The translations under genes and the position numbers were made by a program. Below, piece after piece: positions 1-64,000 of a stretch of 64,000 nt of DNA. Below the pieces are notes generated by a model. The model saw only the letters and a program-made list of their open reading frames with translations. It had not been told where the DNA came from and did not search any database. Positions within the stretch are counted from its first letter, which is position 1, and every line of letters starts with the position of its first letter. This stretch comes from Sulfuricella denitrificans (GTDB lineage Bacteria > Pseudomonadota > Gammaproteobacteria > Burkholderiales > Sulfuricellaceae), in contig NSJJ01000005.1 of the NCBI GenBank assembly GCA_002632355.1, positions 1 to 64,000 of the forward strand, in the 5' to 3' direction.

Positions 1-2199
1 CCCGGTACACTGCGCTGCCTGTACTGCAATCGCTCCTTGCAGAAATCCGCGCCGGCAGGGGACATTCACCTCCCCACCCTGCCGGCTGCGCTGCGCGACG
101 ATTACCGCGTGATCGAGGAATTTCCCGCCAGCGGCAGCGAGGCTGACCTGATGCTGGTCGAGTCGCGCAAGACCGGAGAACGTCAGGTAGCCAAGCTCTA
201 CCGCAAGGGAATCAGGCCGGACAGCGAGCTGCTGGCGCGTCTGAGCCGGAATCCTGCCGGGCATGTGGTGCGGCTGGTCGCCCACGGCCTGTCCGGCGGC
301 AATGCCTACGAACTGATGGAATACTGTCCTTATGGCACCTTGCGTGAGCTGTTCGACAGCGGCCCTCAGCCGCGTGAACGGCTGCATGAGATGGTGAAGG
401 AGATGGCCGCTGGCCTGTCAGAAATCCATGCCCAGCGCATCCTGCACCGCGACCTCAAGCCGGACAATTTTCTGGTGCGGGGCAGAGATCCGCTGCAACT
501 GGCGCTCAGCGATTTCGGCATCGCCTCGCTGCAGCAGGCGACGCAGCATTTCACCACTCTTGCCCGCAGCGTACGCTACGCCGCGCCGGAAGCGCTGACT
601 GGCGTACTCGACGAAAAAGCCGACTGGTGGTCGCTGGGCATGATCGTGCTGGAAGCAGCTACCGGACGCCATCCCTTCGAGGGCCTGTCGGACCAGGTCA
701 TCAACCATCACCTCGCCACCCGCCCGATTGACGTGCGCAGCGTGTTCGACGACAACCTGCGCAAACTGTGCCGCGGCCTGCTGCTGCGCGACCCGAAACG
801 GCGCTGGAGCGAGCCGGAAGTGGCGCGCTGGCTGGCGAACGATCCCACCCTGCCCATGCCCGAGGAGAGCGAGGCCGCAGCGGCCACGGTACGGCCCTAC
901 CGGATCGGGGAGGCTTCCTGCACCAGTGCGCTGGAACTGGCCACGGCGCTGGCAAAAAACTGGAGCGATGGCAGCAAGGACCTGAAACGCGGCGAGATCG
1001 GCAACTGGCTGACGCAGCAACTGAACGACCACAACCTGGCACGCAGGCTGCAAGATATTCTCGATGAGCGCGGCGTCAGCGACGACTACCGCCTGCTGCG
1101 CTTCCTGCTTGCGGCGGCACCCGACATGCCTGCTGCATGGCGCGGAGAATCCCTTAATGAAGCCGCACTGCTCGCAGCAGCACGCCGGGCCATTGCGGAT
1201 GACAGGGATGCTCAGGCCTGGCTCGAAAGCATCGCAGCCGAACCCGTGCTGGCCGCATGCGAGAAGGCCGGACACGCCGCGCTGGGCGCGTTTGGACAGC
1301 GCTGGCATGATGGCTGGGAGCGCTTTTGCATGCAGTGGGAGGCCGCCCACCAGGCTGAGGAAGAATGGCGCACCACACCCAGGACCATGGACGGCAACGA
1401 CGAGAGCGCATACGTCAATATCGACGATGTCATGTATTCGCGTCCCCTGCGTCTTGCCCAGCCCTCGCGTCGCAGCCTCAACGCCCGCTTGCTGCTGCTC
1501 CTGCATGACGCTGAATTCGCAGCGCTGACCCGCACCGAGGTTCTGGCTGGCCGGGGAGAACTGGAACAATATTGCCCCTGGTATCAGGTAGTGGGAGACA
1601 TTGCCACGCTCGGGCCAGCGGAGTTACTTGCTGCGCGCCAGTTGCTTCCTTTGGCCAGAGATGACGCCGAACGTGAAATGCGCCGCCTCGGCAGTTACAG
1701 CGGCAACCGGGGAAAGAATATCGAATCCCTGCGTGAAGACATCCTGAAACGGCTCCAGCCCATCCTCCAGGCAGGCAGGTCAACGCCGCTGGATGCCTTG
1801 TCGCGGCAGGAGCTGGACAGCGCGCTGACAGCCTTCAACGAAACCAGCCGGAAGGCTTTGCAATATGGCTATCCGGAAGAAGATTACCGCAAGCTGTGTC
1901 TCGTCGTGGAACAACTGGTCGAACGCGCGCTGGCAGTTGAACAGGCGCTGGGAGAACTGGAATATGAAGAAGACATCAACTTCATGTATCTCCAGCCCAA
2001 CCGCATCGGCATCGCCTTCGCCATCCTGCTGGTCATTTTCGGCGCTATCGGGCCGTGGACCGCTCTGGCTGGCACAACAGCGCTAGCCGGTCTGGCAGTT
2101 TATCGCATCAGGGCAAAAAAACAGGCGGAACACAAGATCCAGAATACCCTTCAGGCACTGGGCCGCCTGAGGTCCGTATTATCCAGGCCGGAACCCTGA
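1..2199 (+). CDS. Membrane-anchored Ser/Thr protein kinase, 5' end outside window
   Basis: The frame is already open at base 1, so the true start is upstream and the TTG at 37 is not needed. A CxxC pair (CLYC, fragment residues 6-9) just before the kinase domain suggests the end of a small zinc ribbon. The eukaryotic-type kinase domain covers about residues 30-290. The catalytic loop HRDLKPDN lies near residue 149, DFG near 171, and an APE-type motif follows. A long helical region without a recognised domain comes next, then a hydrophobic hairpin near residues 668-705 and a short basic tail. A cytoplasmic kinase tethered to the inner membrane is inferred. Substrate is unknown. Upstream genes (for example a PP2C phosphatase) could identify the pathway but are not visible. 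Confidence 0.85.
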   Translation, partial: PGTLRCLYCNRSLQKSAPAGDIHLPTLPAALRDDYRVIEEFPASGSEADLMLVESRKTGERQVAKLYRKGIRPDSELLARLSRNPAGHVVRLVAHGLSGGNAYELMEYCPYGTLRELFDSGPQPRERLHEMVKEMAAGLSEIHAQRILHRDLKPDNFLVRGRDPLQLALSDFGIASLQQATQHFTTLARSVRYAAPEALTGVLDEKADWWSLGMIVLEAATGRHPFEGLSDQVINHHLATRPIDVRSVFDDNLRKLCRGLLLRDPKRRWSEPEVARWLANDPTLPMPEESEAAAATVRPYRIGEASCTSALELATALAKNWSDGSKDLKRGEIGNWLTQQLNDHNLARRLQDILDERGVSDDYRLLRFLLAAAPDMPAAWRGESLNEAALLAAARRAIADDRDAQAWLESIAAEPVLAACEKAGHAALGAFGQRWHDGWERFCMQWEAAHQAEEEWRTTPRTMDGNDESAYVNIDDVMYSRPLRLAQPSRRSLNARLLLLLHDAEFAALTRTEVLAGRGELEQYCPWYQVVGDIATLGPAELLAARQLLPLARDDAEREMRRLGSYSGNRGKNIESLREDILKRLQPILQAGRSTPLDALSRQELDSALTAFNETSRKALQYGYPEEDYRKLCLVVEQLVERALAVEQALGELEYEEDINFMYLQPNRIGIAFAILLVIFGAIGPWTALAGTTALAGLAVYRIRAKKQAEHKIQNTLQALGRLRSVLSRPEP

Positions 2200-2204
2200 T
2201 GGCA

Positions 2205-2993
2205 TCAGGCGAATAAGCGCCCCAGTTCCACGCCAGGGTCTTCTGCGCGCATGAATGCCTCACCAACCAGGAATGCATTGACATGATTCTGGCGCATACG
2301 CTGTACGTCTTCCGCCTTGAGGATGCCGCTTTCGGTGATCACGATGCGATCCCTGGGAATCCGGGGCAGCAATTCCAGCGTGGTTTCCAGCCGGGTTTCG
2401 AAGGTGCGCAAATTGCGGTTGTTGATGCCGATCAGCGGCGTCTTGAGTTGCAGCGCCAGTTCCAGCTCGGCCGCGTCGTGCGACTCGACCAGCACCGCCA
2501 TGCCAAGTTCGTGCGCCACTGCTTCCAGCTCCTGCATGCGCGGCAGATCGAGCGCGGCCACGATGAGCAGGATGCAATCTGCACCGATAGTGCGGGCGCG
2601 GCAGATCTGGTAGGGATCGATCATGAAATCCTTGCGCAGCACCGGCAGGTTACAGGCATCGCGCGCTTCGATCAGGTCATTTTTGCTGCCCTTGAAGAAC
2701 TGTCCGTCAGTGAGCACTGACAGGCACGCCGCACCGTTCCGTTCATAGCTCCGGGCAATCGCGGCCGGGTCGAAGTCTTCGCGGATCACGCCCCTGGACG
2801 GGCTGGCTTTCTTGATTTCGGCAATCACGGCCGATTTTCCCGCAGCGATTTTTCCGCTCACTGCCGCGACAAAATCGCGTGTCGACGGCATCGCCTCAGC
2901 TTCGGCGCGAATGGCAGCGTAGGGCTTCTTCTCTAGCGCGCGCGCCACTTCCATTTCCTTGACTGCGATGATTTTGTTCAGGATGTCGGACAT
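2205..2993 (-). CDS. trpC: Indole-3-glycerol-phosphate synthase
   Basis: Converts carboxyphenylamino-deoxyribulose phosphate to indole-3-glycerol phosphate in tryptophan synthesis. The 262-aa single-domain TIM barrel has family motifs in order: [43 protein letters not shown] and ITESGI. This is the usual length for a stand-alone TrpC; it is not fused to TrpF. It starts 3 bp after trpD ends, with a GGGAGC stretch upstream of the ATG, so it is the last gene of a trpGDC operon. Its end is only 5 bp from the convergent kinase gene. Confidence 0.97.
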
Positions 2994-2996
2994 GGC

Positions 2997-4028
2997 TCAT
3001 GCTCCCTTGCTACGGTTTGAAATTTCCACCAACTGGCGCAATTTTTCGCGTGCAGCGCCGCTTTCGATGGCTGCGTGCGCCCTGGCGATCCCTTCCGCCA
3101 GGGTTTCCGCGCATCCCGCCACATAGATTGCCGCACCGGCATTGAGCAACACGATGTTGCGCGCCGGACCGGGCAGATTGTCGAGCACGCTGAGCAGCAT
3201 ATCCTTGGCCTGACTTGCATCCCAGACTTTCAGGGATTCCAGATCACAGGTCTCGAAACCGAAGTCACGCGGGTGCAGGGTGTATTCGCTGATTTCACCA
3301 TTTTTCAGTTCAGCAACCAAGGTATCGCCCGACAGGGTAATTTCGTCCAGACCATCAGAGCCGTGCACCACCATCACATGGCTGCTGCCCAGGCGCTGCA
3401 ACACACGGGCCTGGATGCCGACCAGGTCGGAGTGAAATACCCCCATGACCTGGTTGCTTGCCCCGGCCGGATTGGTGAGCGGCCCCAGCACGTTGAAAAT
3501 CGTCCGCACCCCCAGTTCGCGCCGCACCGGCGCGGCGTATTTCATGGCGCCGTGGAAATTGGGAGCGAACATGAAGCCGATACCGATTTCGTCGATACTC
3601 TGACCAACCTGTTCCGGCGTGAGATCGAGGTTGACGCCCAAGGCCTCCAGCACGTCGGCTGAACCGCAAGTGGAAGACACCGAACGTCCACCATGCTTGG
3701 CCACGCGCGCCCCGGCGGCGGCAGCGACAAAAGCGGAGGCGGTGGAAATATTGAAAGTGTGCGCAGCATCCCCCCCGGTACCGCAGGTATCCACCAGATA
3801 CCCGGTGCTGGCAACCGGCACCTTGGTGGAGAATTCGCGCATCACCTGGGCGGCAGCGGAGATCTCGCCCACCGTTTCCTTTTTCACCCGCAGCCCCATC
3901 AGGATGGCGGCAATCTGCGCCTGGGTCACCTCCCCGCTCATAATCTGGCGCATCAGTGACAGCATCTCGTCGTGGAATATCTCGCGTTGCTCGATCAGAC
4001 GGGTGAGCGCTTCCCTGGGCGTCATCAT
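2997..4028 (-). CDS. trpD: Anthranilate phosphoribosyltransferase
   Basis: Transfers phosphoribose from PRPP to anthranilate, the second committed step to tryptophan. The 343-aa protein has the diagnostic DTCGTGGD loop (PRPP binding), KHGGRSVSS, and [11 protein letters not shown] near mid-protein. The start codon overlaps the trpG stop (ATGA), and a second in-frame ATG follows immediately. It lacks the amidotransferase fusion found in enterobacterial TrpGD. Confidence 0.97.
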
Positions 4029-4597
4029 GCGCGCTTCTCCTTGAGGAAATTGGCCAGCATCTGGTGGCCGTGTTCAGTCAGGATGGATTCGGGATGGAAC
4101 TGCACACCCTCCACCTGCAAGGTCTTGTGGCGCACCCCCATGACCTCGCCGTCATCAGTCCAGGCTGTAATTTCGAGGCAATCCGGCATGCTTTCGCGCT
4201 CGATCACCAGCGAGTGGTAACGCGTCGCGATGAAAGGATTGGGCAGACCCTTGAATACGCCTACATCCTTGTGATGAATCAACGAAGTCTTGCCGTGCAT
4301 GAGCTGCTTGGCATGGATAATCTTGCCGCCGAAAGCCTGGCCGATGCTCTGGTGGCCGAGACACACACCCAGGAGCGGAACCTTGCCGGCACATGCCTGG
4401 ATTACCGCCACCGAAATTCCGGCCTCGGAAGGCGAGCAGGGGCCGGGCGAGATCACAATGTGATCAGGCTTCTGCGCGGCAACCTGTTCCACGGTGATTT
4501 CATCGTTGCGGTATACCTGTACGTCTTCGCCCAGTTCGCCGAAGTACTGCACCAGGTTGTAGGTAAAAGAATCGTAGTTATCGATCATCAGCAGCAT
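4025..4597 (-). CDS. trpG: Anthranilate/aminodeoxychorismate synthase, glutamine amidotransferase subunit
   Basis: Class I glutamine amidotransferase that supplies ammonia to TrpE and possibly to PabB. It starts with the standard [14 protein letters not shown]. The nucleophile Cys lies in GVCLGHQ, and the His/Glu of the triad in VQFHPES near the C-terminus. A GTG at 4606 would add three residues; I prefer the ATG at 4597 because it gives the canonical family N-terminus. Neither start has a strong ribosome binding site. No trpE lies upstream, so the partner subunit must be encoded elsewhere. Confidence 0.93.
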
Positions 4598-5066
4598 GTT
4601 ATTCACTATCTCATTGAATTAGATTGATATTATTAATAATACGCTTCTTAGCATTCATCATTTGTCACCGATCCACCACTATTTCAATGTTCTCTGTGGC
4701 AACCAGGAGGCCAGAAATCACTTGGTTGTGAGCCTGTCGGAAGCAGGAATACCAACAAATCAGGAAAACATACGCCATAAGGCGTTTGCATTTTACCAAT
4801 GCGGCATGGGTACGTATAGGCGGAAAATTGGGATATAAGCCCGCCATGAAACATCAATCTCATAAAGAAGATGTGCCTGCCACGAAATCCACCCATCTAA
4901 AGCGATAACAAGACCATATTATCCGCATAACACAATGAAATATATAAATATTTTCAAAAACACAAAACAAAATGGCCTTGGGGATGCCTATATAAGTAAG
5001 AAGACAAGACTCTGCTCCTGACTACAGGGTCAAGCGATCAAATCGCAATTTCACTGCTCCTCTCGC
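4598..5066. other. AT-rich intergenic region between trpG and the merR operator
   Basis: About 470 bases with no convincing gene. Two short minus-strand frames (60 and 70 codons, 4665-4896) lack a ribosome binding site and recognisable content. Near the trpG start there is a perfect 12-bp palindrome, ATTATTAATAAT, at 4629-4640. Runs of A/T at about 4915-4975 make this visibly AT-richer than its surroundings. A 9-bp inverted repeat (GTCAAGCGA at 5029-5037, its complement at 5063-5071) reaches into the -35 region of the merR promoter. The region must hold the trpGDC promoter, but I cannot place it. Confidence 0.5.
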
Positions 5067-5098
5067 TTGACTCTGCACCATGGTACGGAGTTTAGGCT
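5067..5098 (+). promoter_or_regulatory. MerR-type operator-promoter
   Basis: A -35 hexamer TTGACT (5067-5072) and a -10-like TAGGCT (5093-5098) are separated by 20 bp, or 19 bp if TTAGGC is used. This over-long spacer is typical of promoters activated by DNA distortion by MerR proteins. Between and over them lies an imperfect dyad, CTCTGCACCA/TGGTACGGAG (5071-5090), with 8 of 10 positions symmetric. It resembles the mer operator (TTGACT followed by a CCGTAC...GTACGG dyad). It points toward the merR gene that starts 52 bp downstream, so autoregulation is inferred. Confidence 0.75.
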
Positions 5099-5150
5099 TC
5101 GCCACCATAAACAATGCTTAATTGTTTATGTATTGAGGAAGAGGTGAGCC

Positions 5151-5591
5151 ATGACACGGAAAATCGGGCTGACTATTGGCAAGCTGGCTCGCGAGGCAGG
5201 CGTGAGCATAGAAACCATACGCTACTACCATAAAAGAGGACTGCTCATTCGCCCCAGCAAACCGGAAATGGGAGGTTACCGTTCCTATAATGAAGGTGAT
5301 GTCGGACGAATCCGTTTTATCAAGTACGCACAGCAGATGGGATTCAGTCTGGCCGAGGTGACCGAACTGCTTTCACATGCGGATGAAACCAACTGCCATG
5401 CGACCAAGGTGCTGGCAGAAAAAAAATTGAAAACGATCGAGGAGCAACTCGTTGCCCTGGAAAAAATCCGCGAAACCCTGAAAACCCTGATAGTGGATTG
5501 CCGCCGGGACTGCCCACGGTCCTGCCCTGTGGTCCTCAAGCTTTACAGCCGGTTTGGCCACCTTAAAACCCCTTCATACGAAGCCGAATAA
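5151..5591 (+). CDS. MerR-family metal-responsive regulator
   Basis: A 146-aa MerR protein with an N-terminal winged helix-turn-helix (LTIGKLAREAGVSIETIRYYHKRGL, about residues 7-31) and a dimerisation coiled coil (about 85-120). A cysteine near residue 82 (TNCHAT) and the C-terminal DCRRDCPRSCP cluster occupy the places of the three mercury ligands of MerR (Cys82, 117 and 126 in Tn501 MerR). The metal could be mercury, lead or another thiophilic metal. A strong GAGGAAGAGG ribosome binding site precedes the ATG. No mer, czc or efflux genes lie next to it, so the target may be the following signalling genes or a distant locus. Confidence 0.85.
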   Translation: MTRKIGLTIGKLAREAGVSIETIRYYHKRGLLIRPSKPEMGGYRSYNEGDVGRIRFIKYAQQMGFSLAEVTELLSHADETNCHATKVLAEKKLKTIEEQLVALEKIRETLKTLIVDCRRDCPRSCPVVLKLYSRFGHLKTPSYEAE

Positions 5592-5868
5592 ATAGTGACA
5601 TATTTCACCTGGGTAATGTCCCCAGAAAATACTGGCCAGTAAGCTGAATGTTTTATATGACCTCGCGCCGGCACATTGTTCGATCAATAAGCATATGGGC
5701 ATGGCATGCTTTGGCCTTCCTCATCCCATGGTTTTGGACGGTTAAGGAATACGCGGGAATGAACAAATATGTTTACGCCACGCACGCTGCACCGGCATCG
5801 CCACCACGACCCATCGCCAGGACGGCAATTTGCTGCCTGAGGCGATTAACAACGTAAAGAAAAGCCGC

Positions 5869-7074
5869 ATGGGGGAAAACAAAATTACTCTGTCTGGTAT
5901 CGCGATGGGCTTGTCGCGAAACGAGTTTGTTTTTTATTACCAACCCAAGATTTCTCTGATCAGCGGAAAAATGTGTGGCGCCGAAGCGCTGATCCGATGG
6001 GCCAGGCCGGATGGTTCGCTAGTCCCGCCAAAGGATTTTATTCCACTCGCCGAGTCCACCGGCTTCATTACCGAAATCAGCCGTGCCATGTTTCCCAAGC
6101 TGGTGGCAGACTTGCTCATTGTCAACGACATCGACGAAACGCTAAGCATCTCCTTCAATCTATCGGCACAGGATCTGAACTCTCCCGAAATTCTGAATCT
6201 GATCCGCTTAGCCATCGACAACCAAAAGATAAATCCACAGCGCATTCAGGTCGAGCTTACCGAAGCTTCGATCATCAACAGCAAAGATACAATAGTGCGT
6301 AAAAATCTGGAGGAGCTGGCCGGGCTGGGCGTCACGCTGGCGATGGATGATTATGGCACCGGCTATTCCTCGATCGACTCGTTGAGCCAATGGCCTTTTT
6401 CCATATTAAAAATTGACCAGGGTCTGATCCAGCGCATTGCGACCTCGGAAAAATGTGCAACCATCGTTCAAGCCAGTATCCGGATGGCGCACCAGTTAGG
6501 AATCAGCACTGTCGCCGAGGGCGTCGAAACTCAGGGCAATTATGATTTTCTCCTGCTTTCCGGATGCACCGAAGCCCAGGGATTTCTGATGGGTGAGCCC
6601 ATGCCGTTAAGCGAATTGCTCATCTACATCAAAAAAGACAAACGCTGGTCGGGTTTGCCAATCGGCCTCATCCACATGGCTCAGCTCGACCACATCCAGT
6701 GGCGAAAGAAACTGATCTATCTGATTACTTGCGCGGGTTTTGGCGACGTGCGTGATGTCTCGATTCGAGACATGGGCCTGGAACTTGACCACCATTCCTG
6801 CCGGCTGGGGAAATGGTACTATGGTGCGGGACAGGAATTTAAGGGGCATCCGTCCTTCGACAGGCTTGAGGAATCTCACCGTGTTGTTCACGAGATTAGC
6901 GGGGAACTGCTGCTCCTTGCTGAAAACGGCTTTTCTCGTGAAGAAATGACCACCACGCTCCGCCGGCTGATCAAACAATCCAGCCTCATGCTTGAAATGT
7001 TGCAGGAACTGGAAAATGAAGCACTGTTAGGTTATTCAGACCTCCAGATTTTCTCGCAATGGGAAGTCAAATAG
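5869..7074 (+). CDS. EAL-domain c-di-GMP phosphodiesterase with C-terminal CZB zinc-sensor domain
   Basis: An EAL domain (about residues 8-255) is followed by a chemoreceptor zinc-binding (CZB) domain (about 270-385). The EAL signature reads GAEALIRW, and further motifs are [35 protein letters not shown] and QGFLMG. This set predicts an active phosphodiesterase. The CZB signature is an early His (DHIQW), [11 protein letters not shown], then HRVVH (Hx3H). There is no membrane segment or other sensor, so zinc or redox input through CZB is the natural inference. I chose the ATG at 5869; a TTG at 5830 extends the same frame by 13 codons. It ends 37 bp before a second CZB gene. Confidence 0.88.
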
Positions 7075-7111
7075 CGCTTTTGGAAATAATCCGGCAATTG
7101 AAGAGGAAAAC

Positions 7112-8239
7112 ATGTTCGGGATAAATTACAAAAAAGAAACAGAAACCCTAAAGCTGGAAAAACAAAAACTCGAACAGGCGCTGCTTGTCTTGCAGACGGA
7201 ACTCGAAGCAGAAAGGGAGAAATCGGACACTTCCGAAGCTCGGTGCAAGGATATGCAGACCGAGTTGGAAAAGTGCTCACACATTTACAGGAATCTTCAG
7301 CAGTTTGGCGATTCGTTCCTGCAAATCCAGAGCTCCCAGCTCTCGATCGCTACCCGTATGCACAAGGAAAAAGGGCATGCCATTCAGGCCTCTGTCATTT
7401 CAGAGGAAAACCGGGTCACCATGGGAAAAATTGCCGGCAACCTCGAAACCCTGTCGCAGGATACGCAGGTAACCGCCAGGAATGTGGGAAACCTGAGCGA
7501 GCGCGCCAGCCAGATTGGCGGCATCGTCAAATTGATCAAGGATATCGCCGGCCAGACCAATCTGCTGGCACTTAATGCAGCCATCGAGGCAGCCCGGGCA
7601 GGGGAGCAGGGGCGAGGCTTCGCGGTGGTAGCCGACGAAGTCAGGAAACTGGCCGAACGCACCACCAATGCCACGAGCGAGATTTCTGAGCTGGTAACGA
7701 ACATTCAATCCGAAACCGTTCAGGCAAAACACCAGATGGAGCAGTGGGCACAGAATTCTGAAACATACAGCCATCAGGGGCGTGCAGGCACGCAAAGTAT
7801 GCAGGAACTGTTCGCACTCTCTCACCAGATGGAAGGCGTCATTTCCGCTGCAGCGCTGCGCAGTTTTACCGAAGTCGCCAAGATCGATCACCTGGTCTAT
7901 AAATTTGAAATCTACAAAATATTCATGTGCCTGTCCGACAGGGAAGACAAGGATTTCGCCGATCACACTCACTGCCGGCTAGGAAACTGGTATTACAACG
8001 GCGAAGGACGGGACTGCTTCTCCAAACTCCCGGGATATCCGGAAATGGAAGTGCCGCACAAGCAATTCCACGACTCGGGACTGGCTGCTGTGGGTTATTT
8101 TCGCGCCGGCGATTATGGAAACGGTTTTTCCGCCATTGCCCGGATGGAATCCGCCAGCATGGAGGTTCTTGCAAATCTTGAACGCATCGCACTGAGTGGA
8201 GAAACCGACGCGAGTATGCTATGCCATTCGCAAGCCTGA
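7112..8239 (+). CDS. Soluble methyl-accepting chemotaxis protein with C-terminal CZB domain
   Basis: A 375-aa chemoreceptor without membrane segments. An N-terminal coiled coil (about residues 5-60) leads into the cytoplasmic signalling hairpin (about 110-215), whose tip contains [20 protein letters not shown] and [20 protein letters not shown] domain follows (about 255-345): His in [23 protein letters not shown], and HKQFH as the Hx3H pair. AGAGGA sits ahead of the ATG. It is probably co-transcribed with the EAL-CZB gene, so the pair may translate one cytoplasmic zinc or oxidant signal into taxis and c-di-GMP turnover. The hairpin is short, and a cytoplasmic receptor array is inferred. Confidence 0.9.
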
Positions 8240-8330
8240 CTCGACAGGCCACTCAATCGGACGGCCATTTTGCTTTCGCAACGGTCTCCGCAGCACCTTT
8301 CAACCCGTGTAATGTAACAAACAGGGAATT

Positions 8331-11300
8331 TTACTGTTCTGGCGCATATCCCAGATTCGGCGCCAGCCATTTCTCGGCGGTTTGCAGATCCCAGCCCTTG
8401 CGCTGTGCATAGTCTTCTACCTGGTCGCGATCGATCTTGGACACGGCAAAGTAAGTGGCCTCGGGGTGCGCAAAATACAGGCCGCTCACGGCGGCAGTCG
8501 GGACCATGGCGAAACTTTCGGTCAGGGTAATGCCGGCGTTTTCCGGCGCCAGCAGCAGCTCGAACAACGGGCCTTTCTCGCTATGCTCTGGGCAGGCGGG
8601 ATAGCCGGGGGCTGGACGGATACCGCGGTATTTTTCCTCGATCAGGTCCTCGTTTGTGAGCGCCTCATCCTTCGCATAGCCCCAGAACTCACGCCGCACG
8701 CGCTCGTGCAGCAGTTCGGCGAAGGCCTCCGCGAGGCGGTCCGCCAGCGCCTTGAGCATGATGGCACTGTAATCATCGTGCTGCTTTTCGTAATCCAGGA
8801 CGCGAGCATCGATGCCGATCCCGGCGGTGACAGCAAAGGTGCCGATATAGTCCTTCACACCGCCGTCCTTGGGCGCGATGAAGTCGGCGAGGCACATATT
8901 GGGCTTGCCGGCAGGCTTCTCGGTCTGCTGGCGCAGGGCGTGGTAGGTCATCGCGACCTGGCTGCGCGACTCGTCGCTGTAGATCTCGATGTCGTCGCCC
9001 ACGCGATTGGCGGGGAACAGGCCAATCACTGCGCTGGCGCCCAGCCATTTTTCCTCGATGATCTTCTTCAGCATGACCTGCGCGTCGGCGAAGAGTTTTT
9101 TCGCTTCGACACCGACCACTTTATCCTCAAGAATGCGCGGATAGCGGCCATGCAGTTCCCAAGCCTGGAAGAACGGCGTCCAGTCGATGCGCGCGGCGAT
9201 TTCGGCGAGCGGGTAATCTTGGAAGGATTTCAGGCCGAGCATGGCCGGCACTGGCGGGGTATAGGCTGACCAGTCGGCTTTGAAACCATTGGCGCGCGCC
9301 GCTTCGATTGACACCCGCTTGCCGGCGCTCTGGCGCTCCAAGTGGCGTTCGCGTACTGCCACGTATTCGGCCTTGAGCTTGGCGATGTAGTCATCGCGCA
9401 GGTCGGGGCTCAACAGGCTGGTGCACACGCCAACGCCGCGCGAGGCGTCCTTCACATATACCACCGGGCCGGAATAATTAGGCTCGATCTTGACGGCGGT
9501 ATGCGCCAGCGACGTGGTCGCGCCGCCGATCAGCAGGGGGATGCTCATCCCCATGCGCTGCATTTCCTTGGCGACATGGGCCATTTCTTCCAGCGAGGGG
9601 GTGATCAGGCCGGACAGGCCGATAATGTCGGCCTTCTCGTCAATGGCGGCCTGCAAAATCTTGGCTGCCGGCACCATTACGCCCAGGTCCACCACGTCGT
9701 AGTTGTTGCACTGCAGCACCACGCCGACGATGTTCTTGCCAATGTCGTGCACGTCGCCCTTGACCGTGGCCATGATGATCTTGCCCTTGGCCTGCGCTGC
9801 CACGCCGCTCAGTTTCTTTTCTTCCTCGATGAAGGGGATGAGGTGGGCCACCGCCTGCTTCATGACCCGGGCCGATTTCACCACCTGGGGCAGGAACATC
9901 TTGCCCGCGCCGAACAGGTCACCGACCACGTTCATGCCGTTCATCAGTGGGCCTTCGATCACGTGGATCGGCCGCTCGGCTTCGAGGCGCGCGGCTTCGG
10001 TATCCTCGACGATCCAGGTGGTAATGCCCTTCACCAGCGCATGGGTGAGGCGTTCACCCACCGGCGCTTCGCGCCAGGCAAGGTCTTCGACCTGCTCCCT
10101 GGTCTGGCCCTTGAAAGACTCAGCAAACTCCACCAGGCGCTCGGTGGCGTCCGGGCGGCGATTCAGGAGCACGTCCTCGACACGCTCGCGCAGATCCTTG
10201 GGGATTTCCTCGTACACGCCAAGTTGGCCGGCGTTGACGATGCCCATGTCCATGCCGGCCTGGATGGCGTGATACAGGAAAGCAGTGTGGATCGCCTCGC
10301 GCACCGGCTCGTTGCCGCGGAAGGAGAAGGAGACGTTGGACACGCCGCCGCTGATCTTGGCGTAAGGCAGGTTGTTTTTGATCCAGCGCGTGGCTTCGAT
10401 GAAGTCCACCGCGTAGTTGTTGTGCTCCTCGATGCCCGTCGCCACGGCGAAGATATTGGGGTCGAAGATGATGTCCTCAGGCGGAAAACCGACCTGTTTG
10501 GTGAGGATCTCATAGGAGCGGGTGCAGATTTCCTGCTTGCGCGCCTGGGTGTCGGCCTGACCCTGCTCGTCGAAGGCCATGACCACCACGGCGGCGCCAT
10601 AGCGGCGTGCCAGTTTGGCGCGCTCGATGAACTCCGCCTCGCCCTCTTTCATCGAGATGGAGTTAATGACGGATTTGCCCTGCACGCACTTCAGGCCGGC
10701 CTCGATGATGCTCCACTTGGAAGAGTCGATCATCACAGGCACGCGCGCAATGTCAGGCTCAGAGGCTATCAGGTTGAGGAAGCGCACCATGGCCGCCTCG
10801 CCGTCCAGCATGGCTTCGTCCATGTTGATGTCGATGATCTGGGCGCCAGTTTCCACCTGCTGCTTGGCGATTTCCAGCGCTTCGTCGTACTGGCCTTCCA
10901 GCACCAGGCGCTTGAACTTGGCCGAGCCGGTGACGTTGGCGCGCTCGCCGACGTTGACGAACAGCGAATCCTTGCCGATGTTGAGCGGCTCCAGGCCGGA
11001 CAGGCGGCAGGTCTTTTCAACCTCGGGGATTTTGCGTGGTGCCAGGCCTTCCATGGCCTCGGCCACGGCCTTGATATGCGCGGGCGAAGTGCCGCAGCAG
11101 CCGCCCACGATATTGAGCAGGCCGTCCTCGCCCCAGCGGCGGATTTCAGCGGCCAGCTGCTCCGGCGTTTCGTCGTAGCCGGATTCGGACAGCGGGTTGG
11201 GTAGTCCGGCGTTGGGGTGGGCGCTTACATAGGCGTCGGCCTTGCTGGACAGTTCTTCCACGTACTGGCGCAGCTTGTCCGCGCCGAGCGCACAGTTGAA

Positions 11301-12068
11301 ACCGATGGAGATCGGATCGGCGTGGCGCATGGAATTGAGGAAGGCCTCGGCGGTCTGCCCGGTCAGGGTACGCCCGGATTCGTCGGTGATGGTGCCGGAA
11401 ATCATGATCGGCACTTCAACCTGATGATCGTCGAAAAACTTCTTGATGGCGAACAGCGCTGCCTTGGCATTCAGGGTGTCGAAAATCGTTTCCACCAGCA
11501 GAATATCCGAGCCACCGTCGAGCAGGCCCTGAATGGACTCGGTGTAAGCAGTCACCAACTGGTCAAAGGTAACGTTGCGAAAGCCCGGATCGTTCACATC
11601 CGGCGAAATGGTGGCGGTGCGGCTGGTCGGCCCGATTACACCGGCCACGAAGCGCGGCTTGGCCGGGTTCTTCGCCTCGAACTCGTCCGCCACCTCGCGC
11701 GCCAGCTTCGCCGCCGCTACATTGATGTCGTATACCAGGTGCTCCATGTGGTAATCCGCCATGGCAACCGAGGTGGCGTTGAAGGTGTTGGTTTCGAGAA
11801 TATCCGCGCCCGCTTCCAGGTACTGGGCATGAATTTCGCGGATGATGTGCGGCTGGGTCAGCACCAGCAGGTCGTTGTTACCCTTGAGATCGCCCTCATG
11901 ATCGGCGAACTGGTGATGGCAGGCGCAGCCGCCGTGAGCGTGCGTACCGCGGTACTCCTCCTCCCCCAGCTTGTAGCGCTGGATCATGGTGCCCATGGCG
12001 CCATCCAGAATCAGGATGCGCTGTTGCAGTTGCTGGCGGAGAAGAGCGGTGCGTTCGGAGCGTGTCAT
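8331..12068 (-). CDS. metH: Cobalamin-dependent methionine synthase
   Basis: Transfers the methyl group of 5-methyltetrahydrofolate to homocysteine through cob(I)alamin. The 1245 aa hold all four modules. The homocysteine domain (about 1-330) has zinc cysteines in GFNCALGAD and GGCCGTSP. The pterin domain (about 360-620) is followed by the B12 cap and binding domain (about 650-895), where GDVHDIGKN carries the cobalt-ligand His. The SAM-dependent reactivation domain (about 915-1245) has [12 protein letters not shown]. It is divergent from the rhodanese gene, with a 75-bp gap that is too short for a cobalamin riboswitch. Confidence 0.98.
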
Positions 12069-12143
12069 GATTGTGCGATGTTATTCGGGCGGAAAAGGGT
12101 GTAATAATACCACCATCACCCAACGCCCTGAGCGAGAAGGATT

Positions 12144-12530
12144 ATGGAACATCTCACCCCCAAACAGGCATACGATTACCTGCGCACCACACGCGAAGCC
12201 GTGTTCATCGACGTGCGCAGCGAAATGGAATTCCTCTTCGTCGGCCACCCTGACGGCTCGATCCTGATTCCCTGGGTGGATGCCCCCGACTGGGAAGTGA
12301 ACCCGCACTTCGTCTCCCACGTAAAGACAGCCGCCAGCATCAACCGCCCGGTGGTGCTAATCTGCCGCTCCGGACGGCGCTCGGTGGACGCGGGACTGGT
12401 GCTGGAACAGGCCGGACTCACCGAGGTATACAACGTGCTGCACGGCTTCGAGGGCGATCTGGATGATGACTATCACCGCAACATGATCAACGGCTGGCGC
12501 TTCGAAGGCCTGCCGTGGACACAGACCTGA
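12144..12530 (+). CDS. Rhodanese-like single-domain protein
   Basis: A 128-aa rhodanese domain with the active-site loop CRSGRRS around Cys73, preceded by the typical FIDVRSEMEF strand. It probably handles persulfide sulfur in the cytoplasm; there is no signal peptide. AGAAGGA precedes the ATG. Its TGA overlaps the next start codon, so the two proteins are translationally coupled. Substrate is not predictable. Confidence 0.9.
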   Translation: MEHLTPKQAYDYLRTTREAVFIDVRSEMEFLFVGHPDGSILIPWVDAPDWEVNPHFVSHVKTAASINRPVVLICRSGRRSVDAGLVLEQAGLTEVYNVLHGFEGDLDDDYHRNMINGWRFEGLPWTQT

Positions 12531-12901
12531 TGGAATGGTTTCGTACCCTGCGCCCCGGCATCGCGGAAAGCGACATCCGCCGTCTGTGTACGGTCGATGC
12601 ATTGCCGTCTCTCTGCGGCGACATTTATGAAATCACCCAGCAAGCCGGTGACAAGAATCCAGCCGAGATCAGTTGTGTGTGGGGTTTGTTTGCCACCGAT
12701 GTCGAACCCATTCGCAACGGAGTGCGTTACGCCCTGATCACCTGCCCCAATGCCCTGCAGTGGACCGTCACCACACGCAACGGCGAAACCACCCTGCATT
12801 GCAGCATCAACGATGCTCATCCCGATGCCGATTTCGCCGCTTCCATCGGGATGTTTCTGGACAAATTCCACGATGGTCTGGCGGAGGCCGCTGGCATTTA
12901 A
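12530..12901 (+). CDS. Conserved hypothetical protein coupled to rhodanese
   Basis: 123 aa from the ATG that overlaps the rhodanese stop (TGATG); a GTG at 12515 would add five residues. I do not recognise the family. It is a small acidic soluble protein with four cysteines (RRLC, PSLC, ISC, ITC) and one more in TLHC. It has no membrane segment or signal peptide. Overlap with the rhodanese gene suggests a related job, perhaps in sulfur transfer, but that is inference. Confidence 0.7.
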   Translation: MEWFRTLRPGIAESDIRRLCTVDALPSLCGDIYEITQQAGDKNPAEISCVWGLFATDVEPIRNGVRYALITCPNALQWTVTTRNGETTLHCSINDAHPDADFAASIGMFLDKFHDGLAEAAGI

Positions 12902-12951
12902 ACATCAGATGGTCTTGTACGAGACTTTCACCCCTCGTAACGAAAAACCCC

Positions 12952-13149
12952 CTATTGCCCATTCACCACGCGCCAGTGCTGCTCCATCATCCAGCTTAAA
13001 TGCGCCGGCATCGCCCCGACAGTGACCTGCCTCGCTACCGCAACGTCGCTGCCTGGCCCAGTATCAGCCAGCGCAGGCCACTGCGCAAGCGCCAACAGCG
13101 CCAGCAGCACCGTACCCAGCTGAAATGTGCCACCTATCCATTGCTTCAT
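12952..13149 (-). CDS. Small exported protein of unknown function
   Basis: 65 aa. A strong AGGAGGG lies 7 bp before the ATG, which is why I accept this short gene. The N-terminus is a clear signal peptide: KQW, a hydrophobic stretch of about 18 residues, and a likely cleavage after ALA near residue 28. The mature part is only about 37 residues, with no cysteines. It is convergent with the rhodanese pair and follows the VIT gene on the same strand. Confidence 0.55.
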   Translation of the reverse strand: MKQWIGGTFQLGTVLLALLALAQWPALADTGPGSDVAVARQVTVGAMPAHLSWMMEQHWRVVNGQ

Positions 13150-13255
13150 GACTTACCCTCCTGTATGAGCATGGTGCAGGAAGGGTGTTGCCATACTATT
13201 TCCGCCCGAAAAAATTTGTATCAATTTGTTTCAGGGCTGGCGAACCTCTTGATTT

Positions 13256-14281
13256 CTAGCCCAGCGTCACGCCAAGCGCCTTGCCGATCAGGTAGGTCGC
13301 CCCGCCCGCAGCGGCGCCGATTGCCAGCATGCGCAAACCGCCGGACAGGGCATGCCTCCCGGTAAACAGGCTGAGTGTCGCGCCCACTGCGAAAAGCGCG
13401 ACAGCTGTCGCGCCCATTGAAAAAAACAACGCCGGAGCGCCCGTCGTGGCCAGAAAAGGCAGTAACGGCACCATGGCCCCCGTGGCGAAGGAAAAGAAGG
13501 AAAACAGCGCAGCCCCCCATGGCGAACCCAGCTCCTCAGGATTCAGGCCCAACTCCTCGCGCGTCAGCGTATCCAGCGCATGATCCGGATCGGCAATCAG
13601 TTTTTTCGACAGGCGCCGCGCCTCTTCACGCTCCAGCCCTTTGGCCTGAAAAATCAGTGCCAGTTCGGCCGCTTCTTCATCCGGATATTCCTTCAGTTCA
13701 TCACGTTCCAGCCCGATCTGATATTCGTACATTTCGCGCTGCGATTTCACCGACAGGTATTCGCCCGCCGCCATGGAAAACGCGCCTGCCAGCAGACCCG
13801 CAATACCGGAAAGCATGATCATGGCGCTCTGGCCCGATGCGCCCGCCACTCCCATAATGAGACTGGCATTGGAAACCAGGCCGTCGTTGACACCGAACAC
13901 TGCCGCGCGCAGGTTGCCACCGCCCATGTTCTTGTGCCGCCGCCCCACCTGTTCCAGGGAAATCGGCATGACATGGTTTGCCGGATTATAGATCGACATG
14001 CCACGCACTTTCATTGCTGCCAGCACGGCACGTAAGGCGCGGGGGCCCAGCTTCCGCACCAGGACCGCCACCAGCTTTGTGCGCAGGTCGGGGATATAGG
14101 ATAAGGGAGGTTCAATCCCCTTGTTGCGCATCGTCCCGGCCCAGATTTCCGCCTGCCGCTCGGCGGCCCCGGCCAACTCGAGAAACAGGATCTGCCGCAC
14201 CGTACCAGATTCAGCATCGGAAATAACCCGATACAGCCAGGCGGAACGCTTTTCCTCATGCCATCCAGCCAGTTCATTCAT
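13256..14281 (-). CDS. VIT1/CCC1-family iron/manganese transporter with N-terminal ferritin-like domain
   Basis: 341 aa. The N-terminal ~115 residues are helical and rubrerythrin/ferritin-like (EKRSAWLYR, FLELAGAAERQAEIW, then HVMPISLEQVGRRH). They are followed by the VIT core: AAVFGVNDGLVSNASLIMGV, AGEYLSVKSQRE, and a cytoplasmic metal-binding helix region with LERDELKEYPDEE. Three further hydrophobic segments reach the C-terminus. Known relatives move Fe2+ or Mn2+ out of the cytoplasm. It is divergent from the GGDEF gene across 65 bp. Confidence 0.88.
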   Translation of the reverse strand: MNELAGWHEEKRSAWLYRVISDAESGTVRQILFLELAGAAERQAEIWAGTMRNKGIEPPLSYIPDLRTKLVAVLVRKLGPRALRAVLAAMKVRGMSIYNPANHVMPISLEQVGRRHKNMGGGNLRAAVFGVNDGLVSNASLIMGVAGASGQSAMIMLSGIAGLLAGAFSMAAGEYLSVKSQREMYEYQIGLERDELKEYPDEEAAELALIFQAKGLEREEARRLSKKLIADPDHALDTLTREELGLNPEELGSPWGAALFSFFSFATGAMVPLLPFLATTGAPALFFSMGATAVALFAVGATLSLFTGRHALSGGLRMLAIGAAAGGATYLIGKALGVTLG

Positions 14282-14346
14282 TCGGCTTTTTCCCCATGAC
14301 GTTGTAGTGCATAATAAAGCCCAATTCGTTCGCGCATTCGAGAATC

Positions 14347-15333
14347 GTGGAACTCCTCAAACTCAATCTGGCCATTGAGCCGGATTTGCAGAATTTTATC
14401 CAGTTCGTGCTGACTGCCGTCGGTAATCTTGGCGGGAATGTCTTTGTCGCCTCTTTGGCAACGCTCACGCTAATTAAAGAACTTCGTTCCGCCGGTGCTG
14501 GAACGGGTTATCCGCTGCCGGCCACCCTCGAACTGGCAGAGCGCAAGCTGCTGGCACACTGGGGAAATGACGGTCGTCACCTGGCCGTCGCCCTGTTTCC
14601 TGTCCCGCCCGATCCGACTGCCGTCAGGCAGTTGTACCAGCATCTGCAACAGTCCACCGCTCGCGCAGATCCAGCCGTACTGTTGCGTCGCACGGCGGAA
14701 ATGGAACGTTTCCTGAACGAAACACGGGAACGAACCGAACAGGAAATCCGTGCCATGCAAGACGCACTGGAGCAACGCCAGGCCGAGCTCTCCGCCACCA
14801 TCCAGCGCGCAGAAACTGATGCCCTGACCGGCCTGCTCAACCGCCGTGCCTATGACGAAAAGCTGCAACAGGCCTACCGTCGCGTCCTGCGGCAGAAAAA
14901 CGAGTCTCTTTCACTGATTCTGTTTGATCTGGACTATTTCAAGCAGATCAATGATGAATTCGGTCATCAGTATGGTGACGCCTACCTTAACAAAATGGCC
15001 CACGCCATGCGCGAGGTGGTGCGTACCGACGTAGACCTGCTTTTTCGCTTCGGTGGGGACGAATTCGCCATGCTGCTATTTTGCGACGCCCAGATAGCCT
15101 GTAGCAAAGCGATGAAAATCCTGGCACAAATGAATGGCAAAGTCAGCATTGGCATTGCCTGCATTGCGCCCGATGACAGCAATCCGCCCGAGCTGGAGGA
15201 TTTCATCCACACTGCCGACAAGGCCCTCTATGAAGCCAAGAATGCCGGTCGTGGGCGGGTGGTGGTGAATGGCTGCCCCCCTTCCAGCGGAACCGGCTGT
15301 GCTCATTTTTGCCAGCCTCGAGAGACAAAATGA
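14347..15333 (+). CDS. Diguanylate cyclase (GGDEF) heading a stressosome-like operon
   Basis: 328 aa. The N-terminal ~130 residues have no recognised domain. A coiled coil (about 125-160, RTEQEIRAMQDALEQRQAEL) leads into a GGDEF domain (about 163-318) with DALTGLLNRRAY, LFDLDYFKQIND and an intact GGDEF near residue 236. The product-inhibition I-site (RxxD five residues before GGDEF) reads TDVD, so feedback inhibition is probably absent. The start is GTG at 14347, because no ATG is in frame nearby. The stop overlaps the next start (ATGA), tying it to the Rsb-like genes. Confidence 0.88.
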   Translation: MELLKLNLAIEPDLQNFIQFVLTAVGNLGGNVFVASLATLTLIKELRSAGAGTGYPLPATLELAERKLLAHWGNDGRHLAVALFPVPPDPTAVRQLYQHLQQSTARADPAVLLRRTAEMERFLNETRERTEQEIRAMQDALEQRQAELSATIQRAETDALTGLLNRRAYDEKLQQAYRRVLRQKNESLSLILFDLDYFKQINDEFGHQYGDAYLNKMAHAMREVVRTDVDLLFRFGGDEFAMLLFCDAQIACSKAMKILAQMNGKVSIGIACIAPDDSNPPELEDFIHTADKALYEAKNAGRGRVVVNGCPPSSGTGCAHFCQPRETK

Positions 15334-16394
15334 GCCACGTTATCGACAGCATTCGGGAATGCAAGCTGGTGTATAACACCGCCGTGAAAAACGAAAGTGC
15401 AATGATTTTGTTGCGCTCCAAACTGGCAGCGATTTCAACACGTCTTGGCTTTTCCGATCTGAAACGGGAAAATATTGCGCTGGTTGCCTCCGAGATTGTC
15501 AGCAATCAGATCAAATATGCCGAAGGCAAAGGCGTGATCCAGATATGGCAACAACCGGGGCCGGTGCTGGATATTTTCGCTCTCGATTTCGGACCGGGCA
15601 TTCCTGATCTGCACGCCGCCGAGGCCGACGGATTTTCCACGGCAAATACACTGGGCAAGGGCTTGGGCAGCATCCACCGCCTGAGTGACCAGGCCTATCT
15701 CTACTCCCGCCAGGAAGGCAGCAGCCCGGTCCGGCGCTGGAATGGCACTGCGGTGCTGGCCCGTTTTCTGCCAGGGGCCCGATCCAATGGCAACACGGCT
15801 TCTGCAGACAATAATTCCCCCTTCGATATCGGGTTATATTCGCGCGCCCTTTCCGACGACCGCTTCTGCGGGGACCGCGTGTATCTCCACCGCGAAGGCG
15901 CGAAACTACGCTGGCTGCACCTGGATGGACTGGGCCATGGCGAGGAAGCCGAAAAAACCACTGCCAACCTGGCCGGACTGTTGCCCCGCTGCGCCGACCC
16001 TGCTGCCCTGCTAACTTCCGTAGACAAGGAGCTGCACCACACACGGGGTGCCGTGGCGATTATCGGGGAGGTGGACATCGTCGCAAAATCACTGGAAATT
16101 GTCGGGGTGGGAGACATGCACGCGCATTTCTTTGAACAGGAAGCGTCCCACAAATATTCTTTTGCGCCCGGCGTGCTTGGCAAGGAACATAAGTCCGCCG
16201 CCAGCAATATTCTGAAATTCAATCAGCACGGCCTGATCATCACCGCCAGCGACGGCATTCGCAGAAACTGGGATAGCAATAATTTTCCCGGGCTTTTTCA
16301 TGGCCACCCCCAGTTGATCGCCTACCTGCTGGGGAATATCATGGCTCGGATATCAGACGATCAGTCGCTGTGCGTCGTAAGCTTGAATCATTAA
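15330..16394 (+). CDS. RsbT/RsbX-like fusion: serine kinase-type ATPase plus PP2C phosphatase
   Basis: 354 aa. The N-terminal GHKL ATPase (about 1-135) resembles the switch kinase RsbT, with ENIALVASEIVSNQIKYA (N box), DFGPGIPD (G1) and TANTLGKGLGSIHRL (G2). The C-terminal half (about 150-354) is a small PP2C/SpoIIE-type phosphatase like RsbX, with RFCGDRVYLH, HLDGLGHGEEAE and ITASDGI carrying the metal-binding aspartates. In classical stressosomes these are two proteins: one phosphorylates RsbR/RsbS and the other reverses it. The ATG overlaps the GGDEF stop. Confidence 0.85.
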   Translation: MSHVIDSIRECKLVYNTAVKNESAMILLRSKLAAISTRLGFSDLKRENIALVASEIVSNQIKYAEGKGVIQIWQQPGPVLDIFALDFGPGIPDLHAAEADGFSTANTLGKGLGSIHRLSDQAYLYSRQEGSSPVRRWNGTAVLARFLPGARSNGNTASADNNSPFDIGLYSRALSDDRFCGDRVYLHREGAKLRWLHLDGLGHGEEAEKTTANLAGLLPRCADPAALLTSVDKELHHTRGAVAIIGEVDIVAKSLEIVGVGDMHAHFFEQEASHKYSFAPGVLGKEHKSAASNILKFNQHGLIITASDGIRRNWDSNNFPGLFHGHPQLIAYLLGNIMARISDDQSLCVVSLNH

Positions 16395-16418
16395 ATAAAC
16401 AATCCAAGGAGATTTCAC

Positions 16419-17282
16419 ATGGCGCAACAGGTCAGCACCAGCCAGATTCTGGCAGACACGCTCAAGCTCCAGATCGGCAATATTTCTTCCGTGATCGAGA
16501 AACAGGGCCGCACCATTTTTGGTGGCAGCAACCTGCTTGACCCAGACGAAATTACCGATTTCTGCGTCGAATTCCTTGAACTTCTGGTCACCCTGCTCGA
16601 ATCGAAAGATCCTGAAGACGACGCCTCGCCCCAGTTCCACGCACTGGAAATGTATTTCAATAACCTGTCGCGTCAGATTCTGATGCGCGGCGGCCGGGTG
16701 GAAGACCTGGTGCGCTATATTCAGTTCATGCAGCGCACTTTGCTCGAGATGCTGTCGGAAAACAAGAATATCAGCGTCAAGGAAGCACGCGCCATCCTGC
16801 TCTACCTGTCTGGCATATTCAATGAGCTGATTCTCGCAGTGTTCGCTGCCTATCTGGAAGAAAAGGAAAGCACCATTTTTGCGCAGGAAAAGGAGTTGCG
16901 CGAGACTTCCACCCCGATTACCGAAATCTGGGATGGTGTTCTGACCCTGCCCATTATCGGCACACTGGATTCCAGCCGCACCATGATCGTCATGGAAGCG
17001 CTGCTCAACCGCATCGCGCGGGATCGCGCCGAGGCCGTGGTAATGGATCTCACCGGGGTCAAGAATATCGACTCACAGGTCTCCCATCACCTCATCCAGA
17101 TGGTGCGGGCGGTACAATTGATGGGCTCGGATGCCATCATCACCGGAATTCGTCCTGAAATCGCGCGCGCGCTTACCAGTCTAAACATCGACCTGGGCAA
17201 CGTGGTGACTCGCGCCACCCTGTCCGACGGACTGAAAGAAGCCTTCAGGCGTCTCGGCATTCAAGTTTCCAAGCACGCCTGA
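16419..17282 (+). CDS. RsbR-like stressosome scaffold with STAS domain
   Basis: 287 aa. The N-terminal half (about 1-155) is an all-helical RsbRD-type sensor domain, and the C-terminal half (about 170-280) is a STAS domain (TLPIIGTLDSSRTMIVMEALL, VVMDLTGVKNIDSQVSHHLIQ). That arrangement is typical of RsbR, which builds the stressosome core. Serines sit in the loop after the central strand, where RsbR proteins carry phosphorylatable residues. AAGGAG precedes the ATG. The gap from the RsbT/X gene is 24 bp. Confidence 0.87.
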   Translation: MAQQVSTSQILADTLKLQIGNISSVIEKQGRTIFGGSNLLDPDEITDFCVEFLELLVTLLESKDPEDDASPQFHALEMYFNNLSRQILMRGGRVEDLVRYIQFMQRTLLEMLSENKNISVKEARAILLYLSGIFNELILAVFAAYLEEKESTIFAQEKELRETSTPITEIWDGVLTLPIIGTLDSSRTMIVMEALLNRIARDRAEAVVMDLTGVKNIDSQVSHHLIQMVRAVQLMGSDAIITGIRPEIARALTSLNIDLGNVVTRATLSDGLKEAFRRLGIQVSKHA

Positions 17283-17298
17283 ATCCGGGGCTGGCCAG

Positions 17299-17643
17299 TT
17301 GACTGACTTCACCAAACCATCAGGCATGCACCTGACGGAGATCGGGCGCGGCGTGTTTCTGCTCGAACCCAGTCTCAGCCTGGACATCAGTGCCCGCGAC
17401 GAACTCATCATAACGGTGCTGAGCATCATTCAACAGAGCCAGGCAGACAAACTCTACTATGATCTCGCCGACCTTCCCCTGATCGACCCGCTTTATTACC
17501 AGTGGCTCAATATGCTGGCGCGTGCCTGCCGGGCCGTGAATGTCACGATGGCCTGTATTCGCATGCAGCCAACTGCGGCATTTGGACTAACAAGCTACAT
17601 GGAAGGACGCCCGGATTTTTCAGTCGAGCGCGGCGTCCGCTAA
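17299..17643 (+). CDS. RsbS-like single STAS-domain protein
   Basis: 114 aa from TTG 17299, with GGGG about 8 bp upstream; an ATG at 17326 would give a form nine residues shorter. It is a single STAS domain (LTEIGRGVFLLEPSLSLDISARDEL, then KLYYDLADLPLIDPLYYQWL). RsbS normally carries a phosphorylatable serine in the loop after the central strand; here the equivalent stretch is LIDPLYY, with no Ser or Thr. It either does not act by phosphorylation or uses another residue. It is the last gene of the module and convergent with comM. Confidence 0.75.
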   Translation: MTDFTKPSGMHLTEIGRGVFLLEPSLSLDISARDELIITVLSIIQQSQADKLYYDLADLPLIDPLYYQWLNMLARACRAVNVTMACIRMQPTAAFGLTSYMEGRPDFSVERGVR

Positions 17644-17674
17644 AGCGAGGGGGGGTTGCTGCCCGCAAAACCGG

Positions 17675-19171
17675 CTAAGCTGCGGTTATCCGCCGGTATT
17701 GCACCGCTTCCGCCACATGAGTGGCGCTGATTTGTTCCGCCCCGGCAAGATCGGCGATGGTGCGCGCCATATTGAGGATGCGGTGATAGGCACGAGCAGA
17801 GAGGTCAAGACGGGTGATGGCCTGTTTGAGCAGCATCATGCCGGCCGCATCCGGCTGGCAATGAAAATCGATTTCCTTACTTGAAAGCCGGGCATTTGGC
17901 TTGCCCTGGCGCGCCATTTGCACCTGGCGCGCTACCTCCACGCGGACCCTGATGGCAGCGCTTGATTCTCCCACTGCGGCCTGGGTCAGCTCACGCTCCG
18001 GCAGGGCCGGCACCTCAATCTGCATATCAATACGATCCAGCAAGGGGCCGGAAATTTTGCTTTTATAGCGTGTCACCTGATCCGGCGTGCAATGGCACTT
18101 GCCGCCGGGATGACCGAGATAGCCACAAGGGCAGGGATTCATCGCCGCCACCAGCTGGAATTGTGCAGGGAATTCCGCCTGCCGGGCAGCACGGGAGATG
18201 CTTATACGGCCGGATTCGAGCGGCTCGCGCAGAGTCTCCAGCGCCTTGCGGTCGAATTCCGGCAGTTCATCGAGAAATAGCACGGAATGGTGCGCCAGAC
18301 TGATTTCACCCGGACGGGGGTTACCACCGCCACCCACCAGCGCCGCGCTGGAAGCCGAATGGTGCGGAGCACGTAAAATTCTGCGGCGCCAGTTGCCCAG
18401 TTTGAAGCCACCATTCAGGGACTGGATCGCTGCCGCTTCGAGTGCTTCATCTTCCGTCATTCTCGGCAAAATACCGGGCAAACGGCTGGCCAGCATGGAT
18501 TTTCCGGTGCCAGGCGGTCCGGACATGAGAATGCTGTGACCGCCCGCTGCTGCTACTTCAAGAGCGCGCCTGGCGTGAACCTGACCCTTGACATCACTGA
18601 AATCCAGCTCCGTCATATCCATTTCCAGGTCTGTTACCGGGACATGGCGAATGAGTGCTTCCTGCCCGGCCAGATGGGCGCAGACTTCAAGCAACGAGCC
18701 CGCTGGAAAAACTGCCGCATCTTCCACCAGAGCGGCTTCATCCGCATTGCTACGCGGCAGGATAAAGGCACGACCATCCTTGCTGGCCTTGTAAGTCATG
18801 GCCAGCGCACCTCGAATCGGGCGTAGCTCACCTGTCAGCGCGAGTTCTCCGGCAAACTCATATTCCTTGAGACGTTGCTGAGGCAGCTGGCCAGAAGCAG
18901 CCAGAATTCCCAGTGCAATAGGCAAGTCGAAACGCCCGCTTTCCTTGGGCAAATCGGCAGGCGCCAGATTGACCGTAATACGCCGGGCAGGAAATTCGAA
19001 ACGTGCATTCTGCAAAGCAGCGCGTACCCGGTCACGCGCTTCCTTGACCTCTGCTTCTGGCAGGCCAACCAGGGTGAAAGAAGGAAGACCATTGGCCAGA
19101 TGCACTTCCACCGTTACCAGTGGAGCATCCATGCCATTCAGGGCGCGACTGTAAAGGACGGCAAGGGACAT
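17675..19171 (-). CDS. comM: YifB/ComM-family Mg-chelatase-like AAA+ ATPase
   Basis: 498 aa, the normal length. The N-terminal Lon-substrate-like fold (about 1-170, MSLAVLYSRALNGMDAPLVTVEVHL) is followed by an AAA+ Mg-chelatase domain with Walker A GPPGTGKSML, Walker B VLFLDELPEF and a C-terminal helical domain. A zinc-type cysteine cluster CPCGYLGHPGGKCHC lies within it. In naturally competent bacteria ComM is a helicase that promotes branch migration during transformation. Confidence 0.95.
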   Translation of the reverse strand: MSLAVLYSRALNGMDAPLVTVEVHLANGLPSFTLVGLPEAEVKEARDRVRAALQNARFEFPARRITVNLAPADLPKESGRFDLPIALGILAASGQLPQQRLKEYEFAGELALTGELRPIRGALAMTYKASKDGRAFILPRSNADEAALVEDAAVFPAGSLLEVCAHLAGQEALIRHVPVTDLEMDMTELDFSDVKGQVHARRALEVAAAGGHSILMSGPPGTGKSMLASRLPGILPRMTEDEALEAAAIQSLNGGFKLGNWRRRILRAPHHSASSAALVGGGGNPRPGEISLAHHSVLFLDELPEFDRKALETLREPLESGRISISRAARQAEFPAQFQLVAAMNPCPCGYLGHPGGKCHCTPDQVTRYKSKISGPLLDRIDMQIEVPALPERELTQAAVGESSAAIRVRVEVARQVQMARQGKPNARLSSKEIDFHCQPDAAGMMLLKQAITRLDLSARAYHRILNMARTIADLAGAEQISATHVAEAVQYRRITAA

Positions 19172-19245
19172 GCACTACCTTGGGTAAAGGGTATAGAAAT
19201 AGCCAACTTCCAGGATTTTAGCTGAAACAGCAAGATCGACAAATC

Positions 19246-21252
19246 TTACATTTTTTCCAGTGCCACCGCACCACTCCAGTCTGATGAGGGGGGGGCAGCA
19301 CGTAATTCCGAAATGCGTTGCAAATATATTTCTGCAATCTTGTCTTGCGGAAAAATCTCATGGATCTTTTTCCACAACTCCTCACTTTGATCCCACTGTG
19401 AGGCTTGAAAGGTATCAATCGCATGCCTGCTCAAGGTGATCAGCTCATTATCCTGACAAATGGTATAAATTCCCACCGGCGTGAGCTTTCCCTTGACTAT
19501 GACCACATCCACTTTTCTTAAGTGCTCACACCGTTCCAGCATAGATACTGTAAATTCGCTTAACAGGATATCCGTGCCATAGAGTTTATTGACCCCTTCC
19601 AGGCGTGACGCAAGATTGACCGTATCACCGATAGCGGAATAGTCGAAACGATCATCTGAGCCCATGTTGCCCACGATCGCGCTGCCTGAATGGATCCCGA
19701 TGCGCATGTAAAGCGGCGGCAAACCTTCCGTGGCAAGTGATTCACGCATTGCGGCCATTGCAGCCTGCATTTCAATAGCGGCCTGACAGGCATGATCGGC
19801 ATGTTTGGGATCGTCCAGTGGTGCCCCCCAGAAAGCCATGATGGCGTCGCCGATGAATTTATCCACGGTGCCGTTGTGACGCAAGATGATGCGCGTCATT
19901 TCTGTCAGATGGCGGTTGAGCAAGCGGGAAACATCTTCCGGATTCATTTGTTCTGAAATGCTGGTAAAGCCCTTGAGGTCAGTGAACAGGATCGTGACCT
20001 CCCGCTTCTGCCCGCCCAGCTTCAGTTTCTCGGGGTGGGCGATCATTTCAGCCACCACCTGGGGTGGAACATAATGCTCGAATGCCTGCTTGATTTGCCG
20101 TTTGCGTTGCTGTTCGGCCAGGAAAGCCATACCACCCTGACCAACATACATCAGCACGATCCCAACCAGGGGTGCGCCCGCTGGCAGCCAGATATTACGG
20201 TAGCGGAATAGCCACCAGTCGAGTCCCACAACGGCCATCATCAGGACCAGGCCCAGCAGCGCGCTCAGTACCGGTCGCCAGCGCCACATACCAAGGGCGG
20301 ACAATAGAATGCTTATGGCAAGCAAAGCGTATTTTGCTGCTGGATGGGCCTGCGTCAGGGTGATGCCGGTCAGCACGTTTTCCAGGATGCTGGCATGCAA
20401 CTCCACACCGGGCGTGAGCCAGCGGGTTGAAGCCGTAAATGGCGTGGAAAAAGTATCCGCCTGTGCAGCGCCGGCATCGGGGCTGGCTTTGGTGTCTCGC
20501 CCCACCAGCACGATCTGGTCGCGGAAAAATTCTTTTGGCAGGAATTTTTCCGGATCGAGTGCCTGATAATAGGAGACATAAGGGAAAGTATGATCCGGCC
20601 CCAGATAGCGAATCATGGGGGGTTTCGGCAGTCTGACAGGTGGCAGCATCCCGGGACGGGTCTGATTGAACTTGTCCAGGATGACGCGCCAGAATGCATC
20701 CCTGTTGTCCGGCAACTGGCGAATGATCATATCGCCATCCAGCGTCATGGTTGCCAGTCCGCCGATTGCACCCGCCTGGGTAAAGTCGCGCAAAGGATCG
20801 ACTCGCAGCCATTGACGGGCATATGTGGTTTCCTGGAAAACCCAGTCTGCGGCCAGTACCACATTGCCCGCCCGCCTGATCGCATCTGCCAGTTGGCTAT
20901 CCTGATCCGGAGTGGAGGCGACGTCCATGATCAGGTCGAATGCGACAACTGCAGCACCCGCCTCACTTAACCTGTCCACCAGTTCGGCGTGCAATCCCCT
21001 TGGCCATGGCCAGCGCAAGCCAATCTCGGCGAATGAAGGCTCGTCGATGCCGATAATGGTAATCGGTAGTGTGGACTGCATGGGTGCGGTATGCACCGAT
21101 AGCAGGTCAAAGCCTTTTTTTTCCAGCAACTGCCACTGGGAACTCAGCCCCGCCAAGGCTAACAAGACGAAGGTGACAAGGGAAAGCAGGGGCGTTTTTA
21201 GTTCAGGGCGAAAATGGACACGCCCCCACAGCTCAGAAACGATATTTGGCAT
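19246..21252 (-). CDS. CHASE2-domain adenylate cyclase
   Basis: 668 aa inner-membrane protein. It has one N-terminal membrane segment (about 20-40), a periplasmic CHASE2 sensor (about 45-320), three closely spaced membrane segments (about 325-400) and a class III cyclase domain (about 425-600). The metal aspartates are in LFTDLKGFT and DKFIGDAIMAFWG. The Lys of that motif and the Asp in AIGDTVNLASRLE specify adenine, and the transition-state Asn and Arg are present. cAMP synthesis is therefore predicted. Its start overlaps the end of the FecR/TPR gene by 20 bp, so the two are co-translated. Confidence 0.92.
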   Translation of the reverse strand: MPNIVSELWGRVHFRPELKTPLLSLVTFVLLALAGLSSQWQLLEKKGFDLLSVHTAPMQSTLPITIIGIDEPSFAEIGLRWPWPRGLHAELVDRLSEAGAAVVAFDLIMDVASTPDQDSQLADAIRRAGNVVLAADWVFQETTYARQWLRVDPLRDFTQAGAIGGLATMTLDGDMIIRQLPDNRDAFWRVILDKFNQTRPGMLPPVRLPKPPMIRYLGPDHTFPYVSYYQALDPEKFLPKEFFRDQIVLVGRDTKASPDAGAAQADTFSTPFTASTRWLTPGVELHASILENVLTGITLTQAHPAAKYALLAISILLSALGMWRWRPVLSALLGLVLMMAVVGLDWWLFRYRNIWLPAGAPLVGIVLMYVGQGGMAFLAEQQRKRQIKQAFEHYVPPQVVAEMIAHPEKLKLGGQKREVTILFTDLKGFTSISEQMNPEDVSRLLNRHLTEMTRIILRHNGTVDKFIGDAIMAFWGAPLDDPKHADHACQAAIEMQAAMAAMRESLATEGLPPLYMRIGIHSGSAIVGNMGSDDRFDYSAIGDTVNLASRLEGVNKLYGTDILLSEFTVSMLERCEHLRKVDVVIVKGKLTPVGIYTICQDNELITLSRHAIDTFQASQWDQSEELWKKIHEIFPQDKIAEIYLQRISELRAAPPSSDWSGAVALEKM

Positions 21253-24200
21253 CTATTCCATAAAAGGTGGAATTATTCTTCGAGAAAACATTGGCCACCA
21301 CGCCATCGAAAGACCAGTGCTTGTCCTGCGTTTCCCAATAAGCCCTCAAACCCGCGTCCCATCCGGCATGAAGCTTCTGGCTATAATCCGTGTATGTATT
21401 GGGGTTGTTCACGTCCTCCGACCTTTCCACCCTGGAATAACGTTCTCCGCGCCAGATTGCCAGCGCATTGATAAACAGGCGCCGCGGGCCAGTCCAGGTT
21501 GTACCGAGAATAAACTGGTGGCGCGCCAGATAGGGAATGGGAAACCCTTCAACGCTTCTGTCATTAATCAGTTCAGAGTCGGTGTAGATATAGCGCGAAT
21601 AAATCGACCAGCTCGGGTTAAGTATATGGTTCAAGGCTGCCCCGGCAGAAATGGCTTGTCCTTCGTTGAATTGTGGCGTGCCCTCCAAGGCATCTACGCT
21701 GGCTGCATTGATCAGTCTATTGCCTTTGAGCTTATCCAGGCCTTCCAGATAACTGCTCTGGATATCCGAAACCTGGCCATTCTTGACCCTGCGCTTATCG
21801 AAGAACAGCGTGGAGAAAGTATGGGGGTTCCATTCCCATTCCATTTGCGCTTTTGACCGGACGATACGCCCACCAGGCGAAACCAGTTGAGCGTCGACCG
21901 GGATGCCCGCAGTGGTGACTGAACCTAAAGTGCTGACAGAAGCCGGGCGTGTCCATTCCTGATAGGCAGCACGCAACAGAGCGCTTCCCCAGTGCTGGAC
22001 CAACCCAAGTCTTTTGTTGATGCGTTCTTCAGTATGCTCGTTGTGGGCATAGTCAAAGGTTTCAGGATAACCCACAAGCCCAAGGCCTGAATCGGCGGTT
22101 TTGGTATAGCGTTGACTGAAAAGATCGGTTTGCAGCAACAGGGTATCGCTGAGCGAGAATCGCCCCGAAATATATGCATCGCGAGAACGATCTTTGGTGG
22201 TAATGTTGTTGACCACTGGATTGTCGGGATAGCTTGGTATCGTGATCGCCAGTGCCTGCGGGGTTTCAAGCGAGGCTGATTCATACCCCCAGCTGAATTC
22301 GGTTTTGTCGCCCAGCGCAAAAGAGTGCCGTAACTGATATTCACGCGTATCCGTGTTGGTCAAGTAATTCAGTTCTCCATCCGGGGTGTGGCCCGAGAGA
22401 CCCGTTTTTTCCTTGCCGTCTCCAATTTTTATCCAGAGTTGAGCGCTGGGTGAAAATTTGTAATTACCGCCCATATCCACCCGGTCTGCTCTATAGGTGA
22501 CAGGAAAGGTTCCGAGCTTTCCGTCGGTATCAGTCTGGGTGGCGAAGCCAAACAAACCCAACTCATGAACGGGGTTTGCACCCAGTGCAGCGGTAAGTGT
22601 AGTACTGTCTGCGCTGATAGCCGAAGTACCGGGATCGAGTCTCACATGCCCGGCATCGAAAAAATAAGCCAGCGGGAACAGCGAGTTCGAATACCCGTTG
22701 GCTGTGATATAAGGCTGATATGCCTTCATTTCTTCCTGATAGTTGTAGCGCACACCGGCATTAAAATAATTTCCGGGTTTCGGCAGCAGGGTCTGAAACC
22801 GGTTACTGCCGCCAAACGCCGTGGGGTCGACCAGATAGCCCTGGAACAACTCGGAATTCTTGTTAAACAGGCTGGGGTAACGATCCGCCAGAAACAAATG
22901 GCTGCCGCCCCAGAAGGGGGAATAGGACTCCTGAGCATGATTGAACGCCCACTCTTCCAGGCCGAAAAAAGCCAAAGCGCTGCCCAGATTGGCCGTCCCT
23001 TTCTGATCGTTGGCTATCTGGTTCAGGGATTTCAGGTAAGGCATGCGCTGCATGGCCTCCCGCCCTTCGGCGATGGCCTTGCCGGATTCAAAGTAGTCTC
23101 CATGAATGATACTTGCCAGCATGTAGGGAAATGGATCCTTCGGATCCAGTATTTTGGCACGGTCTAACTCTTCCAGAGCACGCTCGACACGGTCCATCTG
23201 GTAGTAAGCCACTGCTGTATACATGTGCACCCGGGCGTAGCGAGGCTCGATGACGCTGGCTTTGAGGAAAAACTCCAGTGCTTGTTGCGTGTTACCACGC
23301 TTGAGTTCCAGCAATCCCCGACCAGTCAACGCAACATAGTCGCCCGGATTGTCCTGAAGCGCCTTGCCATATTCAGCTTCAGCGTGTTTGAAATTGTTGG
23401 CGAAGGTTTCCAGCGTCGCCAACTCGCCACGATAGCCCGCTCCGTGGGGATTGATAGCAAGCGCCTGATTTAGGTCTGAGCGACCATTTTTGATATCCTC
23501 CCTCTCGCTATTAACCGCACCCAGGCCATACCACCCCCTGTCGTCCTCGGGTTTAAGGGCGATCGCTGCCAGATAGGCGGACTCGGCACCCTTGGCATCG
23601 CCCTGTTTCCTGGCCAGCGCCCCCATGTTCAGGTAAGCATCCACGATATGGGGTGTTTGCGTCAGGGCAAGCTTGAGCTGACTTTGACTTTCTGCATTTT
23701 GATCAGAAAACAGGTAAACACGCGCCAACTGGCTTGCAATACGCGGATTACCGGGAAATCTTTGACGGGCCTGCTGGAGTAATTCACTGGCTTTGCCTTG
23801 TTCGCCGCTGTATACCATCAGATCAGACAGGATCAGATAAGCGGCAGGTTGTTTGAGTTCCGGCGTTGCAACAAGCCGCTGCAAAATATCCAGTGCGGAC
23901 TTGAACTGCCCCCCCTGAATCAGGGCAACCACACGTCCCAGAGCCGTCAATTCTCTTTCACCATCCACCGGAATCCGGGTGAAATAAGATTCGGCTTTAT
24001 TCACATCTCCGCGGTGCAATTCCACATAAGCCATCCCCAGCAATGCGCCAGCTGCATCAGGCTGCTGCTCCAGAGCTGCGCGGTATTGCTGCTCAGCCAA
24101 AGTCCATTGCGCCAAATCCACATGAATATTTCCGCGCTGTACCTGGCTGATGAAATCGCCGCCCTTTAACCCGGCCAGTTCCTGGCGCAACTTCGTCACG

Positions 24201-24862
24201 GAATCATCATGCAGGTAAATGTGACGCAAGGTTTCGACACTATAAGCACTAACCCATTGGACGCGGTCGTGTGGATTGCTGATAATAATCTTGACCGGTG
24301 CTTTTCCGACTTCCGCGATTGCCTGCTCGTTTCTGTTTACCGTCACTCGGCCCTGCTCGTTGTAAAAATCCACCGTCCCGCTCAGAACCGTCAGGGTCGA
24401 TTTACCACTTTCATCCACGTCCATTTCCCAGTCTGTGCCGCGAATGGCAGCAGTCGCAGAAGGCGTTTCCATGGTCAGGCGATTCGATATTTGCTTCGAC
24501 TGCGTCCAGCTTCTTCCCTTATTCAGGCGTACTGTCGTGTCTTGTTTATTCTGGGGATCCTGCACCTGCTTGATTTGCAACTGACTATTCTGGTTGAGGC
24601 TAAGCTGGGTTTGATCTATGAAAAGAAGTGCCATGCGGCTCAAGTCACCGGTTCTGACAAAATTTCCCGGAAACAGCCCCTGATTTACGCTCGCTGAACT
24701 CCACTGCTGTGTATTTTCGGGTCGATATTGCCCAACGCCCTTGAGGTTCACGATTTCTGCAATGGCCGGGCCAAGGATTGCCTGGGCGCTGACGGGAACA
24801 AGGAAAATCGCCAGAAAGGCAACTGCCTTCATACCCTGCTGGATACGCTGAATGTCCATCAT
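21233..24862 (-). CDS. Exported FecR/TPR protein with C-terminal outer-membrane-like region
   Basis: 1209 aa. A signal peptide (about 1-28, ending SAQA) precedes a FecR domain (about 40-150, including VRTGDLSRMALLFID and TPSATAAIRGTDWEMDVDE). Around ten TPR-like repeats follow (about 225-590). The last ~500 residues are rich in short aromatic beta strands and end in YRF, as outer-membrane beta-barrels do. GGGAGG lies ahead of ATG 24862. It is paired with the CHASE2 cyclase gene, whose sensor faces the same compartment. Function is unknown; a surface or periplasmic sensor that signals to the cyclase is my inference. Confidence 0.8.
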   Translation of the reverse strand: MMDIQRIQQGMKAVAFLAIFLVPVSAQAILGPAIAEIVNLKGVGQYRPENTQQWSSASVNQGLFPGNFVRTGDLSRMALLFIDQTQLSLNQNSQLQIKQVQDPQNKQDTTVRLNKGRSWTQSKQISNRLTMETPSATAAIRGTDWEMDVDESGKSTLTVLSGTVDFYNEQGRVTVNRNEQAIAEVGKAPVKIIISNPHDRVQWVSAYSVETLRHIYLHDDSVTKLRQELAGLKGGDFISQVQRGNIHVDLAQWTLAEQQYRAALEQQPDAAGALLGMAYVELHRGDVNKAESYFTRIPVDGERELTALGRVVALIQGGQFKSALDILQRLVATPELKQPAAYLILSDLMVYSGEQGKASELLQQARQRFPGNPRIASQLARVYLFSDQNAESQSQLKLALTQTPHIVDAYLNMGALARKQGDAKGAESAYLAAIALKPEDDRGWYGLGAVNSEREDIKNGRSDLNQALAINPHGAGYRGELATLETFANNFKHAEAEYGKALQDNPGDYVALTGRGLLELKRGNTQQALEFFLKASVIEPRYARVHMYTAVAYYQMDRVERALEELDRAKILDPKDPFPYMLASIIHGDYFESGKAIAEGREAMQRMPYLKSLNQIANDQKGTANLGSALAFFGLEEWAFNHAQESYSPFWGGSHLFLADRYPSLFNKNSELFQGYLVDPTAFGGSNRFQTLLPKPGNYFNAGVRYNYQEEMKAYQPYITANGYSNSLFPLAYFFDAGHVRLDPGTSAISADSTTLTAALGANPVHELGLFGFATQTDTDGKLGTFPVTYRADRVDMGGNYKFSPSAQLWIKIGDGKEKTGLSGHTPDGELNYLTNTDTREYQLRHSFALGDKTEFSWGYESASLETPQALAITIPSYPDNPVVNNITTKDRSRDAYISGRFSLSDTLLLQTDLFSQRYTKTADSGLGLVGYPETFDYAHNEHTEERINKRLGLVQHWGSALLRAAYQEWTRPASVSTLGSVTTAGIPVDAQLVSPGGRIVRSKAQMEWEWNPHTFSTLFFDKRRVKNGQVSDIQSSYLEGLDKLKGNRLINAASVDALEGTPQFNEGQAISAGAALNHILNPSWSIYSRYIYTDSELINDRSVEGFPIPYLARHQFILGTTWTGPRRLFINALAIWRGERYSRVERSEDVNNPNTYTDYSQKLHAGWDAGLRAYWETQDKHWSFDGVVANVFSKNNSTFYGIDAKYRF

Positions 24863-25053
24863 GATACCTCCCGATCCGATCTTTCTTAATCGAAAATGTG
24901 GCGCGGGGTGTGGACCGTATTTGCGGTTGCTGCCGCTCGGCTCTTTCTATTTCCCGCCATTTATTAGGGATTTGCCTACACCCTTGTTTTTTCTTCAAGC
25001 ATATACACAAAAGCAAGGTGTTACAACGAACTTTGAGGAACATGGCAATCAAT
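24863..25053. other. Upstream region of the FecR/TPR gene
   Basis: About 190 bases between the terminator and the FecR/TPR gene. It must contain that operon's promoter on the minus strand, but I see no clear hexamer pair. Only the GGGAGG ribosome binding site next to 24862 is clear. The plus-strand short frames here lack coding signs. Confidence 0.4.
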
Positions 25054-25090
25054 AAAAAACCCCTGAAACTTTACGTTTCAGGGGTTTTTT
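25054..25090 (-). terminator. Strong intrinsic terminator after tRNA-Thr
   Basis: A perfect 10-bp stem CCCCTGAAAC (25060-25069) / GTTTCAGGGG (25075-25084) with a 5-nt loop is flanked by six A on the left and six T on the right. It can therefore end transcription from either side. On the minus strand it closes the sspA-sspB-tRNA unit and insulates the FecR operon. Confidence 0.9.
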
Positions 25091-25120
25091 GATTTACTAC
25101 AGCGCATCGCTACGCATATT

Positions 25121-25196
25121 TGGTGCCGGATGTCGGAATCGAACTGACGACCTTCGCATTACAAGTGCGCTGCTCTGCCAACTGAGCTAATCCGGC
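25121..25196 (-). tRNA. tRNA-Thr (UGU)
   Basis: A 76-nt cloverleaf on the minus strand. The acceptor stem is GCCGGAT pairing with ATCCGGC, the D arm has GCTCAGTTGGCAGAGC, the anticodon loop is CTTGTAA (anticodon TGT), the T arm contains TTCGATTC, and CCA is encoded at the 3' end (25121-25123). It lies just downstream of sspB in the same direction. Confidence 0.97.
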
Positions 25197-25257
25197 GATG
25201 GGTGTGGATTATAAGGGAGCTTGGCCTGGCGGGCAAATCTCTCGTAGGTTTTATTGC

Positions 25258-25674
25258 TTATTTAACGACTTTCAGCGATGGCTTGCCGCGCTTGGGTGCC
25301 GGATTTCCGGATTGTGGCTCTGTATCGGGTTCGGTTTGGGCGCTTTCGGGCGAATCTTCTTCACGACCAAAAAAGAGTCCCTGTCCATTTTCCTTGGCGT
25401 AAATACCGATAACTGCGGTTATCGGCACAGAAATCTCGCGAGCTACGCCACTGAAACGCGCCGAAAAGCCCACCCAATCGTTATCGATAAGAAGATCCGG
25501 AGTGGCGCTTGCGCTGATATTGAGCACGATTTCGCCTTCCTTGACGAATTCCATAGGGACCCGGCAATTCTTATCAACAACAACCGCAAGGTAGGGCGTC
25601 AAACCGCTATCCGAACACCACTCGTAAATGGCACGGATCAGGTAGGGCTTGGTCGAGATTTCCTGTTCAGCCAT
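25258..25674 (-). CDS. sspB: ClpXP specificity-enhancing factor
   Basis: 138 aa. The N-terminal ~105 residues form the SspB substrate-binding fold (STKPYLIRAIYEWCSDSGLTPYL, GEIVLNISASAT, FSARFSGVAREISVP). The C-terminal tail is charged and flexible and ends in a basic KPSLKVVK stretch, matching the ClpX-docking peptide of the family. It delivers ssrA-tagged proteins to ClpXP. It starts 3 bp after sspA, the usual pairing. Confidence 0.95.
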   Translation of the reverse strand: MAEQEISTKPYLIRAIYEWCSDSGLTPYLAVVVDKNCRVPMEFVKEGEIVLNISASATPDLLIDNDWVGFSARFSGVAREISVPITAVIGIYAKENGQGLFFGREEDSPESAQTEPDTEPQSGNPAPKRGKPSLKVVK

Positions 25675-25677
25675 TGA

Positions 25678-26277
25678 TTACTTCCGCATAGCCTTTTCGG
25701 AGGGGGTCATTGCCTCAATATAGGCTGGACGAGAAAATATACGCTCAGCATATTTCAGCAACGGGGCTGCCTGCTTGGGCAACTCAATACCATAAAACTC
25801 GAGACGCCAGAGCAAGGGCGCAATCGCCACGTCAAGCATGGAAAATTCTTCGCCCAGCATGTATTTCTGCTTTGCAAAAATAGGTGCCAGCTGAGTCAGA
25901 TTGTCGCGAATTGTGACGCGCGCCTTGTCCGCCGCCTTTGGCGTGCCATTGACGATGGCACCAAGATGCGCAAACAGTTCCTGCTCAAAGCGATAAAGGA
26001 ACAGGCGCGCACGAGCACGCATCACAGGATCAGCAGGCATCAGTTGTGGATGCGGAAAGCGCTCATCGATATATTCGTTAATGATATTCGATTCATGCAG
26101 AATCAAATCCCGCTCAACCAGAACTGGCACCTGGTTATAGGGATTCATGACAGCCAGGTCTTCTGGCATGTTTTGCAAATCAACGTCTATTATCTGGAAA
26201 TCCATGCCTTTTTCGAACAACACAATACGGCAGCGCTGGCTGAAAGGGCAGGTGGTTCCTGAGTAGAGGGTCATCAT
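25678..26277 (-). CDS. sspA: Stringent starvation protein A
   Basis: 199-aa glutathione-S-transferase fold protein that binds RNA polymerase in known bacteria. The N-terminal thioredoxin-like part has YSGTTCPFSQRCRIVLFEKG, NPYNQVPVLVERDLILHESNIINEYIDERFPHPQLMP, and the C-terminal domain is all helical. It forms a two-gene unit with sspB, downstream of the cytochrome bc1 operon, an arrangement common in beta- and gammaproteobacteria. Confidence 0.96.
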   Translation of the reverse strand: MMTLYSGTTCPFSQRCRIVLFEKGMDFQIIDVDLQNMPEDLAVMNPYNQVPVLVERDLILHESNIINEYIDERFPHPQLMPADPVMRARARLFLYRFEQELFAHLGAIVNGTPKAADKARVTIRDNLTQLAPIFAKQKYMLGEEFSMLDVAIAPLLWRLEFYGIELPKQAAPLLKYAERIFSRPAYIEAMTPSEKAMRK

Positions 26278-26335
26278 GGATTTATGCTACCTCTGGAGAT
26301 GGGTTAAATTCATTTCTTGACTCGTAAAAGTCATG

Positions 26336-26367
26336 GCGCCGGTGGCGCTTTTCAAGCGCACCGGCGC
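26336..26367 (-). terminator. Probable terminator after petC
   Basis: A GC-rich hairpin with GCGCCGGTG(G)CGC on the left, GCGCACCGGCGC on the right, one bulged G and a 7-nt loop. It lies 24 bp after the cytochrome c1 stop codon. The T-run on the minus strand is weak, so readthrough into sspA is possible. Confidence 0.6.
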
Positions 26368-26391
26368 ACAGTTTTTGAAGCTCTGGGATAT

Positions 26392-27111
26392 TTAGTGAAT
26401 ATCTTTCCAGAATTCTTTCTTCAGGTAGTAGGAAACAATGAACAGCACACCGAGGAACAGAAGAACAATCACACCGAGACGCATGCGGGTCTGCTGTGCC
26501 GGTTCGCCCATGTAAACTAGATAATTCACCAGGTCGGCAACCGTAGCATCATATTCAGGCGTGGTCATGGAACCGGGCTTGCTCATCACAAGGTGCTTGG
26601 TTTCATGCTCACCGTGCTTCTCCACGTGCATCTCCTGCTCACCCTGCATCGCATACAGCACGTGAGGCATTCCCACCTTGTCGAATACCGCGTTATTCCA
26701 GCCGGTAGGGCGAGATTCATCACGATAGAAGCCGCGCAGGTAGGTATAAAGCCAGTCTGCGCCGCGAGAGCGGGCAATCACGGTCAAATCCGGCGGTGTA
26801 GCACCGAAGAACTCTTTTGCATCCTTCTTGCTCATCGCCACATCCATGGTCTGCCCGACTTTTTCCGCGGCAAACATCAGGTTTCCCTTGATCTGGTCAT
26901 CGGTCAGGCCGATATCCTTCAAGCGGTTGTAGCGCATGTATGAAGCGCTATGGCAGTTGAGGCAATAGTTGACGAAGGTCTTTGCACCACGCTGCAACGA
27001 GGCCTTGTCGTTCAGGTCATATGGCGCCTTGTCGAGATGCGCGCCACTGCTTGCCATCGCTACTGCGGGTGCAGCCAGCACCAGCAGCAACAGTTTCTTG
27101 ATCGTATTCAT
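26392..27111 (-). CDS. petC: Cytochrome c1 of the bc1 complex
   Basis: 239 aa from ATG 27111 (MNTIKKLLLL), which gives a clean signal peptide; the longer frame from 27126 lacks a binding site. Haem c attaches at CLNCH. A C-terminal membrane anchor (LGVIVLLFLGVLFIVSYYL) ends in KKEFWKDIH. It passes electrons from the Rieske centre to cytochrome c on the periplasmic side. Third gene of petABC, 29 bp after petB. Confidence 0.95.
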   Translation of the reverse strand: MNTIKKLLLLVLAAPAVAMASSGAHLDKAPYDLNDKASLQRGAKTFVNYCLNCHSASYMRYNRLKDIGLTDDQIKGNLMFAAEKVGQTMDVAMSKKDAKEFFGATPPDLTVIARSRGADWLYTYLRGFYRDESRPTGWNNAVFDKVGMPHVLYAMQGEQEMHVEKHGEHETKHLVMSKPGSMTTPEYDATVADLVNYLVYMGEPAQQTRMRLGVIVLLFLGVLFIVSYYLKKEFWKDIH

Positions 27112-27140
27112 GTTAACGAACCCCATTCTATGCGTATCAA

Positions 27141-28376
27141 TTAACCCGTCACCCGTTCTGGAACAGGCTTGGTCTTGTCAATCTTGGTATACCACGGCAT
27201 CAGGAAGAAGAACGCGAAATAAATCACGCTCAGGATCTGTGCGTAGATGGTATACAGCGGGGTAGACGGCAATACTCCAAGAATACCCAGACCTACGAAG
27301 CTGATGACAAACAGAGTCAGCGCGATTTTGTAAATCCCGCCGCGGTAGCGGATGGATTTGACGTTGCCCCTGTCCAGCCATGGCACAAAAAACAGGATCA
27401 TCACAGCCACACCCATGGCAATCACACCTGGGAACTGGGAGCCAAACATCGGCGGAACAGCCCGCAGAATGGCGTAGAACGGTGTGAAATACCAGACTGG
27501 CGCAATATGCTCTGGCGTCTTGAACGGATCAGCCGGTACGAAGTTGTTGTATTCCAGGAAATAACCGCCCAGGTCCGGCGCAAAGAACACCACGGCCGAG
27601 AACACCATCAGGAACACCACCACACCGACGATATCCTTCACCGAGTAGTAGGGGTGGAAGGGGATACCATCCAGCGGAATATGAGTAACGGGATCTTTAT
27701 TCTTCTTGATCTCGATGCCATCCGGGTTGTTGGAGCCGACTTCGTGCAGCGCGATGATGTGCGCGGCAACCAGCCCAACCAGCACCAGCGGCACTGCGAT
27801 GACGTGGAAAGCGAAGAAACGGTTCAGAGTGGCATCGCCAATCACGTAGTCACCACGAATCCACACGGAAAGATCCGGACCGATATAAGGGATAGCGGTG
27901 AACAGGTTGATAATCACCTGGGCGCCCCAGAATGACATCTGGCCCCATGGCAACAGGTAGCCCATGAAAGCTTCGGCCATCAGCGCCAGATAGATCAGCA
28001 TACCGAAGATCCAGATCAGCTCGCGCGGCTTGCGATACGAGCCGTACATCAGGCCACGCATCATGTGCAGATACACCACGATGAAGAATGCCGAAGCGCC
28101 GGTGGAATGCATGTAACGGATCAGCCAGCCCCAGGGCACATCACGCATGATGTACTCGACCGAAGCAAAAGCCAGGTTGGTATCCGGCTTGTAGTTCATG
28201 GTCAGGAAAATACCGGTCACGATCTGCAGCACCAGTACCAGCATGGCCAGGGAACCGAAGAAATACCAGAAATTAAAGTTTTTCGGTGCGTAATACTCGG
28301 AAAGGTGAGCCTTCCAGTTGGATGTCAGCGGGAAACGCTCGTCAATCCAGCCCACCATTTTAGTCAGACTGTTCAT
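27141..28376 (-). CDS. petB: Cytochrome b of the bc1 complex
   Basis: 411 aa with eight or more membrane helices. Haem-ligand histidines occur in the second and fourth helices (YMHSTGASAFFIVVYLHMMRG; FAFHVIAVPLVLVGLVAAHI), and the quinol-site PEW-type segment appears as APVWYFTPFYAILR. GYLLPWGQMSFWGA is the typical Qo loop. Starts 4 bp after petA ends, so translation is coupled. Confidence 0.97.
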   Translation of the reverse strand: MNSLTKMVGWIDERFPLTSNWKAHLSEYYAPKNFNFWYFFGSLAMLVLVLQIVTGIFLTMNYKPDTNLAFASVEYIMRDVPWGWLIRYMHSTGASAFFIVVYLHMMRGLMYGSYRKPRELIWIFGMLIYLALMAEAFMGYLLPWGQMSFWGAQVIINLFTAIPYIGPDLSVWIRGDYVIGDATLNRFFAFHVIAVPLVLVGLVAAHIIALHEVGSNNPDGIEIKKNKDPVTHIPLDGIPFHPYYSVKDIVGVVVFLMVFSAVVFFAPDLGGYFLEYNNFVPADPFKTPEHIAPVWYFTPFYAILRAVPPMFGSQFPGVIAMGVAVMILFFVPWLDRGNVKSIRYRGGIYKIALTLFVISFVGLGILGVLPSTPLYTIYAQILSVIYFAFFFLMPWYTKIDKTKPVPERVTG

Positions 28377-28380
28377 TTAT

Positions 28381-28974
28381 TTAGGCTCCCTTGCTGTCAT
28401 CGCCGATCAAAAGGCGGCTGTCACTCAAATACTTGTGCTTTGGAATCACCAGATTCGTTGGGGCAGGCACGCCAGAAAACACGCGCGCAGCCATATCGAA
28501 ACGGGAACCGTGACAAGGGCAGAAAAAGCCGCCCGCCCAATCTGGACCCAGGTCTGCAGGTGCCATTTCGGGGCGATAGGTCGGCGAACATCCGAGGTGG
28601 GTACAAATACCGACTGCAACAAGGATCTCGGGCTTGATGGAGCGCGTGGCGTTCTTGCAATAATCCGGCTGCTGCGGAATTTCCGCCTTGGGGTCAGCCA
28701 GCTTGGGGTCGTTCTTGCTCAGCGCATCCAGCATCGCCTTGGTGCGGTTCACAACCCACACCGGCTTGCCCTGCCACTCGACATTCAGCATCATGCCCGG
28801 CTCGATCTTGCTGATATCCACCTCTACCGGAGCGCCCGCCGCCTTGGCGCGTTCGCTTGGCAGCATGCTCATGACAAAAGGCACAGCAGCGCCCACCGCC
28901 GCGACACCACCGACTGCGGTGGTGGCGGCGATCAGAAACCGCCGTTTACTGCGATCCACTTCTTTCTTGCTCAT
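28381..28974 (-). CDS. petA: Rieske iron-sulfur subunit of the bc1 complex
   Basis: 197 aa from ATG 28974 (MSKKEVDRSKRRFL); a TTG at 29001 extends the frame. A Tat-type signal anchor (KRRFLIAATTAVGGVAAVG) is followed by the Rieske fold with cluster ligands in CTHLGC and CPCHGS. It accepts electrons from quinol. First gene of the petABC operon; mobA lies 108 bp upstream on the same strand. Confidence 0.96.
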   Translation of the reverse strand: MSKKEVDRSKRRFLIAATTAVGGVAAVGAAVPFVMSMLPSERAKAAGAPVEVDISKIEPGMMLNVEWQGKPVWVVNRTKAMLDALSKNDPKLADPKAEIPQQPDYCKNATRSIKPEILVAVGICTHLGCSPTYRPEMAPADLGPDWAGGFFCPCHGSRFDMAARVFSGVPAPTNLVIPKHKYLSDSRLLIGDDSKGA

Positions 28975-29081
28975 ATCCGCATCCCTGTTCAACGAGACCA
29001 AAAAAATTCAAAGGCGTAATTGTACGAATTTCTACCCGACAATTCCATCCTTTTTAAGGAAATTAGTGATTTACCACTGAA

Positions 29082-29666
29082 TCACATGGCCTCAAAATCG
29101 TCCAGGTCCGCTGGCGTATTGAGGTTACAGAACGATTGAGTCTCATCGAACAAAGCAACCGTGCGGCACAGGCTGGACTGCCATTCCCCCACCCTGCGCC
29201 CGCCTGCGGCAAGAAAATGCCCCAAACCCTCGCGTAAATATGTGTAGCCCAGGCAGATTGCCGGTTGCATCTGTCCCGCTACGCAGGCCACCGCCAGTTC
29301 TGCCTTGTCGTTTATCAGTGCAGCGTATAAACGATGAACGAGGTCCGCAGGGAGGAACGGCGTATCACAAGGCACGCTCAGCCATAACGGATGAGTCACA
29401 TTTCCCATCCCCCGGTGCAATCCTGCCAGTGGCCCGGGAAAGCCCGACATCTCGTCCGGCAGTACGGCATACCCCATCTCACGGTAACGTTCCAGATTGC
29501 GGTTGGCGCTGACAATTACCTCATCCACCTGAGGTGCAATACGCTCCACTACCCACCTCACCAGTGGTCTGCCCTGCAGCAACAGCAGTCCCTTATCCGC
29601 CTCTCCCATGCGCTGCCCGCGCCCGCCAGCCAGAATGATTGCCGAAATTTTCTGCATTGCACTCAC
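29082..29666 (-). CDS. mobA: Molybdenum cofactor guanylyltransferase
   Basis: 194 aa, with the nucleotidyltransferase start IILAGGRGQRMGEADKGLLLLQGRPL, then SGFPGPLAGLHRGM and VPCDTPFLP. It adds GMP to molybdopterin for DMSO-reductase-type enzymes. GTG 29666 overlaps the tcdA stop (GTGA), so I keep it as the start; ATG 29657 is the alternative. Confidence 0.92.
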   Translation of the reverse strand: MSAMQKISAIILAGGRGQRMGEADKGLLLLQGRPLVRWVVERIAPQVDEVIVSANRNLERYREMGYAVLPDEMSGFPGPLAGLHRGMGNVTHPLWLSVPCDTPFLPADLVHRLYAALINDKAELAVACVAGQMQPAICLGYTYLREGLGHFLAAGGRRVGEWQSSLCRTVALFDETQSFCNLNTPADLDDFEAM

Positions 29667-30391
29667 GATTCAAGAAGCGCCTTGATCACCGCCCCCGCCA
29701 GCATCATTCCGAACAGCGGCGGCATATAGCTGATGGTGCCATTTACCGCCCGCGCACGGCCCGGCCCATCGACTGGCTGTGGCGGCAACGGGGCGCTCGG
29801 CTGCTCATCCGAGAATACCGTCAGCACCCCCTTGCGCAGGTTGTAGTGGCGATGCAAACGCTTGCGCATCTGTTTTGCCAGCGGGCACATCTCGGTCTTG
29901 CCAATATCAGCAATTCTGATCTTTGCCGGATCGAGCCGGTTGCCCGCGCCCATGCTGGAGGCCACGCGAAGGCCGCGCTTCACACTTTCACCCACCAGCG
30001 CAACCTTGCAGGCGAGGGAGTCAATGGCATCGACGACATAATCGCAGTCCGGCACCAGTTCGTTAACATTCTCGGTATTGAGGAAAATACGCTTGATTTC
30101 AAGCTCGCATTCAGGATTGATATCCATGATGCGCGCCCGCATCAGCTCGCCCTTGGGCTGGCCTACGGTAGAAATCAGCGCCGGGAGCTGGCGATTGATA
30201 TTGCTGGCAGCCACCACATCATGATCCAGCAAGGTCAGGCGTCCCACGCCGGCGCGCGCCAGCGCTTCGGCGCAGTAGGAGCCGACTCCGCCCAGCCCCG
30301 CGACAAAAACATGCTGTCTCGCAAGCCGGGCCAGGCCTGCATCTCCCAGCAAGATGTGCGTACGCTCGAATTGGGGCAACAAGCCTTTCAT
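29663..30391 (-). CDS. tcdA: tRNA threonylcarbamoyladenosine dehydratase
   Basis: 242-aa E1-like adenylating enzyme that cyclises t6A37 of tRNA to ct6A. Motifs: FVAGLGGVGSYCAEALARAGVG (nucleotide loop), LLDHDVVAASNINRQ, DAIDSLACK, and a C-terminal hydrophobic stretch near residues 220-240. Overlaps the CDF gene start/stop by ATGA, and mobA by GTGA, in a tight four-gene unit. Confidence 0.94.
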   Translation of the reverse strand: MKGLLPQFERTHILLGDAGLARLARQHVFVAGLGGVGSYCAEALARAGVGRLTLLDHDVVAASNINRQLPALISTVGQPKGELMRARIMDINPECELEIKRIFLNTENVNELVPDCDYVVDAIDSLACKVALVGESVKRGLRVASSMGAGNRLDPAKIRIADIGKTEMCPLAKQMRKRLHRHYNLRKGVLTVFSDEQPSAPLPPQPVDGPGRARAVNGTISYMPPLFGMMLAGAVIKALLES

Positions 30392-31272
30392 AGGTTTTCT
30401 CCGGAATGAGTTTCGGCGGGTTCGACATGAATAATGACCGAGGTTTGCGCCAGTTGATACGCAATTTTTTCCTCGATGCGGTCACATAGCGCATGGGAAG
30501 CCTGAACACTGGTCGCGCCAGGCAATAGCAAATGGAATTCGATAAAGCGTCGTGGCCCCGCCTTGCGGCTGCGCAAGCCATGAAAAGACGCCCCGGATGG
30601 CAGCATGGCGGCAATCGTAACCTCGATGGAACGAATTTCCTGCTCAGGCAAAGCGGCATCCATCAAGCCGTCCAGTGAACGGCGCAACAGCTTCACGCCT
30701 GTCATCACGATATTGCCGCCCACCGCGACCGCCATGACGGGATCAAGTATCTGCCACGCCGGCGGTGCGAACATCACCACCACCAGCCCACCCAGCACGC
30801 CGACCGAAGTCCAGACATCGGTGAGCAGGTGCCTGGCATCCGCCTCCAGAGTAATGCTGTCCTTCTCCCGGGCCACCTTGAGCAGCATGCGCGCCGCTGC
30901 GAGATTCACCACTGCAGCAAGGGCGGAAACCAGAAGACCCGGACCAAGATGGGACAAAGGCAAAGGATGTGCAAAACGCACCATGGCCGCGTAGATAATC
31001 GAGACCGCAGCCACCAGAATCAGTGCGCCTTCGGCACCGCTGGAAAAATATTCCGCCTTGTCGTGGCCATAGGCATGACCGGCATCCGCCGGACGCGCTG
31101 CGATGGTCAGCATCCAGAAGGCCATCAGGCCAGCCGCAAGATTGACCAGCGACTCGGCTGCGTCGGAAAACAGGCTCACCGAATCCGTCATGAACCAGGC
31201 CCCGAATTTGAGCGCCATGGTGACGACGGAAGCGGCGATTGACAGCAAAGCCATGCGTTGCAGGCCATTCAT
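30388..31272 (-). CDS. Cation diffusion facilitator (CDF) metal exporter
   Basis: 294 aa with about six membrane helices. Helix II carries SLFSDAAESLVNLAAG, helix V carries ADARHLLTDVWTS, and HAYGHDKAEYFSS lies between. These hold the Asp/His ligands of the transport site. A cytoplasmic C-terminal domain (about 205-290) follows. Likely exports Zn2+ or Fe2+; specificity cannot be read from sequence. It overlaps tatD and tcdA at both ends. Confidence 0.92.
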   Translation of the reverse strand: MNGLQRMALLSIAASVVTMALKFGAWFMTDSVSLFSDAAESLVNLAAGLMAFWMLTIAARPADAGHAYGHDKAEYFSSGAEGALILVAAVSIIYAAMVRFAHPLPLSHLGPGLLVSALAAVVNLAAARMLLKVAREKDSITLEADARHLLTDVWTSVGVLGGLVVVMFAPPAWQILDPVMAVAVGGNIVMTGVKLLRRSLDGLMDAALPEQEIRSIEVTIAAMLPSGASFHGLRSRKAGPRRFIEFHLLLPGATSVQASHALCDRIEEKIAYQLAQTSVIIHVEPAETHSGENL

Positions 31273-32033
31273 GCCAGCGCCCCCAGCACGGCACGGGCAT
31301 TGATACTCGTCGCCCTAGCCACTTCCTCAACAGTGATGCCGCGCAGTTCAGCCAGGCCTTGTGCGATTTGAGGCAAGTTCCCGGGGCTGTTGCGCCCTTT
31401 GCCCACCCACGCCGGCGCCATGTCCGGCGCATCCGTTTCCAGCACGATGGCTTCCAGAGGCAGGGTTGCCGCCAGTTCCCGCAGACGGGTTGCGCGGGGA
31501 TAAGTCATGGCACCACCGAAGCCCAGTCGAAAACCCAGCCTGATAAATTCATCAGCCTGCTGGCGGCTACCGTTGAAGGCATGGGCAATTCCACCGCTCA
31601 CCCGGATACGACGCAAATATTTGAGCACATGGTCCTGTGCGCGGCGTATATGCAACAGCACCGGCAAACCGGAATCCCTGGCAATTTTCAGCTGCTCGAC
31701 GAAATAGAACTCCTGAGCCACAAGGTCATATTCTGGCACAAAGAAATCGAGACCAATCTCGCCAATAGCCACCGGTTTTTCACTTGATACCATGGCGCGC
31801 AAAACATCCAGATCAGCGACCTGGGCACGATCGACATACATGGGATGAATGCCTAATGCCGGATAACATCCGGGATAGTGCTTGCAGCAATCCAGCACTG
31901 CTGCGAAATTTGCCCTTTCCACCGCGGGAACGATCTGCACCCCTACTCCGCCCGCGCGCGCGGCGCCAGCTACCAGATCGCGATCCGGATCGAACTCGGC
32001 GGCATCAAGGTGGCAGTGAGTGTCAATCAACAT
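31269..32033 (-). CDS. tatD: TatD-family metal-dependent hydrolase (DNase)
   Basis: 254-aa TIM-barrel hydrolase. Metal ligands are in MLIDTHCHLDAAEFDPDRD, GEIGLDF, LHIRRA, IAHAFNGS and ETDAPDMAP. It lacks a signal peptide. First gene of the tatD-CDF-tcdA-mobA unit; its likely -10 lies in the palindrome at 32053-32071. Confidence 0.94.
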   Translation of the reverse strand: MLIDTHCHLDAAEFDPDRDLVAGAARAGGVGVQIVPAVERANFAAVLDCCKHYPGCYPALGIHPMYVDRAQVADLDVLRAMVSSEKPVAIGEIGLDFFVPEYDLVAQEFYFVEQLKIARDSGLPVLLHIRRAQDHVLKYLRRIRVSGGIAHAFNGSRQQADEFIRLGFRLGFGGAMTYPRATRLRELAATLPLEAIVLETDAPDMAPAWVGKGRNSPGNLPQIAQGLAELRGITVEEVARATSINARAVLGALA

Positions 32034-32052
32034 GGCAGGGCTTGCAATGCAT

Positions 32053-32071
32053 TATAATGGCCACCATTATA
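32053..32071. promoter_or_regulatory. Palindrome carrying face-to-face -10 hexamers
   Basis: A perfect 8-bp inverted repeat, TATAATGG/CCATTATA, with a 3-bp centre. The outer ends read TATAAT on each strand, so one element can serve as the -10 of divergent promoters for tatD (start 33 bp beyond on the minus strand) and for the S24-like gene (start 57 bp beyond on the plus strand). It is also a plausible operator. No strong -35 is visible on either side. Confidence 0.6.
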
Positions 32072-32127
32072 TGGCGATTACGCTTTCAACAACGCTGCAC
32101 CGCCCCTCTGATTCAGGATTCACGAAC

Positions 32128-32493
32128 ATGCAGACCAGAAAAACCATCCCTATTCACGATGCCGCACTCGACGACGAAGCTGCCAGCGCCTGCTCAGGTG
32201 GCGAACCCTACGCATTGATGGTGCTGGGAGACAGCATGCTGCCGGAATTCGAGAATGGCGACATCATCGTGGTCGAGCCGGAAGGTCTGGCGACCGATGG
32301 TTCATTCGTGGTGGCTTTTCACAAGGATGAGTATACCTTCCGCCAACTGCGGATCCGTGACGATAAATGGTATCTGAGCGCACTCAACGACCTATACCCG
32401 ACGGAACAGATCTCCGGCCCTGACGCGGTCAAGGGCGTAGTCATTCAGAAGAAGAAACCCGGCAAGCGCAGCTCGATGAAATCCTATATTTAA
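32128..32493 (+). CDS. S24/LexA-like peptidase-fold protein without DNA-binding domain
   Basis: 121 aa from ATG 32128, with AGGA 9 bp upstream. It is only the C-terminal LexA/UmuD-type fold. The nucleophile motif MVLGDSM is present (Ser36), followed by GDIIVVEP. The position of the catalytic lysine (TVKRL in LexA) reads TFRQL, so Lys is replaced by Arg72. Helix-turn-helix and the Ala-Gly cleavage site are not seen. It may be a non-proteolytic dimer domain or a binding protein; its role is unknown. Confidence 0.75.
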   Translation: MQTRKTIPIHDAALDDEAASACSGGEPYALMVLGDSMLPEFENGDIIVVEPEGLATDGSFVVAFHKDEYTFRQLRIRDDKWYLSALNDLYPTEQISGPDAVKGVVIQKKKPGKRSSMKSYI

Positions 32494-32836
32494 TTAAATT
32501 CCGAATCAGGTCGCCGCCTCCCCACCACGACCTTCTCGTCCGGCCACGAAAATCGCGTTTCTTAATATCCGCACAAATTGATAGAATGCGCGCCCGTGCA
32601 AAAATGCCGGGCCTGGGCTGGGCATTCCAATCGCAAGAAGTCATGCCCTTATATTTTCATGGTCAGCACACATCAAGACCATGGACCAGGCTCAACAACT
32701 CACCCCCCGTTATTGCGCAGAACGGATTGACCCGCCCCCTGAGGCGAACCTCATCCACGCGCAAAACACTGCAAGGGCTTTGCCATCAAACCATGAGTGA
32801 CATGGCGACAAAACGGTTACAAGGAAATGACTATCG
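32494..32836. other. Intergenic region upstream of the acyltransferase gene
   Basis: 343 bases without a convincing gene. An 84-codon frame (32586-32840) and a 39-codon frame (32681-32800) are open but lack binding sites and recognisable content. AAGGA at about 32820 serves the acyltransferase. I see no terminator or structured RNA. Confidence 0.4.
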
Positions 32837-33952
32837 ATGAAAAGCATGAAATCTGACATTGCACGACTGCCTGTATTGGATGCTTTCAAGGCCATAGCCT
32901 GTCTGCTGATCGTATTGCATCACCTCTCGGTCTACGGCCCCATGTCGGATGTGGCATACCCGCTTTTTCCCGGACTGATTGACTGGCTTTACCAGTATGG
33001 CCGTATGGCTGTTCAGGCCTTTTTTGTCATGGCCGGTTTTCTGGCGGCCCGGAAACTCGCCCCACTCGGGATATCGTTAGTCAATTCCCCCTGGCCCATT
33101 ATCGGTCAACGCTATGCACGGCTGGCCATTCCCTATTTTGCAGCGCTGACACTGGCCATTGGATGTGCTGCGCTGGCAAGGAACTGGATGACTCACGCCT
33201 CCATTCCGGAAGCGCCGAGCTTACCTCAGCTACTTGCGCATGTGCTTTTGCTCCAGGATCTGCTTGGTCAGGAAGCGTTATCCGCCGGCGTCTGGTATAT
33301 CGCCATCGACATTCAGCTTTTCGCCCTAACCGCCCTCCTGCTCTGTTTACCCGGACGCATCGGCCTGCCCTCAGAAAAAACCGGGGCGATGACTCCGGTA
33401 CTGGTTGCAGCGCTAACACTTTCCTCGCTATTCGTATTCAATCGGAATCCGTCCTGGGACCAAACCGCTTTCTATTATTTTGGTTCATATGGCCTCGGGA
33501 TGCTCGGCTACTGGGCCTCCAGCAGCCGCCACAGCGCGCGGTGGCTTGCCCTGCTGGCAGGCTTGGTCATTGCTGCATTGCTCATTGAATTTCGCAACCG
33601 CATTGCTGTCGCGGGTGTTCTGGCGCTGCTGCTCGCCGTGTCAAAACCCTATAGCGGCCTGGAAAGCTGGCTGGTTTACCGCCCCTTGGCTTATCTTGGA
33701 CGCATTTCATTTTCCATCTTTCTGGTCCATTTCCCCCTGATCCTTCTGGTTAACGTGAGCTTCTTCCATTTTTTCCCACAGCAAGCCGTTGCCAACGCAT
33801 ATGGAATGATGCTTGCACTGGGCATCAGCATCCTAGGAGGCGGGGTATTTCATAAATGGGTTGAAAGCCGGACCTTCTCCAGAAAACTGCAATTGCTGCT
33901 ACCTGCAGGACTACTGGCCAGCAGTTTGCTGGCGGCGTCGGGAGTAAGCTAG
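32837..33952 (+). CDS. Acyltransferase 3-family membrane protein
   Basis: 371 aa with about ten membrane helices. The N-terminus has the family pattern LPVLDAFKAIACLLIVLHHLS (the key His follows the first helix), with FFVMAGFLAARKL and a later arginine-bearing helix. Such proteins O-acetylate cell-surface glycans or lipids. No glycan genes are adjacent, so the target is unknown. It is convergent with mutY. Confidence 0.85.
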   Translation: MKSMKSDIARLPVLDAFKAIACLLIVLHHLSVYGPMSDVAYPLFPGLIDWLYQYGRMAVQAFFVMAGFLAARKLAPLGISLVNSPWPIIGQRYARLAIPYFAALTLAIGCAALARNWMTHASIPEAPSLPQLLAHVLLLQDLLGQEALSAGVWYIAIDIQLFALTALLLCLPGRIGLPSEKTGAMTPVLVAALTLSSLFVFNRNPSWDQTAFYYFGSYGLGMLGYWASSSRHSARWLALLAGLVIAALLIEFRNRIAVAGVLALLLAVSKPYSGLESWLVYRPLAYLGRISFSIFLVHFPLILLVNVSFFHFFPQQAVANAYGMMLALGISILGGGVFHKWVESRTFSRKLQLLLPAGLLASSLLAASGVS

Positions 33953-33959
33953 CGTCTGC

Positions 33960-35003
33960 TCAGACAAGTCTATCCAGGCTGGCAAGCAAGTTGCGCACTG
34001 GCGTGGGAATAGCCGCATCAACCGCATCCTCCACACTCAGCCACAAACCTTCATGCTGGCGCACCTCGGGCCGGATTCGCCGGACATTGATGATCAGAGG
34101 CTGAATATGCAGGCGGAAATGGGTAAAAACATGGCGCAAGACCGGCCCGTATTCAGGGCTATCGCTCTCGAATCCGAAACGTGATTCGCCTTGCTGCTGC
34201 GCATTTTCGACACTGTCACTTTCAGGGAAACACCATAAGCCGCCCCAGATTCCAGACGGAGGGCGCTTTTCCAGAAAAATTTCGCCATGGCGCATAAAAA
34301 GCAGCATGGTGGTTGTTTTCTCTGGCAAAACCTTGCGCGGACGGGGCTGGGGAAACTCAGCCTGGCGGCCTTGCAGATTCGCGATGCAATTCGCACCGAC
34401 CGGACAGCGTTGGCAATCCGGCTTTCCGCGTGTGCAGACAGTTGCCCCCAGGTCCATCAAGGCCTGGGTATAGATCTCCACCCCGGTTTCGGGAAGCAAT
34501 GCCTCGGCATGGCGCCAGAGGCCATCTTCCACCTTTTTTTCACCCGGATACCCTGCTACTGCGAAGTAGCGTGCCAGCACCCGCTTTACATTGCCATCCA
34601 GGATTGCCCGGCGCTCACCGAAAGCAAAAGCGCTGATGGCCGCCGCAGTTGAACGCCCTATGCCTGGCAGCGCCAGAATCTTTTCGAATTCACGTGGAAA
34701 CCTTGCAGCATGACTTTCCGCCATGATCTGCGCCGCCCGGTGCAGGTTTCTCGCCCGCGAGTAATAGCCCAGGCCACTCCAGTGGGCCAGTACTTCATCC
34801 TGAGCGGCGGCAGCAAGGGTGGCGATGTCCGGGAAGCAGTCCAGAAAGCGCTCAAAATAGGGAATGACCGTGGCAACCTGGGTTTGCTGCAACATGATTT
34901 CAGACAACCACACTGCATAGGGGTCGCGCCTGCCCTGCCACGGCAAGCCATGGCGACCATGGTGCCGCTGCCAGCGAATCAGTTGTTGCGCAAATTCTGA
35001 CAT
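33960..35003 (-). CDS. mutY: A/G-specific adenine DNA glycosylase
   Basis: 347 aa. It removes adenine opposite 8-oxoguanine. Helix-hairpin-helix LPGIGRSTAAAISAFAFG with catalytic Asp in ILDGNVKRVLAR, 4Fe-4S cysteines in CTRGKPDCQRCPVGANC, and a C-terminal NUDIX-like 8-oxoG recognition domain (about 225-340). Its ATG overlaps the stop of the AsmA-family gene (TAATG). Confidence 0.96.
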   Translation of the reverse strand: MSEFAQQLIRWQRHHGRHGLPWQGRRDPYAVWLSEIMLQQTQVATVIPYFERFLDCFPDIATLAAAAQDEVLAHWSGLGYYSRARNLHRAAQIMAESHAARFPREFEKILALPGIGRSTAAAISAFAFGERRAILDGNVKRVLARYFAVAGYPGEKKVEDGLWRHAEALLPETGVEIYTQALMDLGATVCTRGKPDCQRCPVGANCIANLQGRQAEFPQPRPRKVLPEKTTTMLLFMRHGEIFLEKRPPSGIWGGLWCFPESDSVENAQQQGESRFGFESDSPEYGPVLRHVFTHFRLHIQPLIINVRRIRPEVRQHEGLWLSVEDAVDAAIPTPVRNLLASLDRLV

Positions 35004-37192
35004 TAGTGGAATAAACCTTTGAGCCCTTCCTTGAGAGCGTCCTGCGCGCGTACTTTGACTTCGTGTTTGACGCTTTCCGTGACCAGCGCATTGAAATCCA
35101 GCGCAAATACAGGCGCAGCGAATGGGCCGCTGATGCGCACCGGCACCGTCACCCCCCTGAGCGATGCGAGCTCGCGCCCACCCTGCCCTTCCAGCGTGCC
35201 GACCACAGTGGCCCTGGCCAGATAATTCAGTTTTTCGCCGCCAAGATCGATGTCCCCTTTGCCGGCCAGACGCAGCAGCGGTGATTTGGCCGAAAAATCT
35301 TCATTGTGAGCAACGCCGCGCTGGATATCGAAGCTTGCCGTGAGCTCGGAAAAATCGGTTTTCTCCTGCGCACTGGCAGCCTGGACGCTTTCTCCCTTCA
35401 ATACGCCGAGACGGGATTTGGCCTCGCGCAAAGTAGCAGCGACATTAATCCCCTTCACGGCACCATCGCGCAAATTCAATACAGCCTTGCCCTGCAATGA
35501 TTTTTTCATTGCACTCACTGTGCCGCCATTCGCAGCGACATCCAGGCTGACACCGCCCCTGCCTTCAAGCACATCCTTAGCGAATGCATCCTTCATCAGG
35601 GGACCAATGCTGATGCCGGCAATATTCTGTTTCATTACCACTGCCGGACCCGCAGCGCTCAACGACATGCTGCCGCTGGAGCTTCCCTGGTACAGATTCG
35701 CTGCCAGCGGACTCACCTCCAGCCTGCCGTCGCCGGCCTTGAAATCCAGCCGGATATTGCTTGCCTTGATGTTATACAGCTTGAGACTGCCGACCTTGAT
35801 GCTGCCGCTCGCATTCAGTGTCTTGAGCGCGGAAAAATCCAGCGGTGTCTCCGCCTGCGCTTCGCCTTGCTTCGACCTGGCCGGCAGATAGCGGTCCGCG
35901 TCGATCCGGTCCACATCCACATCGAGGCGCAACTGCGGCTTTGTAAATGACCCGGCCCCCAGGTTGGCCCTGATCGTGCTCTCGTCGAGCAGGGCGATCA
36001 GCTTTGCCGTCACCTCCTGGTGCTCGATATTTAGCGCTGCCGATCCTGTAATATCCATCTTCATCGCGGCCTTGGGGGGGGATTCATCGCTTGCAGCGAA
36101 ATGGGCTTTGATATCGCTCAAGGCAAAATATTGATTCTTCAGATCGCCTTTCACCGGTGAAGACAGCGTCCCTTTATAGCCGCCCCCCTTCTGAGCGAGG
36201 CTTACATCCAAATTAAGCATACCTGCGCTGAATGATTGCCCGTCCCCCATCACTGCGGGTAAATTTGCCACCAGGCCGATCTCGCCCTGTGTCTGCTTGA
36301 CCCTGGCCACCAGATCAATCTTGCCCGTTGCCATTTTTTCTGCCGACCAGGCAATTTTTGGCGCCAGCACCCTGATGTCGACATCATCCGTTCCTTTCAG
36401 TCCGGCAATGGCCACAGCCAGGTTTTCGGCCAGCAGCGCGCCGGCCCTCTGGTCAAAGGCAACATCCCCTTTCACCCCGACTGCAAGATTTCGCAAGTCG
36501 GCAGCCTCCCCCATGATTTCGAGATTCATTCCCCGGACCGAAAAGCGTCCGGCATCGGTATCGAAAGTCAGTTCTGTGGCCATTTTCACATCTACCTTGA
36601 AGCGTGGCTTATCCTCCTTCAAGCTGAAGCCGAGATCCACTCGTGATGGTTTGCCGTTTACCAGGCGGCCCGTCCTGAGCTCTACCTGGCTCAGAACGTA
36701 CTGATGTCCTGCCAGATCATCCCTGAAATTCAATGCACTTTTGCTGACGTTCACGCTATCAATGTCGAATTTGATCTGCTTGTCTTCCTCTTCCTTTTTC
36801 AGCAAATCGTCAAAGTTGGTGCTGCCATCCTTGTAACGTACCAGATTGGCGCGCACGCCTTCCAGCCGCACCTGCTCCACCACCAGCGCTTTCTTTAGCA
36901 AAGGCAGCCAGGACAGATTCAGGCGAGCCCGCTCGATGGCTGCAAATTCCCGGTCCGACCCGAATTCGCTGATCGATGCGCGCCCCAGGTCGAATCCCAG
37001 GCTGGGAAAAAACGCCAGCTTGATGTCGCCAGGCAACGTCAGCGTGCGTTGCTTCTTTTCCTTCACCATCTGGATGATTTGCGGCTTGTAGTCATTGGGA
37101 TTGATGACCAGAGAAACTGTTACCAGCAACAGGACAGCAAGAAAAGAAATGCCGGCAATGGCTGCAAAGCCATATTTGAGAAAGCGGCTCAT
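35003..37192 (-). CDS. AsmA-family inner-membrane/periplasmic protein
   Basis: 729 aa from ATG 37192 (MSRFLKYGFAAIAG); the longer frame to 37261 looks non-coding. One N-terminal membrane anchor (about 8-30) is followed by a long beta-rich periplasmic region with the AsmA start (INPNDYKPQIIQMVKEKKQRTLTLPGDIKL) and the AsmA C-terminal domain (about 480-700). Relatives act in phospholipid transport or outer-membrane assembly. Translationally coupled to mutY. Confidence 0.88.
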   Translation of the reverse strand: MSRFLKYGFAAIAGISFLAVLLLVTVSLVINPNDYKPQIIQMVKEKKQRTLTLPGDIKLAFFPSLGFDLGRASISEFGSDREFAAIERARLNLSWLPLLKKALVVEQVRLEGVRANLVRYKDGSTNFDDLLKKEEEDKQIKFDIDSVNVSKSALNFRDDLAGHQYVLSQVELRTGRLVNGKPSRVDLGFSLKEDKPRFKVDVKMATELTFDTDAGRFSVRGMNLEIMGEAADLRNLAVGVKGDVAFDQRAGALLAENLAVAIAGLKGTDDVDIRVLAPKIAWSAEKMATGKIDLVARVKQTQGEIGLVANLPAVMGDGQSFSAGMLNLDVSLAQKGGGYKGTLSSPVKGDLKNQYFALSDIKAHFAASDESPPKAAMKMDITGSAALNIEHQEVTAKLIALLDESTIRANLGAGSFTKPQLRLDVDVDRIDADRYLPARSKQGEAQAETPLDFSALKTLNASGSIKVGSLKLYNIKASNIRLDFKAGDGRLEVSPLAANLYQGSSSGSMSLSAAGPAVVMKQNIAGISIGPLMKDAFAKDVLEGRGGVSLDVAANGGTVSAMKKSLQGKAVLNLRDGAVKGINVAATLREAKSRLGVLKGESVQAASAQEKTDFSELTASFDIQRGVAHNEDFSAKSPLLRLAGKGDIDLGGEKLNYLARATVVGTLEGQGGRELASLRGVTVPVRISGPFAAPVFALDFNALVTESVKHEVKVRAQDALKEGLKGLFH

Positions 37193-37470
37193 TAGGGTCT
37201 GTCCATAAAAACAGGGATGAAAATCATAATGGACCTTAACGCAGCCTCCATTCAAAGACAAGCACCCGCCCCTGCGTTACCGAACAGACACAGTCAACCG
37301 CAACCCACATTTGCCCCACCGGCAAAACCAGATGCCCCGCATCTCGCCACCAAACCTAATAATCAACTTTCACAATTTTACGTATCTCCTTATTTCTAAA
37401 GCATATAAATTTTACTTCATCTTTTTCGTCTAAGCCTTTGTCGCATAAGAGAAAAACCTGATTTCCCCCC
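37193..37470. other. Intergenic region between AsmA gene and mra promoter
   Basis: About 280 bases between divergent genes. The first half is C/A-rich with a short open frame (37217-37399) that lacks a binding site. The second half is AT-rich and carries the upstream part of the mra promoter. The AsmA-gene promoter should lie here but is not clear. Confidence 0.4.
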
Positions 37471-37499
37471 TTGACCATGCCTGTTTTTTTATCTATAGT
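37471..37499 (+). promoter_or_regulatory. mra promoter of the dcw operon
   Basis: -35 TTGACC (37471-37476), a 17-bp spacer and -10 TATAGT (37494-37499). This is the only strong sigma-70-type promoter seen ahead of the division cluster. Its -10 overlaps the first MraZ box. Confidence 0.85.
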
Positions 37500-37532
37500 G
37501 GGAAAAAGTGGCGAAGGGTGGGTTTTTGTGGG
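37498..37532 (+). promoter_or_regulatory. MraZ operator: four GTGGG-type boxes
   Basis: GTGGG at 37498-37502, GTGGC at 37508-37512, GTGGG at 37518-37522 and GTGGG at 37528-37532. Spacers are exactly 5 bp, giving a 10-bp period. MraZ is known to bind TGGG-type direct repeats upstream of its own gene. The array starts within the -10, consistent with repression of the whole operon by its first gene product. Confidence 0.88.
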
Positions 37533-37569
37533 AGAACCCGGTCAGTAAACCACAGCGCAAAGGGGTGCC

Positions 37570-38016
37570 ATGTTTCGCGGTGTTGCAACATTAAATCTGG
37601 ACAGCAAGGGAAGATTGGCAGTGCCGTCCAGGCACCGCGATTTTCTTCAGTCCTATTGCGCCGGGCGCCTCATCGTCACCGCCGATCCCAGCAAGTGCCT
37701 GCTGATCTACCCTCTGCCCGACTGGGAGCCGATTGAGAAGAAACTCAACAGCCTTTCCAGCTTCAATCCTCAAACCCGCAGCCTGCAACGCCTGCTGGTC
37801 GGCAATGCCAGCGATGTCGAGCTGGATAGTGCCGGGCGCATCCTGGTCCCTACTCCCTTGCGCCAGTTCGCCGGTCTGGAGAAAAGTGTGGTGCTGGTGG
37901 GGCAGGGCAATAAATTCGAATTGTGGGACGAAGCGCAATGGAATCTGCAACTCGCTGAAGCGCTGGTCTTCCGCGATGGCGGCATGCCGCCGGAACTGGA
38001 AGGCTTCTCGCTGTGA
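37570..38016 (+). CDS. mraZ: Transcriptional regulator MraZ
   Basis: 148 aa with two AbrB-like halves, each carrying the DxxxR motif ([14 protein letters not shown] and [14 protein letters not shown]). It binds the four-box array upstream and regulates the dcw operon. First gene of the cluster; its stop overlaps the rsmH GTG start. Confidence 0.96.
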
Positions 38017-38948
38017 CCGATGCCGCGCAGCACGTCACCGTGCTGCTCGACGAAGCCGTGGATGCGCTGAATATCCGGCCTGACGGCATTTATATTGATG
38101 GCACATTCGGCCGTGGAGGTCATAGCCGTCTGATTCTGGAAAAGCTGGGCAAGGACGGCAGGCTGATCGCCCTGGACCGTGACCCGGCGGCAATACAAAC
38201 GGCGCGGGCCCTTACGGACCCGCGTTTTCATATCTGTCACAGCAGCTTTTCCGGCATGGGGCAGATATTGCAGCAAATGGCCATCGAGAAGGTGGACGGC
38301 ATCCTGCTGGACCTGGGGGTTTCCTCGCCCCAGCTGGACGAGGGGGAGCGCGGCTTCAGTTTCCGTTTCGACGGTCCGCTGGACATGCGCATGGATACAA
38401 GCAAGGGGCAAACCGCGGCGGAGTGGCTGGCGCAGGTGCCGGAGGATGAACTGAGGGAGGTCATCAAAAGCTATGGTGAAGAACGGTTTGCTAAACAGAT
38501 TGCAAGAGCGGTTGTTGCGGCGCGAGCGGGAGGGATTCTCGCTACTACACGACAACTTGCCCAGATCGTGGCAAAAGCGGTACCCCGGCGCGAGCCAGGC
38601 CAGGATCCGGCGACGCGCACCTTTCAGGCTATACGGATTTTCCTCAATCAGGAACTTGAGGAGCTGTCGCTAGTGCTGCCTCAGTGTATGAATCTGCTTG
38701 CGCCGCATGGCCGACTGGTGGTGATCAGCTTCCATTCGCTGGAGGACCGCATCGTCAAGCGCTTCATGCAGGGCGAAGCCAATCGCGACACGCTGCCAAC
38801 ACGCCTGCCGGTGCGTGCCAGCGAACTCCCGCAACCGCGTCTGGCCCTGGCTGGCAAGGCGCGACGCCCATCCGCAGCCGAAGTGGCCGCCAACCCCCGC
38901 TGCCGCAGTGCGGTGATGCGGGTGGCCGAGCGCAGCGAGGAGGCGTGA
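38013..38948 (+). CDS. rsmH: 16S rRNA m4C1402 methyltransferase
   Basis: 311 aa (formerly MraW). SAM-binding [14 protein letters not shown], then [23 protein letters not shown] and [15 protein letters not shown] are family signatures. Starts with GTG in a GTGA overlap with mraZ. Its TGA overlaps the ftsL ATG. Confidence 0.97.
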
Positions 38949-39235
38949 TGGTGAAATTGAACCTGTTGCTGATGATGATCGCGATTGCATGCGCCATGGG
39001 AGTCGTCACATCCCAGCACAAGGCGCGCAAACTATTCATCGACCTGCAGCAGGAACAGTCGCTGGCCAAGCAGATGGAAGTCGAGTGGGGACAATTGCAA
39101 CTGGAGCAAAGCACCTGGGCCATGCATGCCCGCATCGAAAAAATCGCCTCCAGCTATCTGCAGATGCGCGTGCCTGAGCCGGTAAAAATCCAGGTCGTCC
39201 CGCTTCAGGCGCCCGAGCGCAGGACGGCGCAATGA
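38948..39235 (+). CDS. ftsL: Cell division protein FtsL
   Basis: 95 aa from the ATG in TGATG at the rsmH stop. One membrane segment (about 4-22) is followed by a periplasmic coiled coil (LQQEQSLAKQMEVEWGQLQLEQ). It bridges FtsB/FtsQ to the FtsWI synthase. Size, topology and position between rsmH and ftsI identify it; sequence conservation is low in this family. Confidence 0.93.
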   Translation: MVKLNLLLMMIAIACAMGVVTSQHKARKLFIDLQQEQSLAKQMEVEWGQLQLEQSTWAMHARIEKIASSYLQMRVPEPVKIQVVPLQAPERRTAQ

Positions 39236-40959
39236 GCCTCGCCTCTACCGCTCTCAGAGTGCGCCTTCCACTTTGGCGGGCCTGGCTGGTAGTCGCACTG
39301 CTGCTGCTGTGGTTTGTCGCCCTGCTGCTGCGCTCGCTTTATCTGCAGGTCATGAACACCGATTTCCTGGTCCAGAAAGGGGATGCGCGCTATAGCCGGG
39401 TCATCGAAATTTCCGCGCATCGCGGCATGATCACCGACCGCCAGGGCGAACCGCTGGCCATCAGCACGCCCGTCGAAGCCGTCTGGGCCAGTCCGCAGGA
39501 CATCGAACTGAGTGCCGACAAAAAACAGCGTCTGGCGAAACTGCTGGACTTGAGCAAGGCGGAAATCGACAAGCGTCTGGCCGACACCAGCAAGGAATTT
39601 TCCTACCTCAAGCGTGGCGTACCCCCAGAACAGGCTGTAAAGGTCATGGAACTGGGCATTCCAGGCGTTTTTTTGCAACGCGGATATCGCCGCTATTACC
39701 CGGCTGGCGATGTGACAGCGCACATTCTGGGATTTACCGGCATCGATGACAATGGACAGGAAGGCATAGAGCTGACTTACCAGAAATGGCTCGCAGGCCA
39801 GGTGGGTAGCCGCCGCGTCATCAAGGATCGCCCGGGGCACATCATCGAGGACGTCGAAAGCGTCAAGACCCCGCAGGAAGGACGCAACCTGGCGCTGAGC
39901 ATCGACCGCAAGATCCAGTATCTGGCGTTTCGCGAACTCAAAGCAGCGGTGGATGAAAACAAGGCCAAGGCGGGCGCCATCGTGGTGCTGGACGCAAAAA
40001 CAGGAGAGATTCTTGCGCTTGCCAACCTGCCTTCGTACAACCCCAATAACCGCGTCAAGCTGAACCGCAACAGCACCCGCAACCGCAGCATTACCGATAT
40101 TTTCGAGCCCGGCTCAACCATGAAACCGGTCGCCATTGCAGCCGCGCTTGAGACCGGGAAATACACACCTGAGAGCCGGGTTGAAACCTCCCCAGGGTAT
40201 TTTTCCATCGGTCCCGCGACAGTGCATGACGCGCACCCGCAGGGTTTGCTCACGCTCTCCCAGGTGATCCAAAAATCGAGCAATGTCGGCGCGGCCAAGA
40301 TCGCGCTCACCCTGGAGCCGGAATATCTCTGGAGCGTTTTCAACCACATGGGTTTCGGCCAGTTGCCGCAAAGCGGCTTCCCCGGGGAAGCGACCGGCAA
40401 GGTACGTCCCTATAAGACATGGCGCCCCATCGAACAGGCCACCATGTCCTACGGGCACGGCATATCGGTCAGCCTGCTGCAACTGGCGCGCGCCTATACC
40501 GTCTTCGCCAGCGATGGCGAACTGAAACCCTTGTCCATGCTCAAGCTTGATGAAATGCCGGCAGGCGAGCGCGTCTTCTCACCCAGAACGGCACAGGAAG
40601 TGCGCGCCATGCTGGAACTGGTAGTCCAGCCCGGTGGAACTGCACCCAAGGCACGCATCACGGGCTACCGCGCAGCAGGAAAGACAGGGACGGCGCACAA
40701 GCAGGATGGCAACGGCTACGCCGCGGACAGATATGTGTCTTCATTCGTCGGCTTTGCCCCGGCATCCGACCCGCGCCTGATCGTCGCCGTCATGATCGAC
40801 GAACCCAGCAATGGCCAGTACTACGGCGGAACCGTTGCCGCTCCTGTGTTCAGGAACGTCATGGGCGGAGCACTACGCATGCTGTCCGTTCCGCTTGACG
40901 CGCCCACCACCAACACCCTGCTGCCAGACGATGCTCCGGAAATCAAGGAAATGGTATGA
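39232..40959 (+). CDS. ftsI: Septal peptidoglycan transpeptidase PBP3
   Basis: 575 aa. It has an N-terminal anchor (about 17-38), the pedestal domain, then the transpeptidase with STMK near residue 294, SSN near 349 and KTGTAH near 484. It crosslinks septal peptidoglycan with FtsW. ATGA overlaps at both ends, with ftsL and murE. Confidence 0.97.
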   Translation: MSLASTALRVRLPLWRAWLVVALLLLWFVALLLRSLYLQVMNTDFLVQKGDARYSRVIEISAHRGMITDRQGEPLAISTPVEAVWASPQDIELSADKKQRLAKLLDLSKAEIDKRLADTSKEFSYLKRGVPPEQAVKVMELGIPGVFLQRGYRRYYPAGDVTAHILGFTGIDDNGQEGIELTYQKWLAGQVGSRRVIKDRPGHIIEDVESVKTPQEGRNLALSIDRKIQYLAFRELKAAVDENKAKAGAIVVLDAKTGEILALANLPSYNPNNRVKLNRNSTRNRSITDIFEPGSTMKPVAIAAALETGKYTPESRVETSPGYFSIGPATVHDAHPQGLLTLSQVIQKSSNVGAAKIALTLEPEYLWSVFNHMGFGQLPQSGFPGEATGKVRPYKTWRPIEQATMSYGHGISVSLLQLARAYTVFASDGELKPLSMLKLDEMPAGERVFSPRTAQEVRAMLELVVQPGGTAPKARITGYRAAGKTGTAHKQDGNGYAADRYVSSFVGFAPASDPRLIVAVMIDEPSNGQYYGGTVAAPVFRNVMGGALRMLSVPLDAPTTNTLLPDDAPEIKEMV

Positions 40960-42407
40960 AGCTGGCCGGCCTCGACCTTCCGATTAGCCACCTCTGTGCT
41001 GACAGCCGCAAGCTCCAGCCTGGAGATGCCTTTGCTGCCTACCCTGGAGACGAATCCGATGGCCGCAATTTCATTCCCCAGGCCATCGCTGCCGGGGCAA
41101 ATGCGGTTTTATGGGATAGCGACGGCTTCATCTGGAAAGATGAATGGAAAGTCCCCAATCTCGGCATTACCGGACTGCGACAGACCATTGGCGGCATCGC
41201 CTCTCAGGCTTGCGGCGAACCTTCGAAAGCGCTCTGGACCATAGGCGTCACCGGCACCAACGGCAAAACCTCCTGCGCGCACTGGATCTCCCGCTGCCTT
41301 TCTTCAGCAGGCAGAAAAACCGCGCTGCTCGGCACGCTGGGCAATGGCTTTCCGGATGCGCTGACGCCCTCCGCCAACACCACTCCGGATGCAGTCACGC
41401 TCCACGGCCTGCTCAAAGAGTATCTAGACCAGGGCGCCGGCGCGGCGGTCATGGAAGTGTCCTCCCACGGCCTGCATCAGGGCCGTGTCAACGGCGTGCA
41501 CTTTGCCGTGGCGCTGCTGACCAACCTGTCGCGCGACCACCTCGACTACCACGGCGACATGGACAGCTATGCCGCCGCCAAGGCCATGCTGTTCGACTGG
41601 CCGGGGTTGCAATATGCAGTCCTCAATCTGGACGACGCTTTCGGCGTGAAACTGGCGGGCAAGCTGGGATGCAGCGGCATGAAAGTGGTGGGCTACGGCT
41701 TCGAGGGCGAAACCGAAGGCTGCCATATGCTGGTCCGTGGCCGCAACCTCCGCATGGACGAAAGCGGCCTGCGCTTCGAAGTGGCCACACCATGGGGTAA
41801 AGCCAGCATCACCAGCGCCATGCTGGGCCACTTCAACGCCTCCAACCTGCTCGGCACACTGGCTGTGCTGCTGGTCAGCGGCATTGCTTTTGAAACCGCT
41901 GTGGATGCACTGGCTCGGGTCAAAGCCGTTGCCGGACGGGTGCAGCAATTCGGCGGCGCAGACAAGCCCCTGGTGGTGGTGGACTACGCACACACCCCGG
42001 ATGCACTGGAAAAAGTGCTGCTGGCCCTGCGTGAAATCAAAACCGCCCAGAGCAGTCTGATCTGCGTATTCGGCTGCGGCGGCAACCGTGACAAGGGCAA
42101 GCGCCCACTCATGGGCGCAGTCGCTTCCCGGCTGGCAGACAGCAGCATCGTGACCAGCGACAACCCGCGCAACGAAGACCCGCGCGCCATCATGGATGAA
42201 ATTGCCAGCGGCATGGAAGCCAACTTTCATGTCGAGGAAGACCGTGCCGCCGCAATCGACCGTGCCATCCGTCAGGCTCGCCCCGGCGACGTGGTGCTGA
42301 TCGCAGGCAAGGGACATGAAGATTATCAGGAGATCAAAGGCGTGAAATTCCCGTTTAGCGATGCAGAAGTCGCACAGCGTTCCTTGCAGGGGTACGCGCC
42401 ATGCTGA
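40956..42407 (+). CDS. murE: UDP-MurNAc-tripeptide synthetase (meso-DAP adding)
   Basis: 483 aa Mur ligase. ATP loop GVTGTNGKTSCAHW, carbamylated-lysine region, and DNPRNEDP, the motif that selects meso-diaminopimelate rather than lysine. This supports a Gram-negative DAP-type cell wall. Overlaps murF by 7 bp. Confidence 0.97.
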   Translation: MKLAGLDLPISHLCADSRKLQPGDAFAAYPGDESDGRNFIPQAIAAGANAVLWDSDGFIWKDEWKVPNLGITGLRQTIGGIASQACGEPSKALWTIGVTGTNGKTSCAHWISRCLSSAGRKTALLGTLGNGFPDALTPSANTTPDAVTLHGLLKEYLDQGAGAAVMEVSSHGLHQGRVNGVHFAVALLTNLSRDHLDYHGDMDSYAAAKAMLFDWPGLQYAVLNLDDAFGVKLAGKLGCSGMKVVGYGFEGETEGCHMLVRGRNLRMDESGLRFEVATPWGKASITSAMLGHFNASNLLGTLAVLLVSGIAFETAVDALARVKAVAGRVQQFGGADKPLVVVDYAHTPDALEKVLLALREIKTAQSSLICVFGCGGNRDKGKRPLMGAVASRLADSSIVTSDNPRNEDPRAIMDEIASGMEANFHVEEDRAAAIDRAIRQARPGDVVLIAGKGHEDYQEIKGVKFPFSDAEVAQRSLQGYAPC

Positions 42408-43774
42408 CCCTGACCCAGGCCGCCGCCGGCATCCAGGCCAGCATGCAGGGCGCAGATGTGACATTCACCAGCGTCACCTCGGACAGCCGCGCCATTACGA
42501 CCGGCTGCCTGTTTGTCGCGCTTAGGGGTGAACGGTTTGACGGCCACGATTTTGTCACCCAGGCCATCCGGCAGGGCGCCCTGACCGCCATGGTCGATCA
42601 GGCCGCGGCTGAACGGCATGCGGCGGAGTGGCAGGGCATGCCGCTGCTGGTGGTGGCGGATACCCGTCTTGTCCTGGGGCAACTGGCCGCCTTCTGGCGC
42701 GGCCGGCAGAACATCCGTCTGGTTGCGGTCACAGGCAGCAACGGCAAGACCACGGTCAAGGAAATGCTTGCCGCCATCCTGCGCGAGGCCGCCGGAGAAC
42801 AAGCGGTGCTGGCAACCGAAGGCAATCTCAACAACGACATCGGCATGCCCCTGATGCTGCTGAAACTGCGCGAGCAGCACCGTTTTGCCGTAATCGAAAT
42901 GGGCATGAACCATCCCGGCGAGATCGAATACCTGACCCGAATCGCCCGCCCCGACGTGGCCGTGATCAACAATGCTGGCGCCGCGCACCTGGCTGGCCTC
43001 GGCAGCGTGGAAGAAGTGGCGCGCGCCAAAGGCGAGATTTTTTCCGGACTGGCCAGCGATGGCTTGGCCGTGATCAATGCCGACGATGCTTTTGCAGCGC
43101 TGTGGAAAAAACTGGCCGGTACTCACGCCATCATTGAATTCGGCCTGGATCACCCGGCACAGGTGAGCGCAGCCTGCCAGACCGGGCCTCTGGAGAGCGA
43201 ACTGCAGTTGCGCACCCCTGCGAGCGAATTCCAGGTGAAATTGCCGCTTCCCGGACTGCATAACGTGCGCAACGCCCTGGCTGCGGCTGCGGCGGCAACC
43301 GCGCTGGACATCAAGCCAGAAGCCATTGCCGCCGGCCTGGAGAAATTCGCCGGGGTCAAAGGCCGTCTGCAGCGCAAGCCGGGGCTGCATGGCGCGACCT
43401 TGATCGACGACACCTACAACGCCAACCCGGCCTCGGTCAAAGCCGCGATTGCCGTGCTGGCCAGCATGCCGGGCAGAAAAATCCTGGTGCTGGGCGACAT
43501 GGGAGAACTGGGCCCGGATGCAGACGAAATGCATCGCGAACTCGGCGCATCGGCCAGACAGTCCGGGGTGGACATCCTGCTCTGCCATGGCGACATCTGC
43601 CGTGCGACAGCGGCGGAATTCGGCGCCAATGCCTGGTTCTTCGAACGCATCGAAGAACTGCTGGCGGACCTGGAAAACCTGCTGGCGCCGGATGTGACGG
43701 TACTGGTCAAAGGCTCACGTTTCATGCAGATGGAACGGGTAGTGAAAAGTTTTGAAGTGAAGGGTGAAAAGTGA
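42401..43774 (+). CDS. murF: UDP-MurNAc-tripeptide D-Ala-D-Ala ligase
   Basis: 457 aa Mur ligase with ATP loop TGSNGKTTVKEMLA, EMGMNHPGEIEYLT and IDDTYNANPASVKAA. The last ~11 codons (from 43742, VVKSFEVKGEK) lie inside a heptanucleotide repeat array, so the extreme C-terminus appears to have been made by that repeat. No catalytic residues are affected. Confidence 0.96.
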   Translation: MLTLTQAAAGIQASMQGADVTFTSVTSDSRAITTGCLFVALRGERFDGHDFVTQAIRQGALTAMVDQAAAERHAAEWQGMPLLVVADTRLVLGQLAAFWRGRQNIRLVAVTGSNGKTTVKEMLAAILREAAGEQAVLATEGNLNNDIGMPLMLLKLREQHRFAVIEMGMNHPGEIEYLTRIARPDVAVINNAGAAHLAGLGSVEEVARAKGEIFSGLASDGLAVINADDAFAALWKKLAGTHAIIEFGLDHPAQVSAACQTGPLESELQLRTPASEFQVKLPLPGLHNVRNALAAAAAATALDIKPEAIAAGLEKFAGVKGRLQRKPGLHGATLIDDTYNANPASVKAAIAVLASMPGRKILVLGDMGELGPDADEMHRELGASARQSGVDILLCHGDICRATAAEFGANAWFFERIEELLADLENLLAPDVTVLVKGSRFMQMERVVKSFEVKGEK

Positions 43775-43784
43775 AGCGTGAAAT
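43742..43784 (+). repeat. Heptanucleotide (GTGAANN) repeat array, left arm
   Basis: GTGAAAA, an 8-nt variant, GTGAAGG, GTGAAAA, GTGAAGC and GTGAAAT in tandem, crossing the murF stop codon. The stretch 43764-43782 is perfectly complementary over 19 bp to 43839-43857. Confidence 0.9.
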
Positions 43785-43836
43785 GTATGGTCTGGCTGTG
43801 AACGGGGAGAGGGGACTGCCGCCAATGGCATACCCC

Positions 43837-43885
43837 GCTTCACGCTTCACTTTTCACATTTCACTTTTCACACTTCATATTTCAC
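43837..43885 (+). repeat. Heptanucleotide (NNTTCAC) repeat array, right arm
   Basis: Seven tandem heptads on the opposite orientation: GCTTCAC twice, TTTTCAC, ATTTCAC, TTTTCAC, ACTTCAT, ATTTCAC. With the left array it can form a long hairpin in the murF-mraY transcript, the only sizeable gap in the early dcw operon. The mraY binding site AGGAGG follows at 43895-43900. Confidence 0.9.
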
Positions 43886-43904
43886 GCTCAACGCAGGAGG
43901 CATC

Positions 43905-44990
43905 ATGCTATTAGCCCTCGCCCAGTGGCTGGCAGAAGACATCCGCGCTTTCAACGTGTTCAACTACATCACCCTGCGCGCGGTGCTGGCGATCCTGACC
44001 TCGCTGCTCATTTCCTTCATGGTCGGCCCCGCCATGATCCGCAAGCTGACCGCCTACAAAATCGGCCAGGCGGTGCGCAGCGACGGGCCGCAAACCCACC
44101 TGGTCAAAAGTGGCACGCCCACCATGGGCGGTGCGCTGATCCTGGTTTCCATCAGCGTCTCCACCCTGCTCTGGGCAGATCTCAAAAACGACTATATCTG
44201 GGTGGTTCTGCTCACCACACTGGGTTTCGGCATCGTCGGCTGGGTCGATGATTACCGCAAGGTGGTGCACCGCAACCCCAAGGGGCTATCGGCCAAATCC
44301 AAGCTTTTCTGGCAATCGCTCATCGGCATCAGCGTAGCAGCCTATCTGTCCTACCGTGCCAACCTGCCGGTACAGACCGAAATGATCGTGCCCTTTTTCA
44401 AGTCCGTCTCCATCCCGCTGGGTGCGATCGGATTCATGGTGCTGACTTACTTCGTGATCGTCGGCGGTAGCAACGCGGTCAACCTCACCGACGGTCTGGA
44501 CGGCCTTGCCATCCTGCCCACAGTGATGGTGGGCGGGGCGCTCGGCATCTTCGCCTATGTCGCCGGCCACTTTTACTTTGCCCGCTATCTGGGTGTGCCG
44601 CACATCCCCGGCGCGGGCGAGCTGACCATTTTCTGCGCTGCACTGGCCGGAGCGGGGCTGGGTTTCCTGTGGTTCAACGCCTACCCGGCCGAAGTATTCA
44701 TGGGCGACGTCGGCGCATTGGCGCTGGGTGCTGCGCTTGGCGTAGTGGCGGTGATCGTGCGCCAGGAGATTGTATTTTTCATCATGGGCGGCGTGTTCGT
44801 GGTGGAAACCCTGTCGGTGATGATCCAGGTCGCTTCATTCAAGCTTACGGGCAAGCGCGTGTTTCGCATGGCGCCGCTGCACCATCACTACGAGCTCAAG
44901 GGATGGAAGGAAACCCAGGTCGTGGTCCGCTTCTGGATCATCACCATGATGCTGGTTCTGGTCGGTCTTTCGACCCTGAAACTGCGCTAG
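43905..44990 (+). CDS. mraY: Phospho-MurNAc-pentapeptide transferase (lipid I synthase)
   Basis: 361 aa with ten membrane helices. Family motifs: [35 protein letters not shown] and [11 protein letters not shown]. It joins the UDP-linked precursor to undecaprenyl phosphate. Strong AGGAGG before ATG, needed because the gene does not overlap murF. Confidence 0.97.
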
Positions 44991-45014
44991 AAAACGATGG
45001 GAGAACGGGAAGAA

Positions 45015-46388
45015 ATGCTGCAACTGGCCAACAGAAAAGTACTGGTACTGGGACTGGGCGACACCGGCCTGTCCCTGGTGCGCTTTCTGCTGCGCCATGG
45101 CGCACAGGTGAGTGTCGCCGACAGCCGTGAAGCACCACCCCACGCCACCCGTTTCCATGCCGAATTTCCCGGCACCCCGCTCCACGCCGGGCCGTTCCAG
45201 GATGACATCTTTCACGCCATCGACATGATCGCGATCAGCCCCGGCGTGCCGCTGGCCGATCCCCGGGTCGCTGCGGCCCTTGCACGCGGCATACCGGTGG
45301 CAGGCGACGTTGAACTATTCGCCATCGCCGCCGGTACAGCGGCCAAGACACTGGCCATTACCGGCTCCAACGGCAAGAGCACGGTAACCGAGATGACCGG
45401 CGCCATGTGCCGCGCTGCCGGCCTGAAAACCATGGTCGCCGGAAATATTGGCCTGCCGGTACTGGATGCGCTGACAGAAGCGGAACAGAACGGCATGCCC
45501 GACGTGTTCGTGCTGGAGCTCTCCAGTTTCCAGCTGGAAACCACTGCCAGCCTCGATGCCGCAGCCGCGACCGTGCTCAACATCAGCGAAGACCACCTCG
45601 ACCGCTATGCCGGCATGGATCACTACAGTGCCGCCAAAACCCGCGTCTTTCATGGCTCCGGGGTCCAGATCCTGAATCGCGATGATGCCCGCACCATGGC
45701 CATGGCACTGCCGGGACGGACCATCGAAACCATCGGCCTCGATGCGCCCGTCAATGCCCTCGACTGGGGCCTGCTGAGCCAGGACGGCCAGCAGTGGCTG
45801 GCCCAGGGCGCCAGGCGATTGATGCCGGTGAGCGAACTGCCGCTCGCGGGTCTGCACAATGCGGCGAATGCACTGGCCGCGCTGGCCTTGTGCCGCGCCA
45901 TCGGGCTTCCGTTCGAGCCCCTGCTGAACGCCCTGCGCCATTTCAGGGGCCTGCCGCATCGTGTGGAAAAAGTGGCCGAAATCAATGGCGTCACGTTCTA
46001 CGACGATTCCAAGGGAACCAATGTCGGCGCAACCGTCGCAGCTTTAGTCGGTATGCCTTGCAAGGTGGTGCTAATCGCCGGCGGCGACGGCAAGGGGCAA
46101 GACTTCAGCCCGCTTGCCCCGGCCGTGGCGCGACATGCCCGTGCCGTGGTTCTGATCGGACGGGATGGCGCCACCATTGGCGCCCAGCTGGAAAACACGG
46201 GCGTCCCCCTGCTACGTGCCGGCAACATGGAAGAGGCCGTGCAGTTCAGCTTCAGGCAGGCACAAGCCGGAGATGCCGTGCTGCTCTCGCCAGCCTGCGC
46301 CAGCTTCGACATGTTCCGCAATTACGTACATCGTGCCGAATCCTTTATCAGCGCAGTACAGCAACTGGGCATGGAGGTTGAAAGCTGA
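45015..46388 (+). CDS. murD: UDP-MurNAc-L-Ala D-glutamate ligase
   Basis: 457 aa from ATG 45015 ([18 protein letters not shown]), which has GGGAAG just upstream. ATG 44997 would add six residues but has no binding site. ATP loop [13 protein letters not shown], then [10 protein letters not shown] and [11 protein letters not shown] are family signatures. Its stop overlaps the ftsW start (TGATG). Confidence 0.96.
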
Positions 46389-47542
46389 TGTACTACCCGG
46401 CCTCCCAGCATGTCCGATCAGAATACGACCAGCCCTTGCTGTGGTCGGTTCTCTTGCTGCTCGCGTTCGGCCTGATCATGGTGTATTCCGCCTCAATCGC
46501 CAGCGCAAGCGCAAGCCGCATGACCGGCTTCAATGAAAGTTATTTCCTGCTGCGTCAATGTGCCTTTCTGGCTGCCGGATTGATTGCCGGCGCCGTCGCA
46601 TTCCAGATCCCTCTGCGCGGCTGGCAGCAGCTTTCCCCGTGGCTGTTTCTGGCCGGAATCGTTCTGCTGGCCCTGGTGCTGATTCCCGGCGTCGGGCGCG
46701 AAGTCAACGGCAGCCAGCGCTGGCTTTCCCTTGGCGTAGCCAACCTGCAGCCTTCCGAATTCATGAAGCTGATCGTGGTGATGTATGCCGCCGACTACAC
46801 CGTACGCAAAGCCGCGCTGATGGACAACTTCACCAAGGGTTTCATGCCCATGTTCCTGGTGATGCTGCTGATCGGCGGTCTGCTGCTGCGCGAACCGGAT
46901 TTCGGCGCTTTTGCCGTGATCATCTCCATCGCCATGGGCATCCTGTTCCTGGGCGGGCTCAACTGGCGCCTGTTTGCGGGCCTGATCGTGCTGCTGATCA
47001 TCGGCTTCCTGCTCCTGATCTGGACCTCGCCCTACCGCATGCAGCGCATTATTGGTTTCATGGACCCCTGGGCCGACCCCTACGGCAAAGGCTATCAGCT
47101 ATCACATGCCCTGATCGCCTTCGGGCGCGGCGAGTGGCTGGGTGTCGGGTTGGGCGGCAGCGTGGAGAAGCTACTCTACCTGCCGGAAGCGCACACCGAT
47201 TTCCTGCTCGCCGTGATCGCCGAGGAACTGGGCTTCGCGGGCGTTGCCGTGGTGATACTGGGATTTGCCTGGATACTGGTGCGCGCCTTCCTGATCGGCC
47301 GTGCCGCCGAGAAGCAGGAGCGCCACTTTTCCGCACTCGTCGCCCAGGGCGTCGGCATCTGGCTGGCGGTGCAGGCCATCATCAATATCGGCGTCAACAT
47401 GGGCCTGCTGCCGACCAAAGGCCTGACCCTGCCCCTGCTGTCCTTCGGCGGCAGTGGCATTGTCGCCAACTGCGTGGCGCTTGCCGTACTGCTGCGCGTG
47501 GATTATGAAAACAGACAACTGCTCAAGGGGTACGCCGTATGA
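46388..47542 (+). CDS. ftsW: Septal peptidoglycan glycosyltransferase FtsW
   Basis: 384-aa SEDS protein with about ten membrane helices. Motifs: [21 protein letters not shown], and the conserved loop [27 protein letters not shown]. Polymerises lipid II at the septum together with FtsI. ATGA overlap with murG. Confidence 0.97.
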
Positions 47543-48642
47543 GCGGGACCCTCATGATCATGGCGGGTGGTACAGGCGGGCACGTGATGCCGGCGCTTGC
47601 CGTCGCAGATTACCTGCGGAGTGAAGGCTGGAAAGTGATCTGGCTCGGCACACGCAACGGCATGGAAGCCACATTGGTGCCGCAACACGGTTACGAAATG
47701 GCATGGATCAATTTCTCCGGCCTGCGCGGCAAGGGTTTGCTGCGCCCCGTGCTCTTGCCGCTGCAACTATTGAGAGCCTTTTACCAGAGCCTCAGAGCCA
47801 TCCTGACCCACCGCCCGGATGTGGTGCTGGGCATGGGCGGCTACCCGGCCTTTCCCGGCGGCATGATGGCAGCCCTGCTGGCAAAACCGCTGGTCGTGCA
47901 TGAACAGAACTCCATTGCCGGCCTGACCAACCGCGTACTGGCCTGCCTCGCAGACAAGGTGCTGGTGGCATTCCCCGGCGCATTCAAGGGCGGCAAAGAC
48001 AACCCCCTGCCCTGCGGCAAAGTCGAAACCGAATGGTGCGGCAATCCGGTGAGATCCGACATTGCCGCCATCGAGGCGCCTGAATCACGCCTTTCCAACA
48101 GGGAAGCGCAGCTGCGTGTTCTGGTGGTGGGCGGCAGTCTCGGTGCAGCAGCGCTGAACGAAATTGTTCCCCAGGCCATGGCCTTGATTCCCGTCCCGCA
48201 ACGACCGCAGGTCGTTCACCAGTCCGGCACCAGGCATATCGAAGCGCTGCAGAAAAATTATCAGGCTGCCGGAGTTGAAGCAGATTGCCAGGCTTTCATC
48301 GACAACATGGCCGGGCAGTATGCCTGGGCCGATCTCGTAATCTGCCGCTCCGGCGCCCTGACGGTGGCAGAACTCGCCACGGCAGGCGTAGCCAGTTTGC
48401 TGGTGCCCTACCCCCATGCGGTGGACGATCACCAGACCACCAATGCCCGGTTCCTCAGTGATAGCGGAGCGGCGCTGCTGATCCCGCAAAGCGAATTGAC
48501 AGCCGAAAAGCTGGCGGCACTGCTGCAGGAACTGACACACAAAAAGTTGCTGACCATGGCACAGGCCGCGCGTGCACGGGCAAAACCGGAAGCCACGCGA
48601 CACGTCGCAACGATATGCAAGGAGCTGGCTCATGCGGCATAA
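47539..48642 (+). CDS. murG: UDP-GlcNAc transferase (lipid II synthase)
   Basis: 367-aa GT-B glycosyltransferase with [39 protein letters not shown], and the UDP-GlcNAc site [15 protein letters not shown]. Works on the inner membrane face. Ends 11 bp inside murC. Confidence 0.97.
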
Positions 48643-50038
48643 GGTAAAAAACATACACTTCGTCGGCATCGGCGGTTCCGGCATGAGCGGCATTGCGGAA
48701 GTTTTGCTGAATCAGGGCTACAAGGTCAGCGGCTCAGACCTATCTGCCAATGCCACTACCCAGCGCCTGAAAAAACTCGGCGCCAAGGTGTACAAGGGGC
48801 ACGCCGAGGATAACGTCAGCAGCGCGGATGTCGTGGTGACTTCGACGGCAGTAAAGGAAGACAACCCTGAAGTCATTGCAGCGCGCGAGCACAACATCCC
48901 CATCGTGCCGCGCGCCATGATGCTGGCCGAACTGATGCGTTTCAAGCAGGGCATCGCAGTTGCCGGAACGCATGGCAAGACCACCACCACCAGCCTCATC
49001 GCCAGCATTCTGGCCGAAGCAGGCATGGACCCGACATTCGTCATTGGCGGCCGACTGGAAGCGGCAGGCACCAACGCACGCCTGGGCTCTGGCGATTTTC
49101 TGGTCGCCGAAGCGGACGAGTCGGACGCCTCCTTCCTGCTGCTCAGCCCGATTCTGGCGGTGATCACCAATATCGACCAGGACCACATGGAAACCTACGG
49201 CCACGACTTCAACCGGCTCAAGCAGGCGTTCGTGGATTTCACCCAGCATCTGCCCTTCTACGGCATGGCCGTGGTGTGCGTGGACGACCCGGTGGTACGC
49301 GAGATTCTGCCGCGCATTACCAAGCCGGTGTGGACCTACGGTCTGTCCGAAGACGCCAAGGTACGAGCCACCAAGGTAAAAGCCAGCAACGGACAGATGA
49401 AGTTCACAGTGACCCGCATTAACGGCAAGACCACCAAGCTCGATATCACCCTCAACCTGCCCGGCATGCATTACGTGCTGAACGCGCTGGCGGCGATCGC
49501 AGTGGCCAGCGAAGTGGGTGCCCCGGATTCCGCCATCGTCAAGGCGCTGGCCGAATTCAAGGGCGTCGGACGGCGCTTCGAGCGTTATGGAGAAGTCAGC
49601 CTGTCTGAAGGAGGACGCTTCACCCTGATCGACGATTACGGCCACCACCCGGTGGAAATGGCCGCCACGGTGGAAGCCGCGCGCGGCGCCTTCCCCGGGC
49701 GGCGGCTGGTACTGGCATTTCAGCCCCACCGCTATACCCGCACACGGGACCTGTTCGAGGATTTCGTCAAGGTGCTGTCCAGCGTGGATGCCCTGCTTCT
49801 GACCGAGGTTTACCCGGCAGGCGAAGCGCCCATCGTGGCGGCGGACGGTCGTGCCCTGGCGCGCGCGGTGCGGGTGGCCGGCAAGGTGGAGCCCATCTTC
49901 GTTGAAAGCGTAGGAGCATTTCCGGAAGCCGTTCATGCCATGGTGCAGGACGGCGACGTGGTGCTGGTGATGGGTGCAGGCTCCATCGGCCAGGTGGCCG
50001 GAAAGCTGGCGAATAATGCCCCTGCGGAACAGAAATAA
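48632..50038 (+). CDS. murC: UDP-MurNAc L-alanine ligase
   Basis: 468 aa. I chose ATG 48632 ([20 protein letters not shown]) because AAGGAG lies 8 bp upstream; the longer frame from 48572 is inside murG. ATP loop [13 protein letters not shown], then [10 protein letters not shown]. First Mur ligase of the pathway. Confidence 0.97.
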
Positions 50039-50046
50039 CGGCAGCC

Positions 50047-50985
50047 ATGAACATGACCGAACCCAATAATTTCGCCCCTGCCGGACTACGCGGCAAGCTG
50101 CAGCTCGATGAGCCGATGTCGGCCCACGTGAGCTGGCGCGCGGGCGGCAGGGCGGAGCGCTGCTATACCCCGGCGGACCTGCAGGATCTGGCGGCTTTCC
50201 TCGCCACCTGCCAGGGCCCGGTGCATTTCGTCGGGCTGGGCAGCAACCTGCTGGTACGCGACGGCGGCCTGCGCGGCACGGTCATCCTGCTGCACGGCGC
50301 CCTGAACCGGATCAGCATGACCGATGAAGAACTGGTATATGCCGAAGCCGGCGTCAGCAGCCCGAAAGTGGCCAGTTTCGCAGCACAGAAGAATCTCGAA
50401 GGCGGCGAATTTCTCTCCGGCATTCCCGGCACCGTCGGCGGTGCCCTGGCCATGAACGCAGGCTGCTACGGCAACGAGACCTGGCAATTTGTGGAGCGTG
50501 TGCTCACCATCGACAGCAAGGGCGAACTGCACGAGCGTTCGCCACAGGATTACGAGATTGGCTACCGGCACGTCACGCTTCACCCTTCACGCTTCACCCT
50601 TCACGCGGGGGAATGGTTCGTCGCCGCCTGGTTCCGTTTCACACCGGGTAATGGCAAGGCTGCAAAGCTGAAAGCCAAACAATGGCTGGCGAAACGCATG
50701 GCGACCCAGCCACTGACCCTGCCCAATGCAGGCTCGGTGTTCCGCAATCCACAAGGTGATCATGCGGCGCGTCTGATCGAGGCCAGCGGCTTGAAAGGAC
50801 TCGCCATCGGCGGGGCGCAGGTATCGGAAAAGCATGCCAACTTCATTGTCAATCTAGGCAATGCGACGGCAGCGGACATAGAAAGCCTGATCGAAACGGT
50901 GCAGGAAAAAGTAAAGCAGGCACATGGCGTGGAACTGGTCACGGAAGTGCGCATCATCGGCGAAAGAAAACAATATGCAGAATAA
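50047..50985 (+). CDS. murB: UDP-N-acetylenolpyruvoylglucosamine reductase
   Basis: 312-aa FAD enzyme: [37 protein letters not shown] and a C-terminal VRIIGE segment. Between IGYRHV and EWFVAAWF the protein reads [12 protein letters not shown], encoded by a heptad repeat (50577-50604). Related proteins I recall have a shorter link there, so a small in-frame expansion is likely. Active-site motifs are intact. Confidence 0.95.
50577..50604 (+). repeat. Heptanucleotide repeat array inside murB
   Basis: Four tandem heptads GCTTCAC, CCTTCAC, GCTTCAC, CCTTCAC, preceded by a partial unit (CGTCAC). Same NNTTCAC family as the arrays flanking the murF-mraY gap. Translated as [11 protein letters not shown]. 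Confidence 0.88.
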
Positions 50986-51901
50986 AACTCCTCACGCTTT
51001 CGGCAAAGTGGCAGTGCTGTTCGGCGGCAAGTCCGCCGAGCGCGACGTATCGCTCAAAAGCGGCGCAGCGGTGCTCAGGGCCCTGCGTGCCGGCGGCGTG
51101 GATGCCCACCCCTTCGACCCGGCCGAGCGCGACCTGCATGAACTGAAAACAGGCGGGTTTACCCGCGTCTTCATCGCCCTGCACGGGCGCTATGGCGAGG
51201 ACGGCACGGTGCAGGGCGCGCTCGAACTGATGGGCATCCCCTATACCGGCAGCGGCGTGCTGGCTTCTGCGCTGGCCATGGACAAGTGGCGCACCAAGCT
51301 GGTATGGCGCGCCGCCGGTCTACCCATACCGGCATTCGAACTGCTGACGGCACAATCGGATTTCGACGCGGTTGCCGAACGGCTCGGCCTGCCGCTGTTC
51401 GTCAAGCCCGCCAACGAAGGCTCCAGCGTCGGCATCAGCAAGGTCAAGCATGCCTCGGAACTGCGCGAAGCCTATGAGCTGGCGGCCAGTCACGATGCAC
51501 TGGTGCTCGCCGAGCAGTACGTCGGTGGCGGCGAATACACCGCAGCCATGCTGGGCGGCATTGCCCTGCCGGTGATCAAGATCGAACCGGCGACCGAATT
51601 CTATGACTACGAGGCCAAGTATTTTCGCGACGATACGCGCTACCTCTGCCCCTGCGGGCTGCCGGCGGCACAGGAAGAAGAAATGCAGCGCCTGGCGCAG
51701 CAGGGCTTTGCCGTGATCGGCGGCGCCGGCTGGGGACGGGTGGATTTTCTCATGGATGAAGCGGGCAAGCTCTATCTGCTCGAAGCCAACACCTCGCCGG
51801 GCATGACCGATCACAGCCTGGTGCCGATGGCGGCGCGTCAGGCGGGGATTTCCTTCGAGCAACTGGTGGTGAAGGTGCTGGAGCTGTCCCATGTGGGATA
51901 A
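50975..51901 (+). CDS. ddl: D-alanine-D-alanine ligase
   Basis: 308-aa ATP-grasp enzyme from ATG 50975, overlapping murB by 11 bp. Motifs: [45 protein letters not shown], and [19 protein letters not shown]. The dcw location points to the DdlB type. Ends 11 bp inside ftsQ. Confidence 0.96.
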
Positions 51902-52622
51902 ACCGGCCCTCATGCTGTGGCTGGCGAATCTGCTGTATGCGGTGGCTGCGATTCTGCTGATGTATGCCGTGCTGTTTCTGGTGGTGCACCTGCCGCTATT
52001 TCCGCTGCGCGAGGTCAAGGTGAATGGCGAATTGAAACATGTGACGCGAGAACAGGTGCAGTTCATCGTGACCCGGGCGCTGAAGGGCAACTTCTTTACG
52101 CTGGATCTGAACAAGACCCGGCGCACGTTCGAGAAGCTGCCCTGGGTGCGCGACGTGAACGTGCGGCGACGCTGGCCCGACAAGCTCGAAGTGACGCTGG
52201 AAGAACATGAAGTGCTGGCGCGCTGGAACAACACAGCACTGGTCAACACCCAGGGCGAACTGTTTCAGGCTGCGTCGGACCAGCCCTTGCCGGTATTCAA
52301 CGGCCCTGACGATAGCGTGAAGGAAATAGCCAGCCAGTACCAGTTTTTCAAGCAACAACTGGCAATAACCGGGCATAAACCGGTTCAGGTCAGCCTGTCG
52401 CAACGCCGCGCCTGGCAGATCAGGCTGGATGACGGTCTGGTGGTAGAGCTGGGACGCGAACGCATGGAGCAAAGACTGGAAAAGTTTGTCAAGGTTTACG
52501 ATCGCTCTCTGGGCAGGCTGACTCAAATGAAGAAAGTGGTCGATTATGTGGATCTGCGTTACCCCAACGGTTTCGCAGTGCGCCTGGGCAACACCGTGGC
52601 GCAAAAACCGGCAGGGGCGTAA
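51891..52622 (+). CDS. ftsQ: Cell division protein FtsQ
   Basis: 243 aa: short cytoplasmic tail, one membrane segment (about 8-32), a POTRA domain beginning [15 protein letters not shown], and a beta domain. [12 protein letters not shown] near the C-terminus is typical. Holds FtsB/FtsL at the septum. Confidence 0.95.
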
Positions 52623-52632
52623 GGGGAAAACA

Positions 52633-53871
52633 ATGAGCAGGATCAAGGAACAGAAAACGCTGATCGTCGGGCTGGATATCGGCACTTCGAAAATTGTTGC
52701 CATGGTGGCGGAAATCCGCCCCGACGGCCGGATGGAAGTGATCGGCATCGGCCACCATCCCTCGCGCGGGCTGAAAAAGGGCGTGGTGGTCAACATCGAA
52801 TCCACCGTCAACGCCATCCAGCGCGCGCTCGAAGAAGCCGAGTTGATGGCCGACTGCAAGATCGTCAATGTCTACACCGGCATCGCGGGCAGCCACATCA
52901 AGAGCTTCAACTCCCACGGCATGGTGGCGATCAAGGACAAGGAAGTGTCCCAGATGGACGTCGACCGGGTGATCGAAACCGCCAAGGCGGTGAACATCCC
53001 GACCGACCAGCAGATCCTGCATATCCTCACCCAGGAATTCATCATCGACGGCCAGGAAGACGTGCGCGAGCCGCTGGGCATGAGCGGCATCCGCCTCGAG
53101 GTCAAGGTCCACATCGTCACCGGTGCGGTGTCGGCAGCGCAGAACATCATCAAGTGCATCAAACGCTGCGGGCTGGAGGTGCGCGACCTGATCCTGCAGC
53201 CGCTGGCTTCCAGCATGGCGGTGCTGTCCGAGGATGAAAAGGATCTCGGCGTGTGCCTGATCGACATCGGCGGCGGCACCACCGACATCGCCGTGTTCAC
53301 CGATGGCGCCATCCGGCACACCGCGGTGATTCCCATCGCCGGCGACCAGATAACCAACGACATCGCCATGGCCCTGCGCACTCCGACCAAGGAAGCGGAA
53401 GACATCAAACGCAGCCATGGCTGCGCCCTGCGTCAGTTGGCCGACCCCAACCAGATGGTGGAAGTGCCGGGCGTAGGCGAGCGTGAAACGCGCCAGCTGT
53501 CGCGCCAGACCCTGGCCGAAGTGATCGAGCCGCGCGTCGAAGAGCTGTATTCGCTGGTTCAGGCCGAACTGCGTCGCAGCGGCTTCGAAGACCTGATGTC
53601 CTCGGGCATCGTCATCACCGGCGGCAGCGCGGCCATGCAGGGCATGGTGGAGCTGGGCGAGGAAGTGTTTCACATGCCAGTACGGCTGGGCGTGCCCAAC
53701 TATTCCGGCGGGCTGGCGGAAGTGGTGCGCAATCCGCGCTTTGCCACCGGACTGGGCCTGCTGATGTCAGCGCAGGAGCAACATCAGCGCCATCAGATTG
53801 CCACAATGGGAACCACGTCGCTGCAGCAGATTTTCGAGAAGATGAAGAGCTGGTTTCAGGGAAACTTTTAG
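52633..53871 (+). CDS. ftsA: Cell division protein FtsA
   Basis: 412 aa from ATG 52633, with AAGGGGA upstream. Actin fold: VGLDIGTSKIVAMV, LIDIGGGTTDIAVFTDG, ITGGSAAMQG. The C-terminal amphipathic helix (LQQIFEKMKSWFQGNF) is the membrane-targeting sequence. Anchors FtsZ filaments to the membrane. Confidence 0.97.
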   Translation: MSRIKEQKTLIVGLDIGTSKIVAMVAEIRPDGRMEVIGIGHHPSRGLKKGVVVNIESTVNAIQRALEEAELMADCKIVNVYTGIAGSHIKSFNSHGMVAIKDKEVSQMDVDRVIETAKAVNIPTDQQILHILTQEFIIDGQEDVREPLGMSGIRLEVKVHIVTGAVSAAQNIIKCIKRCGLEVRDLILQPLASSMAVLSEDEKDLGVCLIDIGGGTTDIAVFTDGAIRHTAVIPIAGDQITNDIAMALRTPTKEAEDIKRSHGCALRQLADPNQMVEVPGVGERETRQLSRQTLAEVIEPRVEELYSLVQAELRRSGFEDLMSSGIVITGGSAAMQGMVELGEEVFHMPVRLGVPNYSGGLAEVVRNPRFATGLGLLMSAQEQHQRHQIATMGTTSLQQIFEKMKSWFQGNF

Positions 53872-53932
53872 TGTGAATTTGTAGTTTTGGGTTTGAGTTC
53901 TGGAAGAACGGTAATTAAAAAGGAGGAACAAA

Positions 53933-55096
53933 ATGTTCGAAATCATGGAAGCACCAATGCAGGATGCAGTTATCAAGGTGATCGGCGTGGGCGGCTGCGG
54001 CGGTAATGCAGTTGATCACATGATTCTGAGCGGTCTGGACGGGGTGGAATTCATCTGCGCCAACACCGACGCACAAGCACTCAAGCGCAGTCAGGCCAGA
54101 ACCCAGCTTCAGCTGGGTGCGCATATCACCAAGGGCCTGGGCGCAGGGGCCAACCCGGACATCGGCCGCGCTTCCGCGATGGAAGACCGCGAGCGCATCG
54201 CCGAGATGATCCAGGGCGCCAACATGCTCTTCATCACCGCCGGCATGGGTGGTGGAACCGGCACCGGCGCTGCGCCGATTGTCGCTGAAGTCGCAAAAGA
54301 ACTGGGCATTCTGACCGTGGCCGTGGTTACCAAGCCGTTCGCCTTCGAAGGCAAGCGCTCCAAGGTGGCACAACTGGGCATGGAAACGCTTTCAGCGCAC
54401 GTCGACTCGCTGATCGTGGTCCCTAATGACAAACTGATGCAGGTGCTGGGCGAAGACGTCAGCTTCCAGGACGCCTTCAAGGCCGCCAACGACGTGCTGC
54501 ACGGCGCGGTGTCCGGCATTGCCGAAGTCATCAACTGCCCCGGCCTGGTCAACGTGGACTTCGCCGACGTCAAAACCGTGATGTCTGAAAACGGCATGGC
54601 CATGATGGGTTCCGCCTCCGCCTCCGGCGTGGACCGCGCCCGCCTGGCCGCAGAACGCGCCGTGGCCAGCCCGCTGCTGGAAGACATCGACCTCGCCGGC
54701 GCGCGCGGCGTGCTGGTCAATATCACCGCCAGCATGTCCCTCAAGATGAAGGAATACTACGAGGTGATGGAAACCATCAAGGAATTCACCGCTGAAGACG
54801 CGACCGTTATCGTCGGCACCGTGATTGATGAAAACATGGGAGACACCCTGCGCGTCACCATGGTTGCCACCGGCCTCGGCGGACCCGTCGCACGCCAGCA
54901 ACCCAAGCCACAACTGGTAGTACGTAACGGCACTGATAATACTGCGATGGAAATCAATTACGCCGAGCTGGAAACACCCGCCTGCGTACGCAACAATCGA
55001 CGCGGCGGCGAACGGAGCGCCCAGCTCGAAGCCATGAAGGCCAACGGGGTCGATTTCCTCGACATCCCGGCCTTCCTGCGCAAACAGGCCGACTAG
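53933..55096 (+). CDS. ftsZ: Cell division protein FtsZ
   Basis: 387-aa tubulin homologue. GTP-binding GGCGGNAV and the tubulin signature GGGTGTGAAP, T7 loop NVDFADVKTVM, a short linker and the conserved C-terminal peptide DIPAFLRKQAD that binds FtsA. Strong AGGAGGA ahead of the ATG. Last gene of the cluster; lpxC, often next, is absent. Confidence 0.98.
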   Translation: MFEIMEAPMQDAVIKVIGVGGCGGNAVDHMILSGLDGVEFICANTDAQALKRSQARTQLQLGAHITKGLGAGANPDIGRASAMEDRERIAEMIQGANMLFITAGMGGGTGTGAAPIVAEVAKELGILTVAVVTKPFAFEGKRSKVAQLGMETLSAHVDSLIVVPNDKLMQVLGEDVSFQDAFKAANDVLHGAVSGIAEVINCPGLVNVDFADVKTVMSENGMAMMGSASASGVDRARLAAERAVASPLLEDIDLAGARGVLVNITASMSLKMKEYYEVMETIKEFTAEDATVIVGTVIDENMGDTLRVTMVATGLGGPVARQQPKPQLVVRNGTDNTAMEINYAELETPACVRNNRRGGERSAQLEAMKANGVDFLDIPAFLRKQAD

Positions 55097-55121
55097 CACT
55101 CCTGACGTTCCTCCAGAACGG

Positions 55122-55145
55122 GAAACCGGCCACCAGGCCGGTTTC
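55122..55145 (+). terminator. Terminator after ftsZ
   Basis: A perfect 10-bp stem GAAACCGGCC/GGCCGGTTTC with a 4-nt loop (ACCA), 25 bp after the ftsZ stop. The following T-run is weak (TTCC), so termination may be partial, but no other hairpin lies before aroKB. Confidence 0.75.
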
Positions 55146-55199
55146 TTCCTGTGCGCTTTTCTGGCTAAAACCCCCTTCTAGCCGTTATCATTACGGCCC

Positions 55200-56813
55200 A
55201 TGTCCTATCCAAACAACATTGTTCTCGTCGGCCTCATGGGTGCAGGCAAAACCACCGTGGGCCGGATGCTGGCCAAGCACCTTGGCATGCGCTTTATCGA
55301 TTCCGACCACGAAATCGAGCGCCGAACCGGCGTCAAGATCCCGCTGATCTTCGAACTCGAAGGTGAGGAAGGCTTCCGGAGGCGTGAAACGGCTGTTCTG
55401 AGCCAGTTGTGCCGGATGGATAATGTCGTGCTCGCCACCGGTGGTGGCGCGGTATTACGCGAAGAAAACCGCGGGTTACTCAAACACAGCGGCACGGTGG
55501 TCTACCTGCGCGCGCAGGTGCGCGATCTCTACCTCCGCACACGGCACGACAAGAACCGCCCTCTGCTGCAGACTGACGACCCTCAGGCAAAGCTGCGCGA
55601 GCTATTCGGCCAGCGCGACCCGATTTACCGCCAGCTTGCCGACATCATCATGGATACCGGCGACCAGAACCTGCACGTTCTGGTACGCCGCCTGATACAG
55701 AAACTCACCGATGGACAAGATCCAAACATGCAAACCCTGACCGTTGATTTAGGCACCCGCTCCTACCCGATTCATATCGGCGCAGGCCTGCTGCAGCAGG
55801 CACAGCTGATCCTGCCGCACCTGGCGCAGAAGCGCGTGGCGATCGTCACCAATACCACAGTGGCGCCGCTTTACCTGGCCCAGCTCACTCACACCCTGAC
55901 CGAACAGGGTATCAGCGTACTGCCCATCATCCTGCCGGACGGCGAAGCCTACAAGAATAGCGAAACCCTGAACCAGATCTACAACGCCCTGCTGGAAAAC
56001 CGCTGCGAGCGCAAAACCACACTGATCGCGCTGGGCGGCGGAGTGATCGGTGACCTCACCGGCTATGCGGCGGCAAGCTTCCTGCGCGGCGTGCCTTTCA
56101 TTCAGGTGCCGACCACCCTGCTGTCTCAGGTGGATTCCTCGGTGGGCGGCAAGACGGGCATCAACCACCCGCTCGGCAAGAACATGATCGGCGCCTTCTA
56201 CCAGCCGCAAGTGGTGCTTGCCGACACTTCCACACTCGACACTCTGCCCGCGCGCGAACTGGCGGCGGGCCTTGCCGAGGTCATCAAATACGGCCTGATC
56301 CGCGACCTGCCGTTTTTCGAATGGCTGGAACAGAACATGGACCGTCTGCTGGCCCGCGACAAGGATGCCCTGGCTTATGCCATCCGCCGTTCGTGCGAGA
56401 ACAAGGCCGAAATTGTGGCCGCCGACGAACGCGAGGGCGGCGTACGCGCCCTGCTCAATCTCGGCCACACCTTCGGCCATGCCATCGAGGCCGGCATGGG
56501 CTACGGCAACTGGCTGCACGGCGAAGCGGTGGCTGGTGGCACGGTGCTGGCGGCCGACCTGTCGCGTCGCATGGGATGGATCAGCGAAGAGGACGTGGAA
56601 CGCACCCGGCGCCTGTTCCAGCGCGCCGGACTGCCGGATCACGCACCCGACCTGGGCGTGGATGCCTATCTCGACTACATGGGCCTGGACAAGAAAGTGG
56701 AGGGCGGCAAGATGCGCTTCATCCTGCTCAAGCGCATCGGCGAAGCCTTTGTTACAGGGGATATTCCACCCGAACACCTGAAAAATGCACTTACCGGTTT
56801 CGTCCGGAAATGA
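55200..56813 (+). CDS. aroKB: Fused shikimate kinase / 3-dehydroquinate synthase
   Basis: 537 aa in one frame. Residues 1-170 are shikimate kinase: Walker [37 protein letters not shown]. Residues 177-537 are 3-dehydroquinate synthase: [40 protein letters not shown], and the zinc histidines in GHTFGHAIE and WLHGEAV. The usual stop between aroK and aroB is missing. The ATG at 55728 (residue 177) could still act as an internal aroB start. Both are shikimate-pathway enzymes. ATGA overlap with dgt. Confidence 0.93.
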
Positions 56814-57931
56814 GCGCGCTGGCACCCTACGCCGCCGATTCCGCGCACACGCGCGGGCGCCGGCAGCATGAGCCGACGCCGCCCGGGCGCAGCGATTTCG
56901 AGCGCGACCGCGACCGCATCATCCACTCCACCGCTTTCCGCCGCCTGGAATACAAGACCCAGGTGTTCGTCAACCACGAGGGTGACCTGTTCCGCACCCG
57001 CCTGACCCATAGCATCGAAGTCGCGCAGATCGGCCGCACCATTGCACGCAACCTGCAGCTCAACGAGGTGCTGGTCGAAGCCATCGCCCTGGCTCATGAC
57101 CTGGGCCACACTCCATTCGGTCATGCCGGCCAGGACGAACTCAATGCCTGCATGAAGCAACACGGCGGTTTCGAGCACAACCTGCAGTCGCTGCGGGTGG
57201 TGGATTTGCTGGAGGAGCGTTACGCTGAATTCGACGGCCTCAACCTGTGCTTCGAAACCCGCGAAGGCATCCTCAAGCACTGCTCCCTGCCCAACGCCAG
57301 GACGATGGGAGACGTGGGCGAGCGTTTCCTGCTGGACCAGCGCCCCAGCCTGGAAGCCCAGGTCACCAATCTGGCGGACGAAATCGCCTACAACAACCAC
57401 GACGTGGATGACGGCCTGCGCTCCGGCCTGATCACGCTGGAACAGCTCTCCAATACCAGCCTGTTTGCCCGCCACCTCGCCATGACGCAGGAAAAGCATG
57501 CCGGTCTCGACGGGCGGCGGCTGATTCATGAAACCGTGCGGCGCATGATCAACACCCTGGTGATGGACCTGATCGAGCAAAGCTCCAGCAACATCCGCGC
57601 CATCGCACCCGCCAGCATCGATGATGTGCGTCACGCCCCTCCCCTGATCGCTTTCAGCCCTGCGCTGGTCAACGAGCAACGCGAACTGAAGCAGTTCCTG
57701 CGCGAGCACCTCTACCGCCACTATCAGGTGAACCGCATGAGCATGAAGACGCGCCGCATCGTGCGCGAACTCTTCAATATCTTCTTTGAAATGCCGTCCC
57801 TGCTACCCCCGCAATATCAGGAAAAAGCCACCACCGACAAGGCGCGCACCATTGCCGACTACATTGCCGGCATGACCGACCGCTATGCCTACCGCGAGCA
57901 CCGGAGACTATTCGCGATCGAAGAAATATAA
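56810..57931 (+). CDS. dgt: Deoxyguanosinetriphosphate triphosphohydrolase-like protein
   Basis: 373-aa HD-domain enzyme. I chose ATG 56810 at the aroKB stop (ATGA). Metal ligands in [13 protein letters not shown], and [13 protein letters not shown]. Hydrolyses dNTPs to nucleosides and triphosphate. This matches the shorter dgt-like form common in non-enteric bacteria. Confidence 0.94.
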
Positions 57932-58339
57932 ATGATGAAACTTCTTGCAAGCGCGCTGCTGCTGGTTTCGATACCCGCCGCCAGCGCCGGGCAGGTGCTC
58001 TGTCATTACACTTATGGCGGTGAGACAAGAATTCTGGCCGTCCAAGCCGTGAAATCACCCTATGCGGTCAGGGGAGTCAAAGTAGGGTCGTATTTCCAGT
58101 TCCGCCCTGTCTTTCAATCCGAGCCCGCCGACCAGGCAGCCATCAAAATTTACACTTATGTCGAGCGGGATGAAGGCCCGACGCTGATTCACCAGTCCAG
58201 TTTTCCCTATCCCCTCCTGCAGAACAGCGCAGCCAGCCCCTATGGTTTCAGCGGCTTGCATCGCGTCTACGAACCGGCACGAGACGGCGAGTTACAGTAC
58301 TGGTGCGAGATGGATGCGGGAACAGAGGCCAGGCAATGA
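57932..58339 (+). CDS. Small exported protein of unknown function
   Basis: 135 aa. A clear signal peptide (MMKLLASALLLVSIPAASA) directs export. The mature part has two cysteines (VLCHY near its start, WCEM near its end), which could form a disulfide. It starts directly at the dgt stop and overlaps the CapA-like gene by ATGA. Family not recognised. Confidence 0.75.
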   Translation: MMKLLASALLLVSIPAASAGQVLCHYTYGGETRILAVQAVKSPYAVRGVKVGSYFQFRPVFQSEPADQAAIKIYTYVERDEGPTLIHQSSFPYPLLQNSAASPYGFSGLHRVYEPARDGELQYWCEMDAGTEARQ

Positions 58340-59331
58340 GCCTGCTCCAGATCAGCAGGCGCTGGTGCCAGCATGCATTAACCGCTTTTTTGCTCATGGC
58401 TGGCCAGGCCATGGCTGACCCGGTCCGTCTGATATTCGTCGGCGACATCATGCTTGACGACGGACCAGGACGAACGATCCAGTCAGGACGCGACCCGCTG
58501 GCTGACTTCGCAGCCACGCTGGCTCAGGCTGACATCACGATAGGCAACCTGGAATGCCCGATTGCCACCACCGGTCAGCCGCTGGAGAGCAAGATTGTTT
58601 CCTTTCGCGCCCATCCCCGCGTGCTATCCATCCTCAAGGGGCGCTTCAACGCCCTGAGCGTCGCCAACAATCACTCCGGAGACTATGGCAAGGATGCTTT
58701 CCTCGAAACCCTGACGCTGCTCGAGCAACACAGCCTGCCCTACTTTGGCGGCGGTCGCAATCTGGCTGCCGCCCATGCCCCTTTGTGGATTGAACGTCAG
58801 GGAATGCGCATCGCCCTTCTCGGCTACAACGAATTCAAGCCCCGTTCCTTCGAGGCCGGGCCGGACTGGGCCGGCATCGCCTGGAGCGAAGACAGCCAGG
58901 TCGTGGCAGACATCCGCGCCGCCCGTGCCGCCGGCGCAGACCTGGTCATTCCCTTCATGCACTGGGGCTGGGAGCGCGAGCGGCAAGCCGACGCACGCCA
59001 GCGCCAGTTGGCGCGGAAAATGATTGACGCCGGAGCAGGCATGGTGATCGGCAGCCATCCCCACGTAACCCAGGGAGTGGAATACTACAAAGGCAAACTC
59101 ATCGTCTACAGCCTGGGGAATTTTGTCTTCGACGGCTTTGATCCACCCGAACCCGCCGAAACCAGGAAAGGCTGGCTGTTACGCCTGAGCGTGAATCGCA
59201 ACGGCGTAGCCAGCTGGGATACCCTGGTCGCACAAATGGATCAGGAAGGCACCCCGCATCCCGTTCCCGGCGCCATGTCACCCTGCGGGAAAACGGGTGA
59301 AACGGTAGTCAGCCTGTGTAAAAACCCATAA
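58336..59331 (+). CDS. CapA-family metallophosphatase-like exported protein
   Basis: 331 aa from the ATGA overlap. A signal peptide (about 1-27) precedes the CapA/PgsA fold: FVGDIMLDD, GNLECPI, ANNHSGDYG, GSHPHVTQG, SLGNFVFDG, which bind metal as in calcineurin-like phosphatases. Relatives take part in poly-gamma-glutamate or capsule export, but no synthase is adjacent. The last 15 codons lie in the 259-bp direct repeat, so a copy of its tail exists at 61764-61807. Confidence 0.88.
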   Translation: MSLLQISRRWCQHALTAFLLMAGQAMADPVRLIFVGDIMLDDGPGRTIQSGRDPLADFAATLAQADITIGNLECPIATTGQPLESKIVSFRAHPRVLSILKGRFNALSVANNHSGDYGKDAFLETLTLLEQHSLPYFGGGRNLAAAHAPLWIERQGMRIALLGYNEFKPRSFEAGPDWAGIAWSEDSQVVADIRAARAAGADLVIPFMHWGWERERQADARQRQLARKMIDAGAGMVIGSHPHVTQGVEYYKGKLIVYSLGNFVFDGFDPPEPAETRKGWLLRLSVNRNGVASWDTLVAQMDQEGTPHPVPGAMSPCGKTGETVVSLCKNP

Positions 59332-59546
59332 GGCCGTTCGGCTTGAATCAGCGCGTCATCTTCAGATAGCCGCCAACCTCGGCGACCTGTGACTCATCCA
59401 GGCTGGTTGAGGTTGTCGATCCTATCGCCATGCGCTCGTCTACGCTCCACGCCTGACTGGTGCTGCTGGTCGATCCTGCCAGGGATTGCTCGCGCAGCTT
59501 GCCGAAACGCGCATCGACCGGAGAGTCGAAAGAATTGTCCAGCAAG
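59288..59546. repeat. 259-bp direct repeat, copy 1
   Basis: Identical base for base to 61764-62022. It covers the 3' end of the CapA-like gene (to 59331), a 16-bp gap and the last 66 codons of the convergent prepilin gene. In this copy the prepilin part is a dead fragment, because the upstream part of that gene is missing. Confidence 0.96.
59348..59546 (-). pseudogene. 3' fragment of the prepilin gene
   Basis: Encodes only the C-terminal ~65 residues (from LDNSFDSPVDARFG to the stop) of the prepilin at 61824-62561, with identical sequence. No prepilin start, signal or binding site remains on its 5' side. Confidence 0.9.
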
Positions 59547-59630
59547 GTGTGCAACGATTTTCTTGACAATGGCATCTGTTACAGGATAATCACATCCACT
59601 TTTATTAAACAGTTGTTGAGTCGCGCCCAT
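59547..59630 (-). pseudogene. Truncated 5' end of an unknown gene
   Basis: ATG 59630 has AGGAG 7 bp upstream, an unusually good site for this region. The first 28 codons read MGATQQLFNKSGCDYPVTDA and onward with normal composition, then stop making sense exactly where repeat copy 1 begins. I infer a real gene cut by the rearrangement; its family is not recognised. Confidence 0.55.
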
Positions 59631-59696
59631 GCCGTTACTCCTGAAAATGACAAGAGTAAACTCCGCCTTGCGCGAAATTCTCAGAAAAATGGCGAA

Positions 59697-59720
59697 AAAG
59701 GGGACGCTACACTATTATTA
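59697..59720 (+). repeat. REP-like element, copy A (diverged)
   Basis: AAAGGGGACGCTACACTATT followed by ATTA. It differs from the consensus AAAGGGGACGCTACCCTATT at one base. Confidence 0.85.
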
Positions 59721-59728
59721 CTTGGTGG

Positions 59729-59824
59729 AAAAGGGGACGCTACCCTATTTTTACTCATCCTCGATAACCTTTTTGGGTCGGCCTTGGGGGCGAAATTCCC
59801 AACAATAGGGTTGCGTCCCCTTTT
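59729..59824. mobile_element. Non-autonomous REPIN-like element with RAYT tail
   Basis: A 96-bp unit bounded by inverted REP copies: AAAAGGGGACGCTACCCTATT at 59729-59749 (copy B) and its complement with one mismatch at 59804-59824 (copy C). Between them, on the minus strand, are the last 15 codons of a transposase ([15 protein letters not shown], 59754-59798), nearly the same as the end of the intact RAYT at 60702-61385. It looks like an internal-deletion derivative. Confidence 0.8.
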
Positions 59825-59836
59825 CCACCGACTGGG

Positions 59837-60210
59837 AGGTACACCACAAGCGATCCCATCGGGCTCGATGGCGGGGCAAACCGGTATGCCTATGTGGATG
59901 GGAATCCGCTGAAATTCGCAGATTCCAATGGGTTGAAAGTTGTCCCTTGTCCAGAGGGCTTACCTCCGGGAGCAATATGTCAGAAAGATGGGCCAGACCC
60001 TGCGGATCCGAATTTCCAAAATGCGCCGATGCGAATTGCGGGGCTGGGTTGCCACCTTTGCCCCCTGAGGATCCATGCGTCGAGAGTTGCAAGTCTGATC
60101 CGTTGATAAAGCCAAGTTGTTTCGCAATAGGACAAATGGCTCGTGTTGCATTTGGAATACCCGGCTTTCTAGTGTCAGGGGGCTGTAATCTCGCGGACTT
60201 ATATCAATAA
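59837..60210 (+). pseudogene. RHS-protein C-terminal shard with frameshift
   Basis: [20 protein letters not shown] followed by [13 protein letters not shown] is the conserved end of an RHS repeat core. The variable tail continues to about DPADPNF near 60016. There the frame must shift to keep a plausible tail ([20 protein letters not shown], then VESCK and a hydrophobic end) to TAA 60210. It has no 5' part: the repeat core, export signal and start are missing. Confidence 0.75.
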
Positions 60211-60218
60211 GTTCAACA

Positions 60219-60617
60219 ATGCCGGAAAAAGAAAAAATCATGTCCAGCAAATTAACAAAGACTTTCTGCCCGGATTTGGGAATTTCGAGGCTATCGGTTT
60301 CTGCGATATCCTTCTACCAACAGAAATTGTCACCACATAAGGGGTGGTGCTGCGCATATAGAGCGCTTACCGGAGAAGAATCGTGCTCTGAATATGCAAA
60401 ACTTAGGATCGAGCATATGGGTTTTTTTGCTGCCATCCCATCGGTTTTTGAACGATTAAGGGCTTGCGGCCACGCGCACGTGGCCTTGATGCAGCAAAGC
60501 AAAGCGGGAAAAGGAAAGGGATCAAGAAAAAATAAAACTTATGTGGATGGGGCAAAAACGGACGTCGCAGCAGAGGCATGTTGTGCGGGGTGCAATTTGT
60601 TATCTTGGCTAAAGTGA
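60219..60617 (+). CDS. YidD-like protein next to the RHS shard
   Basis: 132 aa (ATG 60240 is an alternative start). The centre matches the YidD/DUF37 pattern: SAISFYQQKLSPHKGWCCAY, then ALTGEESCSEYAKLRI and RLRACGHA. The cysteines are spaced more widely than in canonical YidD (C-x10-CS). A basic linker and a Cys-rich tail (ACCAGCNLLSW) follow. It starts 8 bp after the RHS frame ends, so it was probably linked to the RHS tail. Function is unknown; immunity or membrane-insertion roles are guesses. Confidence 0.7.
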   Translation: MPEKEKIMSSKLTKTFCPDLGISRLSVSAISFYQQKLSPHKGWCCAYRALTGEESCSEYAKLRIEHMGFFAAIPSVFERLRACGHAHVALMQQSKAGKGKGSRKNKTYVDGAKTDVAAEACCAGCNLLSWLK

Positions 60618-60662
60618 AAAATGTACGCATGCAAGCTCGCCGCGTTCCAGGACCCGGGGAAT

Positions 60663-61404
60663 AAAGGGGACGCTACCCTATTATTGTGCTAGATTTCTGA
60701 AATGCCCAGACTTTCCAGAACGGTATTTTCCGGTGTTCCACACCACATCACGCAACGCGGCAATAGACGCGAAGATATCTTCTTTTTAGAAGAAGATCGC
60801 ACGGCATATCTGGCATGGCTCAAGGAGTACTGTGAGAAATTCGAAGTTGAAATACTCGCCTATTGCCTCATGACCAATCATATTCACCTGGTTGCAGTTC
60901 CAACAACCGACGATGGTCTGCAGAGAGTGCTCAAGCCACTGCACATGCGGTACGCCCAACGTATCAACCGTGCACGGGGTTGGAAGGGACACCTCTGGCA
61001 AGGGCGTTTTTTTTCTTCGCCTCTGGACGAAACTTATTTGTGGGCGGCGGTGCGATACGTGGAGCGCAACCCTGTGCGTGCCGGGATGGAACAGCACGCC
61101 GAGAATTACCGCTGGTCAAGCGCCGCAGCACATTGCGGCAAACGATTGGACGGGTTACTGAATCCGGAATCTGGCTGGAGCAAGCATTTTTCTGTGGTTG
61201 AAGACTGGTCGGCCTGGCTCTCCGAGGGAGATGAAGCGGAAGAAATCCAGATTTTGAGGCGGAATGTCGATAAAGGACTGCCCTGCGGTTCTGCAGGCTT
61301 TATTGAGAAACTGGGGAGCCAGGCAGGACGCCTGCTGGAATTTCGTCCTCAAGGCCGACCCAAAAAGGTTAACGATAATGAGTAATAGGGTAGCGTCCCC
61401 TTTT
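60663..61404 (+). mobile_element. RAYT transposase unit bounded by inverted REP copies
   Basis: AAAGGGGACGCTACCCTATT at 60663-60682 (copy D) and its exact complement at 61385-61404 (copy E) face each other around the transposase gene. The right copy overlaps its stop codon. This is the layout expected for a REP-associated tyrosine transposase acting on its own REP family. Confidence 0.85.
60702..61385 (+). CDS. REP-associated tyrosine transposase (RAYT, IS200/IS605-like)
   Basis: 227 aa Y1/HUH family. Start MPRLSRTVFSGVPHHITQRG, the HUH motif in MTNHIHLVAVP, then GHLWQGRFFSSPLDE and VRYVERNPVRAGM are family signatures. The basic tail [14 protein letters not shown] probably contacts DNA. The frame is intact, so it may be active. 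It carries out single-strand cutting at REP sequences in characterised relatives. Confidence 0.92.
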   Translation: MPRLSRTVFSGVPHHITQRGNRREDIFFLEEDRTAYLAWLKEYCEKFEVEILAYCLMTNHIHLVAVPTTDDGLQRVLKPLHMRYAQRINRARGWKGHLWQGRFFSSPLDETYLWAAVRYVERNPVRAGMEQHAENYRWSSAAAHCGKRLDGLLNPESGWSKHFSVVEDWSAWLSEGDEAEEIQILRRNVDKGLPCGSAGFIEKLGSQAGRLLEFRPQGRPKKVNDNE

Positions 61405-61469
61405 TTCCGTGCCTTTTTTCCGTGATCGGCATTGCCGGGCTCTTTCCGCCTTTCCCCCAGCCGCCCGGC

Positions 61470-61625
61470 CTACTTTGTCCCCTCATCCGTCACGAACCCG
61501 ATAGGCCGTTTCCTCCCCGGCTCCGGTGGCCGCATCAACTCCCGGATCGCATCGATCAACCCCGCGATCGCCTGATCATGGGAATCCAGCTTGCGCTCGA
61601 CGCGGCTCTCCAGCTCGGCCAGCTT
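61470..61625 (-). pseudogene. C-terminal shard of an ORF6N-type (phage antirepressor-like) protein
   Basis: Minus-strand reading from 61625 gives KLAELESRVERKLDSHDQAI, then AGLIDAIRELMRPPEPGRKR, PIGFVTDEGTK and a stop. The LM-PP-P-x-IGF tail matches what I know of ORF6N-domain proteins. The 5' part is replaced by a REP element (copy F) at its upstream edge. Confidence 0.6.
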
Positions 61626-61630
61626 GTAAT

Positions 61631-61653
61631 AAAGGGGACGCTACCCTATTATT
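61631..61653 (+). repeat. REP-like element, copy F
   Basis: Exact AAAGGGGACGCTACCCTATT followed by ATT. It sits precisely between the ORF6N shard and the RHS YD shard. Confidence 0.9.
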
Positions 61654-61743
61654 CGCACCGGCTTCGGCTACGATGCCCTCAACCGCCTGACCCAAACTTC
61701 CAATGGCGCAACGCCCCTTGTCACTTACGCCTGGGACTGTTAA
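61654..61743 (+). pseudogene. RHS YD-repeat shard
   Basis: Reads RTGFGYDALNRLTQTSNGAT then PLVTYAWDC and a stop. YDALNRL is the core of RHS YD repeats. Only one repeat remains, beginning at a REP copy and ending 20 bp before direct-repeat copy 2. Confidence 0.8.
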
Positions 61744-61763
61744 TCAGCGTGCAAAACCGACCA

Positions 61764-62022
61764 GGAAAACGGGTGAAACGGTAGTCAGCCTGTGTAAAAA
61801 CCCATAAGGCCGTTCGGCTTGAATCAGCGCGTCATCTTCAGATAGCCGCCAACCTCGGCGACCTGTGACTCATCCAGGCTGGTTGAGGTTGTCGATCCTA
61901 TCGCCATGCGCTCGTCTACGCTCCACGCCTGACTGGTGCTGCTGGTCGATCCTGCCAGGGATTGCTCGCGCAGCTTGCCGAAACGCGCATCGACCGGAGA
62001 GTCGAAAGAATTGTCCAGCAAG
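61764..62022. repeat. 259-bp direct repeat, copy 2
   Basis: Identical to 59288-59546. It holds the orphan last 44 bases of the CapA-like gene (61764-61807) and the 3' end of the intact prepilin gene. Outside the repeat the two copies share no sequence: TTTGCC follows here, GTGTGC follows copy 1. Confidence 0.96.
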
Positions 62023-62561
62023 TTTGCCAGCGCCGACGTCATGCTTTTCAGAACCATGACATTGCGCGGGCGGACAAAGTAAGTGCCGGGCACCGCGCCA
62101 GGCTCACTCCAGCTCACATTCTGGAAGCAGATCTGAAGCTCGTGAGGAATGCCGTTGCTATCCTGATAGACGTAGCGATCCTCGGAGCCTTCCGCACGCC
62201 CAGACGGCATTTCGATACCGGCCGCCTGCATGTAACCCCGCAAGGCAAGACCGCACAGCTCAGTCACACCGGCGTTAACCCTGCCTGTCGGGGCGGCCGG
62301 GTTGTCTCCCGGCGGATGCCCGGTGCCGTCGTAGTAGCGATCGTAGGCGATCGCCCAGCCTTGCACATAATCACTGGCGATACGCTGATAGATAGCGTTG
62401 CGATAAACGTCCTTGCCGATCGTCGCAGCACCGATAATCAGCCCGATGATGACCAGAACGATGGTTAACTCGATCAGTGAAAAGCCACCTTGCCGAAGCT
62501 GCGTTAAAAAGACAGGACGGGATATTGAATGATTTTGGGTAATGGGATATTGGCACATCAT
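61824..62561 (-). CDS. Type IV prepilin-like protein
   Basis: 245 aa from ATG 62561. After a 30-residue leader, the class III signal GGFSLIELTIVLVIIGLIIG is complete (cleavage after Gly, Glu at +5), so prepilin peptidase processing is expected. The globular part is soluble with two or three cysteines. It starts 13 bp after the larger prepilin gene. The longer frame to 62645 overlaps that gene and is less likely. Its 3' third is duplicated upstream at 59348. Confidence 0.85.
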   Translation of the reverse strand: MMCQYPITQNHSISRPVFLTQLRQGGFSLIELTIVLVIIGLIIGAATIGKDVYRNAIYQRIASDYVQGWAIAYDRYYDGTGHPPGDNPAAPTGRVNAGVTELCGLALRGYMQAAGIEMPSGRAEGSEDRYVYQDSNGIPHELQICFQNVSWSEPGAVPGTYFVRPRNVMVLKSMTSALANLLDNSFDSPVDARFGKLREQSLAGSTSSTSQAWSVDERMAIGSTTSTSLDESQVAEVGGYLKMTR

Positions 62562-62574
62562 GGTTTGTCCGTAA

Positions 62575-63801
62575 TCAATAAAGTCCGGCAGCGTCAGCAG
62601 CAACTGCATTGCTGTAAACAGATGTTTCCAGCAAGACCGATTCATCGAGCATAGGCTGGAAATCGATTACCGACTGGATAGCTCCCGTCCAGCTGATAAC
62701 CGACGAGATTTCGGTGGCGATGGCCGCGGCTTCTGCGGCAATTGCTATGCCAAGGTCCACCGACGCAAGAACCAGTTCGGCAGACAAGGCACCGGCAGAA
62801 AGCAGCGAATCAGCCATGGCAAACGAGACTGAAGCGGTTGCAGCCAGAATCCCCGCTCCGGCCACAACCACGGCCGAAGTCGCCAACAAGGTGTTGACAA
62901 AAGCTTCTTCTTCCGCCAACTGGAGCTGGCTCTTGTAGTTGACGAAACCGGCATGCATCAAAGCGGCGGCAGTAGCGGCATTGAAATGAGCATGGCCTGC
63001 CGCCGAAAGCTCACCAGCGCAGGCAAGGCGGTCAAATAACTGGCCGAAATCCGCGACCTGTACCACATCATCGTAATTCGTACTGACTGGTTGCCCCGGT
63101 GCGGAAAAATATCCCGCAGTCGTGTTGCTGCCATCGAACAGGTTGCCATCGCCATCGGCATCGCGTGCACCCGGCAGTGCCAGCGCATAGGCAACATTTT
63201 TTATCATTGCCCCACTTGCGTCACGGATATTGAGCGCACCTGAATTAGCAGTACTGGTACCTGCCAGGCGTAATTTATAACAGAAATCCATGCCATTAAT
63301 TTGCCCTAAAGGCGTCTCGGCCGCTGTTGCACTTCCATAATGATAGACAAGCTCTATGGGATGGGGCGGGATAATGGAGGGCGCATAAAGGAGAATCAGC
63401 GTTGGATCGTCCCTCGCAGTAGTCACGAGCGGAAAAAATCGGTCTGCAGCAGTATCCATATTTGCTACCGCGCTGCGGTAAACCCCGTAGCGCACATTCC
63501 TCAGGTCCATGCGTGCCAGCCCGAGCGTCACCAGTGGAAGTCTGCCGACGGCTGCGCCACCGCAATGCTCGAGCCCATCTCCCGTCGCACTGGTGTCCGG
63601 GCATGGCAGGCGATGATTGGCGGCGACGAAGCCCACCAGCGCCTGACTGGCATCGGTCAATATTTGTGGGGCCTCAATTTCAGCGATGCGCTGGCTTGCA
63701 ATACCGCCAAAACGCCACAACAGCACACCCACCAGGCCAAGCAACGTCAAGGCAGTCGCCAGTTCGATCAGCGTATACCCGCGAACTGAGCGAATTATCA
63801 T
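62575..63801 (-). CDS. Large prepilin-like protein with Ala-rich hydrophobic C-terminal region
   Basis: 408 aa. The N-terminus RGYTLIELATALTLLGLVGVLL is a class III prepilin signal. The middle carries a cysteine pair region (CPDTSATGDGLEHC) and repeated Asp/Gly stretches (DADGDGNLFDG) that could bind calcium. Residues about 300-375 are very Ala-rich and hydrophobic, which is unusual for a pseudopilin head. ATGA overlap with the upstream gene. Probably a minor pilin or pseudopilin. Confidence 0.8.
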   Translation of the reverse strand: MIIRSVRGYTLIELATALTLLGLVGVLLWRFGGIASQRIAEIEAPQILTDASQALVGFVAANHRLPCPDTSATGDGLEHCGGAAVGRLPLVTLGLARMDLRNVRYGVYRSAVANMDTAADRFFPLVTTARDDPTLILLYAPSIIPPHPIELVYHYGSATAAETPLGQINGMDFCYKLRLAGTSTANSGALNIRDASGAMIKNVAYALALPGARDADGDGNLFDGSNTTAGYFSAPGQPVSTNYDDVVQVADFGQLFDRLACAGELSAAGHAHFNAATAAALMHAGFVNYKSQLQLAEEEAFVNTLLATSAVVVAGAGILAATASVSFAMADSLLSAGALSAELVLASVDLGIAIAAEAAAIATEISSVISWTGAIQSVIDFQPMLDESVLLETSVYSNAVAADAAGLY

Positions 63802-64000
63802 GGCAGCAGCCCCTGGGCATCCAGCACCTGAGTGCGCCCGGCTGCTGTCACAAAATCGGCCGCTGTCAGTGCTTTAAAGTCAGTCGCGGAAACCTGTTTC
63901 GCTTTTGCCTCAGTAAGCGCGATTTCTGCCTGGACAAGCGCTGCGATAGCCGCTGCCAGGGCTGCATCGGCAAGCACCTGTCCCGTGACAGTTACCACTG
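63798..64000 (-). CDS. 3' end of an Ala-rich gene upstream of the prepilins, partial
   Basis: The frame runs open to the window edge, so the start is outside. The visible 67 codons are Ala-rich and helical (LADAALAAAIAALVQAEIAL, then TEAKAKQVSATDFKAL). The stop overlaps the prepilin ATG, so it is the previous gene of the operon. It may be another pilin-like protein; family not identified. Confidence 0.65.
   Translation of the reverse strand, partial: VVTVTGQVLADAALAAAIAALVQAEIALTEAKAKQVSATDFKALTAADFVTAAGRTQVLDAQGLLP

Follow-up and report, generated by a model that had tools for sequence, protein, structure and literature searches.

A four-gene stressosome-type module with a diguanylate cyclase as candidate output in Sulfuricella denitrificans

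Introduction

A stressosome of Moorella thermoacetica with a diguanylate cyclase (DGC), MtG, was reportedly described by Quin et al. in 2012. A stressosome that controls a DGC is not new: one has been published for Moorella, and others have been put forward for Vibrio, Chromobacterium, and Herbaspirillum (PMC4976288, PMC12143880, PMC9237108). The Moorella system comprises an RsbR/RsbS scaffold, the kinase RsbT, an RsbX-like phosphatase, and an output DGC carrying RsbU_N and GAF domains (PMC12143880, PMC4976288). RsbU is activated by RsbT by way of a linker coiled coil (PMC12143880). In Vibrio, Chromobacterium, and Herbaspirillum, RSTX modules whose output is a GGDEF protein combine RsbR, RsbS, a separate RsbT, and a single-domain RsbX-like phosphatase with a downstream c-di-GMP output; the majority of the outputs considered lack RsbU_N, and in Vibrio no interaction between RsbT and the output was found (PMC9237108).

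The SiaABCD system of Pseudomonas aeruginosa likewise includes a GHKL kinase, a PP2C phosphatase, a STAS-like protein, and a DGC, with kinase and phosphatase as separate proteins; SiaB binds SiaC and releases SiaC-P, upstream of the DGC SiaD (PMC7647112). In the HsbR-HsbA-HsbD and CrsR-CrsA systems, kinase and phosphatase are already known as a single polypeptide (HsbR, CrsR) acting with a STAS protein; the Hsb output is a DGC, and HsbR has the order REC-PP2C-kinase and links to FlgM and RpoS (PMC6482189).

The module described here encodes a DGC, a kinase-phosphatase fusion (TX), an RsbR-like protein (R), and an RsbS-like protein (S). With only four proteins, one of them bearing a domain that may mediate docking, it bears on how stressosomes relay their signal to Gram-negative outputs. 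It shares the scaffold proteins, kinase, RsbX-like phosphatase, and DGC with Moorella but has no separate RsbT, a fusion, a different DGC N-terminal domain, and an RsbS lacking the serine. Its DGC-TX-R-S order differs from that of RSTX modules, its two RsbR/RsbS-type STAS proteins and fused TX set it apart from SiaABCD with its one STAS-like protein, and TX is a GHKL-PP2C protein without REC, unlike HsbR. Three features are unusual: no separate RsbT was found, the RsbS serine position is mostly proline, and the DGC N-terminus is exclusive to the module in the genomes searched. A survey of titles and abstract openings found no published description of the DGC-TX-R-S module among the matches listed, most subscription journals being outside its coverage.

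Organization and Distribution of the Locus

The window analyzed is a 64,000-nucleotide stretch of S. denitrificans contig NSJJ01000005.1 (assembly GCA_002632355.1). Among its open reading frames the DGC, TX, RsbR-like, and RsbS-like genes lie co-directionally on the + strand at 14347-17643 (Table 1), so that the four-gene stressosome-type set proposed in the initial annotation is present. An alignment-based search with TX gave 79 named loci (L120-L198) from 80 of 101 relatives; a single-sequence search of genome contigs with the RsbS-like protein had returned no relatives. Gene order and strand are kept in 70 of the 79, the other nine being interrupted by contig ends, and because it recurs so often the arrangement is not a product of chance. 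The DGC gene is present at every one of the 79 loci. The statement that RsbU and sigma factor genes are absent holds among the four operon genes, and c-di-GMP as the likely output is likewise supported.

The TX open frame begins at TTG 15309 (15309-16394), from which residues are numbered here, although ATG 15330 is the more likely start because it overlaps the DGC stop. This ATGA overlap suggests that the two genes are translationally coupled. Hosts include Sulfuricella, Gallionella, Sideroxydans, Thiobacillus, and Thioalkalivibrio, which are sulfur and iron oxidizers, and 45 of the 79 locus records are named after sulfur- or iron-oxidizing groups. In such organisms the module would tie stress sensing to c-di-GMP and hence, presumably, to biofilm formation or motility.

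Table 1. Features of the DGC-TX-R-S module (window coordinates).
Feature	Position	Strand	Basis
DGC gene (GGDEF), starting at GTG; encodes the candidate output enzyme	14347..15333	+	PF00990
N-terminal domain of the DGC (residues 1-107), topology b-a-a-b-b-b-a; predicted GHKL-like, without lid or ATP motifs	14347..14667	+	AlphaFold2
Helical linker, N-terminal domain to GGDEF, probably coiled coil	14668..14808	+	by eye; inferred
GGDEF catalytic domain, residues 155-303	14809..15255	+	Pfam
ATGA overlap, DGC stop / probable TX start	15330..15333	+	sequence
TX: GHKL kinase domain and PP2C/SpoIIE phosphatase domain	15330..16394	+	Pfam, PDB matches, family scan
TX GHKL domain; ATP motifs E62, N66, D93, G95, G97, G116 intact	15360..15773	+	79/79
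TX PP2C domain; aspartates D189, D206, D315, D350, D351 intact	15816..16382	+	79/79
RsbR-like sensor/scaffold protein	16419..17282	+	Pfam, PDB match
RsbR-like N-terminal sensor domain, RsbRD_N-like (weak)	16419..16883	+	PF14361
STAS domain of RsbR-like protein	16917..17192	+	Pfam
Codon of Ser219, RsbR-like protein	17073..17075	+	alignment
RsbS-like single STAS protein; TTG start	17299..17643	+	profile comparison, fold
Codon of Pro64, position of B. subtilis RsbS phospho-Ser59	17488..17490	+	alignment

A Kinase and a Phosphatase in One Polypeptide

Both domains of TX score below the Pfam cut-offs in a protein scan (HATPase_c_2, 24.8 bits; SpoIIE, 17.8 bits). In a DNA search of the organism's own genome HATPase_c_2 reaches 27.5 bits, just above its cut-off, and no SpoIIE match is reported at TX. 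Across 40 members of the TX family, HATPase_c_2 is found in all and SpoIIE in 25 (E<=0.01), and the ATP-motif residues and PP2C aspartates are conserved in 79/79 named loci. The phosphatase part matches PDB 3zt9, presumably the Moorella RsbX, at E 8.3e-8 and RsbX 3w40 at E 0.011. An RsbX-like phosphatase with an intact metal site is present, fused to a GHKL domain, which bears out the earlier claim of kinase and phosphatase in one polypeptide.

The proposal that the kinase half is RsbT-like has fared less well. An RsbT profile run against the genome finds TX alone (E<=1e-12, all 34 candidates scored) and thus no separate RsbT, and none lies between or beside the four genes among the window's open reading frames. 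The TX GHKL domain groups with four classical phosphatase-fused GHKL domains in a first tree (support 99/96) and in a second (98/94) built without T_L237 and without six TX rows that the first had included. A first AU test rejected a grouping of TX with RsbT (p 0.003), a grouping that was named after viewing the first tree and that also split other groups. A fairer topology test still allowed TX on the RsbT side (p-AU 0.27), and for this reason descent of the TX kinase domain from the phosphatase-fused second GHKL kinase of ordinary operons is graded as probable; an earlier wording, that it is certainly not RsbT, has been withdrawn.

A survey of the fusion located it across the DGC-TX-R-S loci and in classical operons as well, so it is not unique to this system. 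Operons L068-L071, of the form R-S-T-(GHKL+PP2C), have the same fusion architecture together with RsbR and RsbS but keep a separate RsbT and a serine-bearing RsbS, both missing from the window module. An apparently independent RsbT-X fusion occurs at another classical locus, L072, and groups with an RsbT (95/77 in the first tree, 98/88 in the second).

The STAS Proteins and a Missing Serine

By its sequence the RsbR-like protein is an RsbR: it has a STAS match of 49.1 bits, and among solved structures it best matches 7o0i_B, a stressosome chain of Vibrio vulnificus (E 1.6e-32), with 7b0u_A matching at E 7.4e-31. The N-terminal family PF14361 is detected in 16 of 29 members (E<=0.01), the window protein scoring 19.5 bits against a cut-off of 24.3. 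Through the IDS/VDT motif we take Ser219 to be the counterpart of Thr171 of B. subtilis RsbR. This position holds serine in 72 of 73 loci, with one gap, and in a second set 39 serines and three threonines in 42 rows.

Profile and fold identify the RsbS-like protein as an RsbS. Its STAS match (13.9 bits) falls below the Pfam cut-off and phmmer matched it to no RsbS among solved structures; hhalign aligned its profile with that of four classical RsbS proteins at 97.1% (E 5.2e-11), and the structure closest to its AlphaFold2 model is B. subtilis RsbS 6jhk_B (Z 12.8, rmsd 2.5, 105 aligned). The first description, which had identified it as RsbS-like, stands in that respect but overlooked that the serine of the Bacillus switch is missing. 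At the position of Ser59, 70 loci show two serines, two threonines, and 32 prolines, and thus 66 of the 70 have neither Ser nor Thr. By eye, a second set gives no serine and four threonines in 39 rows, a count not independent of the first because the locus sets overlap in part. An earlier set, drawn from 41 loci and the window and comprising 45 rows, some of them alternate-frame or gap rows, had no serine at the site. As a control, 13 of 16 classical RsbS proteins carry the serine when read by eye, a figure that may favor Ser since nine of these loci were found with a Ser-bearing query; the remaining three have leucine (L074), lysine (L072), or an ambiguous residue (L237).

Loss of the serine is not peculiar to this module, being seen in two of the 16 classical loci and in V. 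brasiliensis. The latter does not conserve the sites of B. subtilis RsbS, yet its RsbS was thiophosphorylated in vitro (PMC4976288), so the RsbS-like protein could be phosphorylated at another site. Studies of S59A in B. subtilis ask whether phosphorylation of RsbS Ser59 is fundamental or an added layer (PMC3944199), a matter on which an RsbS site so rarely Ser or Thr, set against an RsbR serine so widely kept, has a bearing.

The Diguanylate Cyclase and Its N-terminal Domain

The catalytic part of the DGC matches PF00990 at 123.8 bits, and the GGDEF motif of the active site is intact in 79/79 named loci. The canonical I-site has the spacing RxxD; it is absent, with RxxxD in its place. R226 and D230 are present in all 79 loci, and position 227 is variable, with arginine in six. 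The model places helices at residues 90-107 and 109-117, the last with pLDDT <50, and the linker is probably a coiled coil.

A single AlphaFold2 model of the N-terminal domain has a pLDDT of 87.1. Its top structural match in VIA is RsbW 6m36_G (Z 9.5, rmsd 2.2, 82 aligned); a second RsbW chain follows (Z 9.2), then SiaB (6kko_B, Z 7.0), an anti-sigma factor, and LvrC, down to Z 6.0. VIA warns of common arrangements below Z 8, and the RsbW rows alone exceed that value. To our knowledge, the DGC of SiaABCD carries no GHKL-like domain. Foldseek returned no significant match to the model (RsbW at E 2.2). A sequence-level link to GHKL proteins was dropped, as hhalign against GHKL families found nothing; no HATPase family is among the matches at E<=1 for 26 members, and an alignment of 26 rows, by eye, lacks the N box, DxGxG, and ATP lid. 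RsbU_N has no Pfam match in the window DGC or the 26 members, the model being alpha/beta, and two output histidine kinases (L072, L074) have N-termini that do not match the domain.

The N-terminal domain is confined to this module in the genomes searched. Among 369 genomes of the class it has 16 matches, all beside TX, and among 200 relatives, 29 genomes have a TX orthologue and 27 of these also have the domain; in the other two a contig end interrupts the DGC gene. Because the best 12 (class genomes) or best 22 candidates per genome were scored, weak copies elsewhere could be missed. The sole other match, in genome G010, lies in the remnant of a broken DGC, and the surrounding 13 kb contain no match to TX, R, or S; this one case fits a DGC not kept without its partners. 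Covariation with S, R, or TX singled out no partner (67 operons, effective depth ~40). Because it is found only with the module, the N-terminal domain stays a candidate docking site, as first suggested, and it is possibly a pseudo-switch-kinase that would dock on the STAS core.

Proposed Mechanism and Alternatives

We lean slightly towards a stressosome-derived partner switch with a DGC as output. R and S would build a STAS scaffold, R bearing an RsbRD_N-like sensor domain. The GHKL domain of TX would phosphorylate Ser219 of R and its PP2C domain remove the phosphate, while S would serve as a scaffold or docking subunit, unswitchable at the Ser59 position. The N-terminal domain of the DGC, a predicted switch-kinase fold without an ATP site, would anchor the enzyme to the STAS core. 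The state of R, set by a putative signal through conformation and Ser219 phosphorylation, would either hold the DGC inactive or release it to dimerize and make c-di-GMP, the direction of this control being conjectural. Precedents are the binding of SiaC by SiaB upstream of SiaD and the activation of RsbU by RsbT. A megadalton, pseudo-icosahedral R/S particle is a trait of the classical stressosome.

As read from the alignments, the serine at the RsbS Ser59 position is missing, that of RsbR is conserved, and a separate RsbT was not found at the threshold used. A more specific version, possible rather than probable in our estimation, is that of a stressosome that has dispensed with RsbT, its place being filled by an inactive switch-kinase fold inside the output enzyme. 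The lid-less pseudo-GHKL domain of the DGC would dock on the R/S core in the manner of RsbT, the effector would be captured and released without a diffusible kinase, and RsbS would be frozen at the Ser59 position, a single bifunctional enzyme adding and removing phosphate on RsbR alone. If true, this would be natural stressosome signaling without phosphorylation at RsbS Ser59.

Rather unlikely, in our judgment, is a plain RsbT-type stressosome in which the TX GHKL domain is a functional RsbT, released from R/S to bind the DGC N-terminal domain and linker and activate the enzyme, in the way that RsbT acts on RsbU and on Moorella MtG; the DGC domain would then be a receptor for TX and not a STAS-docking pseudo-kinase. 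The intact ATP motifs of TX, the topology test that did not reject an RsbT-side placement, and the Moorella precedent (cited in PMC12143880 and PMC4976288) agree with it. The grouping of TX with phosphatase-fused GHKL domains in both trees speaks against it, as does an RsbS lacking the serine whose phosphorylation accompanies RsbT release in Bacillus; moreover, the DGC has no RsbU_N match, and its N-terminal model is alpha/beta in contrast to the four-helix RsbU domain (PMC12143880).

Less probable again is a switch of the SiaABCD or HsbRA kind, with the DGC linker reading phosphorylation of R or S directly and no higher-order stressosome. SiaC activates SiaD (PMC8457831, PMC7647112), HsbA-P activates HsbD (PMC6482189), and both systems consist of a STAS protein, kinase, phosphatase, and DGC; but sequence or fold identifies R and S as RsbR and RsbS, a pair where Sia and Hsb have a single STAS protein, and TX lacks a receiver domain and has the domain order opposite to HsbR. 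It is very improbable that the DGC is a conserved neighbor and the true target of R, S, and TX is encoded elsewhere, for although its role as target is deduced from genes and the genome has other partner-switch genes, the DGC is found at all 79 named loci, overlaps TX in the window, has an N-terminal domain found only with the module in the genomes searched, and is broken in G010, the only genome observed to have lost the module.

The supposition that the genome holds no other partner switch proved false. A DNA search of the genome gives four SpoIIE-family matches, one of which is a REC-PP2C-HATPase protein that adjoins a STAS protein on another contig, a CrsR/HsbR-like pair.

Organization and Conservation of the Module

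All four open reading frames claimed in the initial annotation were confirmed at their positions by reading the window, in the order DGC (GGDEF diguanylate cyclase), TX (GHKL kinase-PP2C phosphatase fusion), R (RsbR-like) and S (RsbS-like). The stop codon of DGC overlaps the probable start of TX (ATGA), and the neighbors on either side (VIT family, ComM) lie on the opposite strand; the module therefore looks like a compact operon. Protein scans against Pfam gave GGDEF for DGC (123.8 bits), STAS for R (49.1 bits), weak STAS for S (13.9 bits), and HATPase_c_2 (24.8 bits) and SpoIIE (17.8 bits) for TX, both below the Pfam cut-off. A DNA search of the same genome placed HATPase_c_2 of TX barely above cut-off (27.5 bits) and reported no SpoIIE there. 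TX is a two-domain protein, the phosphatase half of which is similar to PDB 3zt9 and RsbX (3w40). Among solved structures R is closest to the RsbR chains from stressosomes of Vibrio and Listeria, and by sequence R is identified as RsbR. No RsbS was found for S among solved structures by phmmer; its assignment as RsbS draws on profile comparison with classical RsbS (97.1%, E 5.2e-11) and on a predicted model (pLDDT 87.6) whose nearest structures are the RsbS proteins of B. subtilis (Z 12.8, rmsd 2.5 A, 105 aligned) and Moorella. Two genes downstream of the module is a CHASE2-adenylate/guanylate cyclase gene, adjoined by a very long open reading frame.

Coordinates of the module and of other loci discussed
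Feature	Location	Strand	Remark
DGC-TX-R-S module	window 14347-17643	+	
CHASE2-cyclase gene	window 19246-21252	-	
Very long ORF	window 21233-24862		product resembles FecR/TPR protein (by eye)
Operon with kinase+X fusion	L072:4247-7886		R-S-(kinase+X fusion)-histidine kinase
Histidine kinase	L069:8077-9873		adjoins classical stressosome operon
DGC remnant in relative G010	L246:6172-6506		two gene pieces adjoining VIT gene
REC-PP2C-HATPase and STAS genes	L243:2846-4869		own genome, contig C32; 566 and 109 aa

Among 200 relatives, 37 genomes contain a TX match, 29 of them (own genome included) with orthologues at >=47% identity and eight with distant matches; around the orthologues DGC-TX-R-S are co-directional wherever contig extent permits. 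From a scan of named genomes, 79 loci were retained, with the four genes in the same order and strand in 70 and the last one or two genes absent, at a contig end, in nine. Judged by eye from record titles, 45/79 are Sulfuricella/Sulfurimicrobium/Sulfuricellaceae, Gallionella/Gallionellaceae/Gallionellales, Sideroxydans, Thiobacillus/Thiobacillaceae, Hydrogenophilus/Hydrogenophilaceae, Thioalkalivibrio, Sulfuricaulis, Chromatiales or Halorhodospira, the remaining 34 bearing broad labels only. One module (L177) is on a contig labelled Anaerolineae, possibly a binning error, with a TX 48% identical to that of the window. Kept in 79/79 named loci are the GGDEF motif, the GHKL residues E62, N66, D93, G95 and G97 of TX, and its PP2C residues D189, D206, D315, D350 and D351. 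The canonical inhibitory site of diguanylate cyclases is RxxD; all 79 instead have R226-xxx-D230 ahead of GGDEF.

Candidate Phosphorylation Positions of the STAS Proteins

In the window, S carries Pro where B. subtilis RsbS has Ser59. Serine occupies this position in 0/39 aligned module members (Thr in 4/39, by eye) and in two of 70 named loci (Pro 32, Thr 2, other residues 34). Classical RsbS, used as a control, has Ser in 13/16 loci, nine of the 16 having been retrieved with an RsbS query that itself bears Ser; the others are Leu (L074), Lys (L072) and ambiguous (L237), by eye. The corresponding position in R (Ser219 in the window) is Ser in 72/73 named loci, with a gap in one, and Ser in 39 and Thr in three of a separate 42-row set. 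In B. subtilis, Ser59 phosphorylation is described as accompanying RsbT release, signaling persists in S59A strains, and the study raises the possibility that this phosphorylation is an evolutionary addition (PMC3944199). The absent serine of S should not be over-read, because V. brasiliensis RsbS is reported to be thiophosphorylated in vitro although the Bacillus sites are not conserved (PMC4976288).

Ancestry of the Fused Kinase

Classical operons usually run R-S-T-X or R-S-T-T2-X in relatives and the same class. Of the 34 candidates in the own genome, all of which were scored, a profile of 14 classical RsbT sequences matches TX alone; in each of the other module genomes among 120 relatives it gives one match, at TX. 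The cut-off in both was E <= 1e-12, and weaker kinases would fall below detection. Two genomes (G225 and G281) have both a classical R-S-T operon and the RsbT-less module (L229, L233 against L102, L094).

Four classical loci (L068-L071) contain, in addition to RsbT, a GHKL domain fused to X in the same architecture as TX. The module's profile scores the fused domain above RsbT in 4/4 (85/60, 71/61, 73/55 and 71/54 bits), and GHKL-domain trees cluster TX with these four domains instead of RsbT (99/96 in one tree, 98/94 in a second). A first topology test rejected TX with RsbT (p 0.003). A fairer test did not (p-AU 0.27), and so the kinship of TX to the classical fused domains, as suggested by the trees, is not conclusive. 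In the L072 operon, where no separate RsbT was seen, the fused kinase clusters with RsbT rows (98/88), and it is therefore probably a second, independent fusion.

The N-Terminal Domain of the Diguanylate Cyclase

Residues 1-118 of DGC have no convincing Pfam family in 26 members (best E 0.031), with neither RsbU_N nor HATPase among the matches. AlphaFold2 models the N-terminus well (pLDDT 87.1), as a strand followed by two helices, three strands and a final helix. Foldseek returned no significant match for it, and VIA ranked RsbW first (6m36_G, Z 9.5, rmsd 2.2, 82 aligned, residues 1-85) and second (6m37_A, Z 9.2). SiaB (6kko_B, 7.0), an anti-sigma factor (8jzt_B, 6.7) and LvrC (9qih_A, 6.0) follow, then mostly clamp proteins (Z <= 5.3); since VIA itself warns that Z < 8 may reflect a mere common arrangement, the weight of the match rests on RsbW. 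None of the GHKL ATP motifs is present in the domain, which as modeled would be without an ATP lid, and profile comparison found no link between it and GHKL.

In 369 genomes of the class the domain has 16 matches, 16/16 beside TX. It occurs in 27/29 TX-orthologue genomes of the 200 relatives, the DGC genes of the other two being cut by contig ends. The 28th match among relatives is the G010 remnant, with no TX, R or S by tblastn in 13 kb of its surroundings. By these sequence searches, the domain belongs to the module in the genomes searched.

Relation to Known Systems and Proposed Mechanism

Stressosome control of a diguanylate cyclase is already known from Moorella, as cited in PMC12143880 and PMC4976288, and PMC9237108 proposes it for Vibrio, Chromobacterium and Herbaspirillum. 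Compared with a canonical stressosome, the module is missing a separate RsbT and the RsbS serine, while the other testable features are present; we class it as a partner switch derived from the stressosome and not a canonical RST stressosome.

On the best reading, R would be the sensor and R/S the scaffold, with TX adding and removing phosphate at R Ser219. DGC may dock on the STAS core via its predicted GHKL-like domain; the GGDEF dimer might then be switched on when DGC is released or re-oriented by way of the helical linker. The models for this scheme are SiaB/SiaC, described as a complex that dissociates after phosphorylation (PMC7647112), and RsbT/RsbU, with its linker coiled coil (PMC12143880). 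Covariation across 67 operons singled out no docking partner of the DGC domain. The L069 output histidine kinase has an N-terminal RsbT-like GHKL domain (HATPase_c_2 59.2 bits; 99.8% against the classical RsbT-type profile), although RsbT and a fused GHKL-PP2C protein are encoded there separately; thus fusion of an RsbT-like GHKL domain to a stressosome-linked output does occur.

SypE is a further protein in which kinase and phosphatase are combined. The HsbR-HsbA-HsbD system has the same combination, with a STAS partner and diguanylate cyclase output (PMC6482189). A gene pair on contig C32, in the same genome as the module, encodes a REC-PP2C-HATPase protein followed by a STAS protein and resembles the CrsR/HsbR-HsbA partner switch.
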